Origin: Verrucomicrobiota bacterium
GTDB taxonomy: Bacteria; Verrucomicrobiota; Verrucomicrobiia; Verrucomicrobiales; Akkermansiaceae
DNA: 64,000 bases
Direction of reading: 5' to 3'
Assembly (NCBI GenBank): GCA_030835305.1
Contig: JAURPJ010000131.1
Coordinates: 1 to 64,000, forward strand
The notes below the pieces were generated by a model, which saw nothing but the letters and a program-made list of their open reading frames with translations, ran no database searches and was not told the DNA's origin. Of this stretch, positions 1 to 64,000 are shown in pieces. Each line of letters begins with the position of its first letter. Position 1 is the first letter of the stretch. The translations under genes were made by a program, and so were the position numbers.

Positions 1-1
1 C

Positions 2-94
2 CTCGGCATTAACCCCGGCCACGAACTCATCGCCGGCACCCGGCCCGTCCCCATTACCAACAACGGAACTCCCATCGCCCCGCTCTTTTCCTGA
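2..94 (+). CDS. C-terminal fragment of a protein, possibly DUF1501/sulfatase-like
   Basis: An open frame enters from the left edge and ends at TGA 92-94. It encodes about 30 residues of a C-terminus with the pattern LGINPGHELI...RPVPI..NGTPIAPLF. This resembles the end of PVC-group DUF1501 (sulfatase-like, secreted) proteins, where a 'LGIDP...GRPVPI...G.PI..L' tail is common. That assignment rests on pattern memory over very few residues and could be wrong. The inverted repeat at 170-203 is a plausible terminator for it. Confidence 0.35.
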   Translation, partial: LGINPGHELIAGTRPVPITNNGTPIAPLFS

Positions 95-169
95 AAACTC
101 GCCATGCTTCGCTGATTGCCACTGCTCAAACCCCTTAGCCGGGGTTCGACTCCCAACAGGTTGCAAAAC

Positions 170-203
170 AAAATCCCAGCCTCGCGAGCGAGACTGGGAT
201 TTT
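170..203. terminator. Bidirectional intrinsic terminator
   Basis: The 10-bp arms AAAATCCCAG (170-179) and CTGGGATTTT (194-203) are perfect complements and enclose a further GC-rich stem (CTCGC/GCGAG). The A-tract and T-tract flanks let it act on both strands. It lies between the convergent end of the partial gene at 2-94 and the 3' end of the minus-strand tRNA, and touches the tRNA CCA end. Confidence 0.75.
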
Positions 204-277
204 GGCAACCCGTAGGGGATTCGAACCCCTATTGCCGCCGTGAAAGGGCGGAGTCCTAACCATTAGACGAACGGGTC
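203..277 (-). tRNA. tRNA-Glu (anticodon TTC)
   Basis: On the minus strand the acceptor arms GACCCGT and ACGGGTT pair (one G-U). The D-arm region is GTCTAATGGTTAGGAC. The anticodon stem-loop is CCGCC-CTTTCAC-GGCGG with anticodon TTC, and the T arm is AGGGGTTCGAATCCCCT. The 3' end is discriminator G followed by an encoded CCA. The anticodon loop and T arm match bacterial tRNA-Glu closely. No other tRNA is adjacent. Confidence 0.95.
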
Positions 278-389
278 GTTTTGTCGTTGCGGACGGCGGG
301 GAAGTATATTCGCCAGACGATTGAGGCAAGAAGGTTTTTGAACTTTTTTCAAACTCGCTCTCAATCCTTGTCCCCGATAAACCTACGAC

Positions 390-1121
390 ATGGCCCACAT
401 TCCCCGATTCGAGGAAATTGATTACCAAAAGACCCCTCTCGGGGAGCTGATTCTCCGGAAAAGGACTGTTCTCTCTCTCGAGAACGAGGAAATCTACGAA
501 ATCATCCTCGGAAACGCTTTTCTCATGTCGTCAATGTTCACCGTGGTCGAACAAGAACTCTCACGATTCGGCCTCAAAGCAGCCATGGAGAGCTTTCCCG
601 GTGAAAAGCTCGACGTGGTGGTCGGTGGACTTGGGCTCGGCTACACCGCGAGAGCTGCGCTCGAATTCGAGGAAGTAGGCTCGCTCCAGATCGTCGATTA
701 CCTCAAGCCGGTCATCGAGTGGCACGAAAAGGAACTCGTTCCTCTCGGGAAAGGCCTCAACGACGATCCCCGCTGCCAATATGTCCACGGTGATTTTTTT
801 GCACTGTCGCTGGGCGACGGCTATCAATCAGAGGCGACTACCCACCATGCCATCCTTCTGGATATTGACCACTCCCCCGCCCATCTCCTGACCCGGGACA
901 ACGCCCGCTTTTACTCGACCGAAGGACTGGGGAAATTCGCCGGGCGCATGAAACCGGGAGGAATTTTCGGCCTCTGGTCCGATGATCCGCCCGAGGCCTC
1001 GTTTCTCGAATCTCTGAACGAGGTTTTCGCCAAAGTCGAGTCGCACATCGTCCCCTTTCACAATCCAATTCAGGACGAGGAGTTTGAGAGCACGGTTTAC
1101 GTGGCGACGAAAGCCCGATAA
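390..1121 (+). CDS. Spermidine synthase-like protein
   Basis: This 243-residue soluble protein has a Rossmann methyltransferase-like core. A glycine-rich nucleotide-binding loop (VVVGGLGLGYTARAAL, about residues 76-91) is followed by an acidic strand end (QIVDYLKPVIEWH). A second acidic motif (DDPRCQYVHGDFF) and a third strand (AILLDIDHSP) complete the decarboxy-SAM-type site seen in polyamine aminopropyltransferase-like proteins. Bacterial homologues are usually annotated 'spermidine synthase-like', and many lack proven aminopropyltransferase activity. The substrate is therefore open. The gene starts 9 bp before the CvfB-like gene on the same strand, so the two are probably co-transcribed. 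Confidence 0.7.
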   Translation: MAHIPRFEEIDYQKTPLGELILRKRTVLSLENEEIYEIILGNAFLMSSMFTVVEQELSRFGLKAAMESFPGEKLDVVVGGLGLGYTARAALEFEEVGSLQIVDYLKPVIEWHEKELVPLGKGLNDDPRCQYVHGDFFALSLGDGYQSEATTHHAILLDIDHSPAHLLTRDNARFYSTEGLGKFAGRMKPGGIFGLWSDDPPEASFLESLNEVFAKVESHIVPFHNPIQDEEFESTVYVATKAR

Positions 1122-1130
1122 GCTCCCGCC

Positions 1131-1958
1131 ATGGCAAAGATTGGCGAACGCGCAAAACTTCCCTACCTCAGAGAAGTTGGTGCGGGTTCTTTTTTGGACG
1201 GTGGAGAACTTGGTGAAATTCTTCTGCCAAAGGGAGAGCGCATGAATGACGAGCGCGAATTGGTCGACGTTTTCATTTATCGGGACTCCGAGGACCTTCC
1301 AATCGCAACGCAAAAAGCCCCAAAAGTCACCCCGGGAAACTTCGGCGTGTTGCGGGTTCTGGCCTCGAACAACACCGGAGCCTTCCTCGACTGGGGGCTC
1401 AGCAAAGATCTCCTTCTCCCCTACAGCGAGCAACGCAACCCGCCGAAAGTCGGGCAGGCGGTTGTCGTTTACGTTTATCTCGATCCCAAAAGCGAGCGTC
1501 TGGTGGCCTCCCAGCGAATTTCCCGGCACTTCTCGACCGACACCCCGGACTACCCGGAGGGTGCCGAGGTCGATATGATCATTTTTGGCAGGACTGACAT
1601 GGGCTACAAGGCTATCGTCGATGGAAAATACTCCGGCCTCTTGTTTAAGAATCAGGTTTTTGAAGAACTCTTCTATGCCGATGAAATCAAGGGATACGTC
1701 ACCCAGGTCCGGAACGATCGTAAAGTTGACCTCTCCCTTTACGCACCCGGCAATGCCAAGGTCGAGGACCTCGAGACCCGTCTGGAACGGGAGCTCAACT
1801 CACGTGGGGGCTTCTGGGCCATCGATGACAAGTCCTCGCCCGAAACGATCAACCTCGAACTCGGAGTTAGTAAAAAGGTTTTCAAGAAAGCAACCGGTGC
1901 TCTCTTCAAAAAGCGCAAAATCGCTTTCGAAGACGGAGGCATCCGTTGGATTGGTTAG
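1131..1958 (+). CDS. CvfB/YitL-like S1-type RNA-binding protein
   Basis: This 275-residue protein has the arrangement of the CvfB family: tandem S1-like OB folds and a C-terminal winged helix. The second S1-like repeat reads VLRVLASNNTGAFLDWGL...LLLPYSEQ, and the third reads VDMIIFGRTDMGYKAIVDGKYSGLLFKNQVF. The C-terminus (GFWAIDDKSSPETI...GVSKKVFKKATGALFKKR) matches the helix-turn-helix that ends family members. CvfB proteins bind RNA and affect virulence or stress genes in Firmicutes; the role in this phylum is unknown. Gene order (after a spermidine-synthase-like gene, before selA) suggests only shared transcription. Confidence 0.85.
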   Translation: MAKIGERAKLPYLREVGAGSFLDGGELGEILLPKGERMNDERELVDVFIYRDSEDLPIATQKAPKVTPGNFGVLRVLASNNTGAFLDWGLSKDLLLPYSEQRNPPKVGQAVVVYVYLDPKSERLVASQRISRHFSTDTPDYPEGAEVDMIIFGRTDMGYKAIVDGKYSGLLFKNQVFEELFYADEIKGYVTQVRNDRKVDLSLYAPGNAKVEDLETRLERELNSRGGFWAIDDKSSPETINLELGVSKKVFKKATGALFKKRKIAFEDGGIRWIG

Positions 1959-2000
1959 GTTGGAGCAGACTCCGGCTTTACCCGGGAGCGATCCGGCACC

Positions 2001-3392
2001 ATGATCCTTCTCAAGAATATGAGTAACCTCGCCGCCCTTCCCTCCGTCGAAAAACTGGCCTCTTCACTCGCCCGGGAGGTGTCGCTTCCGCGACCGCTGG
2101 TCAATCTCTTTGTACGCCGGGAAATCGAACGCTTCCGCCAGCTCCTCCTCGCCGGTGGGGACCATAACCGGGAAGAGATCGAGAAAGCGACCAGACAGGG
2201 ATTGATCGAGTTTGCCAACTCAAGGCTCCAACCCGTCATCAATGCCACCGGCGTCCTCATTCACACCAACCTCGGACGTTCACCGCTGGGTCCGCGCGCC
2301 GCGAAAGCTCTTGAAAAAATTGCAACCGGCTACTCGAACCTGGAGTTTGATCTCCCCTCCGGCGCTCGCGGGAAGCGGGCCAGCTATCTCGAAACCGCCC
2401 TCGCCTGCCTGCTCGAAACCGAAGCCGCGACCGCCGTCAACAATTGCGCCGCCGCCCTAGTACTTACCTTGCGGACTCTCGTCGAAGAAGGGAAAAACGA
2501 AGTCATCGTTTCACGATCCGAGCTCGTGGAAATCGGTGGCGGATTCCGGATTCCGGAAATTCTTGAAACCTCCGGAGCGAAGCTCGTGGAGGTGGGAGCG
2601 ACCAATAAAACGCACCTCTGCGATTACGAAAAAGCGATCACGCCTCAAACCGCGCTCATTCTCAAAGTCCACCGTTCGAACTTCTACATTGATGGCTTCA
2701 CCGGCGAACCCGAAATCCCTGAGATTGCCAGGTTGGCCCACGACCACGGCCTTCCACTCGTTGAAGATCTTGGCTCGGGAGCGATGATGAATACCAACGA
2801 ACTGGCACCAATCGAACACGAGCCGACTCCCCAGGAATGTCTGCGTCGTGGCATCGATCTCGTCATTTTTTCCGGGGACAAGCTCCTTGGCGGCCCGCAA
2901 TCCGGGATCATCGGAGGCCGTGCCGACATGGTGGCAAAGATCAAAAAGGAGCCCTTTTTTCGGGCTGTCCGCTGCGACAAGCTCATCCTGACCACCTTGC
3001 AGGAATCGATCGATCAGTATCTCGAAACGAAAGCGGATCCTACAAAGGCCGATGTCCCTGTCTTGAAGTTTCTCCGCACTTCAGTTGATGAGCTCCGACA
3101 GCGTGCCGAACAGATCATCGCGAAACTTGGCACCGAGCACACGAAGATCTCCATCGAAGAAACCACCGCCCGCCCCGGCGGCGGAACAATGCCCCGGAGT
3201 GAATTCCCTTCCATCGCGATCAAGCTGGCGCCAAAGACCCAATCGGTGCCGAAACTCGCTAGAAAACTACGTCTCGGAGGACCCGCGATCGTCGGCTACA
3301 CCACTGACGACGCGCTTTACCTCGATCTTCGGACCGTTTTCCCTGAGACCGATGCACAGGTTAAAACAGCTCTGGAATCAGCCCTGGCTTAA
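2001..3392 (+). CDS. selA: L-seryl-tRNA(Sec) selenium transferase SelA
   Basis: This PLP enzyme converts seryl-tRNA(Sec) to selenocysteyl-tRNA(Sec) using selenophosphate. The length of 463 residues is normal for SelA. The N-terminal domain reads LPSVEKLAS..., followed by the family motif PVINATGVLIHTNLGRSPL. The PLP lysine lies in SGDKLLGGPQSGII (K294 from the first ATG), as in E. coli SelA. An in-frame ATG at 2019 (MSNLAALPSV) is an alternative start that would also fit homologues. The gene converges with accA and their stop codons overlap. selB, selC and selD are not in the window. The gene implies that the organism makes selenoproteins, which matters for the gene at 32567. Confidence 0.97.
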   Translation: MILLKNMSNLAALPSVEKLASSLAREVSLPRPLVNLFVRREIERFRQLLLAGGDHNREEIEKATRQGLIEFANSRLQPVINATGVLIHTNLGRSPLGPRAAKALEKIATGYSNLEFDLPSGARGKRASYLETALACLLETEAATAVNNCAAALVLTLRTLVEEGKNEVIVSRSELVEIGGGFRIPEILETSGAKLVEVGATNKTHLCDYEKAITPQTALILKVHRSNFYIDGFTGEPEIPEIARLAHDHGLPLVEDLGSGAMMNTNELAPIEHEPTPQECLRRGIDLVIFSGDKLLGGPQSGIIGGRADMVAKIKKEPFFRAVRCDKLILTTLQESIDQYLETKADPTKADVPVLKFLRTSVDELRQRAEQIIAKLGTEHTKISIEETTARPGGGTMPRSEFPSIAIKLAPKTQSVPKLARKLRLGGPAIVGYTTDDALYLDLRTVFPETDAQVKTALESALA

Positions 3393-4342
3393 ATTTGCCC
3401 CCACTCGCCAAAGCGACGGAATTTCTCGTAGCGTTTGGCTTTGAGATCCCTCTTTGAAAGCGCCAAAAGCTCTTTGAGATTCTTGGAAACGATTTCGCGC
3501 AGAGCATCAGCGGCAGCATCGGGATCGTGGTGAGCGCCTCCCGGGACCTCGGGAATCACGCCATCGATCAGGCCCAGCTTGGCAAGATCCGGAGCGGCGA
3601 TTTTCATGGCATCCGCAGCCTCGGGCGCGTGCTTGCGGTGCTTCCAGAGAATCGCGGCACAACCTTCGGGACTAATCACCGAATAGTAGGCGTTCTCCAT
3701 CATGAGGACTCTATCGGCCACGCCGATCCCCAAAGCCCCACCGGAGCCACCCTCACCCAGCACGACCGCGACAACGGGCACTTCGAGCAACATCATTTCG
3801 CGAAGATTGCGGGCGATGGCCTCAGCAATGTTTCGCTCCTCGGCCCCAATACCAGGAAACGCCCCGGGAGTATCAACGAGCGCCACGATGGGCAATGAGA
3901 ATTTATTGGCCAACTCCATTAGGCGAAGGCTCTTGCGATAGCCCTCGGGATGCGCGCTTCCGAAGTTACGCTTGAGATTTTCTTTGAGATCACGCCCTTT
4001 TTGATGACCGATCACAACACATTTCTGGCCGTCGATGGTGGCAAACCCTCCCGGCATGGCATGATCGTCGCCTACAATGCGATCGCCGTGTAACTCGGAA
4101 AAATCGGTGAATGCTCTGGCAATATAATCCAACATGTAGGGCCGCTTGGTGTGACGGGCAATTTGAACGCGCTGCCACGGAGTGAGATTCTCATAGATAT
4201 GGCGACGGGTTTCCACCAGTTTCCCTTCGATTGCAGAAATTTCCGCGCTGACATCAATGTTTTGCGATCGGGATTTGTTCTGGAGCAAGTCAATTTCCTT
4301 TTCCAACTCGGCAATTGGCTTTTCAAATTCAAGCAGTTCCAT
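3389..4342 (-). CDS. accA: Acetyl-CoA carboxylase carboxyltransferase subunit alpha
   Basis: AccA forms, with AccD, the carboxyltransferase that moves CO2 from biotinylated AccB to acetyl-CoA, making malonyl-CoA for fatty acid synthesis. The 317-residue length is standard. Visible landmarks are the N-terminal helical segment (ELEKEIDLLQNKS), PWQRVQIARH..RP, the crotonase-fold motifs LVDTPGAFPGIGAEERNI and VVLGEGGSGGALGIG, and SVISPEGCAAILWK. Upstream on the same strand lie the LysM protein and, further on, acpP, so fatty acid genes are loosely grouped. Confidence in identity is very high. Confidence 0.98.
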   Translation of the reverse strand: MELLEFEKPIAELEKEIDLLQNKSRSQNIDVSAEISAIEGKLVETRRHIYENLTPWQRVQIARHTKRPYMLDYIARAFTDFSELHGDRIVGDDHAMPGGFATIDGQKCVVIGHQKGRDLKENLKRNFGSAHPEGYRKSLRLMELANKFSLPIVALVDTPGAFPGIGAEERNIAEAIARNLREMMLLEVPVVAVVLGEGGSGGALGIGVADRVLMMENAYYSVISPEGCAAILWKHRKHAPEAADAMKIAAPDLAKLGLIDGVIPEVPGGAHHDPDAAADALREIVSKNLKELLALSKRDLKAKRYEKFRRFGEWGQI

Positions 4343-4366
4343 AATTTAAGCGGCATGGGGATTATA

Positions 4367-5257
4367 TCATCCGGTGATTCTAACTTCCACCTCATTTCCA
4401 ACCCGAATCAACATCGACAATTCCTCCATATCGGGCGGGGCCAGAAAAATACCGGGACCTGAATCAAGATTCACGTCTCCGGAAAGAGGGCGCAGCTCAA
4501 TCGTCGAACGCCCCACTTTTAGACCAAGAATCTTGCGGGCGTGACGGTAGCTCTGATGGGTTGGCGGGTAGGTTTTTCCCTCCAGATATCCGTGCTTGCG
4601 GGTAATCCTGGCCTGATGATGGCCTGCACCCATCCTCCCAAGCTCAAGCTTACGAATGGGATAATCCTTGGCGAACAAATGCTCCTTCTTCTCCTGATCC
4701 CGGTGGAAAAGCTCGACCCGCATCTTTGGGAGATTGACCACCAACTTAAAATCCAGAGGCATTACTACCAGTTCATCACCGGCATGCAAATTACCAAATT
4801 CGGTCAACCCGTTGAGGAACATCATGCTGTCCAGAGTAGTTTTGTTCTCGGTGGCAATCTTGAGATATCCATCTCCAGGCGAAACGCGATGGATCTTTTT
4901 ATTCTCCATGTTCTCGATGGAAAGAATCTCATCCAAATTGATCTCCCCCAGAATGCGCCGGGCCTCGGGAGCATGATTGGAGTCGGGGTAAAGATTCTCA
5001 ATCAGGTTGAGCTTTTCCTTTGCTTCCTCAATATCATCCAGCGCGATGAGTTCGAGCGCCCGGTTGAATTCGTATTGTCCGGCTTCAAAATTAATTTGCT
5101 CGTTCTCCTCAATAATTTCCTCCAGAGGCTTCCTCGCCACCTCCTTCGGATCGCTGAAATCCTCTTGGAATTTCTTCAGGAAAAGCACGAGGGTCCCGAT
5201 GATCCCGACCACAAAGAGGACCGCGAAAATCTTGATAATGGTGACGATCCCATTCAT
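4367..5257 (-). CDS. Membrane-anchored TPR/LysM protein with degenerate L,D-transpeptidase domain
   Basis: Residues about 5-28 form a single N-terminal membrane anchor. A charged helical segment follows, then a TPR/BamD-like helical pair (FNRALELIALDDIEEAKEKL). Next is a LysM-like peptidoglycan-binding domain (IHRVSPGDGYLKIATENKTT...NLHAGDELVV), and the C-terminus has the outline of a YkuD L,D-transpeptidase. In active YkuD enzymes the site is HGTP...SHGC(I/V)R. Here the corresponding stretches read IELRPL and DSGPGIFLAPPDMEEL, so catalytic His, Cys and Arg all appear to be missing. It is probably a non-catalytic envelope protein. It ends 24 bp before accA; the pairing with accA is likely transcriptional only. 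Confidence 0.65.
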   Translation of the reverse strand: MNGIVTIIKIFAVLFVVGIIGTLVLFLKKFQEDFSDPKEVARKPLEEIIEENEQINFEAGQYEFNRALELIALDDIEEAKEKLNLIENLYPDSNHAPEARRILGEINLDEILSIENMENKKIHRVSPGDGYLKIATENKTTLDSMMFLNGLTEFGNLHAGDELVVMPLDFKLVVNLPKMRVELFHRDQEKKEHLFAKDYPIRKLELGRMGAGHHQARITRKHGYLEGKTYPPTHQSYRHARKILGLKVGRSTIELRPLSGDVNLDSGPGIFLAPPDMEELSMLIRVGNEVEVRITG

Positions 5258-5270
5258 TGGAAAACCGAAC

Positions 5271-5795
5271 CTAGAGCAGGCCGCGCCGCTTTAGATCGAA
5301 GCGGTTGATATCCTGTGACTTCATGATCATGTCGAGTGTGAATTTCATAATCCCAACCTCCCAGGCGTCATCAATACTTTGGATAATAGCCAGAGAAGGA
5401 TTACCGGAAAACCTCACCGCCTCGAGGGCCTTTTCACTCACACTCTCAAGTCGGTCGTGGATGAGCTCCCTTGAGACATCAGATCGCTTGAACTGAAATC
5501 CGTATTGTAAAAAACTGAGATCGATCCCCTGCTCCTCAAAGTGCTCGATGACGCGAAGAACTTTTGGATCAAAGCCCTCCAGCTCGATTTCGTTAAAACC
5601 CGCCGGCTTGATTAACTGCGGTTTTTGGGCCTCAACTTCTCCGCGGCGAACGCACACCTTGCCAACACAATCCATGGGCTCGCTGAGAATCTCGAATTCA
5701 AAACGAGTCGCACCAAACGTGTCAATGCGACGATCCGGTTCATGAATGACCCGGGTCGTCTCTATCGCGTATTGGAAATCATCTGGAGTGAGCAT
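5271..5795 (-). CDS. Conserved hypothetical protein
   Basis: This is a 174-residue soluble alpha/beta protein with no signal peptide or membrane segment and no motif that I recognise. The first half is beta-rich and contains two close cysteines (MDCVGKVCVRRGE). The second half is helical (RELIHDRLESVSEKALEAVR). It lies 13 bp upstream of the LysM/dead-transpeptidase gene on the same strand, so the two are likely co-transcribed, reading away from acpP. A hairpin terminator precedes it. Function unknown. Confidence 0.6.
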   Translation of the reverse strand: MLTPDDFQYAIETTRVIHEPDRRIDTFGATRFEFEILSEPMDCVGKVCVRRGEVEAQKPQLIKPAGFNEIELEGFDPKVLRVIEHFEEQGIDLSFLQYGFQFKRSDVSRELIHDRLESVSEKALEAVRFSGNPSLAIIQSIDDAWEVGIMKFTLDMIMKSQDINRFDLKRRGLL

Positions 5796-5838
5796 CTTCG
5801 GGAGAAGTATCGCCCATCATGGACAGACTGGCCAATGA

Positions 5839-5871
5839 AAATGGCAGGTTCCACGCGGGAACCTGCCATTT
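5839..5871. terminator. Intrinsic terminator downstream of acpP
   Basis: The arms AAATGGCAGGTTCC (from 5839) and GGAACCTGCCATTT (to 5871) are fully complementary over 14 bp around a loop of about 5 nt, with T-rich or A-rich flanks on both sides. On the minus strand it lies just after the acpP stop codon and upstream of the hypothetical gene at 5271-5795, so acpP is probably transcribed as a separate unit. Confidence 0.8.
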
Positions 5872-5903
5872 GAAAAATTGCTTCGAACCAACCGAAGTCG
5901 GAA

Positions 5904-6143
5904 CTAAGCCTGAGCGTTCTCAACGTGAGAGATAATGTCGCCTACGCTGATGAGCTTCTCGGCCTCTTCGTCAGGGACCTCGATACCGAACTCCTCTTCA
6001 ACAGCCATAACGAGCTCAACTGCATCAAGGGAATCGGCGCCAAGATCTTCGATCATTTTGGACTCAGGCTTCACTTGATCAGCGCTAACGCCGAGTTGCT
6101 CCACGATGATTTCGGTGACTTTTTCTTGGATGTTTTCTGCCAT
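5904..6143 (-). CDS. acpP: Acyl carrier protein
   Basis: This is a 79-residue acidic ACP. The phosphopantetheine attachment motif is [15 protein letters not shown], with Ser38 as the modified residue. The start at 6143 (MAENIQEKV) fits the family; an in-frame ATG at 6194 would add 17 residues unlike any ACP. The protein carries acyl chains during fatty acid synthesis and for lipid A and phospholipid acyltransferases. It stands alone between a terminator and a membrane protein gene, not in the common fabF-acpP order. Confidence 0.97.
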
Positions 6144-6190
6144 GGCCTTTTGGATTAATGGGAGTCCACGCAATTGGCAACTCCTAAAAT

Positions 6191-7063
6191 TCACTCGTTT
6201 TCAACAGAATAGTCAGAGTCGCGCTCCGATGCAGATCCCTTGTCCTCGTCTTTCGGGGTCTCGTCATCTTCTTCGTCGTCTTCATCTTCGTCCACCAGCT
6301 CAATCAGCTCACCTTCGAAATTTTCGAGGACTTTTTGGAACAATGCCTCCGCCGGAGCCCCTTCTTCCTCCTTAAACTGGCCGTAGACCATTCCATCAAT
6401 CTTAGCCTTCTTCTCCTGCCCATCGGCCTCATAGGTCAACGTTGCCAGCCCCTTGGTCTCCCATTTCCGCTTATCCAGCGTCCTCATGGCTGAAAAAGGG
6501 ATAAAATCTCCACCCGGAGGATAGTAGCCTTTTCCGTCAACTTTCATGACCCGGCCCTTGGTCCGAATCAGAAAGAACAGGACGATGGCCGTGAGCGTAA
6601 AACAGACACACGCGGCATACAACTGCTCCCGGATCTGTCCTGCGGTTTTCGGGTCATCCTCGACATTTACTTTTTGAGGCCAGCCCTTCTCCCCGCTGTA
6701 GTCCATCCAGAGATCATCACTCTTGTGATTATCCATTTCCTTAAGAATTTCAGGCCACTTTTCCTCAAAATTTGTGTTGGCGGGATAGATCGACCGATCC
6801 TCATCAAAAGGAATGGTCTGCTTCTCGACAAAGGCGTTCCAGACTTCACGCCTGGCCCGATTTTCGTCGACCGCGACAGTCCAAGCTTCTCCCGCTTTGT
6901 TAAACGCAACATAATTTGCTACGACATAGTTCTTTTTTGGATAGCCAATTTTCCAGTCGTAGAGGAAATAGGCCCCAAAGCCACCAAACATCACCAACAT
7001 CAAAACGGCTCGCAAAATAAACCACTTGGTCGGACGACAAATCACTTCGGAAGAACTCGACAT
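6191..7063 (-). CDS. Hypothetical two-pass membrane protein with acidic tail
   Basis: The start at 7063 ([11 protein letters not shown]) is preferred over the upstream in-frame ATG at 7162, because the upstream extension overlaps the AP2-like gene and lacks coding character. The 290 residues contain one membrane segment near residues 14-36 (ending [11 protein letters not shown]). A soluble domain of about 120 residues follows with repeated W/P/D positions. A second membrane segment ([17 protein letters not shown]) comes next, then a cytoplasmic beta domain ([20 protein letters not shown]). The tail is extremely acidic (about 30 residues, mostly D/E). No catalytic motif is recognised. Confidence 0.65.
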
Positions 7064-7121
7064 ATGCTGAGAAAAAGAGAAACAAGTCTCCAGAAGACTT
7101 GCAAGGCCCGTGATTGAAGAA

Positions 7122-7559
7122 TCAATCCCCACCTGACTCGCCCACCCCATCTTCCCGTGCAATCACGGCAAGGCGAAAGGCCTCGCGGTCGCCATAACGC
7201 CGGATCGAAAATTTCACGCAACGTCGACGACCTGGACTCGGAGACCATGTCGCCTGCCAGAATTCGTAACTGCTGCCGTTCGTCGTCACGGTAACTTTGG
7301 ACACCCCAACCACACCGGAACGATTTCTTGGAGAGCGGGCACAAATCCGGGCCTGTTCACTTTCCTCCAGCTCCCGGAGCAATTGATCCCGCCATTTGCG
7401 GGCAACAAAAAGCGATCGTGTGGGCCCACCATAGACCCGGTCCCCAAAAAATTTGGCGTATTTAACACCTCTACGCTGAAGACGGACCTGCCAGCCGTGG
7501 GTGCTTGCCCTCGGCAGGTCGATCCGCGCTAAAGCGTAGTTGTCATCCGAAGAAGCCAT
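7122..7559 (-). CDS. AP2/ERF-like domain protein (two copies)
   Basis: This basic 145-residue protein has no integrase domain. Two segments carry the AP2-like three-stranded-sheet-plus-helix pattern. Residues about 20-62 read GWQVRLQRRGVKYAKFFGD...ARKWRDQLL. Residues about 80-135 read RSGVVGVSKV...WQATW...KFSIRRYGDREAFRLAV. AP2 domains in bacteria occur mostly in phage or mobile integrases and HNH endonucleases and bind DNA or RNA. As a free-standing double domain it could be a regulator or the DNA-binding remnant of a mobile element; no adjacent mobile gene supports the latter. Confidence 0.55.
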   Translation of the reverse strand: MASSDDNYALARIDLPRASTHGWQVRLQRRGVKYAKFFGDRVYGGPTRSLFVARKWRDQLLRELEESEQARICARSPRNRSGVVGVSKVTVTTNGSSYEFWQATWSPSPGRRRCVKFSIRRYGDREAFRLAVIAREDGVGESGGD

Positions 7560-7612
7560 CGGCTCCGGGAAAGGTGCCGAAGCTTCCAGGACTTGTCAAA
7601 TCGCCCTCGCTG

Positions 7613-8971
7613 CTATCGTCCACCACGACCGAGAATCCGCTTCTTCATCCCCTCGTCGATAAATTCAGAGGTTTCGAGATAATTTGAGGCGGCCTCCGGG
7701 TCTTCACCCATCCACCGCATGGTCGTCACTCCGATTGACCAGCCTCGTGAGCGTTCGTCGGTGATCGTTTCGGCGAGCTGGATGTTTTCCTCGGGAGAAC
7801 CATTGTTGTCACTCATCACATAAGACGAAACAGCAGAATCCCTGAGAGCACCTTCAGGTTGCCCCGCCGCCCACGACTTTGCGGCCGCCGGATCCTGGTC
7901 CACCCAGTTCCCAATCACGTTTCGCATCGAGTCGCGCTGGGCCTTTTCAGATCCATTGGCAACAACCCATGCCGCTGCTTCCGCCGGGCTCTCGCGGGAC
8001 ATCGATTCAGCAACACTTTCGATCGCCCCGTCGCGAGAATCACCCTCCGGAATTTCCAGAGCCATCTTGGCCGCCAAAGTTGGATTCTCATCAGCTAGGG
8101 AACGAACAGCAGCGCCGAGTGCATCACCACGCTGATCGGCAGGAAGACCATTGATGAAGGATTCGGCCTCGTTCCAGTCGGCCTTTGCCCATTCCTCCGC
8201 GATTGTGACGTTTGCATTGGACAGCGCGTCTCCGTCGAGTCCGGAGGTCAATCCAGCGGCGCGCTTCGGATCGCTGCTTGCAATTTGAGCCAAAACCTTT
8301 GCTGTCGCATCGTTCCCATCCCGCCCTTCAAGGGTTTTGGCCCAGGCAAGGGCTCCTTCCGGGTCCTGCTTTGCCCATTCCTTGGCGATAGTTGCCCCAC
8401 CAGTGCCCCCTCCCATACGTCCCATCATGCCCATTCCCGCAAATTGGGATTTATTGGTTGCGTAATAATCTGCGGCCCCTTTCGGGTCGCTGGCGGCCCA
8501 ACTCTGGAGAATCCCGGGCTTGATCATCATTGATTCCCACCCCCGCTGTCCGTTGGCGTGATCCATGGCGTCGTATGGTGAAACTTCGGCCCAAGCTGCG
8601 TAGAGCAATGATCCTGCGAGGAACCGCTCCCCCATGGGTAGGTCCTTTAGCCTCTCGGCCTCTTCCGCAAGCTCTTCACTGCTCATACTGGAGTAAAGGT
8701 CAACCAAGGCCTGAACACGCGCCGTCTGGCCTGGCACATTCGAGACGTCCCCGTAGCTTTGCGGTTTGCCCGAGCCCGGATTCTGGGTGGACGAGGAACC
8801 TGTTCCGGAGCCTGAACGCCCTACCGAGCGTGAACTCCCCGTTACACGGGACTTTTCGTTTATTGCAACATTCTCAGCGGCGGCGCTTTCGTCGCCGCTA
8901 TTGCCTACGATGTAACCGATGGCGCCACCGGCTAGGAGACACGAAGCAGCGATGGGAAGTAAATTTTTCAT
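7613..8971 (-). CDS. Exported alpha-helical repeat protein
   Basis: This 452-residue protein has an N-terminal hydrophobic signal or anchor (LLPIAASCLLAGGAIGYIVG). A low-complexity Ser/Gly linker follows at about residues 40-75. The remainder is a series of short helical repeats with the recurrent element W[AV]..DP..A..W (for example SWAASDPKGAADYY, EWAKQDPEGALAWA, NWVDQDPAAAKSWA). These look like TPR/Sel1-related solenoid repeats, a type common and expanded in Verrucomicrobia. No enzyme motif is seen, and a scaffolding role at the envelope is an inference. It is a single-gene unit reading away from the DksA-like gene. Confidence 0.6.
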   Translation of the reverse strand: MKNLLPIAASCLLAGGAIGYIVGNSGDESAAAENVAINEKSRVTGSSRSVGRSGSGTGSSSTQNPGSGKPQSYGDVSNVPGQTARVQALVDLYSSMSSEELAEEAERLKDLPMGERFLAGSLLYAAWAEVSPYDAMDHANGQRGWESMMIKPGILQSWAASDPKGAADYYATNKSQFAGMGMMGRMGGGTGGATIAKEWAKQDPEGALAWAKTLEGRDGNDATAKVLAQIASSDPKRAAGLTSGLDGDALSNANVTIAEEWAKADWNEAESFINGLPADQRGDALGAAVRSLADENPTLAAKMALEIPEGDSRDGAIESVAESMSRESPAEAAAWVVANGSEKAQRDSMRNVIGNWVDQDPAAAKSWAAGQPEGALRDSAVSSYVMSDNNGSPEENIQLAETITDERSRGWSIGVTTMRWMGEDPEAASNYLETSEFIDEGMKKRILGRGGR

Positions 8972-9057
8972 ATATTTTTAGTAGATTAGTCTCTTAAATC
9001 GATAAAACAACTGCACATCCGATAAATTCGGACGCGGGCGTCTTGACTTGATAAAAA

Positions 9058-10005
9058 CTAATTGAAGCCGAACTCGCGACTTGAGAAATCGCGGGTTGAA
9101 TTTTCCCTCTCTTTGGCGGCCTGCCGCTCCACCGTGAGACGGGCAAATGGCATAGCCTCAAGACGAGGATTTGGGATTTTTTGACCTGATTCCTCGCAAA
9201 TCCCGTAAGTGCCAAGCTCAAGGCGTTGCAGGGCTTCCTCAATCTCCCCCAAGGCATTCGCTTCTTTTGAGAGCATGGTGAGCGCGAAATCACGGTCGTA
9301 GGCGTCGGACCCGGCATCTCCTTGGTGCATTCCCGACCCGCTGGCATCACTTCCTTCGGATCCATTTTTGATGGTATCGCTCTGAATGCCATACATCACA
9401 TCCGTGATCTGGTCACGGAGGTCCAACAGGCGCTGGCGCTGCTTTTTCTCGAAAACGGTGAGCTTCGCGACTTTTTCAGGCTTTACATAACGGCGTTTCA
9501 CAACAACGGGAGGTAATTCTTCCACCTCCACGACCTTTTTCTTGGCACGCTTTGTCACTTTCTTGACGACTTCTTCGGGCTTGCCCTTTGGTGACGCCGC
9601 ACCCTTCTTCGTCACTTTCCTTGAGGTCTTTTTGATGGCCGCTTTTTTTACGACCTTTTTTACCGTTTTCTCAACGGTGGCTTTTTTAGCTACCTTTTTG
9701 GCTGTTTTCTTAACCGCGGCTTTTTTAGCTACCTTTTTGGCCGTTTTCTTAACCGAGGCTTTTTTAGCTGTCTTTTTGGCTGTTTTCTTAACCGCGGCTT
9801 TTTTAGCTACCTTTTTGGCTGTTTTCTTAACCGCGGCTTTTTTAGCTACCTTTTTGGCTGTTTTCTTAACCGAGGCGTTTTTAGCTGTCTTTTTGGCTGT
9901 TTTCTTAACCGAGGCCTTTTTAGATGTCTTTTTGGCCGTTTTCTTAACAGCAACCTTTTTGGCCGCTTTCTTGGCAGCCTTCTTCTTAGAAACTTTTTTA
10001 GCCAT
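9058..10005 (-). CDS. DksA/TraR-like protein with histone-H1-like lysine-rich N-terminus
   Basis: The 315 residues divide in two. Residues 1-134 are almost entirely K, A, V, T and S, with nine copies of a 13-residue unit (A[AS]VKKTAKK[VT]AKK), as in bacterial histone-H1-like tails. Residues about 180-315 are DksA/TraR-like: a coiled coil (FEKKQRQRLLDLRDQITDV...SKEANALGEIEEALQRL) and a C-terminal zinc-finger region. The finger is degenerate: where DksA has YC..C and C..C, this reads GICEESG and LTVERQ, so only one of four cysteines remains. DksA proteins bind RNA polymerase through the secondary channel. Here the tail could add nucleic-acid binding. Its exact length may vary by repeat slippage. 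Confidence 0.8.
   Translation of the reverse strand: MAKKVSKKKAAKKAAKKVAVKKTAKKTSKKASVKKTAKKTAKNASVKKTAKKVAKKAAVKKTAKKVAKKAAVKKTAKKTAKKASVKKTAKKVAKKAAVKKTAKKVAKKATVEKTVKKVVKKAAIKKTSRKVTKKGAASPKGKPEEVVKKVTKRAKKKVVEVEELPPVVVKRRYVKPEKVAKLTVFEKKQRQRLLDLRDQITDVMYGIQSDTIKNGSEGSDASGSGMHQGDAGSDAYDRDFALTMLSKEANALGEIEEALQRLELGTYGICEESGQKIPNPRLEAMPFARLTVERQAAKERENSTRDFSSREFGFN
9604..9954 (-). repeat. 39-bp tandem repeat array coding the lysine-rich tail
   Basis: There are nine in-frame copies of a 39-bp unit encoding 13 residues (codons 18-134 of the gene at 9058-10005). Several neighbouring copies are near identical in DNA (for example the recurring GCTACCTTTTTGGCTG on the plus strand), indicating recent duplication or homogenisation. 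Outer copies are more diverged. Confidence 0.9.
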
Positions 10006-10193
10006 AAATCAATGGGTTGGGAGTGGAAATCTGATCCAAGTCTTTCTCCTAAAAAGAAGTTAGAGGATGGAAAAGGTCGGGACCTTTAGTTGTTTTGAGA
10101 GCATGGCGCAAGCTGTTTTTCCACATCCAATTCATGATCTTTCCACCATGCTCTTGAAATCCTTCCCAAGCCTTCTAGTCTGCGAACCGCTCT

Positions 10194-10988
10194 ATGGATC
10201 TTCCTTCAATTCTTGAATCCCTGCTCGTCGCCTCGGAATCACCCCTTCCGTCACCCGAACTGGCCCGCCTCGTTCGCGCCCGTGCCGCGGAATTTTCTGA
10301 AGATTCCATCACCGACAATCCGGAAAATGCTCCAGCTCCGGATAGTCCCGAGCGGGTGCTCGATCTCAATGCTCTGGCCGAAATTGGCGAAGATGAAGTG
10401 AAGGCGGCACTCGCAGAGCTCAACGAAATCTACGAAAAAAGCGGTCGATCCTTCTTGGTCGCAGAACGCTCAAAAGGCTGGAAAATCTACACTCGTGCTG
10501 ATTTCGCAGGATTCGTGAAGCTACTCTTCCCGGGACGCAAGCCCGAGCGCCTCAGTCCTCCAGCGATGGAGACCCTCGCGATCATCGCCTACCGCCAACC
10601 GGTAACCAAATCCGCCCTAGAGGCCGTTCGCGGAGTATCTTGCGACGGCATGTTACAAAAATTGCTCGACCGCGAACTTGTTAAAATTTCGGGCCGCGCC
10701 GACCTTCCGGGTCGCCCGCTTCTCTACGCCACCACCGAACTGTTCCTCGAGCACTTCGGCATCACCGACATCGAAGACCTTCCCAACATCGGAGAACTCC
10801 GCAAGGTCGAGCTTCCCGACGGAACAGAAGATGACGGGGAGAAAAAACAGGAAACCACCTCACCTGAAGACGCCGAGACCCAACTAGCTCTCTCCGCCGT
10901 TGAAAAACCGGAGAGCAAGACCGCCGAACTAGCCCAAGGTGAAGCAGAGGAGCCGCCATCCGAAGATTCCGACTCCAGCGAAGAATAA
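10194..10988 (+). CDS. scpB: Segregation and condensation protein B
   Basis: ScpB pairs with ScpA and SMC in the bacterial condensin that compacts and segregates chromosomes. Two winged-helix domains cover about residues 1-190, with the family motif METLAIIAYRQPVTKSALEAVRG and the following GMLQKLLDRELVKISGR.DLPGRP. The C-terminal 60 residues are acidic and low-complexity, which is common in family members. The N-terminal domain carries an unusual insert of about 25 residues rich in P, D and N. smc itself is in this window at 54266-58063; scpA is not seen. pheA begins 12 bp downstream, so these two are probably one transcript. Confidence 0.95.
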   Translation: MDLPSILESLLVASESPLPSPELARLVRARAAEFSEDSITDNPENAPAPDSPERVLDLNALAEIGEDEVKAALAELNEIYEKSGRSFLVAERSKGWKIYTRADFAGFVKLLFPGRKPERLSPPAMETLAIIAYRQPVTKSALEAVRGVSCDGMLQKLLDRELVKISGRADLPGRPLLYATTELFLEHFGITDIEDLPNIGELRKVELPDGTEDDGEKKQETTSPEDAETQLALSAVEKPESKTAELAQGEAEEPPSEDSDSSEE

Positions 10989-11000
10989 ATCCCTGATTCC

Positions 11001-12068
11001 ATGCCACTCGACGAAATCCGCAAAACGATCGACGCGATCGACACCAAACTGCTCGACCTCCTCTCGCAGCGGGCCGATGCCGTCCACGAAGTCGGCGAAA
11101 TCAAAAAAAAAGAAGGCCTTCAAATCTACGCTCCCGAGCGCGAAGATGCACTTCTTAAGTCTCTCGCTGCCAAAAATAACGGCCGTCTCCCCGAAAAATC
11201 GATTCGCGCGATCTACCGCGAGATTATGTCGGCCGCTCTGGCGCTCGAAGACAACCTTAAGATTGCCTTCCTCGGCCCCGAAGGCACTTGGACCCACCAA
11301 GCTGCGATTTCCAAGTTTGGCCATTCCGTTGAATACACCGCGCAGCCCAACTTCGCCGAGGTTTTTGACCACGTCACCCGCCGCCATTCCAGCTATGGAG
11401 TGGTTCCCATCGAAAACTCCACCGAAGGGGCGGTATCGTCCACCCTCGATCTTTTTGTCGATTCCCCTCTCCGCATTTGTGCGCAGATCCTCATGCGTAT
11501 CGAAAACGGCCTCATGGCCGCCATTCCACGCGAGGAAATCAAAACTCTCTACTCTCACCCCCAGGTCTTTGGGCAGTGCCGCAATTGGATCCTCCGCAAT
11601 TTCCCTGATGCCGACCTCGTCGAATGCTCGTCGACCACCAAGGCCGCACATCTCGCCAAAAAATATGCGAGGGACGGCGCAGCAGCGATGGGAGGCCCAC
11701 TTTCCGCGGAAATGGCCGGACTCAAAATGCTCGACACCGCCATTCAGGATCGCGCCACCAACACCACCCGTTTTCTGGTCATCGGGGAAAAAACCTGCCC
11801 ATCCACTGGCAAAGACCGCACCAGCATCCTTTTCGCCGTTCACGATCGCCCCGGCTCGCTCGTCAAGGCACTTCAGGCCTTCGACTCATTCGCCATCAAC
11901 ATGTCAAAAATTGAATCCCGTCCGTCCAAACAAAAGGACTGGGAGTATATTTTCTATGTCGATCTCGCCGGCCACTGCGAAGACCCTGAAGTCAGAGAGG
12001 CCCTCGACTCCCTTGAAACCCACTGTTCCCTGGTCAAAATTCTGGGCTCCTATCCCGACCTCGACTAA
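11001..12068 (+). CDS. pheA: Bifunctional chorismate mutase/prephenate dehydratase
   Basis: The 355-residue P-protein makes phenylpyruvate from chorismate. Residues 1-85 are an AroQ chorismate mutase (LDEIRKTIDAIDTKLLDLLSQ). Residues about 88-265 are prephenate dehydratase (AFLGPEGTWTHQAA, VVPIENSTEGAVSSTLDLF and the catalytic-region motif NTTRFLVIG). Residues about 275-350 are an ACT domain with the ESRP phenylalanine-sensing motif, so feedback inhibition by phenylalanine is expected. It follows scpB closely and precedes the RbsD/FucU gene by 44 bp. Confidence 0.97.
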   Translation: MPLDEIRKTIDAIDTKLLDLLSQRADAVHEVGEIKKKEGLQIYAPEREDALLKSLAAKNNGRLPEKSIRAIYREIMSAALALEDNLKIAFLGPEGTWTHQAAISKFGHSVEYTAQPNFAEVFDHVTRRHSSYGVVPIENSTEGAVSSTLDLFVDSPLRICAQILMRIENGLMAAIPREEIKTLYSHPQVFGQCRNWILRNFPDADLVECSSTTKAAHLAKKYARDGAAAMGGPLSAEMAGLKMLDTAIQDRATNTTRFLVIGEKTCPSTGKDRTSILFAVHDRPGSLVKALQAFDSFAINMSKIESRPSKQKDWEYIFYVDLAGHCEDPEVREALDSLETHCSLVKILGSYPDLD

Positions 12069-12112
12069 ATCTGCTGGTCATCCGAAATCAGTCTGACAAA
12101 TTCCTCCCCGTT

Positions 12113-12523
12113 ATGCTTCAAGAAGGAATTCTCAATCCGGCTGTCAACGATCTCCTCTCCCGAATCCGTCACACCAACACCCTGGTCATCGCGGACTGGG
12201 CATTTCCCTACTGGAATGAAATCGAGGTTGTCGACCTCTCCCTCACCAAAGGCATTCCCCTCATCACCGATCTGCTCGAAGTCCTCAAGGACAACTTCAA
12301 GGTCGGCCATATTTGGCAGGCCGAGGAATTCCTTGCCACCAACCCCAGGGAGGTCATTTCAAACTACGACTCAAAGTTCGACGGCTTCAAAGGCCTCTAT
12401 TCCGAGGTAAAAGTGACCCGCCTCGCCCACAATAACTTTAAGAAGCTCGTCCCGAATGCAATAGGTCTCATCCGCACCGGTGACCCCACTGCCTACGGCA
12501 ATGTGATCCTCGAATCCGTCTAG
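12113..12523 (+). CDS. RbsD/FucU-family sugar mutarotase
   Basis: The 136 residues match the RbsD/FucU fold, in which decameric proteins interconvert sugar anomers (pyranose/furanose for ribose, alpha/beta for fucose). Landmarks are the N-terminal MLQEGILNPAVNDLLSRIRH with the catalytic-type His, then NTLVIADWAFP, and the C-terminal IRTGDPTAYGNVILESV, equivalent to IR.G...PYAN(I/V)IL in RbsD. The usual '..D.G.P' reads DWAFPYW here, so substrate preference cannot be read from sequence. It begins a run of sugar-metabolism genes. Confidence 0.85.
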   Translation: MLQEGILNPAVNDLLSRIRHTNTLVIADWAFPYWNEIEVVDLSLTKGIPLITDLLEVLKDNFKVGHIWQAEEFLATNPREVISNYDSKFDGFKGLYSEVKVTRLAHNNFKKLVPNAIGLIRTGDPTAYGNVILESV

Positions 12524-12579
12524 ACGAGCCCCGAAAGGGCGATCCAACCATCCTCAAAACAAGCACTGCAACCTTTTCC

Positions 12580-13392
12580 ATGAAATCCGCCATCACCCTC
12601 TCTCAAGTTCCCGAAGCCGCCGACGGCCCCTTTGTTTTTCACCAACCTCTCGCGGAGGGTTTCGCCGCTGCAAAAAAACACGGTTACGACTCCGTTGAAC
12701 TCTTTTTCCCCGGCCCCGATTTTATCACCGCCGGGGAAGTGAAGGCATTCGCCGCCGAGCATGACCTTGGCATCGCCGCGGTCGGAACCGGAGCAGGCAT
12801 GGTGAAGCACGGACTCTCCCTCACCGATCCCGATGCCTCGAAACGCGAAGCTGCCCTCGACTTTATCATCAAAATGATCGACTTCGGCGGTCAACTCGGT
12901 GCTCCGGCCATCCTCGGTTCCATGCAAGGAAAATGGGGTGGGGATATTTCCTGCGAACAAGCCCTGACCTGGCTCGCCGGGGCTCTCAAAGCAGCCGGAG
13001 AGGCCGCCGCAAAACACCATGTTCCCTTCATTTATGAGCCTCTCAACCGCTACGAGACCAATCTTATCAACCATCTCGCGGAGGGCGCAAAATACATCGA
13101 AGACCACAACCTCGATAATATTGTCCTCCTTGCCGACCTCTTCCACATGAACATCGAGGAAAGCGACGTCGCCCAAGCCATCATTGATGCCGGCCGGCAC
13201 ACCGGCCACGTGCACTTCGCAGACTCCAACCGCTCCGCAATGGGCTTTGGCCACACCGACGCCGCACCCATCATTGCCGCGCTGAAGCAAGTCGGCTACA
13301 CCGGCTACCTCTCAGCCGAGGTCTTTCCCAAGCCGGACGCGGACGCCTGCGCCGCCCAGGAAATCAAAGCAATCCGCGCGGCCCTCGCCTAA
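12580..13392 (+). CDS. Sugar phosphate isomerase/epimerase-type TIM-barrel protein
   Basis: The 270-residue protein belongs to the xylose-isomerase-like TIM barrel (AP endonuclease 2) superfamily. The four metal-ligand positions typical of ketose 3-epimerases and hydroxypyruvate isomerases are present: Glu in IYEPLNRYETN, Asp in LLADLFHMNIEE, His in GHVHFADSNR, and Glu in LSAEVFPKP. The substrate cannot be named, but the neighbours (mutarotase upstream, aldo/keto reductase and zinc dehydrogenase downstream) fit a sugar or sugar-acid oxidation route. A short hairpin follows the stop codon. Confidence 0.8.
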   Translation: MKSAITLSQVPEAADGPFVFHQPLAEGFAAAKKHGYDSVELFFPGPDFITAGEVKAFAAEHDLGIAAVGTGAGMVKHGLSLTDPDASKREAALDFIIKMIDFGGQLGAPAILGSMQGKWGGDISCEQALTWLAGALKAAGEAAAKHHVPFIYEPLNRYETNLINHLAEGAKYIEDHNLDNIVLLADLFHMNIEESDVAQAIIDAGRHTGHVHFADSNRSAMGFGHTDAAPIIAALKQVGYTGYLSAEVFPKPDADACAAQEIKAIRAALA

Positions 13393-13405
13393 TCATCACA
13401 TAGCA

Positions 13406-13421
13406 AAAAGCTCCGGCTTTT
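13406..13421. terminator. Short hairpin between convergent genes
   Basis: AAAAGC-TCCG-GCTTTT forms a 6-bp stem with A and T flanks, symmetric for both strands, between the convergent epimerase (plus) and TorD-like (minus) genes. The stem is short, so its efficiency is uncertain. Confidence 0.5.
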
Positions 13422-13460
13422 GAAATCCGAAGAACCGGGAGAAGGAGCTCTCGGCTACCT

Positions 13461-13964
13461 TCAAACGACCTTCAAAATTTTTGCTGCAAGAAGATAGAGC
13501 CCATGTCGGCTCTTCTCCTCAAGGAGCTCGGAAAAATCAGGGAGCCAGCCCAGATTATCACTTTTGAACTGAATGGAGTCATCGCCCTCCAGCGAACTGT
13601 AAACCAGCAGCAGGAGCGCGACATGATCCGGAGCAAGGGTCTTGAAGCGTTCAGGCAACTCGAGAAACCCCGAATCGAGCATGAACTGGATCCGACCAGC
13701 GACCTCGAGAGAGTCCTTCTCCTCGTAGGCCGCTGCGCGGGCGGGGGCCACCGGATTCAGAATAAAGAGCCGGCAGAATTCCACTGCCGCGTCTTCAAAC
13801 TCTAGCAGTGTCCATTCCTTTTCCAGCAAGGGAGCCACCGAGGGCTCGATTTGCTTGAGAATGGCAGCCGTTTCCGGTTGCTGCAGGGATGCGAGCACGG
13901 AGGCATCAATCTCGTGCGCGAGAAGTGATGCCGCGAGTTGGGCCACGGCTGCTTCGGGAGTCAT
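13461..13964 (-). CDS. TorD/DmsD-like molecular chaperone (putative)
   Basis: This all-helical protein has 167 residues. Its pattern resembles redox-enzyme maturation chaperones of the TorD/NarJ group: an N-terminal helical region ending EFCRLFILNPVAPAR, a central element APDHVALLLLVYSSLEG comparable to the 'PDHL..EL.FM..L' motif, and a C-terminal WLPDFSELLEE...GLYLLAAKIL. TorD proteins bind Tat signal peptides of molybdoenzymes or load iron-sulfur and molybdenum cofactors. No molybdoenzyme gene is in the window. The identity is suggestive only. It lies 12 bp after a small ORF on the same strand. Confidence 0.5.
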   Translation of the reverse strand: MTPEAAVAQLAASLLAHEIDASVLASLQQPETAAILKQIEPSVAPLLEKEWTLLEFEDAAVEFCRLFILNPVAPARAAAYEEKDSLEVAGRIQFMLDSGFLELPERFKTLAPDHVALLLLVYSSLEGDDSIQFKSDNLGWLPDFSELLEEKSRHGLYLLAAKILKVV

Positions 13965-13976
13965 ATACGAGACCTA

Positions 13977-14186
13977 TTAGACTTTTTCGATCGAGCAAAC
14001 ATTACCGTACCAATTCTGGCCTCCGATTAGCGGAGCCGGATTGATGGGAAGAGCATCATTGATATGCACCCCCCCGCCAATGCCACCTCGTTTCCGGGTA
14101 CACCAGACGCTATCCTTGAGCCGGTATTGCTTGCCCACCTTCTCCCACGGCAAAATATCTTTGTTAGACTCTGTCGATCGATGCAT
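13977..14186 (-). CDS. Small hypothetical protein upstream of the TorD-like gene
   Basis: The 69-residue frame ends 12 bp before the TorD-like start codon. The residue mix looks like protein rather than noise (WEKVGKQYRLKDSVWCTRKR, PLIGGQNWYGNVCSIEKV), and the frame stays open upstream of the ATG to about 14301. A longer product from a non-ATG start is possible, although this would overlap the promoter region of the divergent aldo/keto reductase gene. Two cysteines are present but no motif is recognised. Function unknown. Confidence 0.4.
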   Translation of the reverse strand: MHRSTESNKDILPWEKVGKQYRLKDSVWCTRKRGGIGGGVHINDALPINPAPLIGGQNWYGNVCSIEKV

Positions 14187-14324
14187 CCAAATCGCCCGAT
14201 CTTGGACAGGTGAAAAATCTCATTGAACCTGCCTGCGAAAATGCTCCTGATTTTTCTTCCCCAATAGAAATTAGTCGGACAAATTTTCTGCGGGGCTTAA
14301 GCTGCAAAGATTTCCCTCAATACC

Positions 14325-15263
14325 ATGAAAACCAGACCACTCGGTAAAACCGGCATCGAACTCCCTATTCTTTCCTTCGGAGCGTCTTCATTGGGAGCGG
14401 AATTTCGCTCTGTCAATCTGAACGAAGTTATGGAGTCAACGACCACAGCCCTGGATCTGGGGATGAACTTCATCGACACATCTCCCTTCTATGGTCGCGG
14501 GATGTCCGAGGTCATGCTCGGCCAGGGACTCAAAGGGATTCCGCGGGACTCTTACCTCCTTGGAACCAAGCTCGGTCGCTACTCCGATATCCACTTCGAT
14601 TTCTCAGCCCGGCGGGTGGAGGAATCCATCCACATTTCGCTCCAGCGCCTCAATACCAATCACCTCGATGTCCTCCTTATGCACGATGTCGAGTTTGTGG
14701 ATTTAGCACAGATTTGGGAGGAAACCTGGCCGGCCATGATAAAGGCTAAAGAACAAGGCAAGGTCCGCGCCATCGGCTTTTCGTGTTACCCCATGAAAAC
14801 CTTCAATACGGTCCTCGATCACATCGAAGACACCTGCGACTGTGTCCTGTCTTACAATCAATACACCCTTCAAAACACCGTCTTCGCCGAGGATCTCCTC
14901 CCCCGGCTCAAGGAAAAGGACATAGGAGCCATCAATGCCGGTCCCTTCTCTGCCAGGCTCCTCACCAACGCGCCTCTCCCCGATTGGCTCAAGGAGCCCA
15001 CGGAGGTCAAGGAAGCCGCCCGCACCGCCGCCAAGCTTTGTAATGAAAATGGTGTCGATATTGCACAGCTCGCCCTCCAATTTTCTTGCGAATACGCGGA
15101 TATCGCTTCAACGATCGCCGGATCGGCAAACCCCAAGAACATCAGGAAGTGGGACAAATGGCTCGCTGAGCCCATCGACCGTGATCTCCTCGCCCAGGTC
15201 CTCGCCAATTTTGCACCTGTCAAAAACATCGGCCATCTGGAGGGACTCCCCGAAAACAACTAA
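14325..15263 (+). CDS. Aldo/keto reductase (L-galactose/L-fucose dehydrogenase-like)
   Basis: The 312-residue NAD(P)-dependent AKR keeps the catalytic tetrad: Asp in NFIDTSPFYGRG, Tyr in the same motif, Lys in LLGTKLGRY, and His in VLLMHDVEF. The N-terminus MKTRPLGKTGIELPILSFG is typical. The overall sequence is closest in outline to plant-type L-galactose dehydrogenases and bacterial L-fucose dehydrogenases, as far as I can tell without a search. A FucU-family mutarotase lies 1.8 kb upstream and a zinc dehydrogenase 125 bp downstream, consistent with sugar oxidation. Confidence 0.85.
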   Translation: MKTRPLGKTGIELPILSFGASSLGAEFRSVNLNEVMESTTTALDLGMNFIDTSPFYGRGMSEVMLGQGLKGIPRDSYLLGTKLGRYSDIHFDFSARRVEESIHISLQRLNTNHLDVLLMHDVEFVDLAQIWEETWPAMIKAKEQGKVRAIGFSCYPMKTFNTVLDHIEDTCDCVLSYNQYTLQNTVFAEDLLPRLKEKDIGAINAGPFSARLLTNAPLPDWLKEPTEVKEAARTAAKLCNENGVDIAQLALQFSCEYADIASTIAGSANPKNIRKWDKWLAEPIDRDLLAQVLANFAPVKNIGHLEGLPENN

Positions 15264-15388
15264 TCGCTAAATTCTCCAAATCTCCGGGGAAATCCGGAGC
15301 CCGATTCCCTTTTTTCATTCTTTTCGCCACTGCTTCATTTCTTCAACCTCCACAATTAATCCAAAAACTAGATTTACCCATTTTGCCA

Positions 15389-16429
15389 ATGTCTTACGCA
15401 ATTGAATTCACCGAGCCCAAAAAGATTACTCCTATCGAGCTCGCCGACGAAAGCGCCCCTGGCCCGGGCGAAGCCTTGGTTAGAACCCACCGCATGGGCA
15501 TTTGCGGCACCGATTTGTCCTGCTATCTCGGCAAATTTCCTTTCTTCGACTATCCCCGCACCCCCGGCCACGAGCTGGGTCTCGAAGTCGTTGCCATCGG
15601 CGAAGGCGTCACAAATGTCAAAGTCGGCGACAAATGCTCACTCGAGCCTTACGTTAACGATCCTGATACTCCGACTTCAAAGAAGGGAAACAGCAACTGC
15701 TGCCCCGGCGTTCAGGTCATTGGTGTCCATGGTCCCGGCGGGCTACGCAAAGCCAACTGGATCGTCCCGGCCCGAAAGCTCCATGCGGGCAACAATCTTT
15801 CCTACGACGAACTCGCGCTCGTCGAGACCCTCGCCATCGGCTACCACGCCGTACAACGCGGAAATCCCCAACCGGGCGAGACCGTTCTTGTGATCGGAGC
15901 GGGCCCCATCGGACTTTCCTGTCTCGAATTCCTCAAGCTCATGCCAGACGTCAATGTCATCATCATGGACATGGTTCAGAACCGGCTGGATTTTTGCGCT
16001 GACAATCTCGGAATCGAGAATGGAATCCAGTTCAGCGTGGATGGCTCCCACCTCTCCAGGCTCGAAGAAATGACTTCCAGTAACCTCGCCGACGTCGTCA
16101 TCGATGCCACAGGTTCGGTCAAATCCATGTCGACCTGCTTCGAATATGGTGGGTTTACCTCGCGCATCGTTTACGTCGGCATCACCACTGAAAACCTCAC
16201 CTTTCCTCACGCGCCCGTCTTTCACCGTCGCGAGCAAACTCTCCTCGCCTCACGTAATGCCCTGCCCGCAGACTTTGGCGAGATCATTAAGACCATCGAA
16301 GCCGGAGACATCGACACCAAGGTCTGGATCACTCACCGCCTCGACATCGAAGAGGTTCCCACCGAATTTGACAAATTCACCGACCCAAAACTCGGCGCCA
16401 TCAAAGCCGTTATCAACGTTAACGACTAG
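15389..16429 (+). CDS. Zinc-dependent medium-chain alcohol/polyol dehydrogenase
   Basis: The 346-residue MDR protein has catalytic zinc ligands Cys39 (GICGTDLSCYLG) and His61/Glu62 (PGHELGLEVVAIGEGV), and a Rossmann cofactor loop (VLVIGAGPIGLSCLEF). The region where many family members have a four-cysteine structural zinc lobe reads NCCPGVQVIGVHGPGG, so that lobe is reduced. An in-frame TTG two codons upstream (15383) is an alternative start; ATG 15389 is preferred. A likely role is oxidation of a sugar alcohol or sugar next to the aldo/keto reductase. The lipoprotein gene starts 7 bp after its stop codon. Confidence 0.9.
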   Translation: MSYAIEFTEPKKITPIELADESAPGPGEALVRTHRMGICGTDLSCYLGKFPFFDYPRTPGHELGLEVVAIGEGVTNVKVGDKCSLEPYVNDPDTPTSKKGNSNCCPGVQVIGVHGPGGLRKANWIVPARKLHAGNNLSYDELALVETLAIGYHAVQRGNPQPGETVLVIGAGPIGLSCLEFLKLMPDVNVIIMDMVQNRLDFCADNLGIENGIQFSVDGSHLSRLEEMTSSNLADVVIDATGSVKSMSTCFEYGGFTSRIVYVGITTENLTFPHAPVFHRREQTLLASRNALPADFGEIIKTIEAGDIDTKVWITHRLDIEEVPTEFDKFTDPKLGAIKAVINVND

Positions 16430-16436
16430 ACTCCCC

Positions 16437-16913
16437 ATGAAAATCATGTCCATCCTCTCCGCTCTTGTTTTGATTTCCTGTCACTCCAACGAGAGGAAAA
16501 CTTCCAGCGAAGAGCAGCCCCCAACAAAACCAGAAACAGCCCTGCCTGAACCAGAAGCTAAAACTCCTGACCTTGTCACTTATCCGAAGTCATCTGATGG
16601 TAAATCGTCCGCTTCCGGATCAAGCCGCAAGCCATCTGCCCTCTCCGTATCAATATCCAAGTTCATTGGTGACAAGGATTCTTCTCCAACCTCAATCCCA
16701 CTCCCTACCCCCCAACCTCGCGTGCCAAGCACCCCGCAGGGAGAACCAGCACCACCGGAATACCAAACCGCGAAGCGCGTTTCCGGTCGTGTCGGCTACT
16801 TTTTCAATCCCTCGACCAACGAGGAGGTTGATGTCCGAGGCATCCCTAAAGGATCTCTCATTCGTGATCCAAAGGACTCAATCAAAGATCACAAATCTCG
16901 CGTTCCGGAATAA
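16437..16913 (+). CDS. Small Pro/Ser-rich lipoprotein
   Basis: The start at ATG 16437 gives a signal peptide with a lipobox (SALVLISC, Cys at residue 15). A disordered Pro/Ser/Glu-rich region of about 85 residues follows, and then a short folded-looking C-terminus (VSGRVGYFFNPSTNEEVDVRGIPKGSLIRDP). The frame also runs open upstream inside the dehydrogenase gene, but that is a shadow. Its position between the zinc dehydrogenase (7 bp) and the tagaturonate-epimerase-like gene (30 bp) implies one operon. No function can be named. Confidence 0.7.
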   Translation: MKIMSILSALVLISCHSNERKTSSEEQPPTKPETALPEPEAKTPDLVTYPKSSDGKSSASGSSRKPSALSVSISKFIGDKDSSPTSIPLPTPQPRVPSTPQGEPAPPEYQTAKRVSGRVGYFFNPSTNEEVDVRGIPKGSLIRDPKDSIKDHKSRVPE

Positions 16914-16943
16914 ATATTCTCAAACAACCACCTCACATAATTC

Positions 16944-18194
16944 ATGAAAACCTGTCCTAAATTCACCTTCGGTGTCGGCGATCGTTTCGCCCACGGAGCA
17001 CACGCTCAACTCCAGGCATTCATCGCTGCCAAAAAACTCGGCGTCGACATCTGCCCAACCTGGAACAAGTCCAACCGCGAGCACGAAATCATCGGCTCCG
17101 AGCCCCAGAGCACCCGCAATGCCGCCGACAAAGCCGTCGCTGATCTCGGATGGTCCGGTGAGTATCTCCTCGACGCAGACCACATCAACTTGAGCACCGT
17201 CGATCGCTTCATCGCTCCCTGCAATTTCTTCACTCTCGATGTTGCCGACGACATTGGCGAAGCCGCCGATCCGGCTGACGTTGAAGCCTTCATCGCCAGA
17301 CACCCCGAACTGATAGGATCAGTCACCATCGAAGGCATCGACGCCCCTCTCGAAATCTCTCGTGATCTCGTCGAGCAAACCGCTAACCAATTCCTGAAAG
17401 CCACGCAAAAAGCCAAGGCTATCTACGATCACATCGTCGCCGCCAAAGGTGGATCCGATGACTTCGTGACCGAAGTCTCGATGGACGAAACCGACAACCC
17501 ACAGGTCCCGGCCGAAATGCTTATCATTCTCGCCGCCATTGCCGATCAGGGGATTCCCATTCAGACAATCGCGCCAAAATTCACCGGACGCTTCAATAAA
17601 GGAGTGGATTACGTCGGTGACGTCGCACAGTTCGAGCAGGAATTCAACGATGACCTCGCCGTCCTCGCCCACACGATCAAAGCATACGGACTGCCCGAAA
17701 CTCTGAAGCTCTCCGTACATTCGGGATCAGACAAGTTCTCCATCTACGAGCCCATCAAAAAAGCCATCGCCCGCACCGGAGCCGGACTTCACATCAAGAC
17801 CGCCGGCACCAACTGGCTGGAAGAAGTGATCGGCCTCGCCACCGCCGGCGGAGAGGCTCTCGACCTCGCCAAGGAAATCTACGCCAAGGCCCTCGATAAA
17901 AAGGAAGCCCTCTGCGAGCCATACGCAACCGTCATCGACATTGACCACTCCCGGCTTCCAAGTGCCGGGGAAGTGAATTCCTGGACTAGCGAACAATACG
18001 TCAGCGCATTGACCCACGATCAAAGCAACCCCGGCTACAACGCAAATGTCCGTCAACTCCTTCACGTGGGATTCAAGATCGCCGCACAGATGAGCGACCG
18101 CTATCTCGACGCTCTCAAAGCAAACGAGAAAGTCATTTCCAGGTGCGTCACCGGTAATTTGCTGGAGCGCCACATGAAACCGCTCTTCGTCTAA
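16944..18194 (+). CDS. Tagaturonate epimerase (UxaE)-like protein
   Basis: The 416-residue protein matches the UxaE/tagaturonate 3-epimerase family, which interconverts D-tagaturonate and D-fructuronate in galacturonate breakdown of some bacteria. Family-type features are the N-terminal FTFGVGDRFAHGAHAQLQA, the conserved acidic/His clusters LDADHINLSTVDRF and EVSMDETDNPQ, a central TIAPKFTGRFNKGVDYVGD, and LKLSVHSGSDKFSIY. It ends the putative sugar operon and is followed by a terminator. Verrucomicrobial members are divergent, so the true substrate may be another uronate or deoxy sugar. Confidence 0.8.
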   Translation: MKTCPKFTFGVGDRFAHGAHAQLQAFIAAKKLGVDICPTWNKSNREHEIIGSEPQSTRNAADKAVADLGWSGEYLLDADHINLSTVDRFIAPCNFFTLDVADDIGEAADPADVEAFIARHPELIGSVTIEGIDAPLEISRDLVEQTANQFLKATQKAKAIYDHIVAAKGGSDDFVTEVSMDETDNPQVPAEMLIILAAIADQGIPIQTIAPKFTGRFNKGVDYVGDVAQFEQEFNDDLAVLAHTIKAYGLPETLKLSVHSGSDKFSIYEPIKKAIARTGAGLHIKTAGTNWLEEVIGLATAGGEALDLAKEIYAKALDKKEALCEPYATVIDIDHSRLPSAGEVNSWTSEQYVSALTHDQSNPGYNANVRQLLHVGFKIAAQMSDRYLDALKANEKVISRCVTGNLLERHMKPLFV

Positions 18195-18218
18195 AAGGCC
18201 GCACGACAAAGAATAATA

Positions 18219-18251
18219 AAAACGGCTCCGGTTTCCCGGAGGCGTTTTTTT
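18219..18251 (+). terminator. Intrinsic terminator after the sugar operon
   Basis: AAAACGGCTCCGG (from 18219), a 4-nt loop and CCGGAGGCGTTTT form a 13-position stem with one G-G mismatch, followed by a run of seven T. It lies 25 bp after the UxaE-like stop codon. Confidence 0.85.
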
Positions 18252-18319
18252 GATTGGCTAAAAAGACAAGCACTACTGCGGCTCTTCCTGATCCAAAGTA
18301 AAACTGAGAGCGAAAACCC

Positions 18320-18880
18320 CTAGAAATCGAACCTCGCTTGGAAGTAGACCAGAGTGCTGTTCTCTGAGATTCCGGTTTCATCCACAAAGCTGCCGGGAAT
18401 GAAATCAGCAATCCCGGAATTAAACAATAACTGGTCAGTGGCCTGCCAGCGCACCCGCACATCAATCTCTTCTCCGATGTGGCTGCCGCTCTTACCGGTG
18501 GCATCACGACGTCCGCCCCTAACCCAGGCATCGGTATCACTGGCGAGTGAGTAGCTGCGAAGGTAGAGCTCAACCTTCACGTCATCAGTGGGCTTGAAAG
18601 AGAGGCCAAGAACGGGGCTGACCGTATTCTCCGCCGTGAAGTAGGGGATGAATCCATAGAGGCCAAATGGTGCCCCAAACAACTCGGTGAAGCGCCCGCT
18701 GTCGTCATCGTTGGGATCATCATCACCACTTCCGCAGTTCAGCCATGCCGAAACGCGGGGCTTCCGGGGATGATCGAAGGTCCTGCCCATCTCACCGTGG
18801 AAAAAGTAGGCAAAGTGATCAAGGCGAACTCCTGCCGTGACAAGAAAGAGGCGGGACCATTTCTGGTCACCGCCCTTTGA
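18320..18880 (-). pseudogene. 3' remnant of an alginate-export-type outer membrane protein
   Basis: The open frame has an internal ATG at 18790 but coding resemblance begins earlier, near 18880 (GDQKWSRLFLVTAGVRLDHF). It covers only the C-terminal third of an alginate_exp (beta-barrel porin) protein: WLNCGSGDDDPNDDDSGRF, ELFGAPFGLYGFIPYF, SDTDAWVRGG and HIGEEIDVRVRW are typical landmarks. It ends in a C-terminal Phe (QARFDF), as outer membrane barrels do. A family member would normally have 350-450 residues, so the signal peptide and most strands are gone. The 5' break abuts another decayed gene. Confidence 0.6.
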
Positions 18881-18906
18881 ATTAGGTTGATTGCGTAGAA
18901 TCTTTG

Positions 18907-19521
18907 TTATCGGCTTCGACGGGCTGCAAAGCGAAGCAAACCAGGAATAGCCAGAAGTGGAGAACCGGGCTCGGGAATAGGCGAGGCTGCGACATCATCA
19001 AAATAAATTGTCCCAGTGTTTTCGGGAAGTGGCTCTCCCTCAAAGGTCTGAACGGCAAACAGCATCCGTCCTGCAACGGCACCGGCTGGCGCCTCTCCAC
19101 TTTCAAGGTCAAACATCGAATAGACAGCTCCAGGCTGACCTCCATTTTACTCGACCCGGGTAAACTTGTTTTCGGCATCATCGCGCTACTCAATACGCAT
19201 CTCAAGGGAAAATCCTGGCGATCGATTGCGCTCTACATACAAGACAGGCTGATTGATTGCCCCGAAATGATCGCTAAATCCTGAAACACTCCGGCAAACG
19301 AGTTATCGTCTCCTTAAATACTCAAAGCCAAACTGCTGGAACCATTGTTAAGACTAGTAGTCGAGGTCATCACAGAGGCATTCGCGCTCCCTGCAGAGGC
19401 AGTCCAGCGACCAGAGAATAGAGGACCTCCATGACAAGCGACAGGAGTCTCAAATCCCCCGTTGCTTGTTGCTGCTCCGGAGGACTCTGATGAGACAACC
19501 ACCTCCCCGAAAATCAGCAGC
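18907..19521 (-). pseudogene. Decayed PEP-CTERM secreted protein gene
   Basis: Coding resemblance runs from about 19521 down to 18907. The signal-like start (TISKKLLIFGEVV) has no ATG, ATA standing where ATG would be expected. A beta-sandwich region follows (TSNGGFETPV, LFSGRWTASAGSANASVM, DNSFAGVFQDLAIISG). After a frame change between about 19233 and 19188 it continues (FSLEMRIE, RDDAENKFTRVE, NGGQPGAVYSMFDLESGE) and ends with a PEP-CTERM sorting signal (IPEPGSPLLAIPGLLRFAARRSR). In-frame stops lie at 19314-19316 (TAA), 19233-19235 (TAG), 19186-19188 (TAG) and 19147-19149 (TAA). The gene is not translatable as it stands. Confidence 0.7.
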
Positions 19522-19911
19522 TTTTTGCTTATTGTTTTTATGAATATTTTAGATGCAATTCATTGCAATCAAAATCCTTACCATCCCCAAGATCGCCCAA
19601 TAAGCGATATTCTCTCCCAAACGAGATTATCCAATCTCGACAAGCTTCATCATTTCTCAGACCCTTCCCAATCGATGATTTGGCCCAATCTCCCGGTGGC
19701 TAAAAACGATAAGTCTCAGAGACCGATTGGAAACTTGGAGATCCAAATCGAGATCAATGTTGAAGTCTCCGCAAACCTAAGGCTGATCATACCAAAACCA
19801 TCAAATCAATCCCGCAGCCAAAAAATTCTGCAGGACCACTCTTACCAAAACACTACCGGGGAAATCGTGGAACTGCTAGCCCCGGGCAAACCAGGAGAGC
19901 ACCGACATTAG
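19522..19911. other. Gene-free, AT-richer intergenic region
   Basis: I see no convincing gene here. A 149-codon open frame on the plus strand (19462-19911) has no recognisable motif and runs antisense into the decayed PEP-CTERM gene, so I do not call it. A small palindrome TGCAAT-TC-ATTGCA at 19554-19567 lies just upstream of the lost start of that gene and could be an old operator site. The right end borders the rbfA stop codon. Confidence 0.5.
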
Positions 19912-19913
19912 AT

Positions 19914-20276
19914 CTACTCTTCCTCGTCCTGCGGTGGGGCCGTCGGAAGCCGGGCCACTTCGTCGAGCAAGTTGACCACATCAACACCCCGAACCGCTGA
20001 CTTGTCCTGGCGAAACATCAGAACCGGGGTATTCCGAAGAACCACCCGCTTTGACACTTTGCTCTGAATAAAGCCACGCTTTCGTTCGAGTTGGTCAAGA
20101 ATTCCGGGTGCTGATCCTCCGAGAATACTCACGAAAACCTTGGCTTCCTTGAGATCCTGAGTCACGTCCACCTCACTCACCGTGATAAGAGCATTATTCC
20201 ACTCAAAATCCCGCTGCACCACAGCGCTGATTTCACGTCGCAGCAGTTCATTAACCCGATCCAGTCGCTTTGCCAT
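19914..20276 (-). CDS. rbfA: Ribosome-binding factor A
   Basis: RbfA matures the 30S subunit (16S rRNA 5' end, cold adaptation). The 120-residue KH-like protein begins RLDRVNELLRREISAVVQRDF and contains ITVSEVDVTQDLKEAKVFVS and the C-terminal KRVVLRNTPVLMFRQDKSAV, all standard. The last 15 residues are acidic and disordered. It follows infB by 11 bp on the same strand, in the conserved nusA-infB-rbfA order. Confidence 0.96.
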   Translation of the reverse strand: MAKRLDRVNELLRREISAVVQRDFEWNNALITVSEVDVTQDLKEAKVFVSILGGSAPGILDQLERKRGFIQSKVSKRVVLRNTPVLMFRQDKSAVRGVDVVNLLDEVARLPTAPPQDEEE

Positions 20277-20287
20277 TCCGATGTGAC

Positions 20288-22405
20288 CTAGAGAGTCTGG
20301 TCGATCTTATCGAGCGTGTAGCACTCAATGACATCACCTTCCTCGTATTCATTGAAGGAGCCGAGGCGGATACCGCACTCGATGCCTTGTTTGACCTCGT
20401 CGACCTCGTCCTGGTGACGTCGAAGAGTCGACATCTTGCCATCAAAGACGGGCTGCTTTCCGCGAAGAACACGGGCATGTGCGGACCGGATGACCTTGCC
20501 ACTCTTAATCACACAACCGGCAGCGCGTCCTCCGTTGACTTTGAAGACCTGCTTGACGCTAGCTCGACCGATAACGGTCTCGCGAATCTCGGGATCAAGC
20601 ATTCCACGCATGGATTCCTTCACTTGATCAATCAGCTCGTAAACGATGGAGTAGAGCTTCACCTGCACTCCCTCTGCCTTGGCCGCTTTAACCGCCTTGC
20701 CGTCTACCTTGACATTGAAGCCAAGGATGATGGCATCGGCAGAGCTGGCCATAAGAACGTCCGATTCGTTAATTGCTCCAGCTCCGGCGATAATAAAGTT
20801 GGCTTCCACCTTCTCGGATTCGATCTCCATGATGGCGTTCTTGATGGCCTCAGCTGTGCCCTGCACATCGGAACGAAGGATCAAATTCAGCTTGGCCTTT
20901 CCTGTCCCGGAAACGGTTTGGAGCATATCCTCAAGACGGCTCTTCTTGGGCTGGACAAGGCGGTCTTTACGACGCTCGACGAGACGCTCTTCGGAAAGCT
21001 TCTTGGCAGCACGATCGGAATCCATTCCCACAAGCGAGTCGCCCACGTTAGGTAGCTCCGCGAAACCGAGAACTTCCACCGGAGTCGAGGGACCGGCTTC
21101 CTTAACAGAATTTCCTTGATCGTCGATCAAGTCCTTCACTTTTCCGGCGAAAGGTCCGCAGATAAACGGTTGTCCCTTCTTGAGAGTGCCACTTTCGACA
21201 ATCACGGTCGCAGTTGCCCCGCGGCCGGCTTTGACACTGGCTTCGATGACCGCAGAACGAACGTTGGCCTTCGGGTTGGCACGCAGCTCCAAAACCTCGG
21301 CCTGCAAGGCCATGAGTTCGAGCAGCTCGTCGATTCCGTCACCAGTCTGGGCTGAAACTTTGATACACTCGGTATCGCCCCCCATCTCGGAAGGAACAAG
21401 CTCGTGCTCCATGAGCTGGGTCATGACCCGCACTGGGTCGGCGGCAGGAAGGTCGATCTTGTTGATCGCTACAATAATGGTTTTCCCAGCAGCCTTGGCG
21501 TGTTTGATCGCCTCTTCGGTCTGCGGCATGATGCCATCATCCGCTGCGACAACCACGACCACGATGTCAGTGACATCGGCACCCCGTGAACGCATCTTGG
21601 AGAAGATGGCGTGGCCAGGAGTATCGAGGAATGTGATACTTCGATCACCGTGTTGCACACTGTAGGCACCGACGTGCTGGGTAATGCCCCCGGCCTCGCC
21701 TTTGGCGACGCGACTCTCGCGGATGTAGTCGAGCAAGGAAGTCTTTCCGTGGTCCACGTGGCCCATGAAGGTGATAATGGGCGCGCGATAAGCGAGCTGC
21801 TCTTCCGGTTCCTCTTCCTCCGGTTCTGGCTCTTCGAAAACTTCCTCTTCCTTGTGGACCCCGCCCCCTTTTTCGCGTTTTTCCCGTTCAAAAACAAATC
21901 CGTGGGCTTCGCAAACTTTCTCGGCAATATCGGGCTCGATGGCCTGGGTTGGGGCCACAAAAACCTCGAGCTTGATGAGATCAGCCATGATCTCGAAAGC
22001 CATTTTGCCCATCTTTTCAGCCAGATCACTGACGATAATCGGGGGCTTGATGCTAATGACGTTGCCATCGACCTCACCATCTTCGTCACCGGAAGCACCT
22101 TCCGCAGCCGCGACGGGCTCTTCAGCGGGAGCTTTTACAAAATCCGGATCGGGCTTGTCATCAAGACGATTGGAGATGCTTGGAAGGATGTCCTTCCCGG
22201 AATTCTCCGTTTTGCGAACACGACTTTTCTTGGGCTTGTCATCATCAATCCCGAGATCGAGGGCAGCCTTTTTCTTGTCGTCCACGGTTTGCACCTTAGC
22301 CGCCTCCTGACGTTGCCGTTCGCGACGCGATGGCTTGGGCTTCTCGCTCAAGAGATCGAGAACTTCGTCGTTCTTGGAGTCTTTTTTTTCTTTGTCGTCG
22401 GCCAT
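20288..22405 (-). CDS. infB: Translation initiation factor IF-2
   Basis: IF-2 is the GTPase that places fMet-tRNA on the 30S subunit. The start at 22405 (MADDKEKKD) is preferred over an in-frame ATG at 22450. The 705 residues comprise a charged, low-complexity N-terminal region to about residue 205, with an IF2-N-like helical element. The GTPase domain follows, with G1 GHVDHGKT at 215-222, switch motif GGITQHVGAYSV, DTPGHAIFSKMR and NKID. After it come beta-barrel domain II, domain III (LNLILRSDVQGTAEAI) and the fMet-tRNA-binding C2 domain (RHQDEVDEVKQGIECGI). The N-terminus is shorter than in E. coli IF2-1. Confidence 0.98.
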   Translation of the reverse strand: MADDKEKKDSKNDEVLDLLSEKPKPSRRERQRQEAAKVQTVDDKKKAALDLGIDDDKPKKSRVRKTENSGKDILPSISNRLDDKPDPDFVKAPAEEPVAAAEGASGDEDGEVDGNVISIKPPIIVSDLAEKMGKMAFEIMADLIKLEVFVAPTQAIEPDIAEKVCEAHGFVFEREKREKGGGVHKEEEVFEEPEPEEEEPEEQLAYRAPIITFMGHVDHGKTSLLDYIRESRVAKGEAGGITQHVGAYSVQHGDRSITFLDTPGHAIFSKMRSRGADVTDIVVVVVAADDGIMPQTEEAIKHAKAAGKTIIVAINKIDLPAADPVRVMTQLMEHELVPSEMGGDTECIKVSAQTGDGIDELLELMALQAEVLELRANPKANVRSAVIEASVKAGRGATATVIVESGTLKKGQPFICGPFAGKVKDLIDDQGNSVKEAGPSTPVEVLGFAELPNVGDSLVGMDSDRAAKKLSEERLVERRKDRLVQPKKSRLEDMLQTVSGTGKAKLNLILRSDVQGTAEAIKNAIMEIESEKVEANFIIAGAGAINESDVLMASSADAIILGFNVKVDGKAVKAAKAEGVQVKLYSIVYELIDQVKESMRGMLDPEIRETVIGRASVKQVFKVNGGRAAGCVIKSGKVIRSAHARVLRGKQPVFDGKMSTLRRHQDEVDEVKQGIECGIRLGSFNEYEEGDVIECYTLDKIDQTL

Positions 22406-22470
22406 GCTAATGCGGTTCTTTCGGTGGGTCAGGAAGTGTTTGTCTATCAAACGTGGGAAATCTCCCTTTT

Positions 22471-23817
22471 TTATCCTTCAGTAGTCTCTCCGGCGGGGGC
22501 TTCGGTCTCCGCCGGAGCCTTTTCAGATACTTCAGCGGGCGCCTCGGCAGCTTCCGGAGCGGCGTCCTCGCCCTTTGCAGCCTTAAGAATGCGGATCGCT
22601 TCCTCAAGCTCAACTCCGATTTCGGAAGAAATATATTCGGCAGGCATTTGAGCCACCATGTCGACGGTGACACCGCCTGCACGGAACAGTTTGCCTGCAA
22701 TCGCCGGGTCAATTCCAAGATCCCCGGCGAGATGAGTGGCAGCGTCGTCGACGCGAGCCACGAATTGCTCATGCTGACTCTCATCCTTGCGGACCTGGAC
22801 ATCCCAGCCAGTCAACTTGGAAGTAAGACGCGCATTCTGCCCCCGGCGGCCGATGGCCTTGGAAAGGTCTTCCTCATCAACGGTGACGTTCACCACGCGG
22901 TTCTCCTCGTCGAGACTGAGACTGCGAACGACGGCAGGCTTGAGAGCTTCGGTGACAAACTCAGCAACGTCATCGTTCCAGCGGATGATATCAACGCGTT
23001 CGTTGTTGAGTTCGCGAACGATGTTTTTGACGCGCGCCCCGCGGAGACCGACACAAGCACCCACCGGATCGACCTTATCGTCGTGAGTGTAAACCGCTAT
23101 TTTGGTTCGATATCCCGCTTCACGGGCAACCGCACGAAGTTCAACGGTCCGGTCTGAGATTTCAGCGACCTCCGATTCAAAGAGGCGGCGGACGAAGTTG
23201 GGATGGCTTCGGGAAAGGATGATTTCTGGTCCACGCCCCTCGTTGTCAACCGAGACAACGTAGCAGCGAATCCGGTCTCCAACCGAATAATCCTCGGTGC
23301 CGACGCGTTCCTTGGAAGGCATGCGAGCTTCAAATTTCCCGAGATCGACCATGACGTCGCTCTTTTCAAAACGGCGAACAGATCCACTCACAATATCGCC
23401 GGCCCGGTCCTTGAATTCGTCGTAAATCTTCTCCTTTTCCGCCTGGCGCAAACGCTGCATCATGGTCTGCTTGGCCGTTTGAACCGCGATACGCCCAAAG
23501 TTTTTCGGGGTGACATCAAAATCGAGACGCGAACCAATTTCCGCGGTCGCGTCTTTCTTTTGGGCGATTCCAACCGGAACCTCGTTGAACTTGTCGATAT
23601 AATCATCATCCGCAACCACCTCAAGGCTTGCAAAGATTCGGGTATCACCCTTTTTCTCGTTGATCTCCGCACGCAGAGTCTCGATGGCATCAGCTCCTGG
23701 AACCATCTTTCGATAGGCGGAGCAGAAAGCATACTCGAGGGCCTCGACAACGCGTTCGCGGTCGATGGCCTTTTCTTTTTCGTAAAAGTCGATGAGGGCA
23801 ACAATGTCGGTGGTCAT
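22471..23817 (-). CDS. nusA: Transcription termination/antitermination protein NusA
   Basis: NusA binds RNA polymerase and modulates pausing, termination and antitermination. The start at 23817 (MTTDIVALIDFYEKEK) matches the family better than the in-frame ATG at 23868. The N-terminal polymerase-binding domain covers about residues 1-130. The S1 domain follows (RAGDIVSGSVRRFEKSDVMVDLG), then two KH domains (DPVGACVGLRGARVKNIVREL and DLSKAIGRRGQNARLTSKLT), and a short helical C-terminus with an Ala/Pro/Glu-rich tail. rimP, usually the gene before nusA, is not here: upstream lies a 114-bp gap and then an unrelated lipoprotein gene. Confidence 0.97.
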   Translation of the reverse strand: MTTDIVALIDFYEKEKAIDRERVVEALEYAFCSAYRKMVPGADAIETLRAEINEKKGDTRIFASLEVVADDDYIDKFNEVPVGIAQKKDATAEIGSRLDFDVTPKNFGRIAVQTAKQTMMQRLRQAEKEKIYDEFKDRAGDIVSGSVRRFEKSDVMVDLGKFEARMPSKERVGTEDYSVGDRIRCYVVSVDNEGRGPEIILSRSHPNFVRRLFESEVAEISDRTVELRAVAREAGYRTKIAVYTHDDKVDPVGACVGLRGARVKNIVRELNNERVDIIRWNDDVAEFVTEALKPAVVRSLSLDEENRVVNVTVDEEDLSKAIGRRGQNARLTSKLTGWDVQVRKDESQHEQFVARVDDAATHLAGDLGIDPAIAGKLFRAGGVTVDMVAQMPAEYISSEIGVELEEAIRILKAAKGEDAAPEAAEAPAEVSEKAPAETEAPAGETTEG

Positions 23818-23931
23818 TTCCAGATTCGTGGTTCCCTGAGACCAAAAAGAGCGGGTTTGAAAACCCACTCCAAACGATCGTCAGAAGTTGTTAAAAGATT
23901 CGTTAACGTGCCCCGCTGAAAAAAACAAGCC

Positions 23932-24594
23932 CTAATCAGCAAGAGAACGCCACCTTAAATTCTTCACCTCTGACTCGGTTTGCCACGCCGCAATCCCCAT
24001 GGGGGCGCAATACTCGATCACCCCAGGTCGAAGACCCAATTTGCGGCCTTCGGTCGCGACATTCACCACTTGCTTCCCATCAATGAAGGCCGAAAGCTTC
24101 CCTTTCTCCACAACCACTCTGACCGCATACCAGCGACCGTCCTCGAAGTTACCGTAAGTTGTCGTTTCGTTCTCTGAAGCGTCCATCCCATCGATCGAAG
24201 AAATACCGACGGTTCCACCGCCCCAACCTCCGATGATAAAAGTGAGGCATTCATCCTTCGAGGAAACCGGAAAGGTGAAGCCACAGAAAAAATCCGACCC
24301 CGCCAACTTGCGGGCATCCAGTTCAAGCTCGTAGGGCATCTCCGGCAAATCTCCGCTGAACTGCGTTCCGGTTAGCTCCACCCCGGCCTCCAGATGGAGT
24401 AGTCCGTTGGACCATTGCGCGGAACCTTCTCCACCGAACTGGATCTCATTCCAGTCGGCCTCTTGGGGCACGATCCATCGGAGCTCCCTGGCATCCGCGT
24501 CAGGAGTGTCTCCACCCGCCAAAGAAGCCGTTGTCTTTTGACAATCACATCCTACGAGAGAAATCCCCGCCAAAGCCAAAACCACTACCTTCAT
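23932..24594 (-). CDS. Lipoprotein with DUF1080 (3-keto-disaccharide hydrolase)-like domain
   Basis: The signal peptide ends in a lipobox (GISLVGC, Cys at residue 16). The 200-residue body is a concanavalin-like jelly roll of the DUF1080 type: EWSNGLLHLEAGVEL-like strands, PYELELDARKLAGSDFFCGFTF, ECLTFIIGGWGGGTVGISSIDG, GRWYAVRVVVEKGKLSAFIDGK and a terminal VKNLRWR. This domain is expanded in Planctomycetes and Verrucomicrobia; several members cleave 3-keto-glycosides, but activity is unproven for most. The start codon overlaps the stop of the preceding secreted-protein gene (ATGA), so translation is coupled. Confidence 0.75.
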   Translation of the reverse strand: MKVVVLALAGISLVGCDCQKTTASLAGGDTPDADARELRWIVPQEADWNEIQFGGEGSAQWSNGLLHLEAGVELTGTQFSGDLPEMPYELELDARKLAGSDFFCGFTFPVSSKDECLTFIIGGWGGGTVGISSIDGMDASENETTTYGNFEDGRWYAVRVVVEKGKLSAFIDGKQVVNVATEGRKLGLRPGVIEYCAPMGIAAWQTESEVKNLRWRSLAD

Positions 24595-25454
24595 TCCTTC
24601 TCTTCGATTGGAAACAGCTCGATCTTTCGCACAAGCTCGTATTTCCCAACAGTCTCGATATAAGAACCTTCACCGGTTTCCACCGTCATACCGACTTTAC
24701 CGAGGCCATTCACCTCGTAATCGACGAGGTACTTCAACGACCGGAAAACCCGCCCCTTCCCTTCAAAATCAATCACCATCTTTTGTTCTCCGGGCCTCTC
24801 AGACCGAACTGTCGCCGACCAACTCAGGAGAGCAGCAGGATCACCATTCACCTCCTCCACCTTTTCAAAGGTCACCGTAGCTTTCCCACTCAAGACCTTC
24901 TCGTCGTTGAACCAGGGCAACCTCGGATTCGCCACCTTCCAGGTCTCGCCAACCTTGCGGGCCTGTTCACCAAAAAGGTTGATTGAATAATCGCTTTCCA
25001 TCGAAATCTCAATCTCCCTCAGCTCCCTCTCGAGCTTTGTGGCATCGGCATCTTCTTTCTCTCCTTTGATAACTTTGGCACTCCATTTCTCTCCATCTTT
25101 TGTCAACCGGGTGATGGTGCCCTCAAGAGGCGACGGCCCGGTTTCGTTGGTCCGCTGATCGTTCAAAAAGCGCCGATAAGTTCCACCTCGCTTCTTAAAA
25201 TCGACTTCGAGAGTGTTCTCATCAACCCATTTTGTGCCTAGCAATTGCCCTCCAAGGTATCGGGTTGTTCCGATGGACCAACTTCCACTGTTCATCACCT
25301 TGACCTTACCATTCAACAAGGAACTCTTTGAGTCCAACGTTAGGGTCATTCCTGCCGGAGGCCCCCAAGTTTTCGGGGACAGAATGTATCCCTGCCCTAG
25401 CTCCGCCATCAAAAGGGACGAAGAAAACCAAATGAAAGCCAAACAACGCGTCAT
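24591..25454 (-). CDS. Secreted hypothetical protein (paralogue of the 25493-26398 product)
   Basis: The start at 25454 (MTRCLAFIWFSSSLLMA) gives a signal peptide; the frame extends 13 codons further upstream without coding character. The mature protein (about 270 residues) is beta-rich. It contains a segment, KVGETWKVANPRLPWFNDEK followed by GKATVTFEKVEEVNGDPAALLSW, that closely parallels KVGATWEFDPKNVPGMDEF plus MTFVEVKELNWEPCAIL in the upstream neighbour. The two are diverged tandem paralogues. No catalytic motif is recognised. It overlaps the DUF1080-like lipoprotein gene by 4 bp and lies 38 bp after its paralogue. Confidence 0.7.
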   Translation of the reverse strand: MTRCLAFIWFSSSLLMAELGQGYILSPKTWGPPAGMTLTLDSKSSLLNGKVKVMNSGSWSIGTTRYLGGQLLGTKWVDENTLEVDFKKRGGTYRRFLNDQRTNETGPSPLEGTITRLTKDGEKWSAKVIKGEKEDADATKLERELREIEISMESDYSINLFGEQARKVGETWKVANPRLPWFNDEKVLSGKATVTFEKVEEVNGDPAALLSWSATVRSERPGEQKMVIDFEGKGRVFRSLKYLVDYEVNGLGKVGMTVETGEGSYIETVGKYELVRKIELFPIEEKE

Positions 25455-25492
25455 TATAAAATTAGTTTTTGTGGAATCGGTCAAGACCAGCA

Positions 25493-26398
25493 CTAAAGGG
25501 GGCCCTTTTTGGGAGACAGGACAGCGGTCAATCGCTTGGCGTTGAGGTCACCGGCCATGGCAAAGTCAATCACGACTCCAGCCCGTGGCTCCATCACGCC
25601 GCTAACCGCCACTTTCATGTCACCCTTGATATTATCGTCCCTCAAATATTTCAAGGAAAGGGCGATCCGCATCTCACCGGACACCTTGGCGTCCAATCCA
25701 GCCATCGTTTCATCAGTTGGAAGACCATTGATCGTAAAAGTTCCCTTCAGAATCGCGCAAGGCTCCCAGTTCAGTTCCTTCACCTCCACGAAAGTCATCG
25801 CCATCGCTCCTTTTACGATTTTAAACTCGTCCATGCCCGGAACATTTTTGGGATCAAATTCCCAGGTAGCGCCAACCTTGTGAGGCCCGGTGCCATAAAT
25901 TTCAGCTGACTCCGCAGTGCTGTTGTTCAAGCTTCTAACCAGACTTTTGATCTCGTCATCCACATTTTCATGATCAATTGGCTCGACAGGATCACCCTTT
26001 AATTTGCCAACCCACTTTTTTCCGGGTTTTTTAAGCAATACCATCCGGCCTTCGATCGCACTGACTTCCTCCTCGGCCTTCGCCTGCCCCATGATCGTCG
26101 ATTTCTCGAATGCCCGGTTTTTCAAATTGGTAACCTTAATCTTGTCCCCGGCCAAATATTCGAAGATCTGTACCTCTTTGGAATTTTTGCCCATCTCACC
26201 TCCAAGATCCTGCTCGCCCACCGTTATCTTTAACTTGCAGTTCGTCATATTTGAATTGTCGTCCACCTGATGGGTTGCCCCGATCGGCATCAGTGGATCC
26301 TCGGAAGCGAGGACATATTCCTTCACCCCAACAAGCTCTTGGGCCGACGAGTGAAGCGAAGTGAGAGCGACAAGAGCGGCAGCAAGACAAAGTTTCAT
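25493..26398 (-). CDS. Secreted hypothetical protein (first of a tandem paralogous pair)
   Basis: The start at 26398 (MKLCLAAALVALTSLHSSA) gives a clear signal peptide. The mature part of about 280 residues is beta-rich and lacks cysteine pairs or enzyme motifs. The shared block KVGATWEF...FVEVKELNWEPCAIL and the later GEMRIALSLKYLRDDNI tie it to the next gene. It opens a three-gene minus-strand operon of exported proteins ending in the DUF1080-like lipoprotein, and is divergent from the large haem protein at 26491, with about 92 bp of shared promoter region. Confidence 0.7.
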   Translation of the reverse strand: MKLCLAAALVALTSLHSSAQELVGVKEYVLASEDPLMPIGATHQVDDNSNMTNCKLKITVGEQDLGGEMGKNSKEVQIFEYLAGDKIKVTNLKNRAFEKSTIMGQAKAEEEVSAIEGRMVLLKKPGKKWVGKLKGDPVEPIDHENVDDEIKSLVRSLNNSTAESAEIYGTGPHKVGATWEFDPKNVPGMDEFKIVKGAMAMTFVEVKELNWEPCAILKGTFTINGLPTDETMAGLDAKVSGEMRIALSLKYLRDDNIKGDMKVAVSGVMEPRAGVVIDFAMAGDLNAKRLTAVLSPKKGPL

Positions 26399-26490
26399 GG
26401 CCCCCGGCAGTCCAAGGACGACCCTAACACTTGTCAAGCTCCCTTGAAACTTCCCAAGCCCGCCTTCCGTAACTTACGTTGCAAAAAGCC

Positions 26491-29400
26491 ATGTCTCGCA
26501 AACTTCTTCTTTCACTCTCCGCCATCCTTCCTCTTGGTGCCCAGCTCGTCCCTTCCCAGCTCGACAGAAAAATCACCATTCCCGAGGGACTGACACTCAA
26601 GCGCTTCGCCGACCAAAACCAGGTCCAGAATGCCACCGCGATCTGCCTCGACGCCCAAAACCGCGTCTACATTGCTGAAACCAATCGCTGGCGCGTCCAG
26701 GTTCAGGACATCCGCCACGGGGGGAAATTCCTGCGGGACCGCGTGAACGGAGACATTTCCTCCATGACTCTCGAAGACCGCACCGCCTTCCACCAAAAAT
26801 GGTCCGGCAAGGGACAGGACTTCCTGACTTGGGAGGAATTCACGAAGGATTCCGAAGTCATCAAAATGCTTGAGGACACCGATGGCGACGGAGTCTCGGA
26901 CAAAACCACCGTTTTTCGCGGCGACTTCAACGACCCTCTCGCGGGCCCTTCCGGTGGCCTCATCGAAAAAGACGGCACTGTTTACTTCGCGATGATTCCC
27001 GGGATTTATAGCCTTAGGGACACCAACAACGACGGGAAAGCCGAGGAGATAAAAACTTTGGTAAACGGCTTCGGGGTGCGTGTCAGCTTCTCCGGCCACG
27101 ATCTCAATGGCTTCGCTTGGGGGCCCGACGGCAAAATCTACTGGTCCATCGGCGACCGCGGATATCATGTCGAGCAAGATGAAAAAACCTTCGCGCGCCC
27201 CGATTCTGGCGGCGTTTTCCGGGCCAACCCCGACGGCTCGGAGTTCGAGGAATTTTACATCAACCTCCGCAACCCCAAGGAGATCGTCTTTGACGAATTT
27301 GGCAATCTCTTCACAGTCGACAATGACTACGACCAAGGGGATCGCGAGCGTATTGTCTACCTCGTCCAACACGGCGACTCCGGTTGGAAAATGGGGCACC
27401 AAACCATGACCTCTTTTGGTGGCACCGTTTACAACCATATCGGGGGCAAACCTCCGCGCAAAGAAGATCACATTGACGCGTGGATGAACGAAGGTCTCTG
27501 GAACACCCGGCACGACCGCCAACCCGCATACATCAACCCACCCATCGCCTACAGTGCGAACGGACCGTGCGGACTTGCCTACAATCCCGGCATCGTCGGA
27601 CTTCCCGAAAAATTCAACCGCAACTTCTTCTTTGCCAGCTACGTTGCCGGCCCCGACCGCTGCCTCATCGAGCGCTTCACCCTCAACCCCGACGGCGCTA
27701 ATTTTGAACTTGGCGAGCAGACCAACTTCCTTAAAGGAATCGCCGTCACCGACCTCGACTGGGGTTACGATGGAAAGCTCTACATTGCCGACTACGGCGG
27801 CGGCTGGACCAAGTCCGGCAAAGGCAATGTTTACACCCTCGCCGACACCGAAAAGCTCAAGTCTCCAGCTATCAGAGAAGTAAAAGAATTGTTTGCAAAC
27901 GGTATCCCAACTCTCCAGTCAGACCAGCTTTTTGAATTCCTCGCCCACCCCGACCAGCGTGTCCGCCAGCGGGCGCAGTTCGCACTTGCCGAGCGCGATC
28001 TCGATTCACTTCCGCTATTCAAAAAAGCGACTAAGCCTGATCAGCCGCTCATGCGACGCATCCACGGAATCTGGGGAATCGGCCAGCTTGCTCAGAAAAA
28101 CCCCTCCGCACTCAATTCCCTCACGAGTCTGATCGGAGACCAGGAAATGGAAGTCCGTGCCAATCTTGCCCGCACTCTCGGAAATCACGGCAAACACCTT
28201 GCTCCCTTCCGCAAGGCTCTCATTGCGATGCTTCAGGATTCCTCGCCGCGTGTTGCCTCTCTCGCCGCCATCGCCCTAGCCAATCACGGCCACCAGGACG
28301 CCATCGCTCCTGCTCTAGCGATGCTTGAAAAGAACAACGACAAGGACATTGTCGTCCGCCACTCCGGCATCATGATGCTCGCAAAGTGCGCCGGGAATGA
28401 GGACCTATTTCTTCTAGCCGGGAACCCTTCAGCCGCAGTCCGCCGAGCAGCAGTCGTCGCCCTTCGACGTCAGAAATCACCTCTACTCCAGCACTTCTTC
28501 GCCGACCCTGAGGAGTCGGTGCGACAGGAAGCAATCCGAGCCGCCTACGAAATGGATGTGCGTGAGACATACCCGGAGCTCTCCAAGCTAGCACATGATA
28601 TCGCTTTGAGGGTCAGCCCAGGCATCAAGTGGCACCCCCTCACTGCACGTCGCGCCATTTTCGCTGGTTGGGTTCTTGGCCAAAAAGAAAACGCACAGCT
28701 CATTGCGAAAATCGCCTCGGACCCCAAGGTTGATTTCCGTGTTCGCAAGGACGCAATTATTGCCCTCCTTGAATGGAACAACCCACCCGTTCCCGATCCC
28801 GTCACCGGCTTTGCCCGAACTCTTCCCGACAACCGTATCAAGTTGGATACCTCCATCATTGAAAACCTAAAAGACCTCCTTGATGGTAAAGATGAAAACT
28901 CGAGGAAGCTCATTCCTCGAGCGCTCACTCTCTCCGAGCAGGACAATATGCCCCTCGGTGAACTCCGACTCACCCGCTACTTGAAAAATGACAAATACTC
29001 TGAGGACGCTCGAGCCCAATCGATTAAGCTCCTCGCTCCACTCAAAAAAGCAGATGCCATTTGGCCCTTTACTCTTCAGGAACTCTTTACCGACAAAAGC
29101 GACAAGGTCCGCAGCATGGCCCGGGAACTTCTCTTCAGAGTCGATCCTGACCGCGCAACCGCCCAGCTTGGGAATCTCCTCTCCAGCGAAAGCGCCACCT
29201 TGAACGAAAAGCAACTCACTCTTGAGACGCTGACCAAACTGAAAACACCAAAGGCGAAGGAAATGATCCAAGCTGCCCTTGACCAACTGATCGCTCGAAA
29301 AGCGGACTCCGGTCTCGCCCTCGATATCGTCACCGCCGCCGAAAAGGCCGGTCTCTCGCTCGATCAATTCCGCGCGTCCCTCGCCAAAGACGATCCTAAC

Positions 29401-29871
29401 GCCGAGTGGGATCTCCTCTGCCGGGACGGCGGAGATATTCAACTTGGCAAGAAGGTGTTTTACGAGCACGGAGCCGCGCAGTGCCAGCGCTGCCACACCA
29501 TGCACGGAGTCGGGGGCGACGTCGGCCCCGAGCTCGGAGCCATCGGCAAAAAGCACGATGCCACATACCTCCTCCGCTCCCTCGTCAATCCTGGGGCGGA
29601 AGTCGCCGACGGGTACGGCCTCGGCACCATCACCCTCAAGGACGGCACCGAAATCAGCGGAAACTTCATGCCTGACGATAAAGACGGGAATGCCGTAATT
29701 AACTTTGCCGAAACCACCAAAATTATCAAAAAATCGACCATTGCTAAAAAGAGCAAGCCGGTTTCAGCCATGCCGCCCATGACCGCCCTCCTTAGTAAAC
29801 AAGAAGCCCGTGACCTCGTGGCCTTCCTCGTTTCCTGCAAGAAAGATAAGACCGACGAAGGACACAAATAG
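26491..29871 (+). CDS. PVC-type secreted beta-propeller/HEAT/cytochrome c protein
   Basis: This 1126-residue exported protein has a signal peptide (SRKLLLSLSAILPLGAQ). Residues about 25-450 form a sorbosone-dehydrogenase/NHL-like beta-propeller (GFAWGPDGKIYWSIGDRGYH, VFDEFGNLFTVDNDYDQGD) with two calcium-loop-like inserts (DTDGDGVSD, DTNNDGKAEE). Residues about 480-950 are HEAT-like repeats. Residues about 985-1120 form the PVC haem-binding domain with CQRCH at 998-1002 and LLRSLVNPGAEVADGYG. In PVC bacteria such proteins are often annotated as putative membrane-bound dehydrogenases, and electron donor and substrate are unknown. The start ATG 26491 is preferred over TTG 26479. A smaller relative follows at 29987. 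Confidence 0.88.
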   Translation: MSRKLLLSLSAILPLGAQLVPSQLDRKITIPEGLTLKRFADQNQVQNATAICLDAQNRVYIAETNRWRVQVQDIRHGGKFLRDRVNGDISSMTLEDRTAFHQKWSGKGQDFLTWEEFTKDSEVIKMLEDTDGDGVSDKTTVFRGDFNDPLAGPSGGLIEKDGTVYFAMIPGIYSLRDTNNDGKAEEIKTLVNGFGVRVSFSGHDLNGFAWGPDGKIYWSIGDRGYHVEQDEKTFARPDSGGVFRANPDGSEFEEFYINLRNPKEIVFDEFGNLFTVDNDYDQGDRERIVYLVQHGDSGWKMGHQTMTSFGGTVYNHIGGKPPRKEDHIDAWMNEGLWNTRHDRQPAYINPPIAYSANGPCGLAYNPGIVGLPEKFNRNFFFASYVAGPDRCLIERFTLNPDGANFELGEQTNFLKGIAVTDLDWGYDGKLYIADYGGGWTKSGKGNVYTLADTEKLKSPAIREVKELFANGIPTLQSDQLFEFLAHPDQRVRQRAQFALAERDLDSLPLFKKATKPDQPLMRRIHGIWGIGQLAQKNPSALNSLTSLIGDQEMEVRANLARTLGNHGKHLAPFRKALIAMLQDSSPRVASLAAIALANHGHQDAIAPALAMLEKNNDKDIVVRHSGIMMLAKCAGNEDLFLLAGNPSAAVRRAAVVALRRQKSPLLQHFFADPEESVRQEAIRAAYEMDVRETYPELSKLAHDIALRVSPGIKWHPLTARRAIFAGWVLGQKENAQLIAKIASDPKVDFRVRKDAIIALLEWNNPPVPDPVTGFARTLPDNRIKLDTSIIENLKDLLDGKDENSRKLIPRALTLSEQDNMPLGELRLTRYLKNDKYSEDARAQSIKLLAPLKKADAIWPFTLQELFTDKSDKVRSMARELLFRVDPDRATAQLGNLLSSESATLNEKQLTLETLTKLKTPKAKEMIQAALDQLIARKADSGLALDIVTAAEKAGLSLDQFRASLAKDDPNAEWDLLCRDGGDIQLGKKVFYEHGAAQCQRCHTMHGVGGDVGPELGAIGKKHDATYLLRSLVNPGAEVADGYGLGTITLKDGTEISGNFMPDDKDGNAVINFAETTKIIKKSTIAKKSKPVSAMPPMTALLSKQEARDLVAFLVSCKKDKTDEGHK

Positions 29872-29986
29872 GAGACTGGAGGCGACTTCCCCTGCTGACT
29901 GAACCCAAAAATAAGAATCCCTTCTTTGCGGGACGGTTTTTGAAATTGTGGCAGAGTGTGGAGTGTAATAACCCCCATAAACCATT

Positions 29987-32485
<2,499 letters not shown>

Positions 32486-32566
32486 GGATCGGGATTACTG
32501 AAACCACATTGAATTAACTTTTTTGATTGTCAGATGGGATCAGCCCGGCCCAACCTGCACCCAATC

Positions 32567-33334
32567 ATGAAGTTAAGACACTTTTTGCTAATCGCGTGCC
32601 TCCCCGTCACTGCGGTGTTCGGAGAAATGCGCACCTACACCAGCAAGGATGGCCAAAAGACCTTCCGCGGTGAACTCATTGAGTATGAGTCATCGACAAA
32701 GAAAGCAAAGATGCGCATGGCGCGAGGGAAAGTTCTCACCTTCTCAATCAATGTCCTCTCAAAGGAAGATCAGAAGTATGTTGAGGAGCAAGGTCCGATC
32801 GTTCAGGCCAAAAAAGCGCTCTCGATAGAGACCAAACATTACAGTAAGCGAACCGAAAAAAACAAGCCCGCCCAGGGTCAGTGGTATTTCGAAAAATTCG
32901 ATCATAACTACATCGTCACCGTTGAGAACAAGCGCGACGAGATGTTAAGGGATGTGACGGTCGAGTATACCTTCTTTATCGAGCGCAATCGCCGTGAATA
33001 TCAAAACAAGATCGAAAAAGTCAGCGGTTCCGACACTATTGATTTGGTTCTATCCAACGGGACGGAAACGATCACGACCAAGAGCGCCAATCTGGAATCG
33101 TGGAGCGATAATCCCGTGATGCCCGCCGGCGGCGGCGGCGGATGATGTTTCACCGAAGATCCCTACGGTCTGTGGGGAACATTCAACCAGCCTCCGATCA
33201 TGGTCAAAGGCGGTAAGAGTAAATATAGAGACAAGCTTCTTGGCCTCGTGGTTCATCTCAAGGTGAACGGCGAAATCATCAAGACCGGTTCCAGTAACGA
33301 CAAAGTCCTCGCGATGTCCGAGGACACCGAGTAA
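32567..33334 (+). CDS. Candidate exported SHD1-domain selenoprotein (in-frame TGA = Sec193)
   Basis: The start at ATG 32567 gives a signal peptide (KLRHFLLIACLPVTAVFG). Residues about 21-70 resemble the SHD1 (SLA1 homology 1) domain common in PVC secreted proteins (RTYTSKDGQKTFRGELIEY...LSKEDQKYVEEQ). A beta-rich domain follows. TGA at 33143-33145 interrupts the frame at codon 193, within PAGGGGG-TGA-CFTEDPYGLWG. The frame then stays open for 62 codons to TAA 33332-33334, giving 255 residues with a Sec-Cys pair in a Gly-rich loop. A hand count gives about two thirds G/C at third positions after the TGA. A SECIS-like hairpin follows the TGA, a terminator follows the TAA, and selA is in this window. 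If TGA is read as stop, the product is 192 residues (33145 end). No function is known; Sec-Cys suggests a redox or metal site. Confidence 0.72.
33161..33177 (+). promoter_or_regulatory. Putative bacterial SECIS element
   Basis: The RNA CCCUAC-GGUCU-GUGGGG folds into a 6-bp stem (one U-G) with a 5-nt loop, and U33160-A33178 extends it to 7 bp. The loop starts 21 nt after the TGA. In known bacterial SECIS elements the apical loop lies about 16-37 nt after UGA and has G in its first two positions. In E. coli fdhF the SelB-contacting loop is also GGUCU, 18 nt after UGA. The match in loop sequence, spacing and in-frame position is the main evidence that codon 193 is Sec. Confidence 0.7.
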
Positions 33335-33359
33335 TATCACCGACACACCCGACCGTTTC

Positions 33360-33385
33360 AAGGTCACCTCCGGGTGGCCTTTTTA
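33360..33385 (+). terminator. Intrinsic terminator after the extended selenoprotein frame
   Basis: AAGGTCACC (33360-33368), loop TCCG and GGTGGCCTT (33373-33381) form a 9-bp stem followed by a T run. It lies 25 bp after the TAA at 33332-33334 and about 215 bp after the TGA, so the transcript is organised around the longer frame. Confidence 0.85.
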
Positions 33386-33520
33386 ATTGGCAAATCAACG
33401 GGATTTTAGATGCGACAGGCTTTGGATGAGCGACCCTCATTTTACGCTTCGTTTCTTAGACCTTTCGATCCTCCGAATCGCTGACAGAGTCAAGCTCAAG
33501 CAGCTCGCACCTCCTCAACC

Positions 33521-36500
33521 ATGCACAAAAAGCTTTCTAACCCCGACCGCCCTTCACGCGACCTAACGCGGAACCTCGCCACTCTTGTTTGCTTGGTGGG
33601 CGGAGCCCTCGCACACGGACAGGAAGCCCCCATTATCAGCGAATTCATGGCGAGCAACGATGAAACTCTCGTCCTCGATAATGGCGAAAGCCCTGACTGG
33701 ATCGAGCTCTATAATCCCGGCACAGCGAGTGTCGATTTGGCCGGTTGGAGCCTCTCTGATAATGCGGCAAGCCTCGATAAATGGAGTTTCCCTGCCGGCG
33801 TTTTGATCCCGGCTGGAGGATACCTTTTAATTTATGCCAGCGGACAAGACCTCCGCAATCCGGCAGAGGAGCTCCACACCAATTTCAGCCTGAGCCAAGA
33901 TGGTGAATTTCTTGCCTTGGTCAATCCGCAGGGAGAGATGGCCCAACAGGCTTTTACACCCGCTTACCCGGAACAGCTCACTGATGTCTCCTTTGGAATT
34001 GCCTCAGGTCAGACCGAACCGGCCTACTTCACAAACCCGACTCCGGGCGAAGCTAACAATGACTCGATCCTTGGCTTTGTAAAAGATACTTCGTTTAGCC
34101 ACAAGCGAGGCTTCTTCGATGAGCCGTTTCAACTCGAAGTCACCTCGGCAACTCCGGGTGCTTCAATTTACTACACCACTGATGGATCGGATCCCGGTCC
34201 GACCAGCTCATCTATTGACGCTCCGGATCCCGACAGTCCGCCCGTCCTCTCATTGGCGGTTAGCACCACCACAATCGTGCGTGCCTACGCCGCCAAGCCC
34301 GGGTTTAAAAAGACCAACACCGATACCCAGTCCTACTTTTTCCTTGATGAGGTCATCAGCAATCCGGCCATGGCCACTTCGGTTACCGAACACCCGGTTT
34401 GGGGGCCGCAAATGCGTGACGCTCTTCTTGAGATCCCTACAATTTCATTGGTCACCCAGGAAGCAATCCCAACCCAGCCCATTATGAGCCCTCCGGAGAT
34501 TCCGGTCTCCATTGAGATGATCTTCCCGGATGGACGCGACGGCTTCCAACTCGACGCCGGAGCCGAACGTTTTGGCGGGCAATACACCGTTTACGACAAG
34601 AACGCACTCCGTATCAGCTTCAAGGAGATCTATGGCAAGAAAAAGCTGAAATTCGACCTATTTAGCGACACTCCCTATGGGGGCGATACCGCCGTTGACA
34701 GCTTTGATCAAATCCTCCTGCGAAACGGAAGTCACGATTCCCTCTTCGCGACCAATTACTCTCATTCACGGGGAGTTTATTTTCGCAATCGTTACTTCTT
34801 CGATCGCCAGCTTGAAGCCGGTCACCTTTCCATGAGAGGCAGGTTTGTCCACGTCTATTTGAACGGCACTTACTACGGCCAGCATCACCTCATGGAGAGG
34901 CCCAATGCTGATTTCATGGCAACTCATCTCGGCGGAGAAGAAGAGGAATATGACATTATGAAGGGCCGCAGCGGCATCTTTGTTTCCCAAGGCGAAGGCA
35001 CAGCTTGGAACTTTCTTAATGCTAATAAGAACAATTATGAAGTCGTAAAAGACTACATAAACATCGATAACTACATCGACTACATGCTCCTCAACTTCTA
35101 CGGAGGAAATGAACACGATTGGTATCCTCAACACAACTGGGTCGCGGGACGCAGGCGGGTGGACGGAGGAAAGTTTAACTTCTTCATGTGGGACAATGAC
35201 TTTCTGATTCGTCGCGGCGGGAATTCGACGACCCCCTCACCCGCAAACACCACAGACAACGGCGGTCCCGGCAACATGTGGAGCACCCTCATCAGGCTTC
35301 CCGAATTCAAAACCCGGGTTGCCGATCGCGTCCAAAAGCATTTCTACAATGGTGGCATGCTCACAAAGGAAAGGGTTCAATCTGACATCACCGAATTGGC
35401 GGAAAGAATATCCAGAACGATTATTCCCGAGTCAGCCAGATGGGGCACCAAAGCGCCCCAACTCTACACACCCAGCTTGTTCCAGTCTTATGTCGATTGG
35501 ATTGTCGATATCAATGCGGTATCACGCACCAACATCGTGCTGGGACAGATGCGTTCAGCTGGCTTTCTTCCGGACACTGCTGCTCCTGAATTTAATCAGA
35601 ACGGCGGAGAGATTCCCCCCGACTTTCCACTGCTCATCACTCATACCGATGGTGATCTCTACTACACGACCGATGGGACGGACCCACGACTGGAAGGGAA
35701 TGGGATCAACCCGACGGCACAACTGGTCGAAGCCAACATCGAGGTCTTTCCGGCCGGCTCATCGTGGAAGTATGACGACTCGGGATCCGAAAATGACAGC
35801 GATTGGAAAAACTCACAATTTGACGATACGACCTGGAAGGAAGGCCCGGCCCCCCTCGGTTTTGGAAATATCACCAACACCACGGTCGCGACCCCTGTTA
35901 ATTCCAGCATTCCGCGAAAGGTCACCGTCTATTTTAGGAAAACCTTTGAGATATCAAACCCAGATTCAATCAGCACCGGATTTATCGACCTTCATGCCGA
36001 CGGTGGCGCTGTTGTTTACGTGAATGGCACCGAAGTTCTGCGGGACAATATGCCGGTCGGCGTGATCACACCTGAAACGCTCTCAACCTCCGACGGCAAC
36101 GAAGGCGTTTTTGATACCTTCAGTTTCGATGGAGCCCTGCTATCCGAGGGAGGGAACCTAATCACCGTGGAACTGCACAACCGGTCGGCTGGCAGCAGTG
36201 ATATGGTCTTTGACCTTAAACTCAGCTATGAAAGCAACAATCGTACCGCGGCCATCCCCATCAACGGAACCCAACAAATTAAGGCACGTGTTCTCAACGA
36301 AAATGAATGGAGCGCACTCAACGAAGCGGTATTCATCAGCGACCAACCGGCATCCTCCTCTAATCTCGTCATTTCCGAAATCCACTACAACCCCAGTGAT
36401 GAGCAAGGAGGTGGCTCCGAGTTTATCGAACTGATGAACATTTCCAAACAAACCATCAGCCTTGCCGGAGTTTCGTTTACCGGGGGGATCACTTTCACCT

Positions 36501-37147
36501 TCGATAACGCGGCAACTTTGCCTGCCTCTCAGCAAATCGTCCTGGTTTCGGATCCGGCCGCCTTCGCAGCAATCTACGGCAATGACTTTCCGATCGGTGG
36601 TGTCTACACCTCAAAGCTCGCAAATAACGGAGAGCGAATCACCCTCGCTGGTGCCGATGGCATCGTAATCCAATCCTTGCGTTTCAACGACAAAAGCCCA
36701 TGGCCTTCGGCGGCCGACGGATCCGGCTATTCACTCACCCTCGCCTCAGCTCGTAGCAACCCCGATCCATCACTTCCCCAAAACTGGCGAACCAGCCTAG
36801 AAATCGGAGGATCCCCTCTCGTCGAAGATTCGTTCCCCCTTGATATTCAGTCCCCCGAAGACCTTCTTTACGCTGTCACGGGATCGGGGGCGCCGCCTGT
36901 CCTGACATTTACGAATGGCCAACTGATTTTCGAACACCAACGGCTACACGGCGCCGACTCAGCCACTTTGGTGGTGGAATATTCGACAGATCTTGAGAAC
37001 TGGAGTTCGGAAGGTCTGACTTTTCTCGACCAAATAAACACCGGTATCGGTAGTTCCGGCCTTACCGGATCAAAGCTTAGCTGGGGCCTACCCTCCAGGC
37101 TTGGTCAACGTGTCTTCGCCCGGATTAAAGCGACAATGATAGAATAA
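33521..37147 (+). CDS. Secreted CotH-kinase/lamin-tail domain protein
   Basis: The 1208-residue protein has a signal region (TLVCLVGGALAHG). Domains in order are a lamin-tail domain at about 37-165 (ISEFMASNDETLVLDNGESP), then a chitobiase-like bridging segment (ASIYYTTDGSDPG). A CotH-type kinase-like region occupies about 330-680, with ISFKEIYGKKKLKFDLF, LRNGSHDSLFATNYSHSRG, VYLNGTYYGQHHLMERPN and KFNFFMWDNDFLI. A second bridging motif (LYYTTDGTDPRLEG), a jelly-roll-like region at about 740-900 and a second lamin-tail domain at about 930-1060 (VISEIHYNPSDEQGGGSEF) follow. CotH proteins are atypical protein kinases of spore coats in Bacillus; the PVC paralogues are extracellular, with unknown substrates. 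Confidence 0.88.
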   Translation: MHKKLSNPDRPSRDLTRNLATLVCLVGGALAHGQEAPIISEFMASNDETLVLDNGESPDWIELYNPGTASVDLAGWSLSDNAASLDKWSFPAGVLIPAGGYLLIYASGQDLRNPAEELHTNFSLSQDGEFLALVNPQGEMAQQAFTPAYPEQLTDVSFGIASGQTEPAYFTNPTPGEANNDSILGFVKDTSFSHKRGFFDEPFQLEVTSATPGASIYYTTDGSDPGPTSSSIDAPDPDSPPVLSLAVSTTTIVRAYAAKPGFKKTNTDTQSYFFLDEVISNPAMATSVTEHPVWGPQMRDALLEIPTISLVTQEAIPTQPIMSPPEIPVSIEMIFPDGRDGFQLDAGAERFGGQYTVYDKNALRISFKEIYGKKKLKFDLFSDTPYGGDTAVDSFDQILLRNGSHDSLFATNYSHSRGVYFRNRYFFDRQLEAGHLSMRGRFVHVYLNGTYYGQHHLMERPNADFMATHLGGEEEEYDIMKGRSGIFVSQGEGTAWNFLNANKNNYEVVKDYINIDNYIDYMLLNFYGGNEHDWYPQHNWVAGRRRVDGGKFNFFMWDNDFLIRRGGNSTTPSPANTTDNGGPGNMWSTLIRLPEFKTRVADRVQKHFYNGGMLTKERVQSDITELAERISRTIIPESARWGTKAPQLYTPSLFQSYVDWIVDINAVSRTNIVLGQMRSAGFLPDTAAPEFNQNGGEIPPDFPLLITHTDGDLYYTTDGTDPRLEGNGINPTAQLVEANIEVFPAGSSWKYDDSGSENDSDWKNSQFDDTTWKEGPAPLGFGNITNTTVATPVNSSIPRKVTVYFRKTFEISNPDSISTGFIDLHADGGAVVYVNGTEVLRDNMPVGVITPETLSTSDGNEGVFDTFSFDGALLSEGGNLITVELHNRSAGSSDMVFDLKLSYESNNRTAAIPINGTQQIKARVLNENEWSALNEAVFISDQPASSSNLVISEIHYNPSDEQGGGSEFIELMNISKQTISLAGVSFTGGITFTFDNAATLPASQQIVLVSDPAAFAAIYGNDFPIGGVYTSKLANNGERITLAGADGIVIQSLRFNDKSPWPSAADGSGYSLTLASARSNPDPSLPQNWRTSLEIGGSPLVEDSFPLDIQSPEDLLYAVTGSGAPPVLTFTNGQLIFEHQRLHGADSATLVVEYSTDLENWSSEGLTFLDQINTGIGSSGLTGSKLSWGLPSRLGQRVFARIKATMIE

Positions 37148-37173
37148 GTGCGGGGATTGCATCGGCCATCGGA

Positions 37174-38361
37174 TTGTGCCAATCTGTCGCAGCTTTGAAA
37201 TCTGCGGTCCTAGATAAGATCCTTTCCCGGCTTGATCAGATCGAGCCGGAGGAAGTACAGGCGCTTCTTTCCAGATTGGTTCGCGAAAAAGGTTTCCTAC
37301 AAAAGGTCTTCGAAGCCCTCCAAGAGGGCGTCCTCCTTCTCGATACCGCGGGCGGAATCAGCTTCATCAACCATGCCGGTTGTCGTTTTTTCGGAACCAC
37401 GCCCGAACTTGCCCAAGGTAAACCTTTGGCCGAAGTCGTCCGCGGCGTTGACTGGAGCAACCTGATGCAGTCCAACCGCCGCACGGTGAGCCGTGATCTC
37501 GAGGTCTTCTACCCGGAAAACCGCTACTTGAACTTCTACCTCTCTCCGGTAGCCGAAGAAGGTGAAGCCGACCTTGGGCACGTCATGTTGGTTCGGGATG
37601 TCACCCGGTCCCGCGAAGAAGCGGAAAAGGAAATGGAGTCCGAAAAGCTCAACGCTCTCACCCTGCTGGCCGCCGGTGTGGCCCATGAAATCGGAAACCC
37701 TCTCAATTCCCTTTCACTCCACCTCCAACTGCTCGAGCGCCGTATCCGGGATCTTCCCGAAGGTGACAATAAGCCGCTTCAAAAGCACCTAGGCACGGCC
37801 CGCAATGAAATCGGCCGTCTCGACATCATTTTGAAGCAGTTTCTCCAGGCCATGCGCCCCACCAAGCCCGAGCGGGAAACCACGAACCTCCACCGATTAC
37901 TTGAGGAAAGCCTCCAGGCGCTCAGTCCCGAACTCGAGAACCGTAAGATCCCGGTAAAACTCGATTTGGCAGAAGATCTTCCCTCCCTTGAACTCGATCC
38001 CACTCAAATTAAACAAGCGCTCTATAATGTCATTCGCAATGCCTATCAGGCCGTCGAGCAGGGTTCGGGAGAAATCTGGATTCACAGCAAGGTCTCCGAC
38101 TACGAGGTGTGCCTTTCAATCTCGGACAATGGCAGCGGTATTTCGCCGGAAGCGATGGGGGCAATGTTCGAGCCCTTCCGCACCACCAAAACCAACGGAA
38201 CCGGACTTGGAATGCTTATCGTTCGTCGCATCCTCCGTGAACATGGCGGAGAACTAGAAGTCGAAAGCGAGGAGGAGGTTGGCACCAAGGTCACGCTTTA
38301 CTTCCCGCGAACCGACAAACAGGTTCGACTGCTGGAAAACATGCCTCCTATTGAAGTGTAG
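37174..38361 (+). CDS. PAS-domain histidine kinase, NtrB-like
   Basis: This is a soluble kinase of 395 residues with no membrane segment. A PAS domain covers about residues 40-145 (FEALQEGVLLLDTAGGISFIN). The HisKA box has phospho-acceptor His171 (AAGVAHEIGNPLNSLSLHL). The HATPase domain shows N box (NVIRNAYQAVEQG), G1 (SISDNGSGI) and G2 (TNGTGLGMLIVRRI). The HEIGNPL box is the NtrB/AtoS type, which pairs with sigma-54 response regulators, and exactly such a regulator follows by 9 bp. The first codon is uncertain: TTG 37174 or TTG 37195 (KSAVLDKIL). Confidence 0.93.
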   Translation: MCQSVAALKSAVLDKILSRLDQIEPEEVQALLSRLVREKGFLQKVFEALQEGVLLLDTAGGISFINHAGCRFFGTTPELAQGKPLAEVVRGVDWSNLMQSNRRTVSRDLEVFYPENRYLNFYLSPVAEEGEADLGHVMLVRDVTRSREEAEKEMESEKLNALTLLAAGVAHEIGNPLNSLSLHLQLLERRIRDLPEGDNKPLQKHLGTARNEIGRLDIILKQFLQAMRPTKPERETTNLHRLLEESLQALSPELENRKIPVKLDLAEDLPSLELDPTQIKQALYNVIRNAYQAVEQGSGEIWIHSKVSDYEVCLSISDNGSGISPEAMGAMFEPFRTTKTNGTGLGMLIVRRILREHGGELEVESEEEVGTKVTLYFPRTDKQVRLLENMPPIEV

Positions 38362-38370
38362 AAATTTTTT

Positions 38371-39771
38371 GTGAAGACTCTGCTGATTGTTGACGATGAA
38401 AAAGCGACACGCGATGCGCTAAGAATGGCTCTCGAGGATAGCTTTGACTGCTACGTCGCTGCTGATCTCAAACAAGCCATTCAGGTGCTCAATTCCGAAG
38501 ACGTTGACCTCCTCCTCACAGATCTTCGTCTCGGCGCAGATTCCGGGATGGAGGTGCTCGATTCCGCTCTGGCCCTTCCCCATCCGCCGGTCTCGCTCAT
38601 GATGACCGCCTATGGCTCGGTCAACACTGCAGTGGAAGCGATGCGGCGGGGAGCCTGGCACTTTGTAACAAAGCCACTGAATCTCGATGAAGTGGAGCTG
38701 CTCTTGAAGCGGGCTGTTCGCAACCGAACGCTGGAAAAGGAAAACGTCAAGCTGGTCGCCGAAAATGAAACGCTCAAGGAAAGCAAGGCCAGAGCGTCGC
38801 ATGGTCTCGGGCGCCTGATTGGACGATCCCCCCAAATGGCCAAAGTTGCCGCCAAGATCGAACAAATCGCTCCGACCCGCGCAACCGTTCTCATTGAGGG
38901 AGAATCCGGAACAGGCAAGGAAGTGGTCGCACACACCCTCCACGACCTTTCCGGGCGCCCAGGGGAAAAATTTATGGCAGTAAATTGCGCCGCCCTTTCC
39001 TCCCAGCTTCTTGAAAGCGAACTATTTGGTCACGAAAAGGGTTCCTTCACCGGAGCCTCGCAACGTCGGGTGGGAAGATTTGAACAAGCTAACGGCGGGA
39101 CTCTCTTCCTGGATGAGATCGGAGAAATCGACGCTCAAACCCAGGTCAAACTACTCCGGGCACTTTCCGAACGAACCATCGAGCGGGTTGGCTCAAACTC
39201 CCCGATTAAAGTCGATGTTCGCATCATTACTGCGACCAACCGTCGGCTGGCGGAGATGGTTGAGGAAGGAACCTTCCGCGAGGATCTTTACTTTAGACTT
39301 AATGTTTTGGGCATCATCATGCCGCCCCTCCGTGAGCGAAAAGAGGACGTCGTTCTGCTCGCAAATTCGTTTCTATCGGAATTTGCCCGTGAAAACGGTC
39401 GCCCTGAGAAGCCTCTCACGGAAGCAGCAATGACCTGCCTGCTGGGATACAACTGGCCTGGAAATGTTCGGGAGCTTCGGACCGCCATCGAACATGCCGT
39501 GGTAATGTCGAATCAGGATGTCCTCGATATTCAGCACCTCCCGGACTTCGTGACAGGAGGTGGGCACCACTTCGAATCATCTTCACTAAAAAACACCCTT
39601 GCTCCCAAGGAAGAATTCAACTTGCATGCCCTTGAGCAACGGGCGATTCAAGGCGCACTGCGGGTCACGGACGGAAATCGGACGAAAGCCGCAGAACTAC
39701 TTGGAGTCAGCCGGCGCACCCTTCAAAGAAAACTTCGCGCCATTACGCTTATTGATCCACACACATCATGA
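38371..39771 (+). CDS. Sigma-54-dependent response regulator, NtrC family
   Basis: The start is GTG. The receiver domain has phospho-acceptor Asp51 (LLLTDLRLG). The AAA+ domain has Walker A GESGTGKE at 178-185, the sigma-54 contact loop as GSFTGA at 225-230 (common variant of GAFTGA), Walker B GTLFLDEIGE and the arginine-finger region FREDLYFRLNVL. A C-terminal Fis-type helix-turn-helix follows (GNRTKAAELLGVSRRTLQRKL). It is the cognate partner of the kinase upstream and activates sigma-54 promoters. Target genes are not evident from the window. The stop overlaps the next start codon (ATGA). Confidence 0.96.
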   Translation: MKTLLIVDDEKATRDALRMALEDSFDCYVAADLKQAIQVLNSEDVDLLLTDLRLGADSGMEVLDSALALPHPPVSLMMTAYGSVNTAVEAMRRGAWHFVTKPLNLDEVELLLKRAVRNRTLEKENVKLVAENETLKESKARASHGLGRLIGRSPQMAKVAAKIEQIAPTRATVLIEGESGTGKEVVAHTLHDLSGRPGEKFMAVNCAALSSQLLESELFGHEKGSFTGASQRRVGRFEQANGGTLFLDEIGEIDAQTQVKLLRALSERTIERVGSNSPIKVDVRIITATNRRLAEMVEEGTFREDLYFRLNVLGIIMPPLRERKEDVVLLANSFLSEFARENGRPEKPLTEAAMTCLLGYNWPGNVRELRTAIEHAVVMSNQDVLDIQHLPDFVTGGGHHFESSSLKNTLAPKEEFNLHALEQRAIQGALRVTDGNRTKAAELLGVSRRTLQRKLRAITLIDPHTS

Positions 39772-41591
39772 CTAGTTCCAATAAAGTCGGCGGCTTCGAC
39801 AGCGCCGTGCTGATTCGTCGCCTCCTCTTCTTTGTTCTCCTTTTTGGATTGGTATTTTTTTATCTGATCCTGACGTTCAAAGGTCTCACCTCGGCCAAGG
39901 GAATCGAACAGGCTCAAATTGGCCGTGAAATTGCCCGGGGCAACAACTCAACCACAAAGGTCATTCGTCCCGCTGCAGTTTGGCAGGCGGAAAAAAATGA
40001 AAAGGAGGAAATTGACCTCAGTGCTTTTCATGACACCTACCATTCTCCCCTAAACCCTTACGTTTACGGGGCTGTATTGAAAGCTGTCGGAGGAGATGAC
40101 TTCAAAAAATTCCAAATGAAAGAGGACAAGAACACGGTTTACGCCCTCGATCGCGTGATCTCAGCCGTCTCAGTAATCCTATTTCTCGTTGCCGTAGGTA
40201 TCAATTACCTACTTATCTCGCGGATTTTCGACGTCAAAATCGCAGGAGTTACCGCTCTCCTCATGATTCTCAGCGAACTGATGTGGCAATTTACCCAGAC
40301 CGGGCTGCCCCAGATGCTCATGCTCCTGCTTTTTTCCTGTGCGCTTTTCTTCATATACCGGACGTTGGAGGCCTCGATCGAGAATCGCGCCGCCACCGGC
40401 TCGATCCTAACTGCCGCGGTCTTTCTTTCACTTCTAGCTCTTTCCCACTGGCTGACCATTTGGATCACCTTGGGCTTCGTCATTTATGCCGCCTTCTTTT
40501 TCCGTCCCAAGGGGATTTCCGGCTTTATAATTCTGGGAGTGCTTCTTGTCTTTAACCTCTACTTCATCGGCAAAAACATGGAGTGGACCGGAAATCCCGG
40601 AGGAACTGCATTTTTGACTCTCTACGGAGGACTCAGTGAATCAGAGGCAGGAATCATGCGGACCAGCGATCCGGGCGAGCAAACCTACCAAATCGTCTAT
40701 AATCTTAATTCTTTCCTGATTAACACTGCTGCCAACATGCTACGTCAGGTCAATGAACTTTATAATAACCTCGGCGCCATCCTGGTGGCACCGCTCTTCT
40801 TCTTTGCACTTCTCCACCCATTCAAACGCGAAGCAATCGCCAAGTTCCGTTGGATTGTTCTTCTGATGTGGATTATGGGCGCTCTGGGAATGGCTACTTT
40901 TGGACTTTCGTATAGCGCGCTCGACGCGAACCAACTCCACGTCCTTTTCGCTCCGGTCATGACCGCTTATGGTTTGGCATTCGTCTCTATCCTGTGGGCA
41001 CGGATCGACCTGCCGGCCGGGAGCGCCCTGATGCGATATGGCCACTTCGTTATCGTCGTTCTCATCAGTGCGGGCCCCTTGATCTTGACGATTCCCCGGG
41101 GCCTAACCCAGGCCATCGCAACGCAGGACCGTGCCAAAGCCGTCTGGCCCCCCTATTGGCCTCCGGTCTTTAGCAAGACTCTTCATGATGCCACCACGGA
41201 GAACGAGATCATCTTCTCGGATCAACCGTGGGCGGTTGCCTGGTATGCGGATAGGATCTCGGTTTGGCTTCCAAGAAAAATCGAAGAATTCGAAGACCTT
41301 GAGCTTCTTGTAGATGATCAGGAACTCTCGGTTGCGGGCATCGTTATCACCCCCATGTCGTTTCAGGAGAGCGTTCTTTACAGCCCGACACCCTTCGGCT
41401 TACGGGAGGACTTTTCGCCCCTCATGCTGGACGGCCCGGCCCGCGGCGCGACGGATGGAGCACTTCGGGCAGGAGGTCTACCAATGATGACCAGTGGCCT
41501 TTCCCAAGTGATGTCCAAATATCCGGAAGTCAACGACATCTTCCAAAACAGGATTTACTTCTACTCCAAGAAGCGCCTTTTCACCAGGTAA
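39768..41591 (+). CDS. Polytopic membrane protein, GT-C/glycosyltransferase-39-like
   Basis: The 607-residue protein has about 10-11 membrane segments (for example LIRRLLFFVLLFGLVFFYLI and SAVSVILFLVAVGINYLLIS). The first periplasmic loop carries AQIGREIARGN...AFHDTYHSPLNPYVYGAVL, a layout like GT-C enzymes of the PMT/ArnT group, in which loop-1 acidic residues bind the lipid-linked sugar. A C-terminal soluble region of about 130 residues follows the last helix. It is translationally coupled to the NtrC-type regulator. The GT-C assignment is by topology and motif outline only; a transport or polymer-related role is possible. Confidence 0.6.
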   Translation: MTSSNKVGGFDSAVLIRRLLFFVLLFGLVFFYLILTFKGLTSAKGIEQAQIGREIARGNNSTTKVIRPAAVWQAEKNEKEEIDLSAFHDTYHSPLNPYVYGAVLKAVGGDDFKKFQMKEDKNTVYALDRVISAVSVILFLVAVGINYLLISRIFDVKIAGVTALLMILSELMWQFTQTGLPQMLMLLLFSCALFFIYRTLEASIENRAATGSILTAAVFLSLLALSHWLTIWITLGFVIYAAFFFRPKGISGFIILGVLLVFNLYFIGKNMEWTGNPGGTAFLTLYGGLSESEAGIMRTSDPGEQTYQIVYNLNSFLINTAANMLRQVNELYNNLGAILVAPLFFFALLHPFKREAIAKFRWIVLLMWIMGALGMATFGLSYSALDANQLHVLFAPVMTAYGLAFVSILWARIDLPAGSALMRYGHFVIVVLISAGPLILTIPRGLTQAIATQDRAKAVWPPYWPPVFSKTLHDATTENEIIFSDQPWAVAWYADRISVWLPRKIEEFEDLELLVDDQELSVAGIVITPMSFQESVLYSPTPFGLREDFSPLMLDGPARGATDGALRAGGLPMMTSGLSQVMSKYPEVNDIFQNRIYFYSKKRLFTR

Positions 41592-41615
41592 CCCTGGCGC
41601 AATCCGTCACAGTAA

Positions 41616-41915
41616 ATGGCTGCCAAGAAAAAAAACTCCGCTAAACGTGTCACCGGCTCCTTCGAGGAGGCCGCAGACGAGCTGGAAGAAATCACCAGAC
41701 GACTTGAAGACGAACCCTCGTCGCTTACAAAATTGCTCGAAGACTTCGAAAGAGGCCAAGCCCTCTTGAGCTATTGCCAAAAGACTTTACTTTCCGCAAG
41801 GAAACGCCTCAACCTCATTGAGGCAAAAATTCAGACGGAAGAAAACGACGAGGATTCAGAGGAATCTTCCAAAGAACCTTCCGACACACTCGATGACGAT
41901 GTCAGACTCTTCTAG
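41616..41915 (+). CDS. xseB: Exodeoxyribonuclease VII small subunit
   Basis: The 99-residue protein contains the XseB helical hairpin (SFEEAADELEEITRRLEDEP and LLEDFERGQALLSYCQKTL...RLNLIE). The C-terminal 25 residues are acidic. With XseA (not in the window) it degrades single-stranded DNA from both ends. It overlaps dxs, and xseB next to isoprenoid genes is a widespread arrangement (xseB-ispA-dxs in E. coli); ispA is missing here. Confidence 0.93.
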   Translation: MAAKKKNSAKRVTGSFEEAADELEEITRRLEDEPSSLTKLLEDFERGQALLSYCQKTLLSARKRLNLIEAKIQTEENDEDSEESSKEPSDTLDDDVRLF

Positions 41916-43779
41916 CACACCCCTTCTCGACACAATCCAAGGCCCGGACGATCTCAGAAAGATCGAGGCGGAAAAACTTTCTTCGCTTGCAGAAGAGATT
42001 CGTGAAACACTGATTAATTCCCTATCAAATACCGGAGGACATCTGGGCCCCAACCTTGGAGTGGTTGAGTTAACGATCGCGATGCACCGGGTCTTTGACT
42101 CGCCCGAGGATAAGTTTCTCTTCGATGTCTCGCACCAGGGATACGTTCACAAAATGCTCACCGGGCGTGCCAAGCAGATTGGCAGCATCAGGCAATACGA
42201 GGGCCTCAATGGCTTCCTACTCCGCACGGAATCAGAGCACGACTGTTATGGTGCGGGGCACGCCGGCACCGCACTTTCAGCCGCGCTAGGAATGGCTTCA
42301 GCCAGAGACTTGAAGGGTGAAGACAATCATGTCGTGGCCGTCGCTGGTGATGCTGCTTTCACCTGTGGCCCAACCCTCGAGGCTCTCAATAACATTGCCG
42401 AGGCAACGGACCGTTGCATCGTCGTCCTCAACGACAATGAGTGGTCGATCGACAAAAACGTCGGGGCGATTGCCAAGTATTTCAACACCCTCCAAACGCA
42501 CCCAGCCTACAACGATATTCGAGCCAAGGCCGCTTCACTTGTTGAAAAAGTGGCCGGACCGGGCGCCCGAAAATTTGCCCAGAAGATTGAGCGCAATGCC
42601 AAAAACATGATCATGCCCAACGTTCTCTTTGAGAAATTCGGCATGCGATACTATGGACCAATCGACGGTCACGATCTCCCTTCTCTGATCAAAAGCTTCG
42701 AACATCTCAAGGAGCAGGACGAGCCGGTCATTCTTCACATCATAACCGAAAAAGGGCGCGGCTATCAGCCTGCTCTCGATAAGCCGGGGAAATTTCACGG
42801 TCTCGGGCCTTACAACGTCGAAGATGGATCCACCGCATCGGGAGCTCCCACCTTTTCCGAACTCTTCGGCCGCGCTGTCACCGACTTCGCAAAAGAAGAT
42901 CAGACAATCACGGCAATCACCGCCGCAATGCCCGGCGGAACAAAACTGGAGACCTTTAAAGCCGAGATTCCAGAGCGCTATTTCGACGTCGGCATCGCAG
43001 AGGAGCACGCCGCCCTCTTCGCGTGCGGCCACGCCACACAGGGTCTCAAACCTTTCCTTGCGATCTACTCAACCTTCATGCAACGGGCCTATGACATGAT
43101 TCTTCATGACATGGCCCTCCAGAACCTTTCCGTCCGTTTGTGTATGGATCGGGGTGGGCTTTCAGGCGATGATGGCCCGACCCACCACGGTCTTTTTGAC
43201 ATTGGGTATCTTCGCCATGTCCCCGGCCTCGTCCACATGCAGCCAAAGGATGAAGATGAATTCATCGACATGCTTTGGACTATGGCAAACTACGAGGACG
43301 GCCCGATCGCCATCCGCTACCCGCGGGGAAACGGACCAGGTGCCACCATCAAGGAGGAACCCGAACTCCTCACCATCGGTGAGGCAGAGGTCCTCCAGGA
43401 AGGAACCGACGTCTGCCTCATCCCTCTGGGGACCATGATGGAGCTCGCCCTCGAAACCAGGGAAAAGCTCGAAGCGAGTGGCTACAGCGTCTCCCTCATC
43501 AACCCCCGCTGGATTAAGCCTCTCGATGCCCGCACCATCACCAAACTTGCAGCCGACTCCAAAGTCGTCTGCACCTTTGAGGATCACGTTCTCTACAATG
43601 GTTTTGGACTTTCGATTATCGAGCTTCTCCACGATGAAGTCATCGATACTCCCGTCGAGCGAATCGGCTGGCCCGATGAATTTGTCGAACATGGAAAACC
43701 CGACATTCTCCGTGCAAAACATGGCTTGACCTCGGAAGCCGCCATCGACAAAGTCCTGCCCCATCTCGAAGCAAAGTAG
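41899..43779 (+). CDS. dxs: 1-deoxy-D-xylulose-5-phosphate synthase
   Basis: DXS makes DXP from pyruvate and glyceraldehyde-3-phosphate for the MEP isoprenoid pathway. The 626 residues contain GGHLGPNLGVVELTIAMHRVF, FDVSHQGYVHKMLTGR, the thiamine-diphosphate site and the transketolase central and C-terminal domains (DVGIAEEHAALFACGHA, CMDRGGLSGDDGPTHHG, IRYPRG). The ThDP motif usually read as GDG...EALNN is GDAAFTCGPTLEALNN here, and the usual GTGHSS is GAGHAGT. This is a divergent subgroup, but the catalytic Glu (AEEHA) is kept. The start codon is ATG 41899 or 41893, overlapping the end of xseB by 17 or 23 bp. Confidence 0.9.
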   Translation: MSDSSSTPLLDTIQGPDDLRKIEAEKLSSLAEEIRETLINSLSNTGGHLGPNLGVVELTIAMHRVFDSPEDKFLFDVSHQGYVHKMLTGRAKQIGSIRQYEGLNGFLLRTESEHDCYGAGHAGTALSAALGMASARDLKGEDNHVVAVAGDAAFTCGPTLEALNNIAEATDRCIVVLNDNEWSIDKNVGAIAKYFNTLQTHPAYNDIRAKAASLVEKVAGPGARKFAQKIERNAKNMIMPNVLFEKFGMRYYGPIDGHDLPSLIKSFEHLKEQDEPVILHIITEKGRGYQPALDKPGKFHGLGPYNVEDGSTASGAPTFSELFGRAVTDFAKEDQTITAITAAMPGGTKLETFKAEIPERYFDVGIAEEHAALFACGHATQGLKPFLAIYSTFMQRAYDMILHDMALQNLSVRLCMDRGGLSGDDGPTHHGLFDIGYLRHVPGLVHMQPKDEDEFIDMLWTMANYEDGPIAIRYPRGNGPGATIKEEPELLTIGEAEVLQEGTDVCLIPLGTMMELALETREKLEASGYSVSLINPRWIKPLDARTITKLAADSKVVCTFEDHVLYNGFGLSIIELLHDEVIDTPVERIGWPDEFVEHGKPDILRAKHGLTSEAAIDKVLPHLEAK

Positions 43780-43947
43780 TCTCGGACTTTCGGACTCGGC
43801 TTCTGGCAGCCCCCTTTCGAAAGCGGGAGGGCTGATTCATGCCACTCCGGGGCAATTCAAAACTGGAAAAACAAGCCGTCGGGAATAGAGCCTTTCAGAG
43901 CATCTCTGCCGCTGGTCCGGGCTAACCGGAACCTCTGCTCCAAACAT

Positions 43948-45243
43948 TTATTGAATCGCCCACAGATGCTTGGCACCTCGAAGAACAAGCTTTCCGTCCA
44001 CGAAGATAGGCGATGCGATCAAGGGCTCGCCCATCTTGTTCTCCTTAACTTCGCCCAGCCCCTTTTTGCTGACCTTGGCCATGAAAACCACCCCGTCCTC
44101 GCGAGGCATGCAAAGCTGGTCTCCCACCAAAATCGGAGATGCGTAATAGGTGCTCGCCGACTTTGGAAGCTTCCCTTCCCAAATCTTCTCGCCTGTCTTG
44201 GCATTGAAGCAGGTCACCTGGCCGCGGCTCTTACCACGATCGACAATCTGGTAAACGAGGCCGTCGTGCCCGACCAGACTTGCAGCATCAGTGGTATCGA
44301 TCTTTTTTCTCCAGAGAACATTACTCCTGGTCACATCCCCTTTACCTCCCAGCTCAACTCCCATGAGGTATTCGCCGCGCCCATGCGGCACCACCACCAC
44401 TCCATCTGTTACCACCGAAGAAGCAATCGTCCGCCACATTCCTTTCCCCTCGGGATTAATTCCTCCCGAAAACCAAATCTCCTCGCCGGTCTTGGCATTG
44501 TGGCCGGTGAGGTGATCCGCGCCAAAGCTTACCACGGTATCAACCCCGTCAACTTTCACCAGATGCGGTGAGGTGTAGCTGTCTCCCGACTCCTTGGCTG
44601 TCTCGAACTTTCGATCGGTCTTCCAGTTCTCTTTTCCTGACTTCAAATCAAAGGAAACGAGGTAGGAATTTCCTTCGGTCTGCATCACAACGATGATGAC
44701 GCTGTCCTCATAAAGCAAAGGAGAAGTCCCCTGATCCCACCATAGTTTGTCTTCTCCGTAGAGTTCGTGAAGATCCTTTTCCCAAAGCTTCCTGCCATCC
44801 GACGAACAGGCAACCACCCGGCCGGACTTGAAATACCCCACTACCGTTTCACCATCAGTCACCGGAGATGAATTCGCGCCACTTCCAACTCTCTGGCCTC
44901 GTCCAGGGGTCTGATCCCCATAAGCCTGCCGCCATTTTTCTTTTCCAGTCAGATCGTAGGCAATCAGTGAATCCTTTCCTTCTATCGGCGAAGTCAAATA
45001 AAGCATTCCCTTCGAAACCACCGGTGTGGAGCAGGCCCTTCCGGGAAGTTCGGTCTTCCAAACAACGCTCTTGCCATCAGCCGCGAACTCCATGGGCATT
45101 TTCCCTTCGGCCACCGCGCCGTTTCCGTTTGGCCCCCGCCAATCGGGCCATTGCGCGTTCAAAGGCAAGCCGATGAGCCCCGCGATCGCTACACTGATTA
45201 CACTCTCCATTGTCATTACGGGGATTCTAGCGGATAATTTCAC
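43948..45243 (-). CDS. Secreted PQQ-like beta-propeller protein
   Basis: Signal peptide followed by an eight-bladed-type quinoprotein-like propeller (BamB/PQQ_2 repeats): QWPDWRGPNGNGAVAEG, repeated LIAYDLTGKEKWRQAYG, VVACSSDGRKLWEKDL, YLVSFDLKSGKENW, VTCFNAKTGEKIWEGKL. The WRGP.G.G start is typical of PVC secreted propellers. No PQQ-dehydrogenase catalytic Asp/Cys-Cys motif is seen, so it is more likely a binding or scaffold protein than an enzyme. The start is placed at 45243 (MKLSARIPV gives a basic n-region); in-frame ATGs at 45216 and 45210 are alternatives. It is divergent from the MoxR operon. Confidence 0.82.
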   Translation of the reverse strand: MKLSARIPVMTMESVISVAIAGLIGLPLNAQWPDWRGPNGNGAVAEGKMPMEFAADGKSVVWKTELPGRACSTPVVSKGMLYLTSPIEGKDSLIAYDLTGKEKWRQAYGDQTPGRGQRVGSGANSSPVTDGETVVGYFKSGRVVACSSDGRKLWEKDLHELYGEDKLWWDQGTSPLLYEDSVIIVVMQTEGNSYLVSFDLKSGKENWKTDRKFETAKESGDSYTSPHLVKVDGVDTVVSFGADHLTGHNAKTGEEIWFSGGINPEGKGMWRTIASSVVTDGVVVVPHGRGEYLMGVELGGKGDVTRSNVLWRKKIDTTDAASLVGHDGLVYQIVDRGKSRGQVTCFNAKTGEKIWEGKLPKSASTYYASPILVGDQLCMPREDGVVFMAKVSKKGLGEVKENKMGEPLIASPIFVDGKLVLRGAKHLWAIQ

Positions 45244-45421
45244 ACTCTTCCAAGTCTCAAAAAGCCACCTTTCTTAAAAAGAATCGGCCCTTCGAACCGT
45301 TTCCTTCACAGAAACTTCAACTTGATCCCAATTTCTCAGAGAAGGATCAAAAGTGAAGTCGCTCTTTCCCCAGACAGTGCTACCGTCCAGCCACATAAAT
45401 TCAGACCATCAGCATTCCTTT

Positions 45422-46435
45422 ATGACTCCAGAAGAATTATCAACCGCCATTCAAGAGCGTTCCGCATTTGTGACACCTCTCCGTCAGGAGATCGGACGAG
45501 TACTCATCGGCCAGGATAACCTCGTCGACCGCATGCTTATTTGCCTCCTGACCGGAAATCACCTTCTTGTGGAAGGACTACCAGGACTGGCCAAAACCCT
45601 CGCGGTGAATACCCTGGCCCAAACCCTTCATGCCCAATTCGGCCGAATTCAGTTCACACCAGACCTCCTGCCGGCCGACGTAATCGGAACTCATATTTAC
45701 AATCCAGGCACCCAGGAATTCAAAGCGAAAGAGGGTCCCGTCTTCACCAACCTCCTTCTCGCAGACGAAATCAACCGCGCTCCCGCCAAGGTTCAGTCGG
45801 CCCTTCTCGAGGCCATGCAGGAGAAGCAGGTCACCCTTGGGGGACAAACCCGTGCACTTCCTAATCCCTTTCTCGTGATGGCTACTCAAAACCCGCTTGA
45901 TCAGGAAGGCACCTACCCTCTCCCCGAGGCTCAAATGGACCGCTTCATGATGAAGGTCATCGTCGAGTATCCAAAACGTGACGAGGAGCGCGAGGTGCTT
46001 CGCCGCATGTCCTCCACTGTCATAGTCCCTAGCGCAGCAGTCGTCACCAGCCTGGAATCCATTACCTCCGCCCGCGGACTCATTAACGAGATTCACGTGG
46101 ATTCCAAAATCGAAGACTATATTTTGGATATCGTCTTCTCCACCCGCGCCGAAGGTCGCCTCCAACTCTCCGAACGTCAGGCTGGCCTTGACCTCTCGGC
46201 TTTCGATCCTCTCGTCACCGCTGGAGCCTCACCTCGTGCAACCATTCAGCTCGTCCGGGGTGCACGCTGCATGGCCTTCCTCGAAGGGCGCGCCCATGTG
46301 CTCCCGGAAGATGTCAAATCCATTACCGCCGACATTCTGCGCCACCGCATCATTCCGAGCTATGAGGCCCAGGCAGAAGACATGAGCGCTGACACCATAA
46401 TCAATCAACTTCTGGACACCCTTCGCACTCCGTAA
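45422..46435 (+). CDS. MoxR-family AAA+ ATPase
   Basis: The start at 45422 (MTPEELSTAI) is preferred; the upstream in-frame ATG at 45353 adds a low-complexity stretch. Walker A reads EGLPGLAKTLAVNTLA, Walker B LLLADEINRAPAKVQSALLEA, sensor 1 FLVMATQNPLDQEGTYPLPEAQ, and the C-terminal lid ASPRATIQLVRGARCMAFLEGR. MoxR ATPases act as chaperones with vWA-domain partners to assemble or activate cofactor enzymes or secreted complexes. It opens an operon with DUF58 (6 bp gap) and DUF4381-like genes. Confidence 0.95.
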   Translation: MTPEELSTAIQERSAFVTPLRQEIGRVLIGQDNLVDRMLICLLTGNHLLVEGLPGLAKTLAVNTLAQTLHAQFGRIQFTPDLLPADVIGTHIYNPGTQEFKAKEGPVFTNLLLADEINRAPAKVQSALLEAMQEKQVTLGGQTRALPNPFLVMATQNPLDQEGTYPLPEAQMDRFMMKVIVEYPKRDEEREVLRRMSSTVIVPSAAVVTSLESITSARGLINEIHVDSKIEDYILDIVFSTRAEGRLQLSERQAGLDLSAFDPLVTAGASPRATIQLVRGARCMAFLEGRAHVLPEDVKSITADILRHRIIPSYEAQAEDMSADTIINQLLDTLRTP

Positions 46436-46441
46436 CATTCC

Positions 46442-47308
46442 ATGCTGGCTTCAGAGTTAATGGAAAAAGTGCGCCGGATTGAAATCCGGAGCCGACGTAT
46501 AGTAAAGAATATGACCGCAGGCGCCTGGCATGCCTCTTTCAAAGGGCGCGGCATTGAGTTTGCCGAAATCCGCGAATATCAGGAAGGTGATGAAATGCGC
46601 GCCATCGACTGGAATGTCTCGGCCCGACTCGGCTCTCCATTCATTAAACTCTTCACCGAAGAACGTGAACAAAACGTCTTCTTTCTCGTCGATCGCTCCG
46701 CTTCCGGTCAATTCGGCTCCGGCGTGACCACCAAAGCGGAATACACCGCCGAAGTCGCCGCCGTTCTGGCGTTTTCAGCGACCTTGAACAAAGACAAGGT
46801 CGGGCTGCTCCTCTACTCCGATCAGGAGGAACTGCAACTCGATCCCGGACGCGGACACCGCCACGTCCTCCGCATGATTCGCGAACTCCTCGCCTTTGAG
46901 CCGGAATCTCCCCACACCGATCTCGCAGGCGGGATCGAACACCTCCTCAAGACGACTCTTAAAAAGTCCATCGTCTTCATTCTCAGCGACCTCATCACGC
47001 CGGCCTTCGATAAACCTTTGCGCGCCCTCGCCCGTAAGCACGAAGTGATCCTAATCCATATTTCCGATCCCATCGAGCGCTCGCTTCCTGATATTCCAGC
47101 CCTCTCGATTAGTGATCTTGAAACCGGCCAAGTGACGCGCCTCACAAAAAAAGACGCCCGCGCACTGGAAGCCCGCAACACCGCCACGGCTGAGAGTGCT
47201 GCATCAATGTGTCGACGAGCCGGAATCGATTACGTGCCGCTCGACACCGCCACTGACTACCTTCCTGCTATCATCGCGCTTTTCCAAAGGCGAATCTCCC
47301 GTCGATGA
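46442..47308 (+). CDS. DUF58 domain protein
   Basis: The 288-residue cytoplasmic protein contains the DUF58 signature GRGIEFAEIREYQEGDEMRAIDWNVSARLG and a vWA-like fold (FFLVDRSASGQFGSG as the DxSxS metal motif; FILSDLIT later). It has no membrane segment. DUF58 proteins are regular partners of MoxR ATPases in the Bat/aerotolerance operon type. It overlaps the next gene by 4 bp (ATGA), so translation is coupled. Confidence 0.93.
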   Translation: MLASELMEKVRRIEIRSRRIVKNMTAGAWHASFKGRGIEFAEIREYQEGDEMRAIDWNVSARLGSPFIKLFTEEREQNVFFLVDRSASGQFGSGVTTKAEYTAEVAAVLAFSATLNKDKVGLLLYSDQEELQLDPGRGHRHVLRMIRELLAFEPESPHTDLAGGIEHLLKTTLKKSIVFILSDLITPAFDKPLRALARKHEVILIHISDPIERSLPDIPALSISDLETGQVTRLTKKDARALEARNTATAESAASMCRRAGIDYVPLDTATDYLPAIIALFQRRISRR

Positions 47309-48282
47309 AATCTCTGCTGACCGTCCTGAAAATAACCCTCCTGGTGATCTTCCTCGCAGGGGTGGGCTTTGGCTATCTCTTCTTCCGGGTCTGGCAAAAA
47401 AACGAGCGGCCCAAGGTGACTTCGAGTTCGTGGACAGAAACCGAGATCCTCCTGGGCCACGCCTCAGTTCTCGAACTGGAAATCGAATCACCATGGCATC
47501 GCGAAGTCATTCCTCTTCCCCAGTCTTATCCAGAGTCCCTCGTTCCGGCCCTCGATCAAGCAGAGTTCAAAAAGGGTAAGCTCAGCCCGCTTGGAACGCG
47601 GGAGTGGACCATCCGCGTTCCTTTCGTCGCAACCAACACCAAGGACCTCGAGGGTGCAACCGCATCATTTCCGCTTAAAAGAACAAAGCGGGTTTCACCC
47701 ACGACCGTAAACCTCACTCTTCCTCCCTTGAGTGTCATCACTCCGGAAGAAATTCCGGAAGACCCTCGCGTCCCGAGCGACTTCCTTACCGAAGAGGAAA
47801 CAGCGGAAGCCTCGCCGAAGGGAGCCATTCCGCCAGTTGAAAAATCAAACCTTTGGATCTGGTCACTGGGAGCACTAATCATGATCCCGCTCGTCATCTA
47901 TCTGCTCAAGCGCACCGGTATCATCAAGACGACCCCGCCATGGGAAAAGGCGCTTGAAAACCTCTCAAAGCTCGACCCTCGAAGCTCACAAGTCGCTTTT
48001 TATTCCAAACTCACTGATATTCTGAAACAATATACGTCGGAACGCTTCTCAATCCGCGGGCGCTCCAAAACCTCTGCTGAATTCCTTCAAATTCTCAAAC
48101 ACCACCCGTTAATCCCCAATGTCTACCTGGAACAACTTGAGGCCTTTGCCCATCTTGCGGATGAGGTAAAGTTCGCCGACCACACTCCTGATTCCACTGA
48201 GGCTCCGAGATCGCTTGAGCTCATCAAAAAGTTCGTCAACGATACCACACCCGAGCCCGAAGAGACAAAAAGCAAAACGTAA
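47305..48282 (+). CDS. DUF4381-like membrane protein of the MoxR operon
   Basis: The 325 residues have a membrane segment at about 8-28 (TLLVIFLAGVGFGYLFF), a beta-rich extracytoplasmic domain of about 160 residues, and a second membrane segment near 188-206 (LWIWSLGALIMIPLVIYLL). The cytoplasmic helical tail contains a DUF4381-like element (SSQVAFYSKLTDILKQYTSERF...TSAEFLQIL). Usually a DUF4381 gene is followed by two vWA proteins and a TPR protein (BatA, BatB, BatC). Here the operon stops and a convergent SulP gene follows 5 bp later, so these partners are missing at this locus. Confidence 0.7.
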   Translation: MKSLLTVLKITLLVIFLAGVGFGYLFFRVWQKNERPKVTSSSWTETEILLGHASVLELEIESPWHREVIPLPQSYPESLVPALDQAEFKKGKLSPLGTREWTIRVPFVATNTKDLEGATASFPLKRTKRVSPTTVNLTLPPLSVITPEEIPEDPRVPSDFLTEEETAEASPKGAIPPVEKSNLWIWSLGALIMIPLVIYLLKRTGIIKTTPPWEKALENLSKLDPRSSQVAFYSKLTDILKQYTSERFSIRGRSKTSAEFLQILKHHPLIPNVYLEQLEAFAHLADEVKFADHTPDSTEAPRSLELIKKFVNDTTPEPEETKSKT

Positions 48283-48287
48283 CCCGG

Positions 48288-49865
48288 TTAGAAATTCGCT
48301 GGTTCGTAGTGAGGATCATCGTCGGCCATCTCAACAGAGACCAACGCACTGGCGCTATCAATCATTTTGGCACAAGCAGGGCTTAGATGACGGAGCCGAA
48401 TCCTTTTCCCAGTAGTCTTGTATCGTTCGGTGAGAGCATTGAGCGCTTCCAGGCTCGAGAAGTCGGCCACACGGGCTTCTTTAAAATCGATAATCACTTC
48501 GTCGGGATCATTGGAGGGAACCAAGCGTTCTGCAAACTCCCGAACCGAACCAAAGTAGAGCACCCCTTGAAGGTTGTAAATCCGAACACCCTCCTGACTG
48601 TCATCAGGACGCAATCGAACGTGCTTCGCGCTCTCCCAGGCGAAAACGAGTGCGGACAGAATCACACCCACGAAGACCGCCAACGCGAGATTATCCGTCA
48701 AAACAGTGATGACGGTTACCGCTACAATCACGAAAATATCGTGAAATGGAACCTTACCCCAGGTTTTCAAAGTCGCCCATTCGAAGGTCCCGATGACCAC
48801 CATAAACATCACTCCGACCAAGGCCGCAACCGGGATATGAATGATCACCGGTCCACCAAACATGATAAATATCGCAAGAGCCAGGGCTGCCACAATTCCA
48901 GACCAACGCCCGCGACCACCTGATTTAATGTTGATCAAACTTTGACCAATCATAGCGCATCCTCCCATTCCACCGAAAAGCCCCGAAAGAAAGTTTGCCG
49001 ACCCCTGGGCCAGACATTCACGGTTCCCCTGACCGCGGGTCTCCGTGAGATCATCAATCAATTGCAAAGTCATCAGAGACTCCACAATGCCAACCATGGC
49101 AGCGGAAAATGCAGTTCCAAAAATGAGCATGATTGTGGTTTTGTCCCAAACGATATCACCCGGCCAAACGAGCGGTGGAAAACTGCCTTTAAGCTGCCCG
49201 TTTCCTCCTTGCCCCCTGAGGACATCCTCAATGGTCTTGGTGTCAAACAAGCCAAAGTAGCTTGCACATCCCAATGCTACGATTGCCACCAAAATTGAAG
49301 GAATGGCACTGGTCAACTTGGGAAGAAAATGAATCACAGCCATCGTGATCGCAGTAAGAATCGACATGGTAACGAGCTCATTTTCCGGCAGCCACTCTCT
49401 GTTTGCATCTTGAAAAGATCCGAACTGCGCCAGCAAAATCACAATCGCGAGACCATTAACAAATCCCATCATGACCGGATGAGGGACCAGACGGATAAAG
49501 CGCCCGAGTTTTAAAACCCCAAATATGATCTGGATCAGCCCGGCAATCATGATCGCCGCAAAAAGATACTGCAGTCCCAAATCATCGACGCCTCTCTCGG
49601 CACCCACCTGATCTCCAGCCTGAACCAATTTCCCGACAACCACCGCGATCGCTCCCGTCGCCCCCGAAATCATGCCCGGTCGCCCGCCAAAGGACGCCGT
49701 AATGAACCCCATGAAAACAGCAGCCCAAAGACCAACCAGTGGGTTCACCCCTGCAATAAAGGAAAAGGCAATTGCCTCCGGAACCAAAGCCAGAGCAACC
49801 GTCAGGCCCGAAAGGGTGTCATCTTTCCAATTGCCGTTGCGCTTGCGAATCAGTTTAAAAATCAT
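48288..49865 (-). CDS. SulP (SLC26)-family anion transporter
   Basis: The 525-residue polytopic protein has the SulP transmembrane core (DDTLSGLTVALALVPEAIAFSFIAGVNPLVGLWA; GGRPGMISGATGAIAVVVG; GGMGGCAMIGQSLINIKSGG) and a C-terminal STAS domain (DEVIIDFKEARVADFSSLEALNAL). Family members move sulfate, bicarbonate or other anions, and the substrate cannot be read from sequence. No carbonic anhydrase gene is adjacent. It is monocistronic, convergent with the DUF4381-like gene, and separated from recF by a 248-bp gap in which I see no gene. Confidence 0.95.
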   Translation of the reverse strand: MIFKLIRKRNGNWKDDTLSGLTVALALVPEAIAFSFIAGVNPLVGLWAAVFMGFITASFGGRPGMISGATGAIAVVVGKLVQAGDQVGAERGVDDLGLQYLFAAIMIAGLIQIIFGVLKLGRFIRLVPHPVMMGFVNGLAIVILLAQFGSFQDANREWLPENELVTMSILTAITMAVIHFLPKLTSAIPSILVAIVALGCASYFGLFDTKTIEDVLRGQGGNGQLKGSFPPLVWPGDIVWDKTTIMLIFGTAFSAAMVGIVESLMTLQLIDDLTETRGQGNRECLAQGSANFLSGLFGGMGGCAMIGQSLINIKSGGRGRWSGIVAALALAIFIMFGGPVIIHIPVAALVGVMFMVVIGTFEWATLKTWGKVPFHDIFVIVAVTVITVLTDNLALAVFVGVILSALVFAWESAKHVRLRPDDSQEGVRIYNLQGVLYFGSVREFAERLVPSNDPDEVIIDFKEARVADFSSLEALNALTERYKTTGKRIRLRHLSPACAKMIDSASALVSVEMADDDPHYEPANF

Positions 49866-50113
49866 GGTTCAGAGAAGTTGTATGGCCGCAGGCCTTGTCC
49901 GACAGCCATCAGGGCCTCGGGCCTTACCCCTGACCTCCCTTTTTGGCAATCCCTTTCCCGGTTGGTCCAAGATCACCCCCGGGCATTTCACCCTAAAAAA
50001 TTCATCACAAGCAAACGCCCAATTCATCAGCTCCCGATTTTCCCGCGAAATCCAGTCTCTTCGGCGGAGCCACCTTCACCTTTCCCCGCATCGCTCCTTC
50101 CACCCCGCTTCCC

Positions 50114-51163
50114 TTAGAGCAACCGCCCTTCGCTCACTTTTACAACCTCGAGGACAAGCTCACCCTGCTGCCACCAATCCAAGTTTGTAGTCGTGATGAG
50201 TTTCTGGGAATCTGCAGGCAAAAGATTCATGAGCGCATTTCGGCGGCTGGGATCGAGCTCACCAAAGATGTCATCAATGAGGTAAATCGGCGACCGATTC
50301 CCCAACTCCCGAAGAATTTCTCCCTGCCCCAACTTCAACGCCAGCGCCACCGTCCTCTGCTGGCCCTCGCTCCCAAAATCCTTGGCTTTTCTCCCTCCGA
50401 TCTCAAGTTTGACTTCATCCCGGTGGGGACCGGCCAAGGTCACTCCCCTCCGTGTTTCGGAATCCTCCACCTCCTTAAACGCGGCTTCAAGATCACCCTT
50501 GGAGCGATCCTGATAAGTAATCCCCAGCTCTTCATCGCGACCACTGATCGACTTCTGATTCGCTTCGACACACGGCCTGAGTCGCTCGCAAAGCTCTTGT
50601 CGCAGCCGAATCATTTCCGAACCATGCTCAATAAGCATCTGCGTGTAAGCAGCAACCACCCCTTCACGCGCCGAGTAGGATTTGAGATACTTGTTTCGCG
50701 CTGCCAGTGCCTTTCGGTAACGACCCCAGTGACGTCGGTACTCAGAATCAATTTGCGTCGCGATAAAATCCAAAAAGCGACGCCGACTCTCGCCGCCTCC
50801 GCGCACGAGATCAAGATCCTCGTTTCCTATCCAAACCACCAGTCCGCTCTCCGAAAGATAGTCTCGACGAGCCACCACGTTTTCTCCATCGACCCGCAAT
50901 GCCAGTCCCTTTCGATCCCCACGCACTTGCAAGGTTCGCCCCCACGCGTCTCCGGCAATCCCAAAGTCATCGCTCCCTTCACGAATCAACTGCCGGGTTT
51001 GACGGGCCCTTGGTGATTGGAGACGAAGAAGCAAACAGACGGCCTCGAGCAAGGATGTTTTTCCCTGGGCATTTTTGCCAAGAAAGATTTTCCCCGCTCC
51101 CGTAAGCTTGAGAGATGCCTGCTCAAAGCATCGAAAATTCATCAGGCGCAGGCTGTCGATCAC
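50114..51163 (-). CDS. recF: DNA replication/repair protein RecF
   Basis: RecF loads or regulates RecA at single-strand gaps. The 349-residue ABC-type ATPase has Walker A GKNAQGKTSLLEA at 29-36 onward, signature SEGQQRTVALALKLGQ and Walker B YLIDDIFGELD. The start codon is GTG (MIDSLRLMNFRCFEQ). It is not near dnaA or dnaN, unlike the classic arrangement. Just upstream, at 51167-51258, is a decayed copy of its own Walker A region. Confidence 0.95.
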   Translation of the reverse strand: MIDSLRLMNFRCFEQASLKLTGAGKIFLGKNAQGKTSLLEAVCLLLRLQSPRARQTRQLIREGSDDFGIAGDAWGRTLQVRGDRKGLALRVDGENVVARRDYLSESGLVVWIGNEDLDLVRGGGESRRRFLDFIATQIDSEYRRHWGRYRKALAARNKYLKSYSAREGVVAAYTQMLIEHGSEMIRLRQELCERLRPCVEANQKSISGRDEELGITYQDRSKGDLEAAFKEVEDSETRRGVTLAGPHRDEVKLEIGGRKAKDFGSEGQQRTVALALKLGQGEILRELGNRSPIYLIDDIFGELDPSRRNALMNLLPADSQKLITTTNLDWWQQGELVLEVVKVSEGRLL

Positions 51164-51166
51164 GCC

Positions 51167-51258
51167 CTAAGATTGCGGGCAAACCGCCTCAAGCAGCAAG
51201 ATCTTTCCCTAGGCATTCTCGCCCAAAAAAATCCGGCCATCCTTTTCAAGCGACAGGA
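51167..51258 (-). pseudogene. Decayed recF N-terminal fragment
   Basis: On the minus strand this stretch reads LSLEKDGRIFLGENA-stop-GKILLLEAVC-PQS-stop. It aligns with LKLTGAGKIFLGKNAQGKTSLLEAVC of the intact recF that starts 4 bp away. The DNA also aligns with the homologous part of recF (shared blocks such as TTTCCCT.GGCATT and GCAAAC on the plus strand). A TAG replaces the Gln codon of Walker A and the Thr of GKT is lost. It is a tandem partial duplication or a relic of an older recF 5' end. Confidence 0.65.
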
Positions 51259-51303
51259 AGCCCGGCGGGACGCCGGTAATCCTTGAGAGCTGGTACCAGA
51301 AAA

Positions 51304-51340
51304 GATCGTTCGAGAGCTCAGGCAGACTTGACGAACGATC
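51304..51340. terminator. Inverted repeat, probable terminator
   Basis: GATCGTTCG (51304-51312) and CGAACGATC (51332-51340) are perfect 9-bp complements around a 19-nt loop. On the minus strand the second arm is followed by TTTT. It lies 18 bp after the TGA that ends the decayed gene at 51359-51929 and is probably its old terminator. Confidence 0.6.
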
Positions 51341-51358
51341 ACACCCACCGCCACCCGG

Positions 51359-51929
51359 TCACGACTCCAGCCACCTTCTTTTTCCCAGCAACCCCACCAG
51401 GCCCACGACCAGCAGGAGGACAGCCTTGGGCCCGGAATCGCTCCGGCCCGGATTCCCACTCACGGCTCGGTCTCTCTGGCCAGCGATGAGATGATCAGGC
51501 CGCTATTACTAATCCCTTCGCGTCCAGCACATCCGAAATGGCGTTCTCCGGCGATATCAAACTCAGATCCCAGATAAGCAAGCGATTGTTCAAGGAACTG
51601 GACCTCTACATACTTTCATCATTGTTCGATGTGAAAACAAGACTTCTTTGAGTAACATCGGAGGAAGTTAAAAACTGGAGACCAGGATTCTCCAACGACA
51701 GGGAAATGTGAGTCATCTCTTCAAGGGGAGCTGGTTCGTTTCCTGAGATTGCCAATTGCAGTCGGAATACAAATCTGGTCGAGTCCGCCCCACAGGAAGA
51801 TCCAACGTTCATGCTACTCACCGTGGTTCCGACATTCCAATCGACGATGCCATCTTGATTCACATCGATTACAGCCGAACTGTTTCCGAATGGCCCACCG
51901 GTGGCCGATCCGAAACGGAGATTTGTCAT
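51359..51929 (-). pseudogene. Decayed secreted protein gene with C-terminal membrane anchor
   Basis: Coding resemblance begins near 51929 (TNLRFGSATGG), with a calcium-loop-like VIDVNQDGIVDWNVG and a beta-rich stretch to 51606, where TAG interrupts. The same frame continues (SSSLNNRLLIWDLSLISPEN, VLDAKGLVIAA) to a TGA near 51499. The adjacent frame then supplies SGPKAVLLLVVGLVGLLGKRRW, a hydrophobic segment with a basic end like PEP-CTERM anchors, ending at TGA 51361-51359. A stop plus a frameshift, and no clear signal peptide upstream, indicate a broken gene. The protein family is not identified. Confidence 0.5.
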
Positions 51930-52133
51930 TCGGTGAATGATTGCTCCCGGAGCCGCGCTCGTAGCGAACAACCAAGGGCAAATAAAAAAATCGTCATTAT
52001 TTAGTTGGAGTTGGGTGGGGTGACTTTTTTGGTCCGATAGAAGAGAGCATCTATGAGCGGCTCTCTGCATCCTGATCCTCGAATCCTACTATCGTTGGAA
52101 CCCACTGACTTTGGAGTCGATCAGGCCTGATCC

Positions 52134-52988
52134 CTACCCGATCCAGGATTGATCCAGCAACACCTTCAAACGGTCTTGATCGGACGTCGAGGTCTTCGCA
52201 ATGAAGCCCTTGTTATGGGCAAAGTGAACGTCTGCTTCTTCGCCGACCCTGGTGAATTCCATACGTTTGTCATCGTTGAATCTCGATAACCCATACCCCT
52301 CGCCCCTGCTATCCGGATAGACCAAAGCCACGACTTCCTCCTCAAGCCCAATCTCTTCCACGTAGCGCCCCATGCCCATCGAGGTCTCATCGGGAAGCGG
52401 ATCCGTGCGAGGTAAAAAGAGCGCCTTTTTTCCGCCTTCAAGATTCCAGATCTCAGTGTGCTCGGCAATAAAGGAAAGTCGCGCCTTCATCCCACGAACA
52501 AAGCTTATCAGATCTTCACCGACCATCTTCATCACTTCGTAGATTGGCTGTCCCGGCTGGTGCTCGTTCGAGGCTGCGAAGCGACGCAGTAAAGTTATAT
52601 CCACGGGTGAATTCAATTTCGCCATGGCATCACGCTCCACTCCAAGCCACTTGGCAGTGTCATTGGGGCCACGGGTGTCGATGTATTCCGCCACCTCCAG
52701 CCAGTCACAAAACTTGCGTGTTTCGTCATAGAGCCCCAAGTGCTTCAGCACCAAACTGAGTGCGCAGAGCGGCTCGGCATCGCGGGGAAACTGATGGTGA
52801 TCAAAGTTCATCCTCGACTCGTCCCACTCCAAACCTACATCCACCACCGCAATCGTGGCATCAGCAAGATCATCCCCGCTTGGTTCGCGCCTAAAAATGG
52901 GAACCCCATGCTCCGCGATCAGAAGTGCGCATGCCAGAAAATCATCTTTATGAGCTCCACCGGGGTGAACTACGATTTGTCGAATCAT
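52134..52988 (-). CDS. MYG1-family (UPF0160) protein
   Basis: The start at 52988 (MIRQIVVHPGG) fits the family; an in-frame ATG at 53027 adds 13 unlikely residues. The 284-residue protein has DHH-like metal-binding motifs: VHPGGAHKDDFLACALL, AVVDVGLEWD and NFDHHQFP. Eukaryotic MYG1 is a 3'-5' RNA exonuclease, and bacterial members are predicted metal-dependent phosphoesterases. The first motif reads HPGGAHKDD where many members have HNG.FHADE, a variant that keeps His and Asp. It is divergent from the GT2 gene with a 41-bp gap. Confidence 0.82.
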   Translation of the reverse strand: MIRQIVVHPGGAHKDDFLACALLIAEHGVPIFRREPSGDDLADATIAVVDVGLEWDESRMNFDHHQFPRDAEPLCALSLVLKHLGLYDETRKFCDWLEVAEYIDTRGPNDTAKWLGVERDAMAKLNSPVDITLLRRFAASNEHQPGQPIYEVMKMVGEDLISFVRGMKARLSFIAEHTEIWNLEGGKKALFLPRTDPLPDETSMGMGRYVEEIGLEEEVVALVYPDSRGEGYGLSRFNDDKRMEFTRVGEEADVHFAHNKGFIAKTSTSDQDRLKVLLDQSWIG

Positions 52989-53029
52989 GAGATGGGGGTA
53001 ACCTCTCCCGTAGCGGTTCTCAATCACGA

Positions 53030-53737
53030 ATGAAGATCTCCGTCATCATCCCCGCCCACAATGAAGAGGAATACCTCCCCGGCGGGCTGGACGCGGTTGC
53101 CAAAGCAGCCGAAATCTGTCCCAGCGAAGTCGAAGTCGTAGTAGTCCTAAATCGTTGCACCGACCGGACCGAAGAGATTGCCCGAAACGCCGGCGCCGTC
53201 GTCGCTCGTGAAAAAGCTAAAAACCTTGCGCGGATTCGCAACGCCGGATTCAAGGCCTCAAGCGGAGACATCATCGTCACCGTCGATGCCGACTCTCGCC
53301 TGCACCCGCACTTCCTCAGAATCGTTGTCGATAAGCTGAAGAAAGACATCATTGGCGGCGGAGCCTTTGTGCTCCCTGAACGTTGGTCCCTGGGAATTAT
53401 TTGCAGCGGTTTCATGGCCATACCATATCTCGCCAAATACCGGCTCTCTTTCGCCGCCTTCTGGACCACTCGCGAAGCTTTTAAGGCCATCGGGGGCTTT
53501 AACCCTGAATTTGTCACGATAGAGGATGTCGACTTCGCAGTTCGACTCCGCGATTACGGAAAAACCATTGGCAAAAAATGGGGGACCGTTTGGAGCGCAC
53601 CCCTCGTCACCTCGTGCCGGAAGTTCGATCAATATGGCGACTGGCACCTCGTTCGGGATCGTAATTTCCTCAAGCGAGTCTTCGATGGCGGCGACGAGGA
53701 AATCGCCAACGAGTATTGGTATGATCAGCGCGACTGA
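53030..53737 (+). CDS. Glycosyltransferase family 2
   Basis: The 235-residue GT-A enzyme begins ISVIIPAHNEEEYLPGGLDA, has a nucleotide-sugar region VEVVVVLNRCTDRTEEIA, the DxD-type metal motif VTVDADSRLHP and the acceptor/catalytic region GGFNPEFVTIEDVDFAVRLR. It lacks a membrane anchor, apart from a hydrophobic patch (LGIICSGFMAIPYLA). Donor and acceptor are unknown. Its 3' end overlaps the convergent membrane-protein gene by 13 bp. Confidence 0.9.
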   Translation: MKISVIIPAHNEEEYLPGGLDAVAKAAEICPSEVEVVVVLNRCTDRTEEIARNAGAVVAREKAKNLARIRNAGFKASSGDIIVTVDADSRLHPHFLRIVVDKLKKDIIGGGAFVLPERWSLGIICSGFMAIPYLAKYRLSFAAFWTTREAFKAIGGFNPEFVTIEDVDFAVRLRDYGKTIGKKWGTVWSAPLVTSCRKFDQYGDWHLVRDRNFLKRVFDGGDEEIANEYWYDQRD

Positions 53738-54261
53738 TCTTCATTCCGCTCAAAACAAGTCACCACCGACTGACGTCCAATTACCACCAAAGTAAAAATG
53801 CCCAGTGCCGTCCCGAGCGGAAAACTGATACAATTGAATCCAGCCACGACCATCGAAAAAGTCCGGCTCTTCCGCTGCGATATGGCCCGTGCAGCCAAGA
53901 AATTGAGGATGAGGTATATGATCAGGAAAACCGCACCGATGGCGTAGAAAACGATGAAAAGGCTGCCAAACTCAGAAAAAAATTCCTCGCCCTTACCATT
54001 GACCTCCGGTGGTCGGACCCGCTCGATTGGGACAACTTCTCCATCGGTCCGAAGAGTTTCAACCTCCCTCTTTTCAGAGACCTTGGGTTCATACTTTTGA
54101 GTTTTTTCAATGACTTGGAAAACCGACTGCATGATAAAATAATGCAGTCCGAGAAACGCCAAACCGGCAGCTTGTAAGCCCATGTAGATGTAATGGAAGA
54201 CCACCAACAGCCTGAGCTGGTCAATGTCGCGCGGATCTTCCGGCATGGGCGGCGGGTCCAT
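53725..54261 (-). CDS. Hypothetical four-pass membrane protein
   Basis: The 178 residues have membrane segments at about 16-43 (VVFHYIYMGLQAAGLAFLG), 100-122 (LFIVFYAIGAVFLIIYLIL) and 138-162 (MVVAGFNCISFPLGTALGIF), and a charged loop of about 40 residues between the first two groups. The MDPPPMPEDPRDIDQLRLL start is seen in small PVC-group membrane proteins of unknown function. It lies 4 bp downstream of smc and probably shares its transcript. Confidence 0.65.
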   Translation of the reverse strand: MDPPPMPEDPRDIDQLRLLVVFHYIYMGLQAAGLAFLGLHYFIMQSVFQVIEKTQKYEPKVSEKREVETLRTDGEVVPIERVRPPEVNGKGEEFFSEFGSLFIVFYAIGAVFLIIYLILNFLAARAISQRKSRTFSMVVAGFNCISFPLGTALGIFTLVVIGRQSVVTCFERNEDQSR

Positions 54262-54265
54262 CTTC

Positions 54266-57200
54266 CTAGGAGTCCAGCTTCAAGGCCGCTTTTTGAGCAG
54301 CGTTTTTCGGCCCTTCCGACTTGTCAGCCTCGCTGGTGAGGCGCATTCCAACAGGCTTGGAAACACCAAACTCTTCCATGGTGACTCCATACATGACATC
54401 GGCACGTTCCATGGTCCGTTTGGAGTGAGTGACAATAATGAACTGGCTTTGATCAATGAAAGCATCGAGCACCTTGAGGAAGCGGCCAATGTTTGACTCA
54501 TCTAGCGGGGCATCAAGTTCGTCCAAAACACAGAACGGACTCGGCTTGACCATGTAGATCGAGAAAAGCAAGGCCACCGCCGTCATGGACCGTTCTCCGC
54601 CCGACATGAGCGAGATCGATTGCAACTTCTTCCCCGGAGGCTTGGCAATCACTTCAATACCGCACTCAAGTGGATCGCTCTCATCCTGAAGGATCAGATC
54701 CGCTGTCGCCTTCTCACCAAAGAGTCGCTTGAACATTGATTTGAAGTTCTTGCTCACCGCATGGAAGGTTTCCGCAAAGAGACGCTCCGACTCGGTGTTA
54801 ATGCGATCAATGATCTCGAGCAACTTCTCTTTGGAGTTCACCAGGTCATCATGCTGATTTCTGGTGAAATTGTGGCGTTCCTCAAGCTCATCAAATTCCT
54901 CGATGGCATCCAGATTCACCGGACCCATGGAATCGAGGCGACGCTTCAAGTCGGCCACAATCGCTTCCACAAACTCCCAATCCGGGCCCTCACCTTCAAG
55001 AAGCTCCATGACGACCTCGTCTTCGACAAGATCATCCGACTCGGTCTTCGCACCAGCTTCAATTTGTTCATCGAGCACCTCTTCACCATCGACACTCGCC
55101 TGAACGCCGAATGCCTGACGCCGTCTCCCCTTCTTCTCAACTTCCTTGCGATCATTGATGCAAGCGATCAGAACGTGAGCATCAGGGCGGAAGCGGGCGA
55201 GATCAACCTGGTGTCGCTCCATCGTGGAATTGACCAGGTTCTCAAGTCGCAGATCGAGCTTGGTGCACGCGACCTCCTCCTTGCTGATCTGATTCAGGAC
55301 CTTGCTCTGCTTGCTACGTATCTCGGAGAAAGCGGCTTCGGCCTCTTCAATCCCTCTTGCCAAACCTTTTCGCTGTTCGTCGGCATGACTGAGTTCCTCG
55401 GTAAGATTTGCGACCTCCTCGCGATAGCCTTCCATCTCCTGAACCAAGGTTTCGTTCTCACTGTCACCTTTTGTGATTCGCTCGCGGGCCGCCGAAATCT
55501 CGCTTTTTCGCCGCTCGTTCAACTCGGCCAATTCACGAATTCGCCGGCTCATGGGGTCCTGCTCGCGGGCCGCAGAATCACGAGCCTGTTTCTCAACAGC
55601 TAGGGCAGTCCGCGCTTCGCTGAGTTGTTCGCGGGATTCATTCTCTCGCCTGATGGCCTCCTCGGCCCGGGCGGAGAGCTTGCGGGAATCATCCTCCAGT
55701 GCGGTCAATCGTTCACGGGCCCGGGTCAGCTCATTCTCAAGTGCGGAACGGCTGTCAGTTGCGGTCTTCTCACGACCACCCAACTCCTCGCGCTCCCACT
55801 TGTTGTTGGCCACTTTAGATTCAATCGAATCGGCCTCACGCTTGGCCAGCTTCAACTGCCCTTGCAAGGTGGATTCCTCAACGCGATGCCGCTGCAAACG
55901 ATCCTTGGCTTGTTCCAACTCTTCGCGGAGCTCCTTGGTACGGGATTCGCAATCGAGAATCTTTTGTTCGGCCGCCTTCTCCTCGTCAGCCAACTTCCTG
56001 ACCTCAATGACGAGTGCCTCGATCTCGTTCCGGCGCTTGAGAAGCGAGCCGTCTTTTCCGCCGCTTGATCCACCACGGAGAATTCCTTCCGGGGTAAGAA
56101 TCTCGCCAACTCCGGTAACAAATGTAAGATCAGGATAATCCTTGCGCAGCCTCAACGCAGTGGCGCGATCCGGCACGATAAGAACTCGGGAAAGGAGTCG
56201 CTCCATGAGACCCGTGAACCTCGCGTCCACCGTGACCACGTCGAGGGCCCACGCTGACGCACTTTCGGGAAGGGCTTCAATTTGGCTCCCCTTCGCGACG
56301 GGCAGGAGACTCTCAGGAAGAATCGCGGCAGTGCCTTTCTTACCATCAATAAGACGCTCGATAATTGAATCAGCTAAATCTTCATCGCGCACGATGATGG
56401 CTTGCAAAAACTGCGATAATGCCGCCTCAACGGCAACGGCATACTCGTCGGGAGCCTTAAGCTGGGCTCCAAGCAGACCACTCAGCCCGGGCTTAATTAG
56501 ATCGGGATCATTGAGACCTTTGAGAACGGCTTGCGTGCCCTTTTCAAGACCCTCGCCACTCTCAACCAACTGCTTCAAAACATCAAGCCGGGAACTCCTT
56601 TGGGAATAGGCGCGATTGGCTTCGGAAGCAACCTTGCGGGCAACATCCAGTGAACCTCTTACTTCTTCAAATTCGCGCTGGGTCTTTTCACGGGCTTCCT
56701 CAAGCCCGGGCAGGGTCTTCTGATGCTCCTCGAGAAGTTTCTCGAACTGATCACGCTCGGCAACAGCTTTGGTCTGCTCGTTGCGAAGTCGCTCAGCTTC
56801 CTCCTCGAGCTGCTTCATGCGCTCCTTGTTGCCTTCCATCTGGCTCAGAGAGCTCTCGATCTTGGCTTGCGAACTGGCGATGATCTGCTGGGTCGAATTG
56901 GCCTCGGCCCTCGCCCGACGAAGTTGATTTTCAATTTCCTGACGCTCCTGGGCCAGACTATCGGCGGAGTTCTGACGCTCGCGGGCCTGGGTTTCCTTAT
57001 CCTGAATCCGCTTTTCAAGATCCTGCAAGGCGACCTGACTTTGCTGCAGGGTTTCCTGCTGTTCGGCAAGGTTAGATTGTGTTGCTTCGATGTCCTTCTC
57101 ATTCTGGTCAAGACGCTCGGCGAGTTCGCCCTTGCGCTCGTTATTGAAGGCCACACGATTTTCGGCGGCCGAGATGGCGTTTTTCTTATCAGAAAGCCGC

Positions 57201-58063
57201 TGACGGAGTCCCGACAATTGGGAATCAAGCGCCTGGGCCTTGTCACGGGCTTCGACGACCGCCGACTCAAATCCGGGAAGGTCTTGCTCGATGGAATCGC
57301 GGCCTTTAAAGAGAGAGGACAGCGAAGTGAGAAGCTCGGCTCGCTCGGCAGTCAGTCGCTCCCACACCCGGTGGCTGAGGTGTGTATCAAGAATGGTCAC
57401 ATCTTTGGCGAGTGCCTGGTAGCGGCGGGCCTTGGATACCTGACGCTTGAGTGAATTCATGCGGCGTTCCTGCTCGGCCAGGACATCCGAAACTCGGAGG
57501 AGGTTACCCTCGGTATATTCGAGCTTTCGGAGTGCATCCTTCTTTTCCTTCTTCGACTTGGTGATTCCAGCGGCTTCCTCAAAGACCTGGCGCCTATCTT
57601 CCGGCTTTGCCGAGAGAAGCATGTCAATCTTCCCCTGCTCCATGATGGAGTAAGATGAACGACCAATCCCGGTGTCCATGAAGAGATCGCCGATGTCACG
57701 AAGACGGCAGCGGGTGTTATTTATGAGATACTCGGACTTGCCATCCGCATAGACCCGCCGGGTGATGGAAACCTCATTATAGTCGGTTTTGAGAGCCTCC
57801 TCGCAATCCGCCAGAGTGAGCGTGACCTCCGCCATCCCCAGCTTCTTTCGCTTCTCGGAACCATTGAAAATGACGTCGGCCATTTCGCCGCCTCGGAGGG
57901 CCTTGGCCGAAGTCTCACCGAGTACCCAGCGAATGGCATCAACCACATTCGATTTTCCGCAACCGTTTGGCCCCACGATTCCGGTAACACCTTCGGCGAA
58001 TTCAAAACGGGTTTTATCGGCAAAAGACTTAAAGCCGTGGATATCGAGAGATTTGAGATACAT
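54266..58063 (-). CDS. smc: Chromosome segregation protein SMC
   Basis: SMC is the ATPase core of bacterial condensin. The 1265 residues begin MYLKSLDIHGFKSFADKT, with Walker A GPNGCGKS at 31-38. Long coiled coils flank a hinge near residues 520-660 (GLSGLLGAQLKAPDEYAVAV...GVGEILTPEGILRGG). The C-terminal head has the ABC signature LMSGGERSMTAVALLFSIY and Walker B CVLDELDAPLD. It is somewhat longer than the 1186-residue B. subtilis protein because of coiled-coil inserts and an acidic insert before the C-terminal head (EEVLDEQIEAGAKTESDDLV). Its partner scpB is at 10194. Confidence 0.98.
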   Translation of the reverse strand: MYLKSLDIHGFKSFADKTRFEFAEGVTGIVGPNGCGKSNVVDAIRWVLGETSAKALRGGEMADVIFNGSEKRKKLGMAEVTLTLADCEEALKTDYNEVSITRRVYADGKSEYLINNTRCRLRDIGDLFMDTGIGRSSYSIMEQGKIDMLLSAKPEDRRQVFEEAAGITKSKKEKKDALRKLEYTEGNLLRVSDVLAEQERRMNSLKRQVSKARRYQALAKDVTILDTHLSHRVWERLTAERAELLTSLSSLFKGRDSIEQDLPGFESAVVEARDKAQALDSQLSGLRQRLSDKKNAISAAENRVAFNNERKGELAERLDQNEKDIEATQSNLAEQQETLQQSQVALQDLEKRIQDKETQARERQNSADSLAQERQEIENQLRRARAEANSTQQIIASSQAKIESSLSQMEGNKERMKQLEEEAERLRNEQTKAVAERDQFEKLLEEHQKTLPGLEEAREKTQREFEEVRGSLDVARKVASEANRAYSQRSSRLDVLKQLVESGEGLEKGTQAVLKGLNDPDLIKPGLSGLLGAQLKAPDEYAVAVEAALSQFLQAIIVRDEDLADSIIERLIDGKKGTAAILPESLLPVAKGSQIEALPESASAWALDVVTVDARFTGLMERLLSRVLIVPDRATALRLRKDYPDLTFVTGVGEILTPEGILRGGSSGGKDGSLLKRRNEIEALVIEVRKLADEEKAAEQKILDCESRTKELREELEQAKDRLQRHRVEESTLQGQLKLAKREADSIESKVANNKWEREELGGREKTATDSRSALENELTRARERLTALEDDSRKLSARAEEAIRRENESREQLSEARTALAVEKQARDSAAREQDPMSRRIRELAELNERRKSEISAARERITKGDSENETLVQEMEGYREEVANLTEELSHADEQRKGLARGIEEAEAAFSEIRSKQSKVLNQISKEEVACTKLDLRLENLVNSTMERHQVDLARFRPDAHVLIACINDRKEVEKKGRRRQAFGVQASVDGEEVLDEQIEAGAKTESDDLVEDEVVMELLEGEGPDWEFVEAIVADLKRRLDSMGPVNLDAIEEFDELEERHNFTRNQHDDLVNSKEKLLEIIDRINTESERLFAETFHAVSKNFKSMFKRLFGEKATADLILQDESDPLECGIEVIAKPPGKKLQSISLMSGGERSMTAVALLFSIYMVKPSPFCVLDELDAPLDESNIGRFLKVLDAFIDQSQFIIVTHSKRTMERADVMYGVTMEEFGVSKPVGMRLTSEADKSEGPKNAAQKAALKLDS

Positions 58064-58419
58064 GGGTCAGAGAATGAAAATTGAGTTCGCAGTAAGAGCC
58101 TCGCGAGAGGAGCAAAGGTAAATCACAAGAAGCGAGCCTGCAAGATCGCCACATTAAAACAACTCTATATTGTGCATCTTTTTAAAAACACCGCAACATA
58201 TCGTGGCTGGATGCATTTCAGCTTGCCTAATTAATTACCGATTGCCATCGAATCACCCGAGATCTTCGCGCCGAAAGAGGAATACTCTCAGCTCCGAATC
58301 GGCGTGATGCGGTCCCAGCCATGAACGGGCATGGGGTTTGGCAAAGATGCGCCTTCTGGAATTTTTCAAAAAGCGAAAACCCTCCTCCTTGGTGGAATTT
58401 TCGCCATCCACGCAATCAT
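58064..58419. other. Intergenic region upstream of smc, no gene seen
   Basis: The 356 bp separate the smc start from the stop of the SMP-30-like gene (same strand). No open frame with recognisable coding character is present. The AT-rich patch at 58136-58210 is a plausible place for the smc promoter, but no clear -35/-10 pair stands out. Confidence 0.5.
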
Positions 58420-59268
58420 CTATCCCCCAAACGAGTGAGACGGCTGCCCTTTCACCCCAAGGCCTTTGATGACGAAAAGTCTTCCCGCGTGCTCCTCCTC
58501 CTCGGTTTTGTGAATCCCTGTGGTGACATAGAGATCGCTCAAGTCCGGCCCACCGAAGGCACAAGCGGTCGTCTCAAGACAGGGCAACTCGATGTTTTGC
58601 ACCTCGTAACCACTCGACGGATCAAAGCTCCGCACACATGCTCCATGGCAAAAAGCGATCCAGAGATGACCGTTTTCATCAATAGCCATGCCGTCGGGTG
58701 AACTATCGATGTGGTTCAACGCGACCACGCGGCGCGAATTCGTCAGGAGCCCCTTCCAATAGTCGAACGCGAGGACCTGCTTCGTCGGAGTATCAATATA
58801 GAAGCAGATCGAACCATCGGCCGACCAAACGATCCCGTTTGAATTCGTCACCGGACCGTAGGCCTTGGTCACTTCCAAATCAGCGGAAAGCCGGTAAAGA
58901 TCGGCATCACCCTCGTTTTTCACCAAGCTGATCGTCCCGGCAAAAAAAGACCCGTCCGGCGCGCATTTCCCGTCGTTAAAACGATTATTTTCCTTTTCCG
59001 GTTCGGGATCGGCAATCGCAGTCACCTCCCCGCTTTCTTCGTCAAGAAATGCAAAACCATTGTCCCCTGCGATTACCAGCCCCCCTGAACTCCTTGGAAC
59101 CACTGTTCCAACCCGCTGCCCGACATCCCAAATCTTCTCTTCCCCGGTCTCCGGATCGAAGGAAATGACCTTGTGGGTTTCAATATCGACGTATAGCAGA
59201 CGTCCTCCGGACCAAATCGGCCCCTCTCCCCAGGTCGAACGAAACTCTCCAATCGGCTCAAGTGTCAT
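58420..59268 (-). CDS. SMP-30/gluconolactonase/LRE family protein
   Basis: The 282-residue six-bladed propeller carries family metal-site motifs: Glu in STWGEGPIWSGGRLLYVDI, Asn in ENNRFNDGKCAPDGSFFAGT, Asn in VTNSNGIVWSADGSICFYID, and Asp in IDSSPDGMAIDENGHLWIAF. Members hydrolyse sugar lactones (gluconolactone and other aldonolactones) in the cytosol or periplasm. No signal peptide is seen, so it is cytosolic. It could serve the sugar-oxidising enzymes at 12-18 kb, but it is 40 kb away and transcribed separately. Confidence 0.88.
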   Translation of the reverse strand: MTLEPIGEFRSTWGEGPIWSGGRLLYVDIETHKVISFDPETGEEKIWDVGQRVGTVVPRSSGGLVIAGDNGFAFLDEESGEVTAIADPEPEKENNRFNDGKCAPDGSFFAGTISLVKNEGDADLYRLSADLEVTKAYGPVTNSNGIVWSADGSICFYIDTPTKQVLAFDYWKGLLTNSRRVVALNHIDSSPDGMAIDENGHLWIAFCHGACVRSFDPSSGYEVQNIELPCLETTACAFGGPDLSDLYVTTGIHKTEEEEHAGRLFVIKGLGVKGQPSHSFGG

Positions 59269-59474
59269 GCATCGACAAAGACTTTATAATGGTGATTTGT
59301 CGAGATTTTCAAAGGACATGTCGGAAATTCTATGAACTTTAAGAGTTTAGCTTTACTAAAGTGAGTTTGCTCAATGTCTTGACAATAACACAGATTCTTG
59401 GCACGCCGGCTGCGGTTAGCACAGATGACCAGATCCTTCTGCCCAGAAAGCCGCCCTCCTCACCCTTAGAATTT

Positions 59475-60974
59475 ATGTCAAACGTCTCCTCTTGGATCTG
59501 GTTCGGTCTCTATACGACCGTGCTTCTCTCCCTCGCAGGCTACGGCTTTCACCGCCTGACCATTATTTATCTCTACTTCAAACATGGCCAAAACCGCCCC
59601 ATGCCGGATCGAAAGTTTGAGGAAATACCCCTCGTCACCATCCAGCTTCCCGTTTTCAATGAAATGCATGTAGTCGATCGTTTGCTCGATGCCGTCGCCG
59701 CACTTGATTACCCGCAAGACAAGATGGAAATCCAAATCCTCGACGATTCGACCGACGAGACCGTGGAGATTTCCCGTGCTGGCGCCGCACGCCTCCGCGA
59801 GAGAGGTTTCGATGCCGAGTGCATCCACCGCACCGACCGCACCGGCTTCAAGGCTGGCGCTCTCGAGAACGGCATGAACCAAGCCAAGGGTGATTACATC
59901 CTCATTCTGGACGCTGACTTCGTCCCAAATCCAGACCTTCTTCAGGAAACGATCCACCACTTTACCAACGATAAAATCGCTCTTGTCCAGACCAGGTGGG
60001 GCCACCTCAATCGCAACTACAACGCCCTCACCCGAGTTCAGGCCCTCTTCCTCGACGGCCACCTCGAACTCGAGCAAACAGCGCGGAACCGCTCGGGGCG
60101 CTTCTTCACCTTTAACGGCACCGGAGGGATCTGGCGCAAGCAAGCCATCGTCGATGCCGGCGGCTGGGAGCACGATACTCTCACCGAGGACATGGATCTC
60201 AGCTACCGTGCGCAACTCAAAGGGTGGAAATTCATCTTTCTCAAGGAGGTTGAAACCCCGGCCGAGCTTCCCGTCGACATGGCGGGCTTCAAAAACCAAC
60301 AGCACCGCTGGACCAAAGGCTCCATTCAATGCTGTAAAAAGTGCCTCCCTTCCATCTGGCGCAGTAATTTCCCTCTCGCCATAAAGCTTGAGGCCACCGC
60401 TCACCTTACCGCAAACTACGCTTACCTCGCGCTGATCGCTCTCTGCTTACTGATCTACCCCAACAATAATTGGAGTCCGAATTTTGACGTTTCCACAAAG
60501 CTCCTCATTAATCTCCCAATCCTTTTCTTTTCATCCATTTCAATCCTACTCTTCTATACCGTGGCCCAGAGGGCAATAAATCCCAAGACTTGGCTTCGTG
60601 AGATTTGTTACCTCCCGCTACTTCTTGCCCTGGGCATCGGGATGGCTATCAATAACGCCAAGGCCGTCATCGAGGCCATGATCGGACACGAGTCCGGATT
60701 CGTCCGCACTCCCAAGTATGGCATCGAAGGCAAAAACAAGATGGAAATCAAAAAGAGCCGCTACAAGGCTCTCAAGAGTCTGACTCCTATTGTGGAGCTC
60801 CTCTTCGGTTTTTTCTTCCTTTTCGTGGTCATCGACGCCGCCTTGCAAGGAATTTGGCCCTCAGCAATCTTGCTTCTTCCCTTCCCCGTCGGTTTCTTTT
60901 ACACTTCCTTAAACTCCTTGGGACAGATGGCTAATTTTATGGAGCTTATACCATTACGGTCCGAAAAGAATTAG
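59475..60974 (+). CDS. Membrane GT2 glycosyltransferase, cellulose-synthase-like
   Basis: The processive-type GT has an N-terminal membrane helix (WIWFGLYTTVLLSLAGYGF) and a GT-A domain with QLPVFNEMHVVDRLLDAV, the first Asp motif LDDSTDET, DADFVP as second Asp motif, TEDMDLSYR as catalytic Asp motif, and QQHRWTKGS as the Q(Q/R)xRW motif. Four to five C-terminal membrane helices follow. It resembles CslA/CslC-type glucomannan or beta-glucan synthases. No c-di-GMP PilZ domain is present. ATG 59475 is chosen as it begins just before the first helix; an in-frame GTG at 59361 would add 38 residues. Confidence 0.87.
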   Translation: MSNVSSWIWFGLYTTVLLSLAGYGFHRLTIIYLYFKHGQNRPMPDRKFEEIPLVTIQLPVFNEMHVVDRLLDAVAALDYPQDKMEIQILDDSTDETVEISRAGAARLRERGFDAECIHRTDRTGFKAGALENGMNQAKGDYILILDADFVPNPDLLQETIHHFTNDKIALVQTRWGHLNRNYNALTRVQALFLDGHLELEQTARNRSGRFFTFNGTGGIWRKQAIVDAGGWEHDTLTEDMDLSYRAQLKGWKFIFLKEVETPAELPVDMAGFKNQQHRWTKGSIQCCKKCLPSIWRSNFPLAIKLEATAHLTANYAYLALIALCLLIYPNNNWSPNFDVSTKLLINLPILFFSSISILLFYTVAQRAINPKTWLREICYLPLLLALGIGMAINNAKAVIEAMIGHESGFVRTPKYGIEGKNKMEIKKSRYKALKSLTPIVELLFGFFFLFVVIDAALQGIWPSAILLLPFPVGFFYTSLNSLGQMANFMELIPLRSEKN

Positions 60975-61008
60975 TCGATAAAGATCAAATCAATCTCTCG
61001 ATTCCATC

Positions 61009-61629
61009 ATGCTCTCACTCAGACCGGTTGTTTTCGCTCTTCTAACCGCCCTGCCGCTCTTTTTTACAAGCTGCAATCCAATATCGGTTGATAAAGAAAA
61101 CAAGATGGTCGTAAGTGTCCGGGATCAGAGAATGCTTCTTGTAAAGGATGGAAGGCCCGTGAAAGCCTACCCCGTCTCAACCTCCAAGTTTGGTCTGGGA
61201 AGTCAGGCAGGCAGTAACCGGACCCCTCTTGGCAACCACGTCGTTGCCAAAAAGATTGGCGGGGGAGCCCCCAAGGGAGCCGTCTTCAAGAGCCGTCGCC
61301 AGACCGGAAGAATCATGAAGCCCAATACCATCGGGCGCGATCCTATCGTTACCCGTATCCTCTGGCTCAGCGGAAAAGACAGGCACAACCGCAACACATT
61401 CCGGCGCTGCGTGTACATCCACGGTACCCCTGCCGAGCACAAGATCGGCCGTCCTGCTTCGTACGGCTGTATTAGGATGAAGTCCTCAGACATCATCGAT
61501 CTCTACCGCCGCGTTGACGAAGGAGCCGTTGTGAAGATTATTCGAGGGTCACTCCGTACGACTCCGGCCGGCTGGACTTACTACGCCCGCAATGGTGGAC
61601 GAGACCGGGCTAACGCAACCCGCTGGTAA
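61009..61629 (+). CDS. L,D-transpeptidase (YkuD), lipoprotein
   Basis: The 206-residue protein has a lipobox (LFFTSC, Cys22). Its YkuD domain has the full catalytic motif: His138 in YIHGTPAEHKIGRPAS and Cys154/Arg156 in SYGCIRM. A strand MVVSVRDQRMLLVKDGRPVKAYPVSTSK typical of the domain precedes it. It cross-links peptidoglycan (3-3 bonds) or attaches proteins to it, acting in the periplasm. It contrasts with the catalytically dead YkuD-like domain at 4367-5257. It lies 34 bp after the GT gene, so the two may be co-transcribed. Confidence 0.93.
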   Translation: MLSLRPVVFALLTALPLFFTSCNPISVDKENKMVVSVRDQRMLLVKDGRPVKAYPVSTSKFGLGSQAGSNRTPLGNHVVAKKIGGGAPKGAVFKSRRQTGRIMKPNTIGRDPIVTRILWLSGKDRHNRNTFRRCVYIHGTPAEHKIGRPASYGCIRMKSSDIIDLYRRVDEGAVVKIIRGSLRTTPAGWTYYARNGGRDRANATRW

Positions 61630-61655
61630 CTCCCCGCACCGTGCTCCAAAACCTA

Positions 61656-64000
61656 ATGGCCGATCATCTGCGGGAGCTGTCTCCCCAGGAGCGGCTCGTT
61701 TTTTTAAAGTCCAGGCTGCGAGCCAAATACGAGAAACTTCACGAATGGCATTTAGCCGGTGAGGCCGGCCTGGCACACGCCCAAGCCCGGTCCAAAGAAA
61801 TTGATCACCTCTTGCGGACTCTCTACCTCTCACTGTTGGAACCCGGCGAAGAGCTGAGTAGCCTCGCTCTGGTCACCAATGGCGGGTATGGCCGGGGAGT
61901 TATGAATCCGGGATCAGATGTCGATCTGCTCTTCCTGACTTCCGTCCCCTCGGGAAAAGTCTCCAAGCGGGTCTCCGAAGTCATTTGCGAGATGCAAAAC
62001 ATCGTGTGGGACCTCGGCTTCAAATTTCTTCCATCAACCCGCTCCATTGCGGAGTGCCTGAATGAGGCCAGAGCAGAACCACAATCCCGTACCGCCCTCT
62101 TCGATGCCCGTTTCCTGATCGGAGAGGAGGAGCTATTTAAAAAGTTCCAGACCCGCTTCCGCAAGACCTGCATCGAAAAGGACAAGGAAGCCTTTTTTGA
62201 GGAGCGTCGGCTGGACATCAATTCACGCCACGCCAAGTGGTCGCACACCGTTTTCCTGCAAGAACCAAATATCAAGGATAGCCCCGGCACTCTCCGTGAC
62301 TATCACAACCTGGAGTGGATCATCGACGCCGAGGCGAGAACCCGCTCCATGACCGAGCTAGTTTCAAGACGCATCCTCAGCCGGCTTGCCAGACGCGAAC
62401 TCAAAGACGCCTTTAATTTCCTTCACCGGGTTCGAAACGCCCTTCACTACCACGACAAGGGCAATGATGTCCTGACTCTCCGGTTCCAGGGCGTAATCGC
62501 CAATGAATTCGGCTACCCGCAAAAATCCATTCTACGCCGTATCGAGTGGTTCATGAAGGACTACTACACGCACGCCCGGAATGTCTACAATCACACCAAA
62601 TCTGTCTTCGAGATTTTCGAACTCAAACATGACGAGGGACAACAATACGGACTCCGGTCCAAGCTCACTTTCGGCCTCATCAAAAAGAAGCCCAAACACC
62701 TCGCCGATTACACTATTCGCGACGGACGGCTTTTCCCCCGCCGCAAAACAATCTTCGAGGAGAACCCCAACCGCCTGATCCGGCTTTTCGTCTACTGCCA
62801 AAAATTCGATGTTCGGCCCTCCCCGTCGCTACGCAAACTGATCAAGGAAAACTGGGATCTCATCGACAAAGGCTTCCGCATGCGGGTAGAAAACAGGGAT
62901 GCCTTTCGGGAAATCCTCGAAAAAAAAGGACAAGTGGCCCGCACTCTTCGCCTCATGCACCGCTGCGGGGTTTTAGGCAGATATCTCCCTGAATTTGGAG
63001 CGCTTGACTGCCTGGTCCAGCATGAGTTTTTCCACCGCTACACAGCCGACGAACATACTCTTCGCTGCATCGACCAACTCGATAACCTGGTCGATGACGA
63101 GGACCCACGCCACAAAATTTATCGCAATCTATTCGTCAGTCACCCTGATCCCTACGCCCTGTTTGTGGCTCTCATCTTGCACGATACCGGACGCGCGGAA
63201 AACGTTCGCGAACACATCGATGGCTCGGCGATGTTGGCAGCCCGCCTGTGCAAGCGGCTCAACATAACCGGAGGCCGGCGTTCGCTCATCATGTTCCTCG
63301 TCGACCACCACCTCACTCTTTGGCGGTTTGCGACCAAGAAAAATATCGACGACCCCGAAGTCATCCGGGAATTCGCAGAACTCATGAGGGATCGTCATCG
63401 ACTCGATGCCCTCCTGCTCTTCACCTTTGCGGACTCAAATGGTACGAACGAGGAAGCTTGGTCGCCATGGAAGGAAACACTCATTCTCCAGCTTTATCGA
63501 AATACCCGTGAATTCATTCTCGAAGGAATGACCGCGGAAAAAGAGGAAATTGATCAGGAAGTTCAAGAGACGCTGGTCGAAATCAAAGCGGGACTGAAAG
63601 AAAAATACCACGAGATTTTCGACGAACACTCCAAGCTTATGCCGAAGCGATACTTTCGCTACCGGAGCAACAAGAGCATTTCGAAGCATATCGTAGCACT
63701 CTGGCAATACATCGACCGACGCGCGCGACGCCCGGACACGCCCTTCGAGTGCGCGGTTCAGTGGATCGACCACCCCAAGTTCGGATACAACGAACTCATC
63801 ATCGCCTGCCATGATTCGCACCGCTTCCTTGAAAAAGTCTGCTGCGCCCTCGCCACCCATCAAGTCAACATTCTTTCCGCAGATGTTTACACCCGCCCTG
63901 ATGGAATTACACTAGATCTTTTCCGGGTCTGCAGTGACGACCTCAAGGCCATCACCGATGCCACCAAGCAGAAGGCAGTCGTTGAAACCCTCTATGAAAT
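61656..64000 (+). CDS. glnD: [Protein-PII] uridylyltransferase GlnD, 5' part
   Basis: The frame runs off the right edge. Nucleotidyltransferase motif: LVTNGGYGRGVMNPGSDVDL, with the paired Asp residues that bind metal. A helical GlnD-specific region follows (SPGTLRDYHNLEWIIDAEAR, equivalent to KN.PGGLRD), then the HD domain (ALILHDTGRAENVREH) and the first ACT domain (CCALATHQVNILSADVYTRP). The enzyme uridylylates PII under nitrogen limitation and removes UMP when glutamine is high; the HD domain carries the removing activity. The start is ATG 61656 or GTG 61641. About 780 residues are visible, and the second ACT domain should lie beyond the window. Confidence 0.95.
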   Translation, partial: MADHLRELSPQERLVFLKSRLRAKYEKLHEWHLAGEAGLAHAQARSKEIDHLLRTLYLSLLEPGEELSSLALVTNGGYGRGVMNPGSDVDLLFLTSVPSGKVSKRVSEVICEMQNIVWDLGFKFLPSTRSIAECLNEARAEPQSRTALFDARFLIGEEELFKKFQTRFRKTCIEKDKEAFFEERRLDINSRHAKWSHTVFLQEPNIKDSPGTLRDYHNLEWIIDAEARTRSMTELVSRRILSRLARRELKDAFNFLHRVRNALHYHDKGNDVLTLRFQGVIANEFGYPQKSILRRIEWFMKDYYTHARNVYNHTKSVFEIFELKHDEGQQYGLRSKLTFGLIKKKPKHLADYTIRDGRLFPRRKTIFEENPNRLIRLFVYCQKFDVRPSPSLRKLIKENWDLIDKGFRMRVENRDAFREILEKKGQVARTLRLMHRCGVLGRYLPEFGALDCLVQHEFFHRYTADEHTLRCIDQLDNLVDDEDPRHKIYRNLFVSHPDPYALFVALILHDTGRAENVREHIDGSAMLAARLCKRLNITGGRRSLIMFLVDHHLTLWRFATKKNIDDPEVIREFAELMRDRHRLDALLLFTFADSNGTNEEAWSPWKETLILQLYRNTREFILEGMTAEKEEIDQEVQETLVEIKAGLKEKYHEIFDEHSKLMPKRYFRYRSNKSISKHIVALWQYIDRRARRPDTPFECAVQWIDHPKFGYNELIIACHDSHRFLEKVCCALATHQVNILSADVYTRPDGITLDLFRVCSDDLKAITDATKQKAVVETLYE

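Follow-up and report, generated by a model that had tools for sequence, protein, structure and literature searches.

Prokaryotic selenoproteins were brought together in a 2026 catalogue of 119 families, most of which are thioredoxin-like (PMC13188914, Table 1). The catalogue includes a selenoprotein with a UGC motif that belongs to DUF1573 (PF07610), and according to the bSECIS model the hairpin that follows the UGA has a stem of 4-16 bp, a loop of 3-9 nt with a G in the first two positions, a distance of 16-37 nt from the UGA and an MFE of at most -7.5 (PMC13188914).

In the window (the whole stretch of 64,000 nucleotides analysed here) we found a gene in which a single frame of 255 codons (32567-33331) spans an in-frame TGA, the codon at which mechanical gene finding terminates the ORF (Table 1). 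The TGA is followed by TGT and 61 further codons (62 sense codons in total) before a TAA is reached, and reading the frame from the ATG at 32567 confirmed this continuation, which the initial annotation had described. That start agrees better with the homologues than the one at 32534; in one of them (L008) a stop lies just 5' of the equivalent Met. The TGA is almost certainly a selenocysteine codon in a putatively exported protein, and insertion of Sec at residue 193 is very strongly indicated by the comparisons described below.

Table 1. Features of the predicted selenoprotein locus and of related genes in the window.
Feature	Position	Strand	Basis or remark
Predicted selenoprotein gene	32567..33334	+	255 codons including putative Sec193; TAA at 33332-33334; 8 genus homologues with the same TGA and tail
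TGA, predicted to encode Sec193	33143..33145	+	TGA in 9/9 close genes; aligned with Cys in distant homologues
Putative partner Cys194 (TGT)	33146..33148	+	kept in 9/9 close genes
Signal-peptide-like N-terminus, residues 1-19	32567..32623	+	MKLRHFLLIACLPVTAVFG, hydrophobic in homologues
SHD1-like (SH3-type) domain, residues 20-84	32624..32818	+	model m27fcb7ed36c5, pLDDT 71
Modelled Ig-like beta-sandwich, residues 85-242, interrupted by the predicted Sec loop	32819..33292	+	model m7714eda076ff
Low-confidence glycine-rich loop, residues 184-218, with predicted GGGGG-Sec-Cys	33116..33220	+	pLDDT <50
Bacterial SECIS-type hairpin UCCCUAC[GGUCU]GUGGGGA	33160..33178	+	codons frozen in nine genes; loop 21 nt past the UGA
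Intrinsic terminator	33360..33381	+	RNA fold
selA, L-seryl-tRNA(Sec) selenium transferase	2001..3392	+	PF03841 E 5e-124
PVC-type heme-binding CxxCH protein	26479..29871	+	conserved synteny
Second PVC-type heme-binding CxxCH protein	29987..32485	+	ends 81 nt before the predicted Sec gene

A search of 27 genomes of the genus showed that the gene is present in nine of them, that of the window included, at 69-100% identity (69-96% for the eight relatives). All nine genes have the TGA at the identical place and the same tail, and the actual stop varies between TAA, TAG and TGA. When the window gene was paired with relatives 79-96% identical to it, dN/dS downstream of the TGA was 0.06-0.11, compared to 0.03-0.10 upstream for the same pairs where dS was computable; for the most distant of the nine (L014) the downstream value was 0.14-0.34. 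Over the hairpin (codons +1 to +11) the codons of all eight invariant residues were identical in the nine genes, compared to 9 of the 97 upstream (Fisher p 9e-8). These frozen codons are a constraint on the RNA that is added to the constraint on the protein. Four further genomes of the genus contain a distant member (about 28% identity) with a TGA in the same loop, which reads SGGG-U-GGAPC.

Both a SECIS-like hairpin 3' of the TGA and an intrinsic terminator 3' of the TAA had been proposed initially, and both were confirmed. The hairpin agrees with the published bSECIS model in its stem (7 bp), loop (GGUCU), distance (21 nt) and energy (-9.6 to -10.4 kcal/mol); the 28-nt segment that contains it reaches -10.4 kcal/mol (z -2.2 relative to shuffled sequences). 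GGUCU is also the loop of the fdhF element of Escherichia coli. Of the first 34 TGA-containing homologues, 31 had a GGUC loop closed by a stem of 5 bp or more at 15-27 nt, compared to 5 of 9,976 other codon positions of the same genes. Across the order a hairpin with a GGUC, AGUU or GGUU loop was found 15-28 nt 3' of the UGA in 64 of 69 genes, compared to 46 of 18,207 other codon positions; these hairpin statistics are optimistic, as the loop set was picked after the sequences had been viewed and as the genes share ancestry; the effect is nevertheless very large. The stems vary among subfamilies and show compensating pairs at positions 2-7 between them: each of pairs 3-7 occurs in several Watson-Crick types, pair 2 in two.

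The hairpin by itself is not decisive, since two further TGAs on the minus strand of the window (34768 and 28372) equal its stem-pairing score. An RNA fold of 48-51 nt prefers a longer competing structure over the short hairpin, which we chose because it is frozen in the nine genes and because its loop type is common to the subfamilies. For two members (L016 and L074) the wider fold was no better than shuffles, so that energy alone would not support the hairpin there, and in another Sec member (L076 of G200) the UGA and the hairpin with the GGUC loop are 45 nt apart, more than the usual 16-37 nt. Rfam matched one tRNA only in the window and left the hairpin unmatched. Of the 69 genes, 25 have GGA and 24 have ACA directly before the last UGA while the adjacent Gly codons vary, and an upstream codon-context preference before the UGA is possible.

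The searches across the bacterial family and the order yielded 69 TGA-bearing genes, the translations of which were inspected, in five families of one order; the members named in public records belong to Akkermansiaceae and to other Verrucomicrobia MAGs. The internal codon is TGA in all 69, and their terminal stops are TAA (32), TAG (23) or TGA (14). The arrangement in the loop is UC in 34, CxxxxU in 15, UxxxxC in 6 and CU in 3, with six cases of two Sec residues 5-9 residues apart, one each of UU, CxxU and C-6-U, and two with Sec alone. A partner Cys or Sec is thus found in the loop of 67/69 proteins, at a spacing of 0 to 9, and is absent in L072 (U-Ser) and L142. Six members (L133, L136, L147, L149, L151 and L155) carry two TGAs in frame within the loop, separated by 5-9 codons. 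In the double-TGA members there is one clear hairpin, located after the second TGA, which implies that the first UGA would depend either on this hairpin from farther away or on an element of its own. L161 (G238) has a tandem in-frame TGATGA at positions 793-798 in its loop (GGUUGAPG), followed by a GGUC-loop hairpin, and is predicted to contain a Sec-Sec pair.

Cys replaces Sec in several relatives (L059, L067, L068, L090, L096 and others), although the loop alignment is gappy and the column is least certain for CxxC. The loops of Cys-only relatives read for instance GGGCRGGSC, GGCSSGGC, CPKC or CPTC, with CC in G215. Motif-less relatives with the same two domains occur throughout the phylum and keep the last strands that correspond to the tail after the TGA, from which it follows that the tail is part of the domain. 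The pair is not essential to the fold, as there is a motif-less group with neither Cys nor Sec and there are two Sec members without a partner. A tree of 60 members, which predates the order-wide sampling and does not contain the members found there, implied at least four Sec/Cys changes among members with either residue, with the deep branches weakly placed. The TGA column therefore holds TGA or Cys, or the loop lacks the motif, and the tail is conserved, which supports the original reading of TGA as Sec; the genus, family and order searches recovered no homologue that stops at the TGA position. We consider it probable that these genes form an uncatalogued, order-wide selenoprotein family whose scaffold is Ig-like and not of thioredoxin type. 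A single loop would be an open site for a chalcogen pair, in which Sec and Cys vary over evolution in number, order and spacing, and the SECIS is held nearly fixed relative to the last UGA.

The Sec machinery is in line with this. The selA gene had been recognized in the window, an assignment that PF03841 bears out, and the genome further encodes selB (contig C111), a tRNA-Sec with anticodon UCA (C43) and selD (C27), so that both selB and selC are present. The selD gene (L057, G000:C27:15132-16061) itself has an in-frame TGA, and its product is probably a selenoprotein too. Overall, selB was found in 54 of 63 genomes with a TGA form and in none of 23 with only Cys or motif-less forms; two selB-positive genomes in which the only forms at the thresholds used were non-TGA (G211, motif-less, and G215, Cys-Cys) and six more TGA genomes, all selB-positive, fall outside this comparison. 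Within the bacterial family the counts were 31/33 versus 0/10 (the latter from genera g6 and g8), and in the rest of the order 23/30 (one match just below the curated cut-off) versus 0/13. The nine TGA-form genomes without a selB match are all 54-86% complete. In G715 selB and the homologue share a strand, with 112 nt from selB to the start of the homologue downstream.

The model of the N-terminal domain is an SH3-type barrel plus a helix, based, like the other structure predictions, on seven close sequences. Its top PDB match in Foldseek was 2hbp (prob 1.00, E 0.019, TM 0.53), whereas Pfam SHD1 (PF03983) did not match the window protein and gave 16.3-16.6 bits for two related proteins, below the gathering value of 23.7. 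The SHD1 domain of the initial annotation thus holds at the level of fold likeness and not as a Pfam match. Residues 85-242 were modelled as strands plus two helices outside the core of the Sec domain, with a pLDDT of mostly 65-83 outside the loop (64 for the full-length model), and in the PDB they best matched Ig-like domains from GH2 enzymes (Z as high as 10.3, with an rmsd of 3.3 across 105 residues). No thioredoxin match was found with Pfam in the window protein, and the modelled fold is not that of thioredoxin. Full-length Foldseek matches to arrestins and transglutaminases had TM-scores near 0.2 and were not used. Export is inferred from the N-terminus; a lipoprotein reading of its LIAC was dropped, as L012 has no Cys there.

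Two genes encoding PVC-type heme-binding CxxCH (c-type cytochrome-like) proteins were found just upstream of the Sec gene in all seven genomes examined. These neighbours are compatible with an extracytoplasmic electron-transfer setting, of which they are no proof; within short flanks, no upstream cytochrome genes were found in other subfamilies. On the downstream side the gene adjoins one with a CotH/LTD domain (33521-37147), which has the same place in only two of six relatives examined; in the other four a sensor kinase gene (37174 in the window) follows soon downstream of the Sec gene. Elsewhere in the window (39768-41591) an ORF of 607 residues with no Pfam or NCBIfam match lies between a sigma-54 response regulator gene and dxs.

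In the mechanism that we propose, SelB, helped by the hairpin, would have UGA 193 read as Sec, after which translation would proceed for 62 codons to the TAA. Sec193-Cys194 would then be placed on a flexible Gly-rich loop before the last strands, and the selenol/thiol pair could switch reversibly to and from a selenenylsulfide, thereby reducing or undergoing exchange with a partner or oxidant outside the cytoplasm; the SHD1-like domain may provide the docking module.

A true stop followed by an untranslated tail, or a sequencing error or pseudogene lesion, is what the ORF closed by mechanical gene finding would suggest, but the independent MAGs serve in effect as resequencing, the identical TGA recurs in nine independent assemblies, the tail is under purifying selection and its strand is conserved in TGA-less relatives, which leaves this explanation a negligible chance. 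Decoding of the TGA as Trp, Cys or another residue through leaky termination or an altered code would account equally well for a tail that, with dN/dS well below 1, was evidently translated over evolution. It does not account for a bSECIS-type hairpin after 64/69 UGAs, for the co-occurrence with selB or for Cys at the column in selB-less lineages; moreover, TGA serves as a normal stop in other places, at the end of some of the tails (L009, L013) among them, and no Trp was seen at the column, so that we regard such decoding as very improbable. The initial reading of the gene as a selenoprotein is therefore supported and was even understated, and we have good confidence in a selenoprotein with a working Sec/Cys pair.

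As to what the pair does, the near-universal partner (67/69) together with the CC, CxxC and CxxxxC of Cys-only forms points to two residues that either form a selenenylsulfide or disulfide bond with each other or jointly bind a soft metal. A role as ligand for a soft metal or metalloid (copper, mercury, arsenic or similar) instead of a redox centre would suit the varied order and spacing (UC, CU, UU, UxxxxC, CxxxxU, U...U) in a disordered loop, and in the catalogue a metal-binding name is given to known families such as MbdU, which has a CU motif (PMC13188914). Nevertheless, the loop showed no conserved His, Asp or Met co-ligand, redox centres have CxxC and vicinal pairs just as commonly, and the neighbours are heme proteins and not metal resistance genes, so that we hold this role to be possible and the less likely of the two. 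A non-catalytic role as a cross-link, structural or intermolecular, in a surface protein is rather unlikely: the combination of Ig-like and SH3-like domains is typical for modules with a structural or binding task and the protein is inferred to be exported with a loop modelled as disordered, but Sec is costly and rarely structural, Cys would do equally well and the partner is absent in two Sec members. We therefore lean, by a modest preference, towards a redox role, ahead of metal binding and, after that, of the cross-link. The spacing of 0-9 between partners is unusual for a catalytic thiol pair and counts against this redox role, and the variable spacing would fit a flexible arm better than a rigid active site.

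Since a UGA is called as a stop, selenoproteins are concealed by annotation, and members of this family would be cut short in databases. The family is widespread in one order of the Verrucomicrobia and has no Pfam or NCBIfam model. It would set Sec in an Ig-like scaffold, in one loop of which nature has produced a range of Sec/Cys exchanges and double-Sec forms. This makes it suited to studying why Cys gives way to Sec, how the position of Sec shifts in evolution and how SelB handles two UGAs with one hairpin; if the tandem UGA-UGA is decoded, it would provide a natural adjacent Sec-Sec pair. Sequence-profile searches of Pfam, NCBIfam release 20 and the PDB assigned no family to the members tested. 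Among the 119 catalogued families no NCBIfam or Pfam model matched, with entries without a model compared by motif and name only. A full-text literature search for SHD1 with selenoprotein or selenocysteine returned nothing, with preprints, most subscription papers and the unvalidated candidates of a groundwater MAG survey outside its scope.

The genome of the window also contains one copy (L002, G000:C11:89468-89704) of a second kind of selenoprotein, found in addition elsewhere in the genus (L020, L021, L023, L024, L028, L032 and L033) and as L113 and L117, in which an SHD1-like N-terminal domain precedes a thioredoxin-like domain with UGPC or UPPC. It shares with the family described here the same sort of N-terminal domain, and most of its members have an AGUU-containing hairpin after the UGA; it differs in its C-terminal domain, which is thioredoxin-like (PF13905, E 1e-10 to 4e-14) and of the known UxxC selenoprotein sort.

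The N-terminal domain resembles Sla1 homology domain 1 (2hbp) at 25% identity over 55 columns, although with an E-value of only 0.019 and with PF03983 unmatched. The Ig-like domain matches in fold Amuc_1102 of Akkermansia muciniphila (PDB 7dsz; Z 8.6 over 130 residues), the source of which shares its bacterial family with the relatives named Akkermansiaceae, but the identity is 12%, the rmsd is 6.1 and a sequence profile misses it; to our knowledge no Sec is known in Amuc_1102. DUF1573 is a beta-sandwich, and its selenoprotein is similar to the window protein in having a nearby Cys and a non-thioredoxin domain, whereas the window protein has no Pfam DUF1573 match. With the catalogued families in general the window protein has in common the UGA-encoded Sec, the bSECIS hairpin and the nearby Cys, and CU, UxC, UGC and double-Sec motifs occur there, but no entry combines an SHD1-like with an Ig-like architecture or has a GGGGGUC loop (PMC13188914). 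The reading of UGA as Sec is established, and what appears new is the family itself, together with its scaffold and a loop in which Sec and Cys drift.
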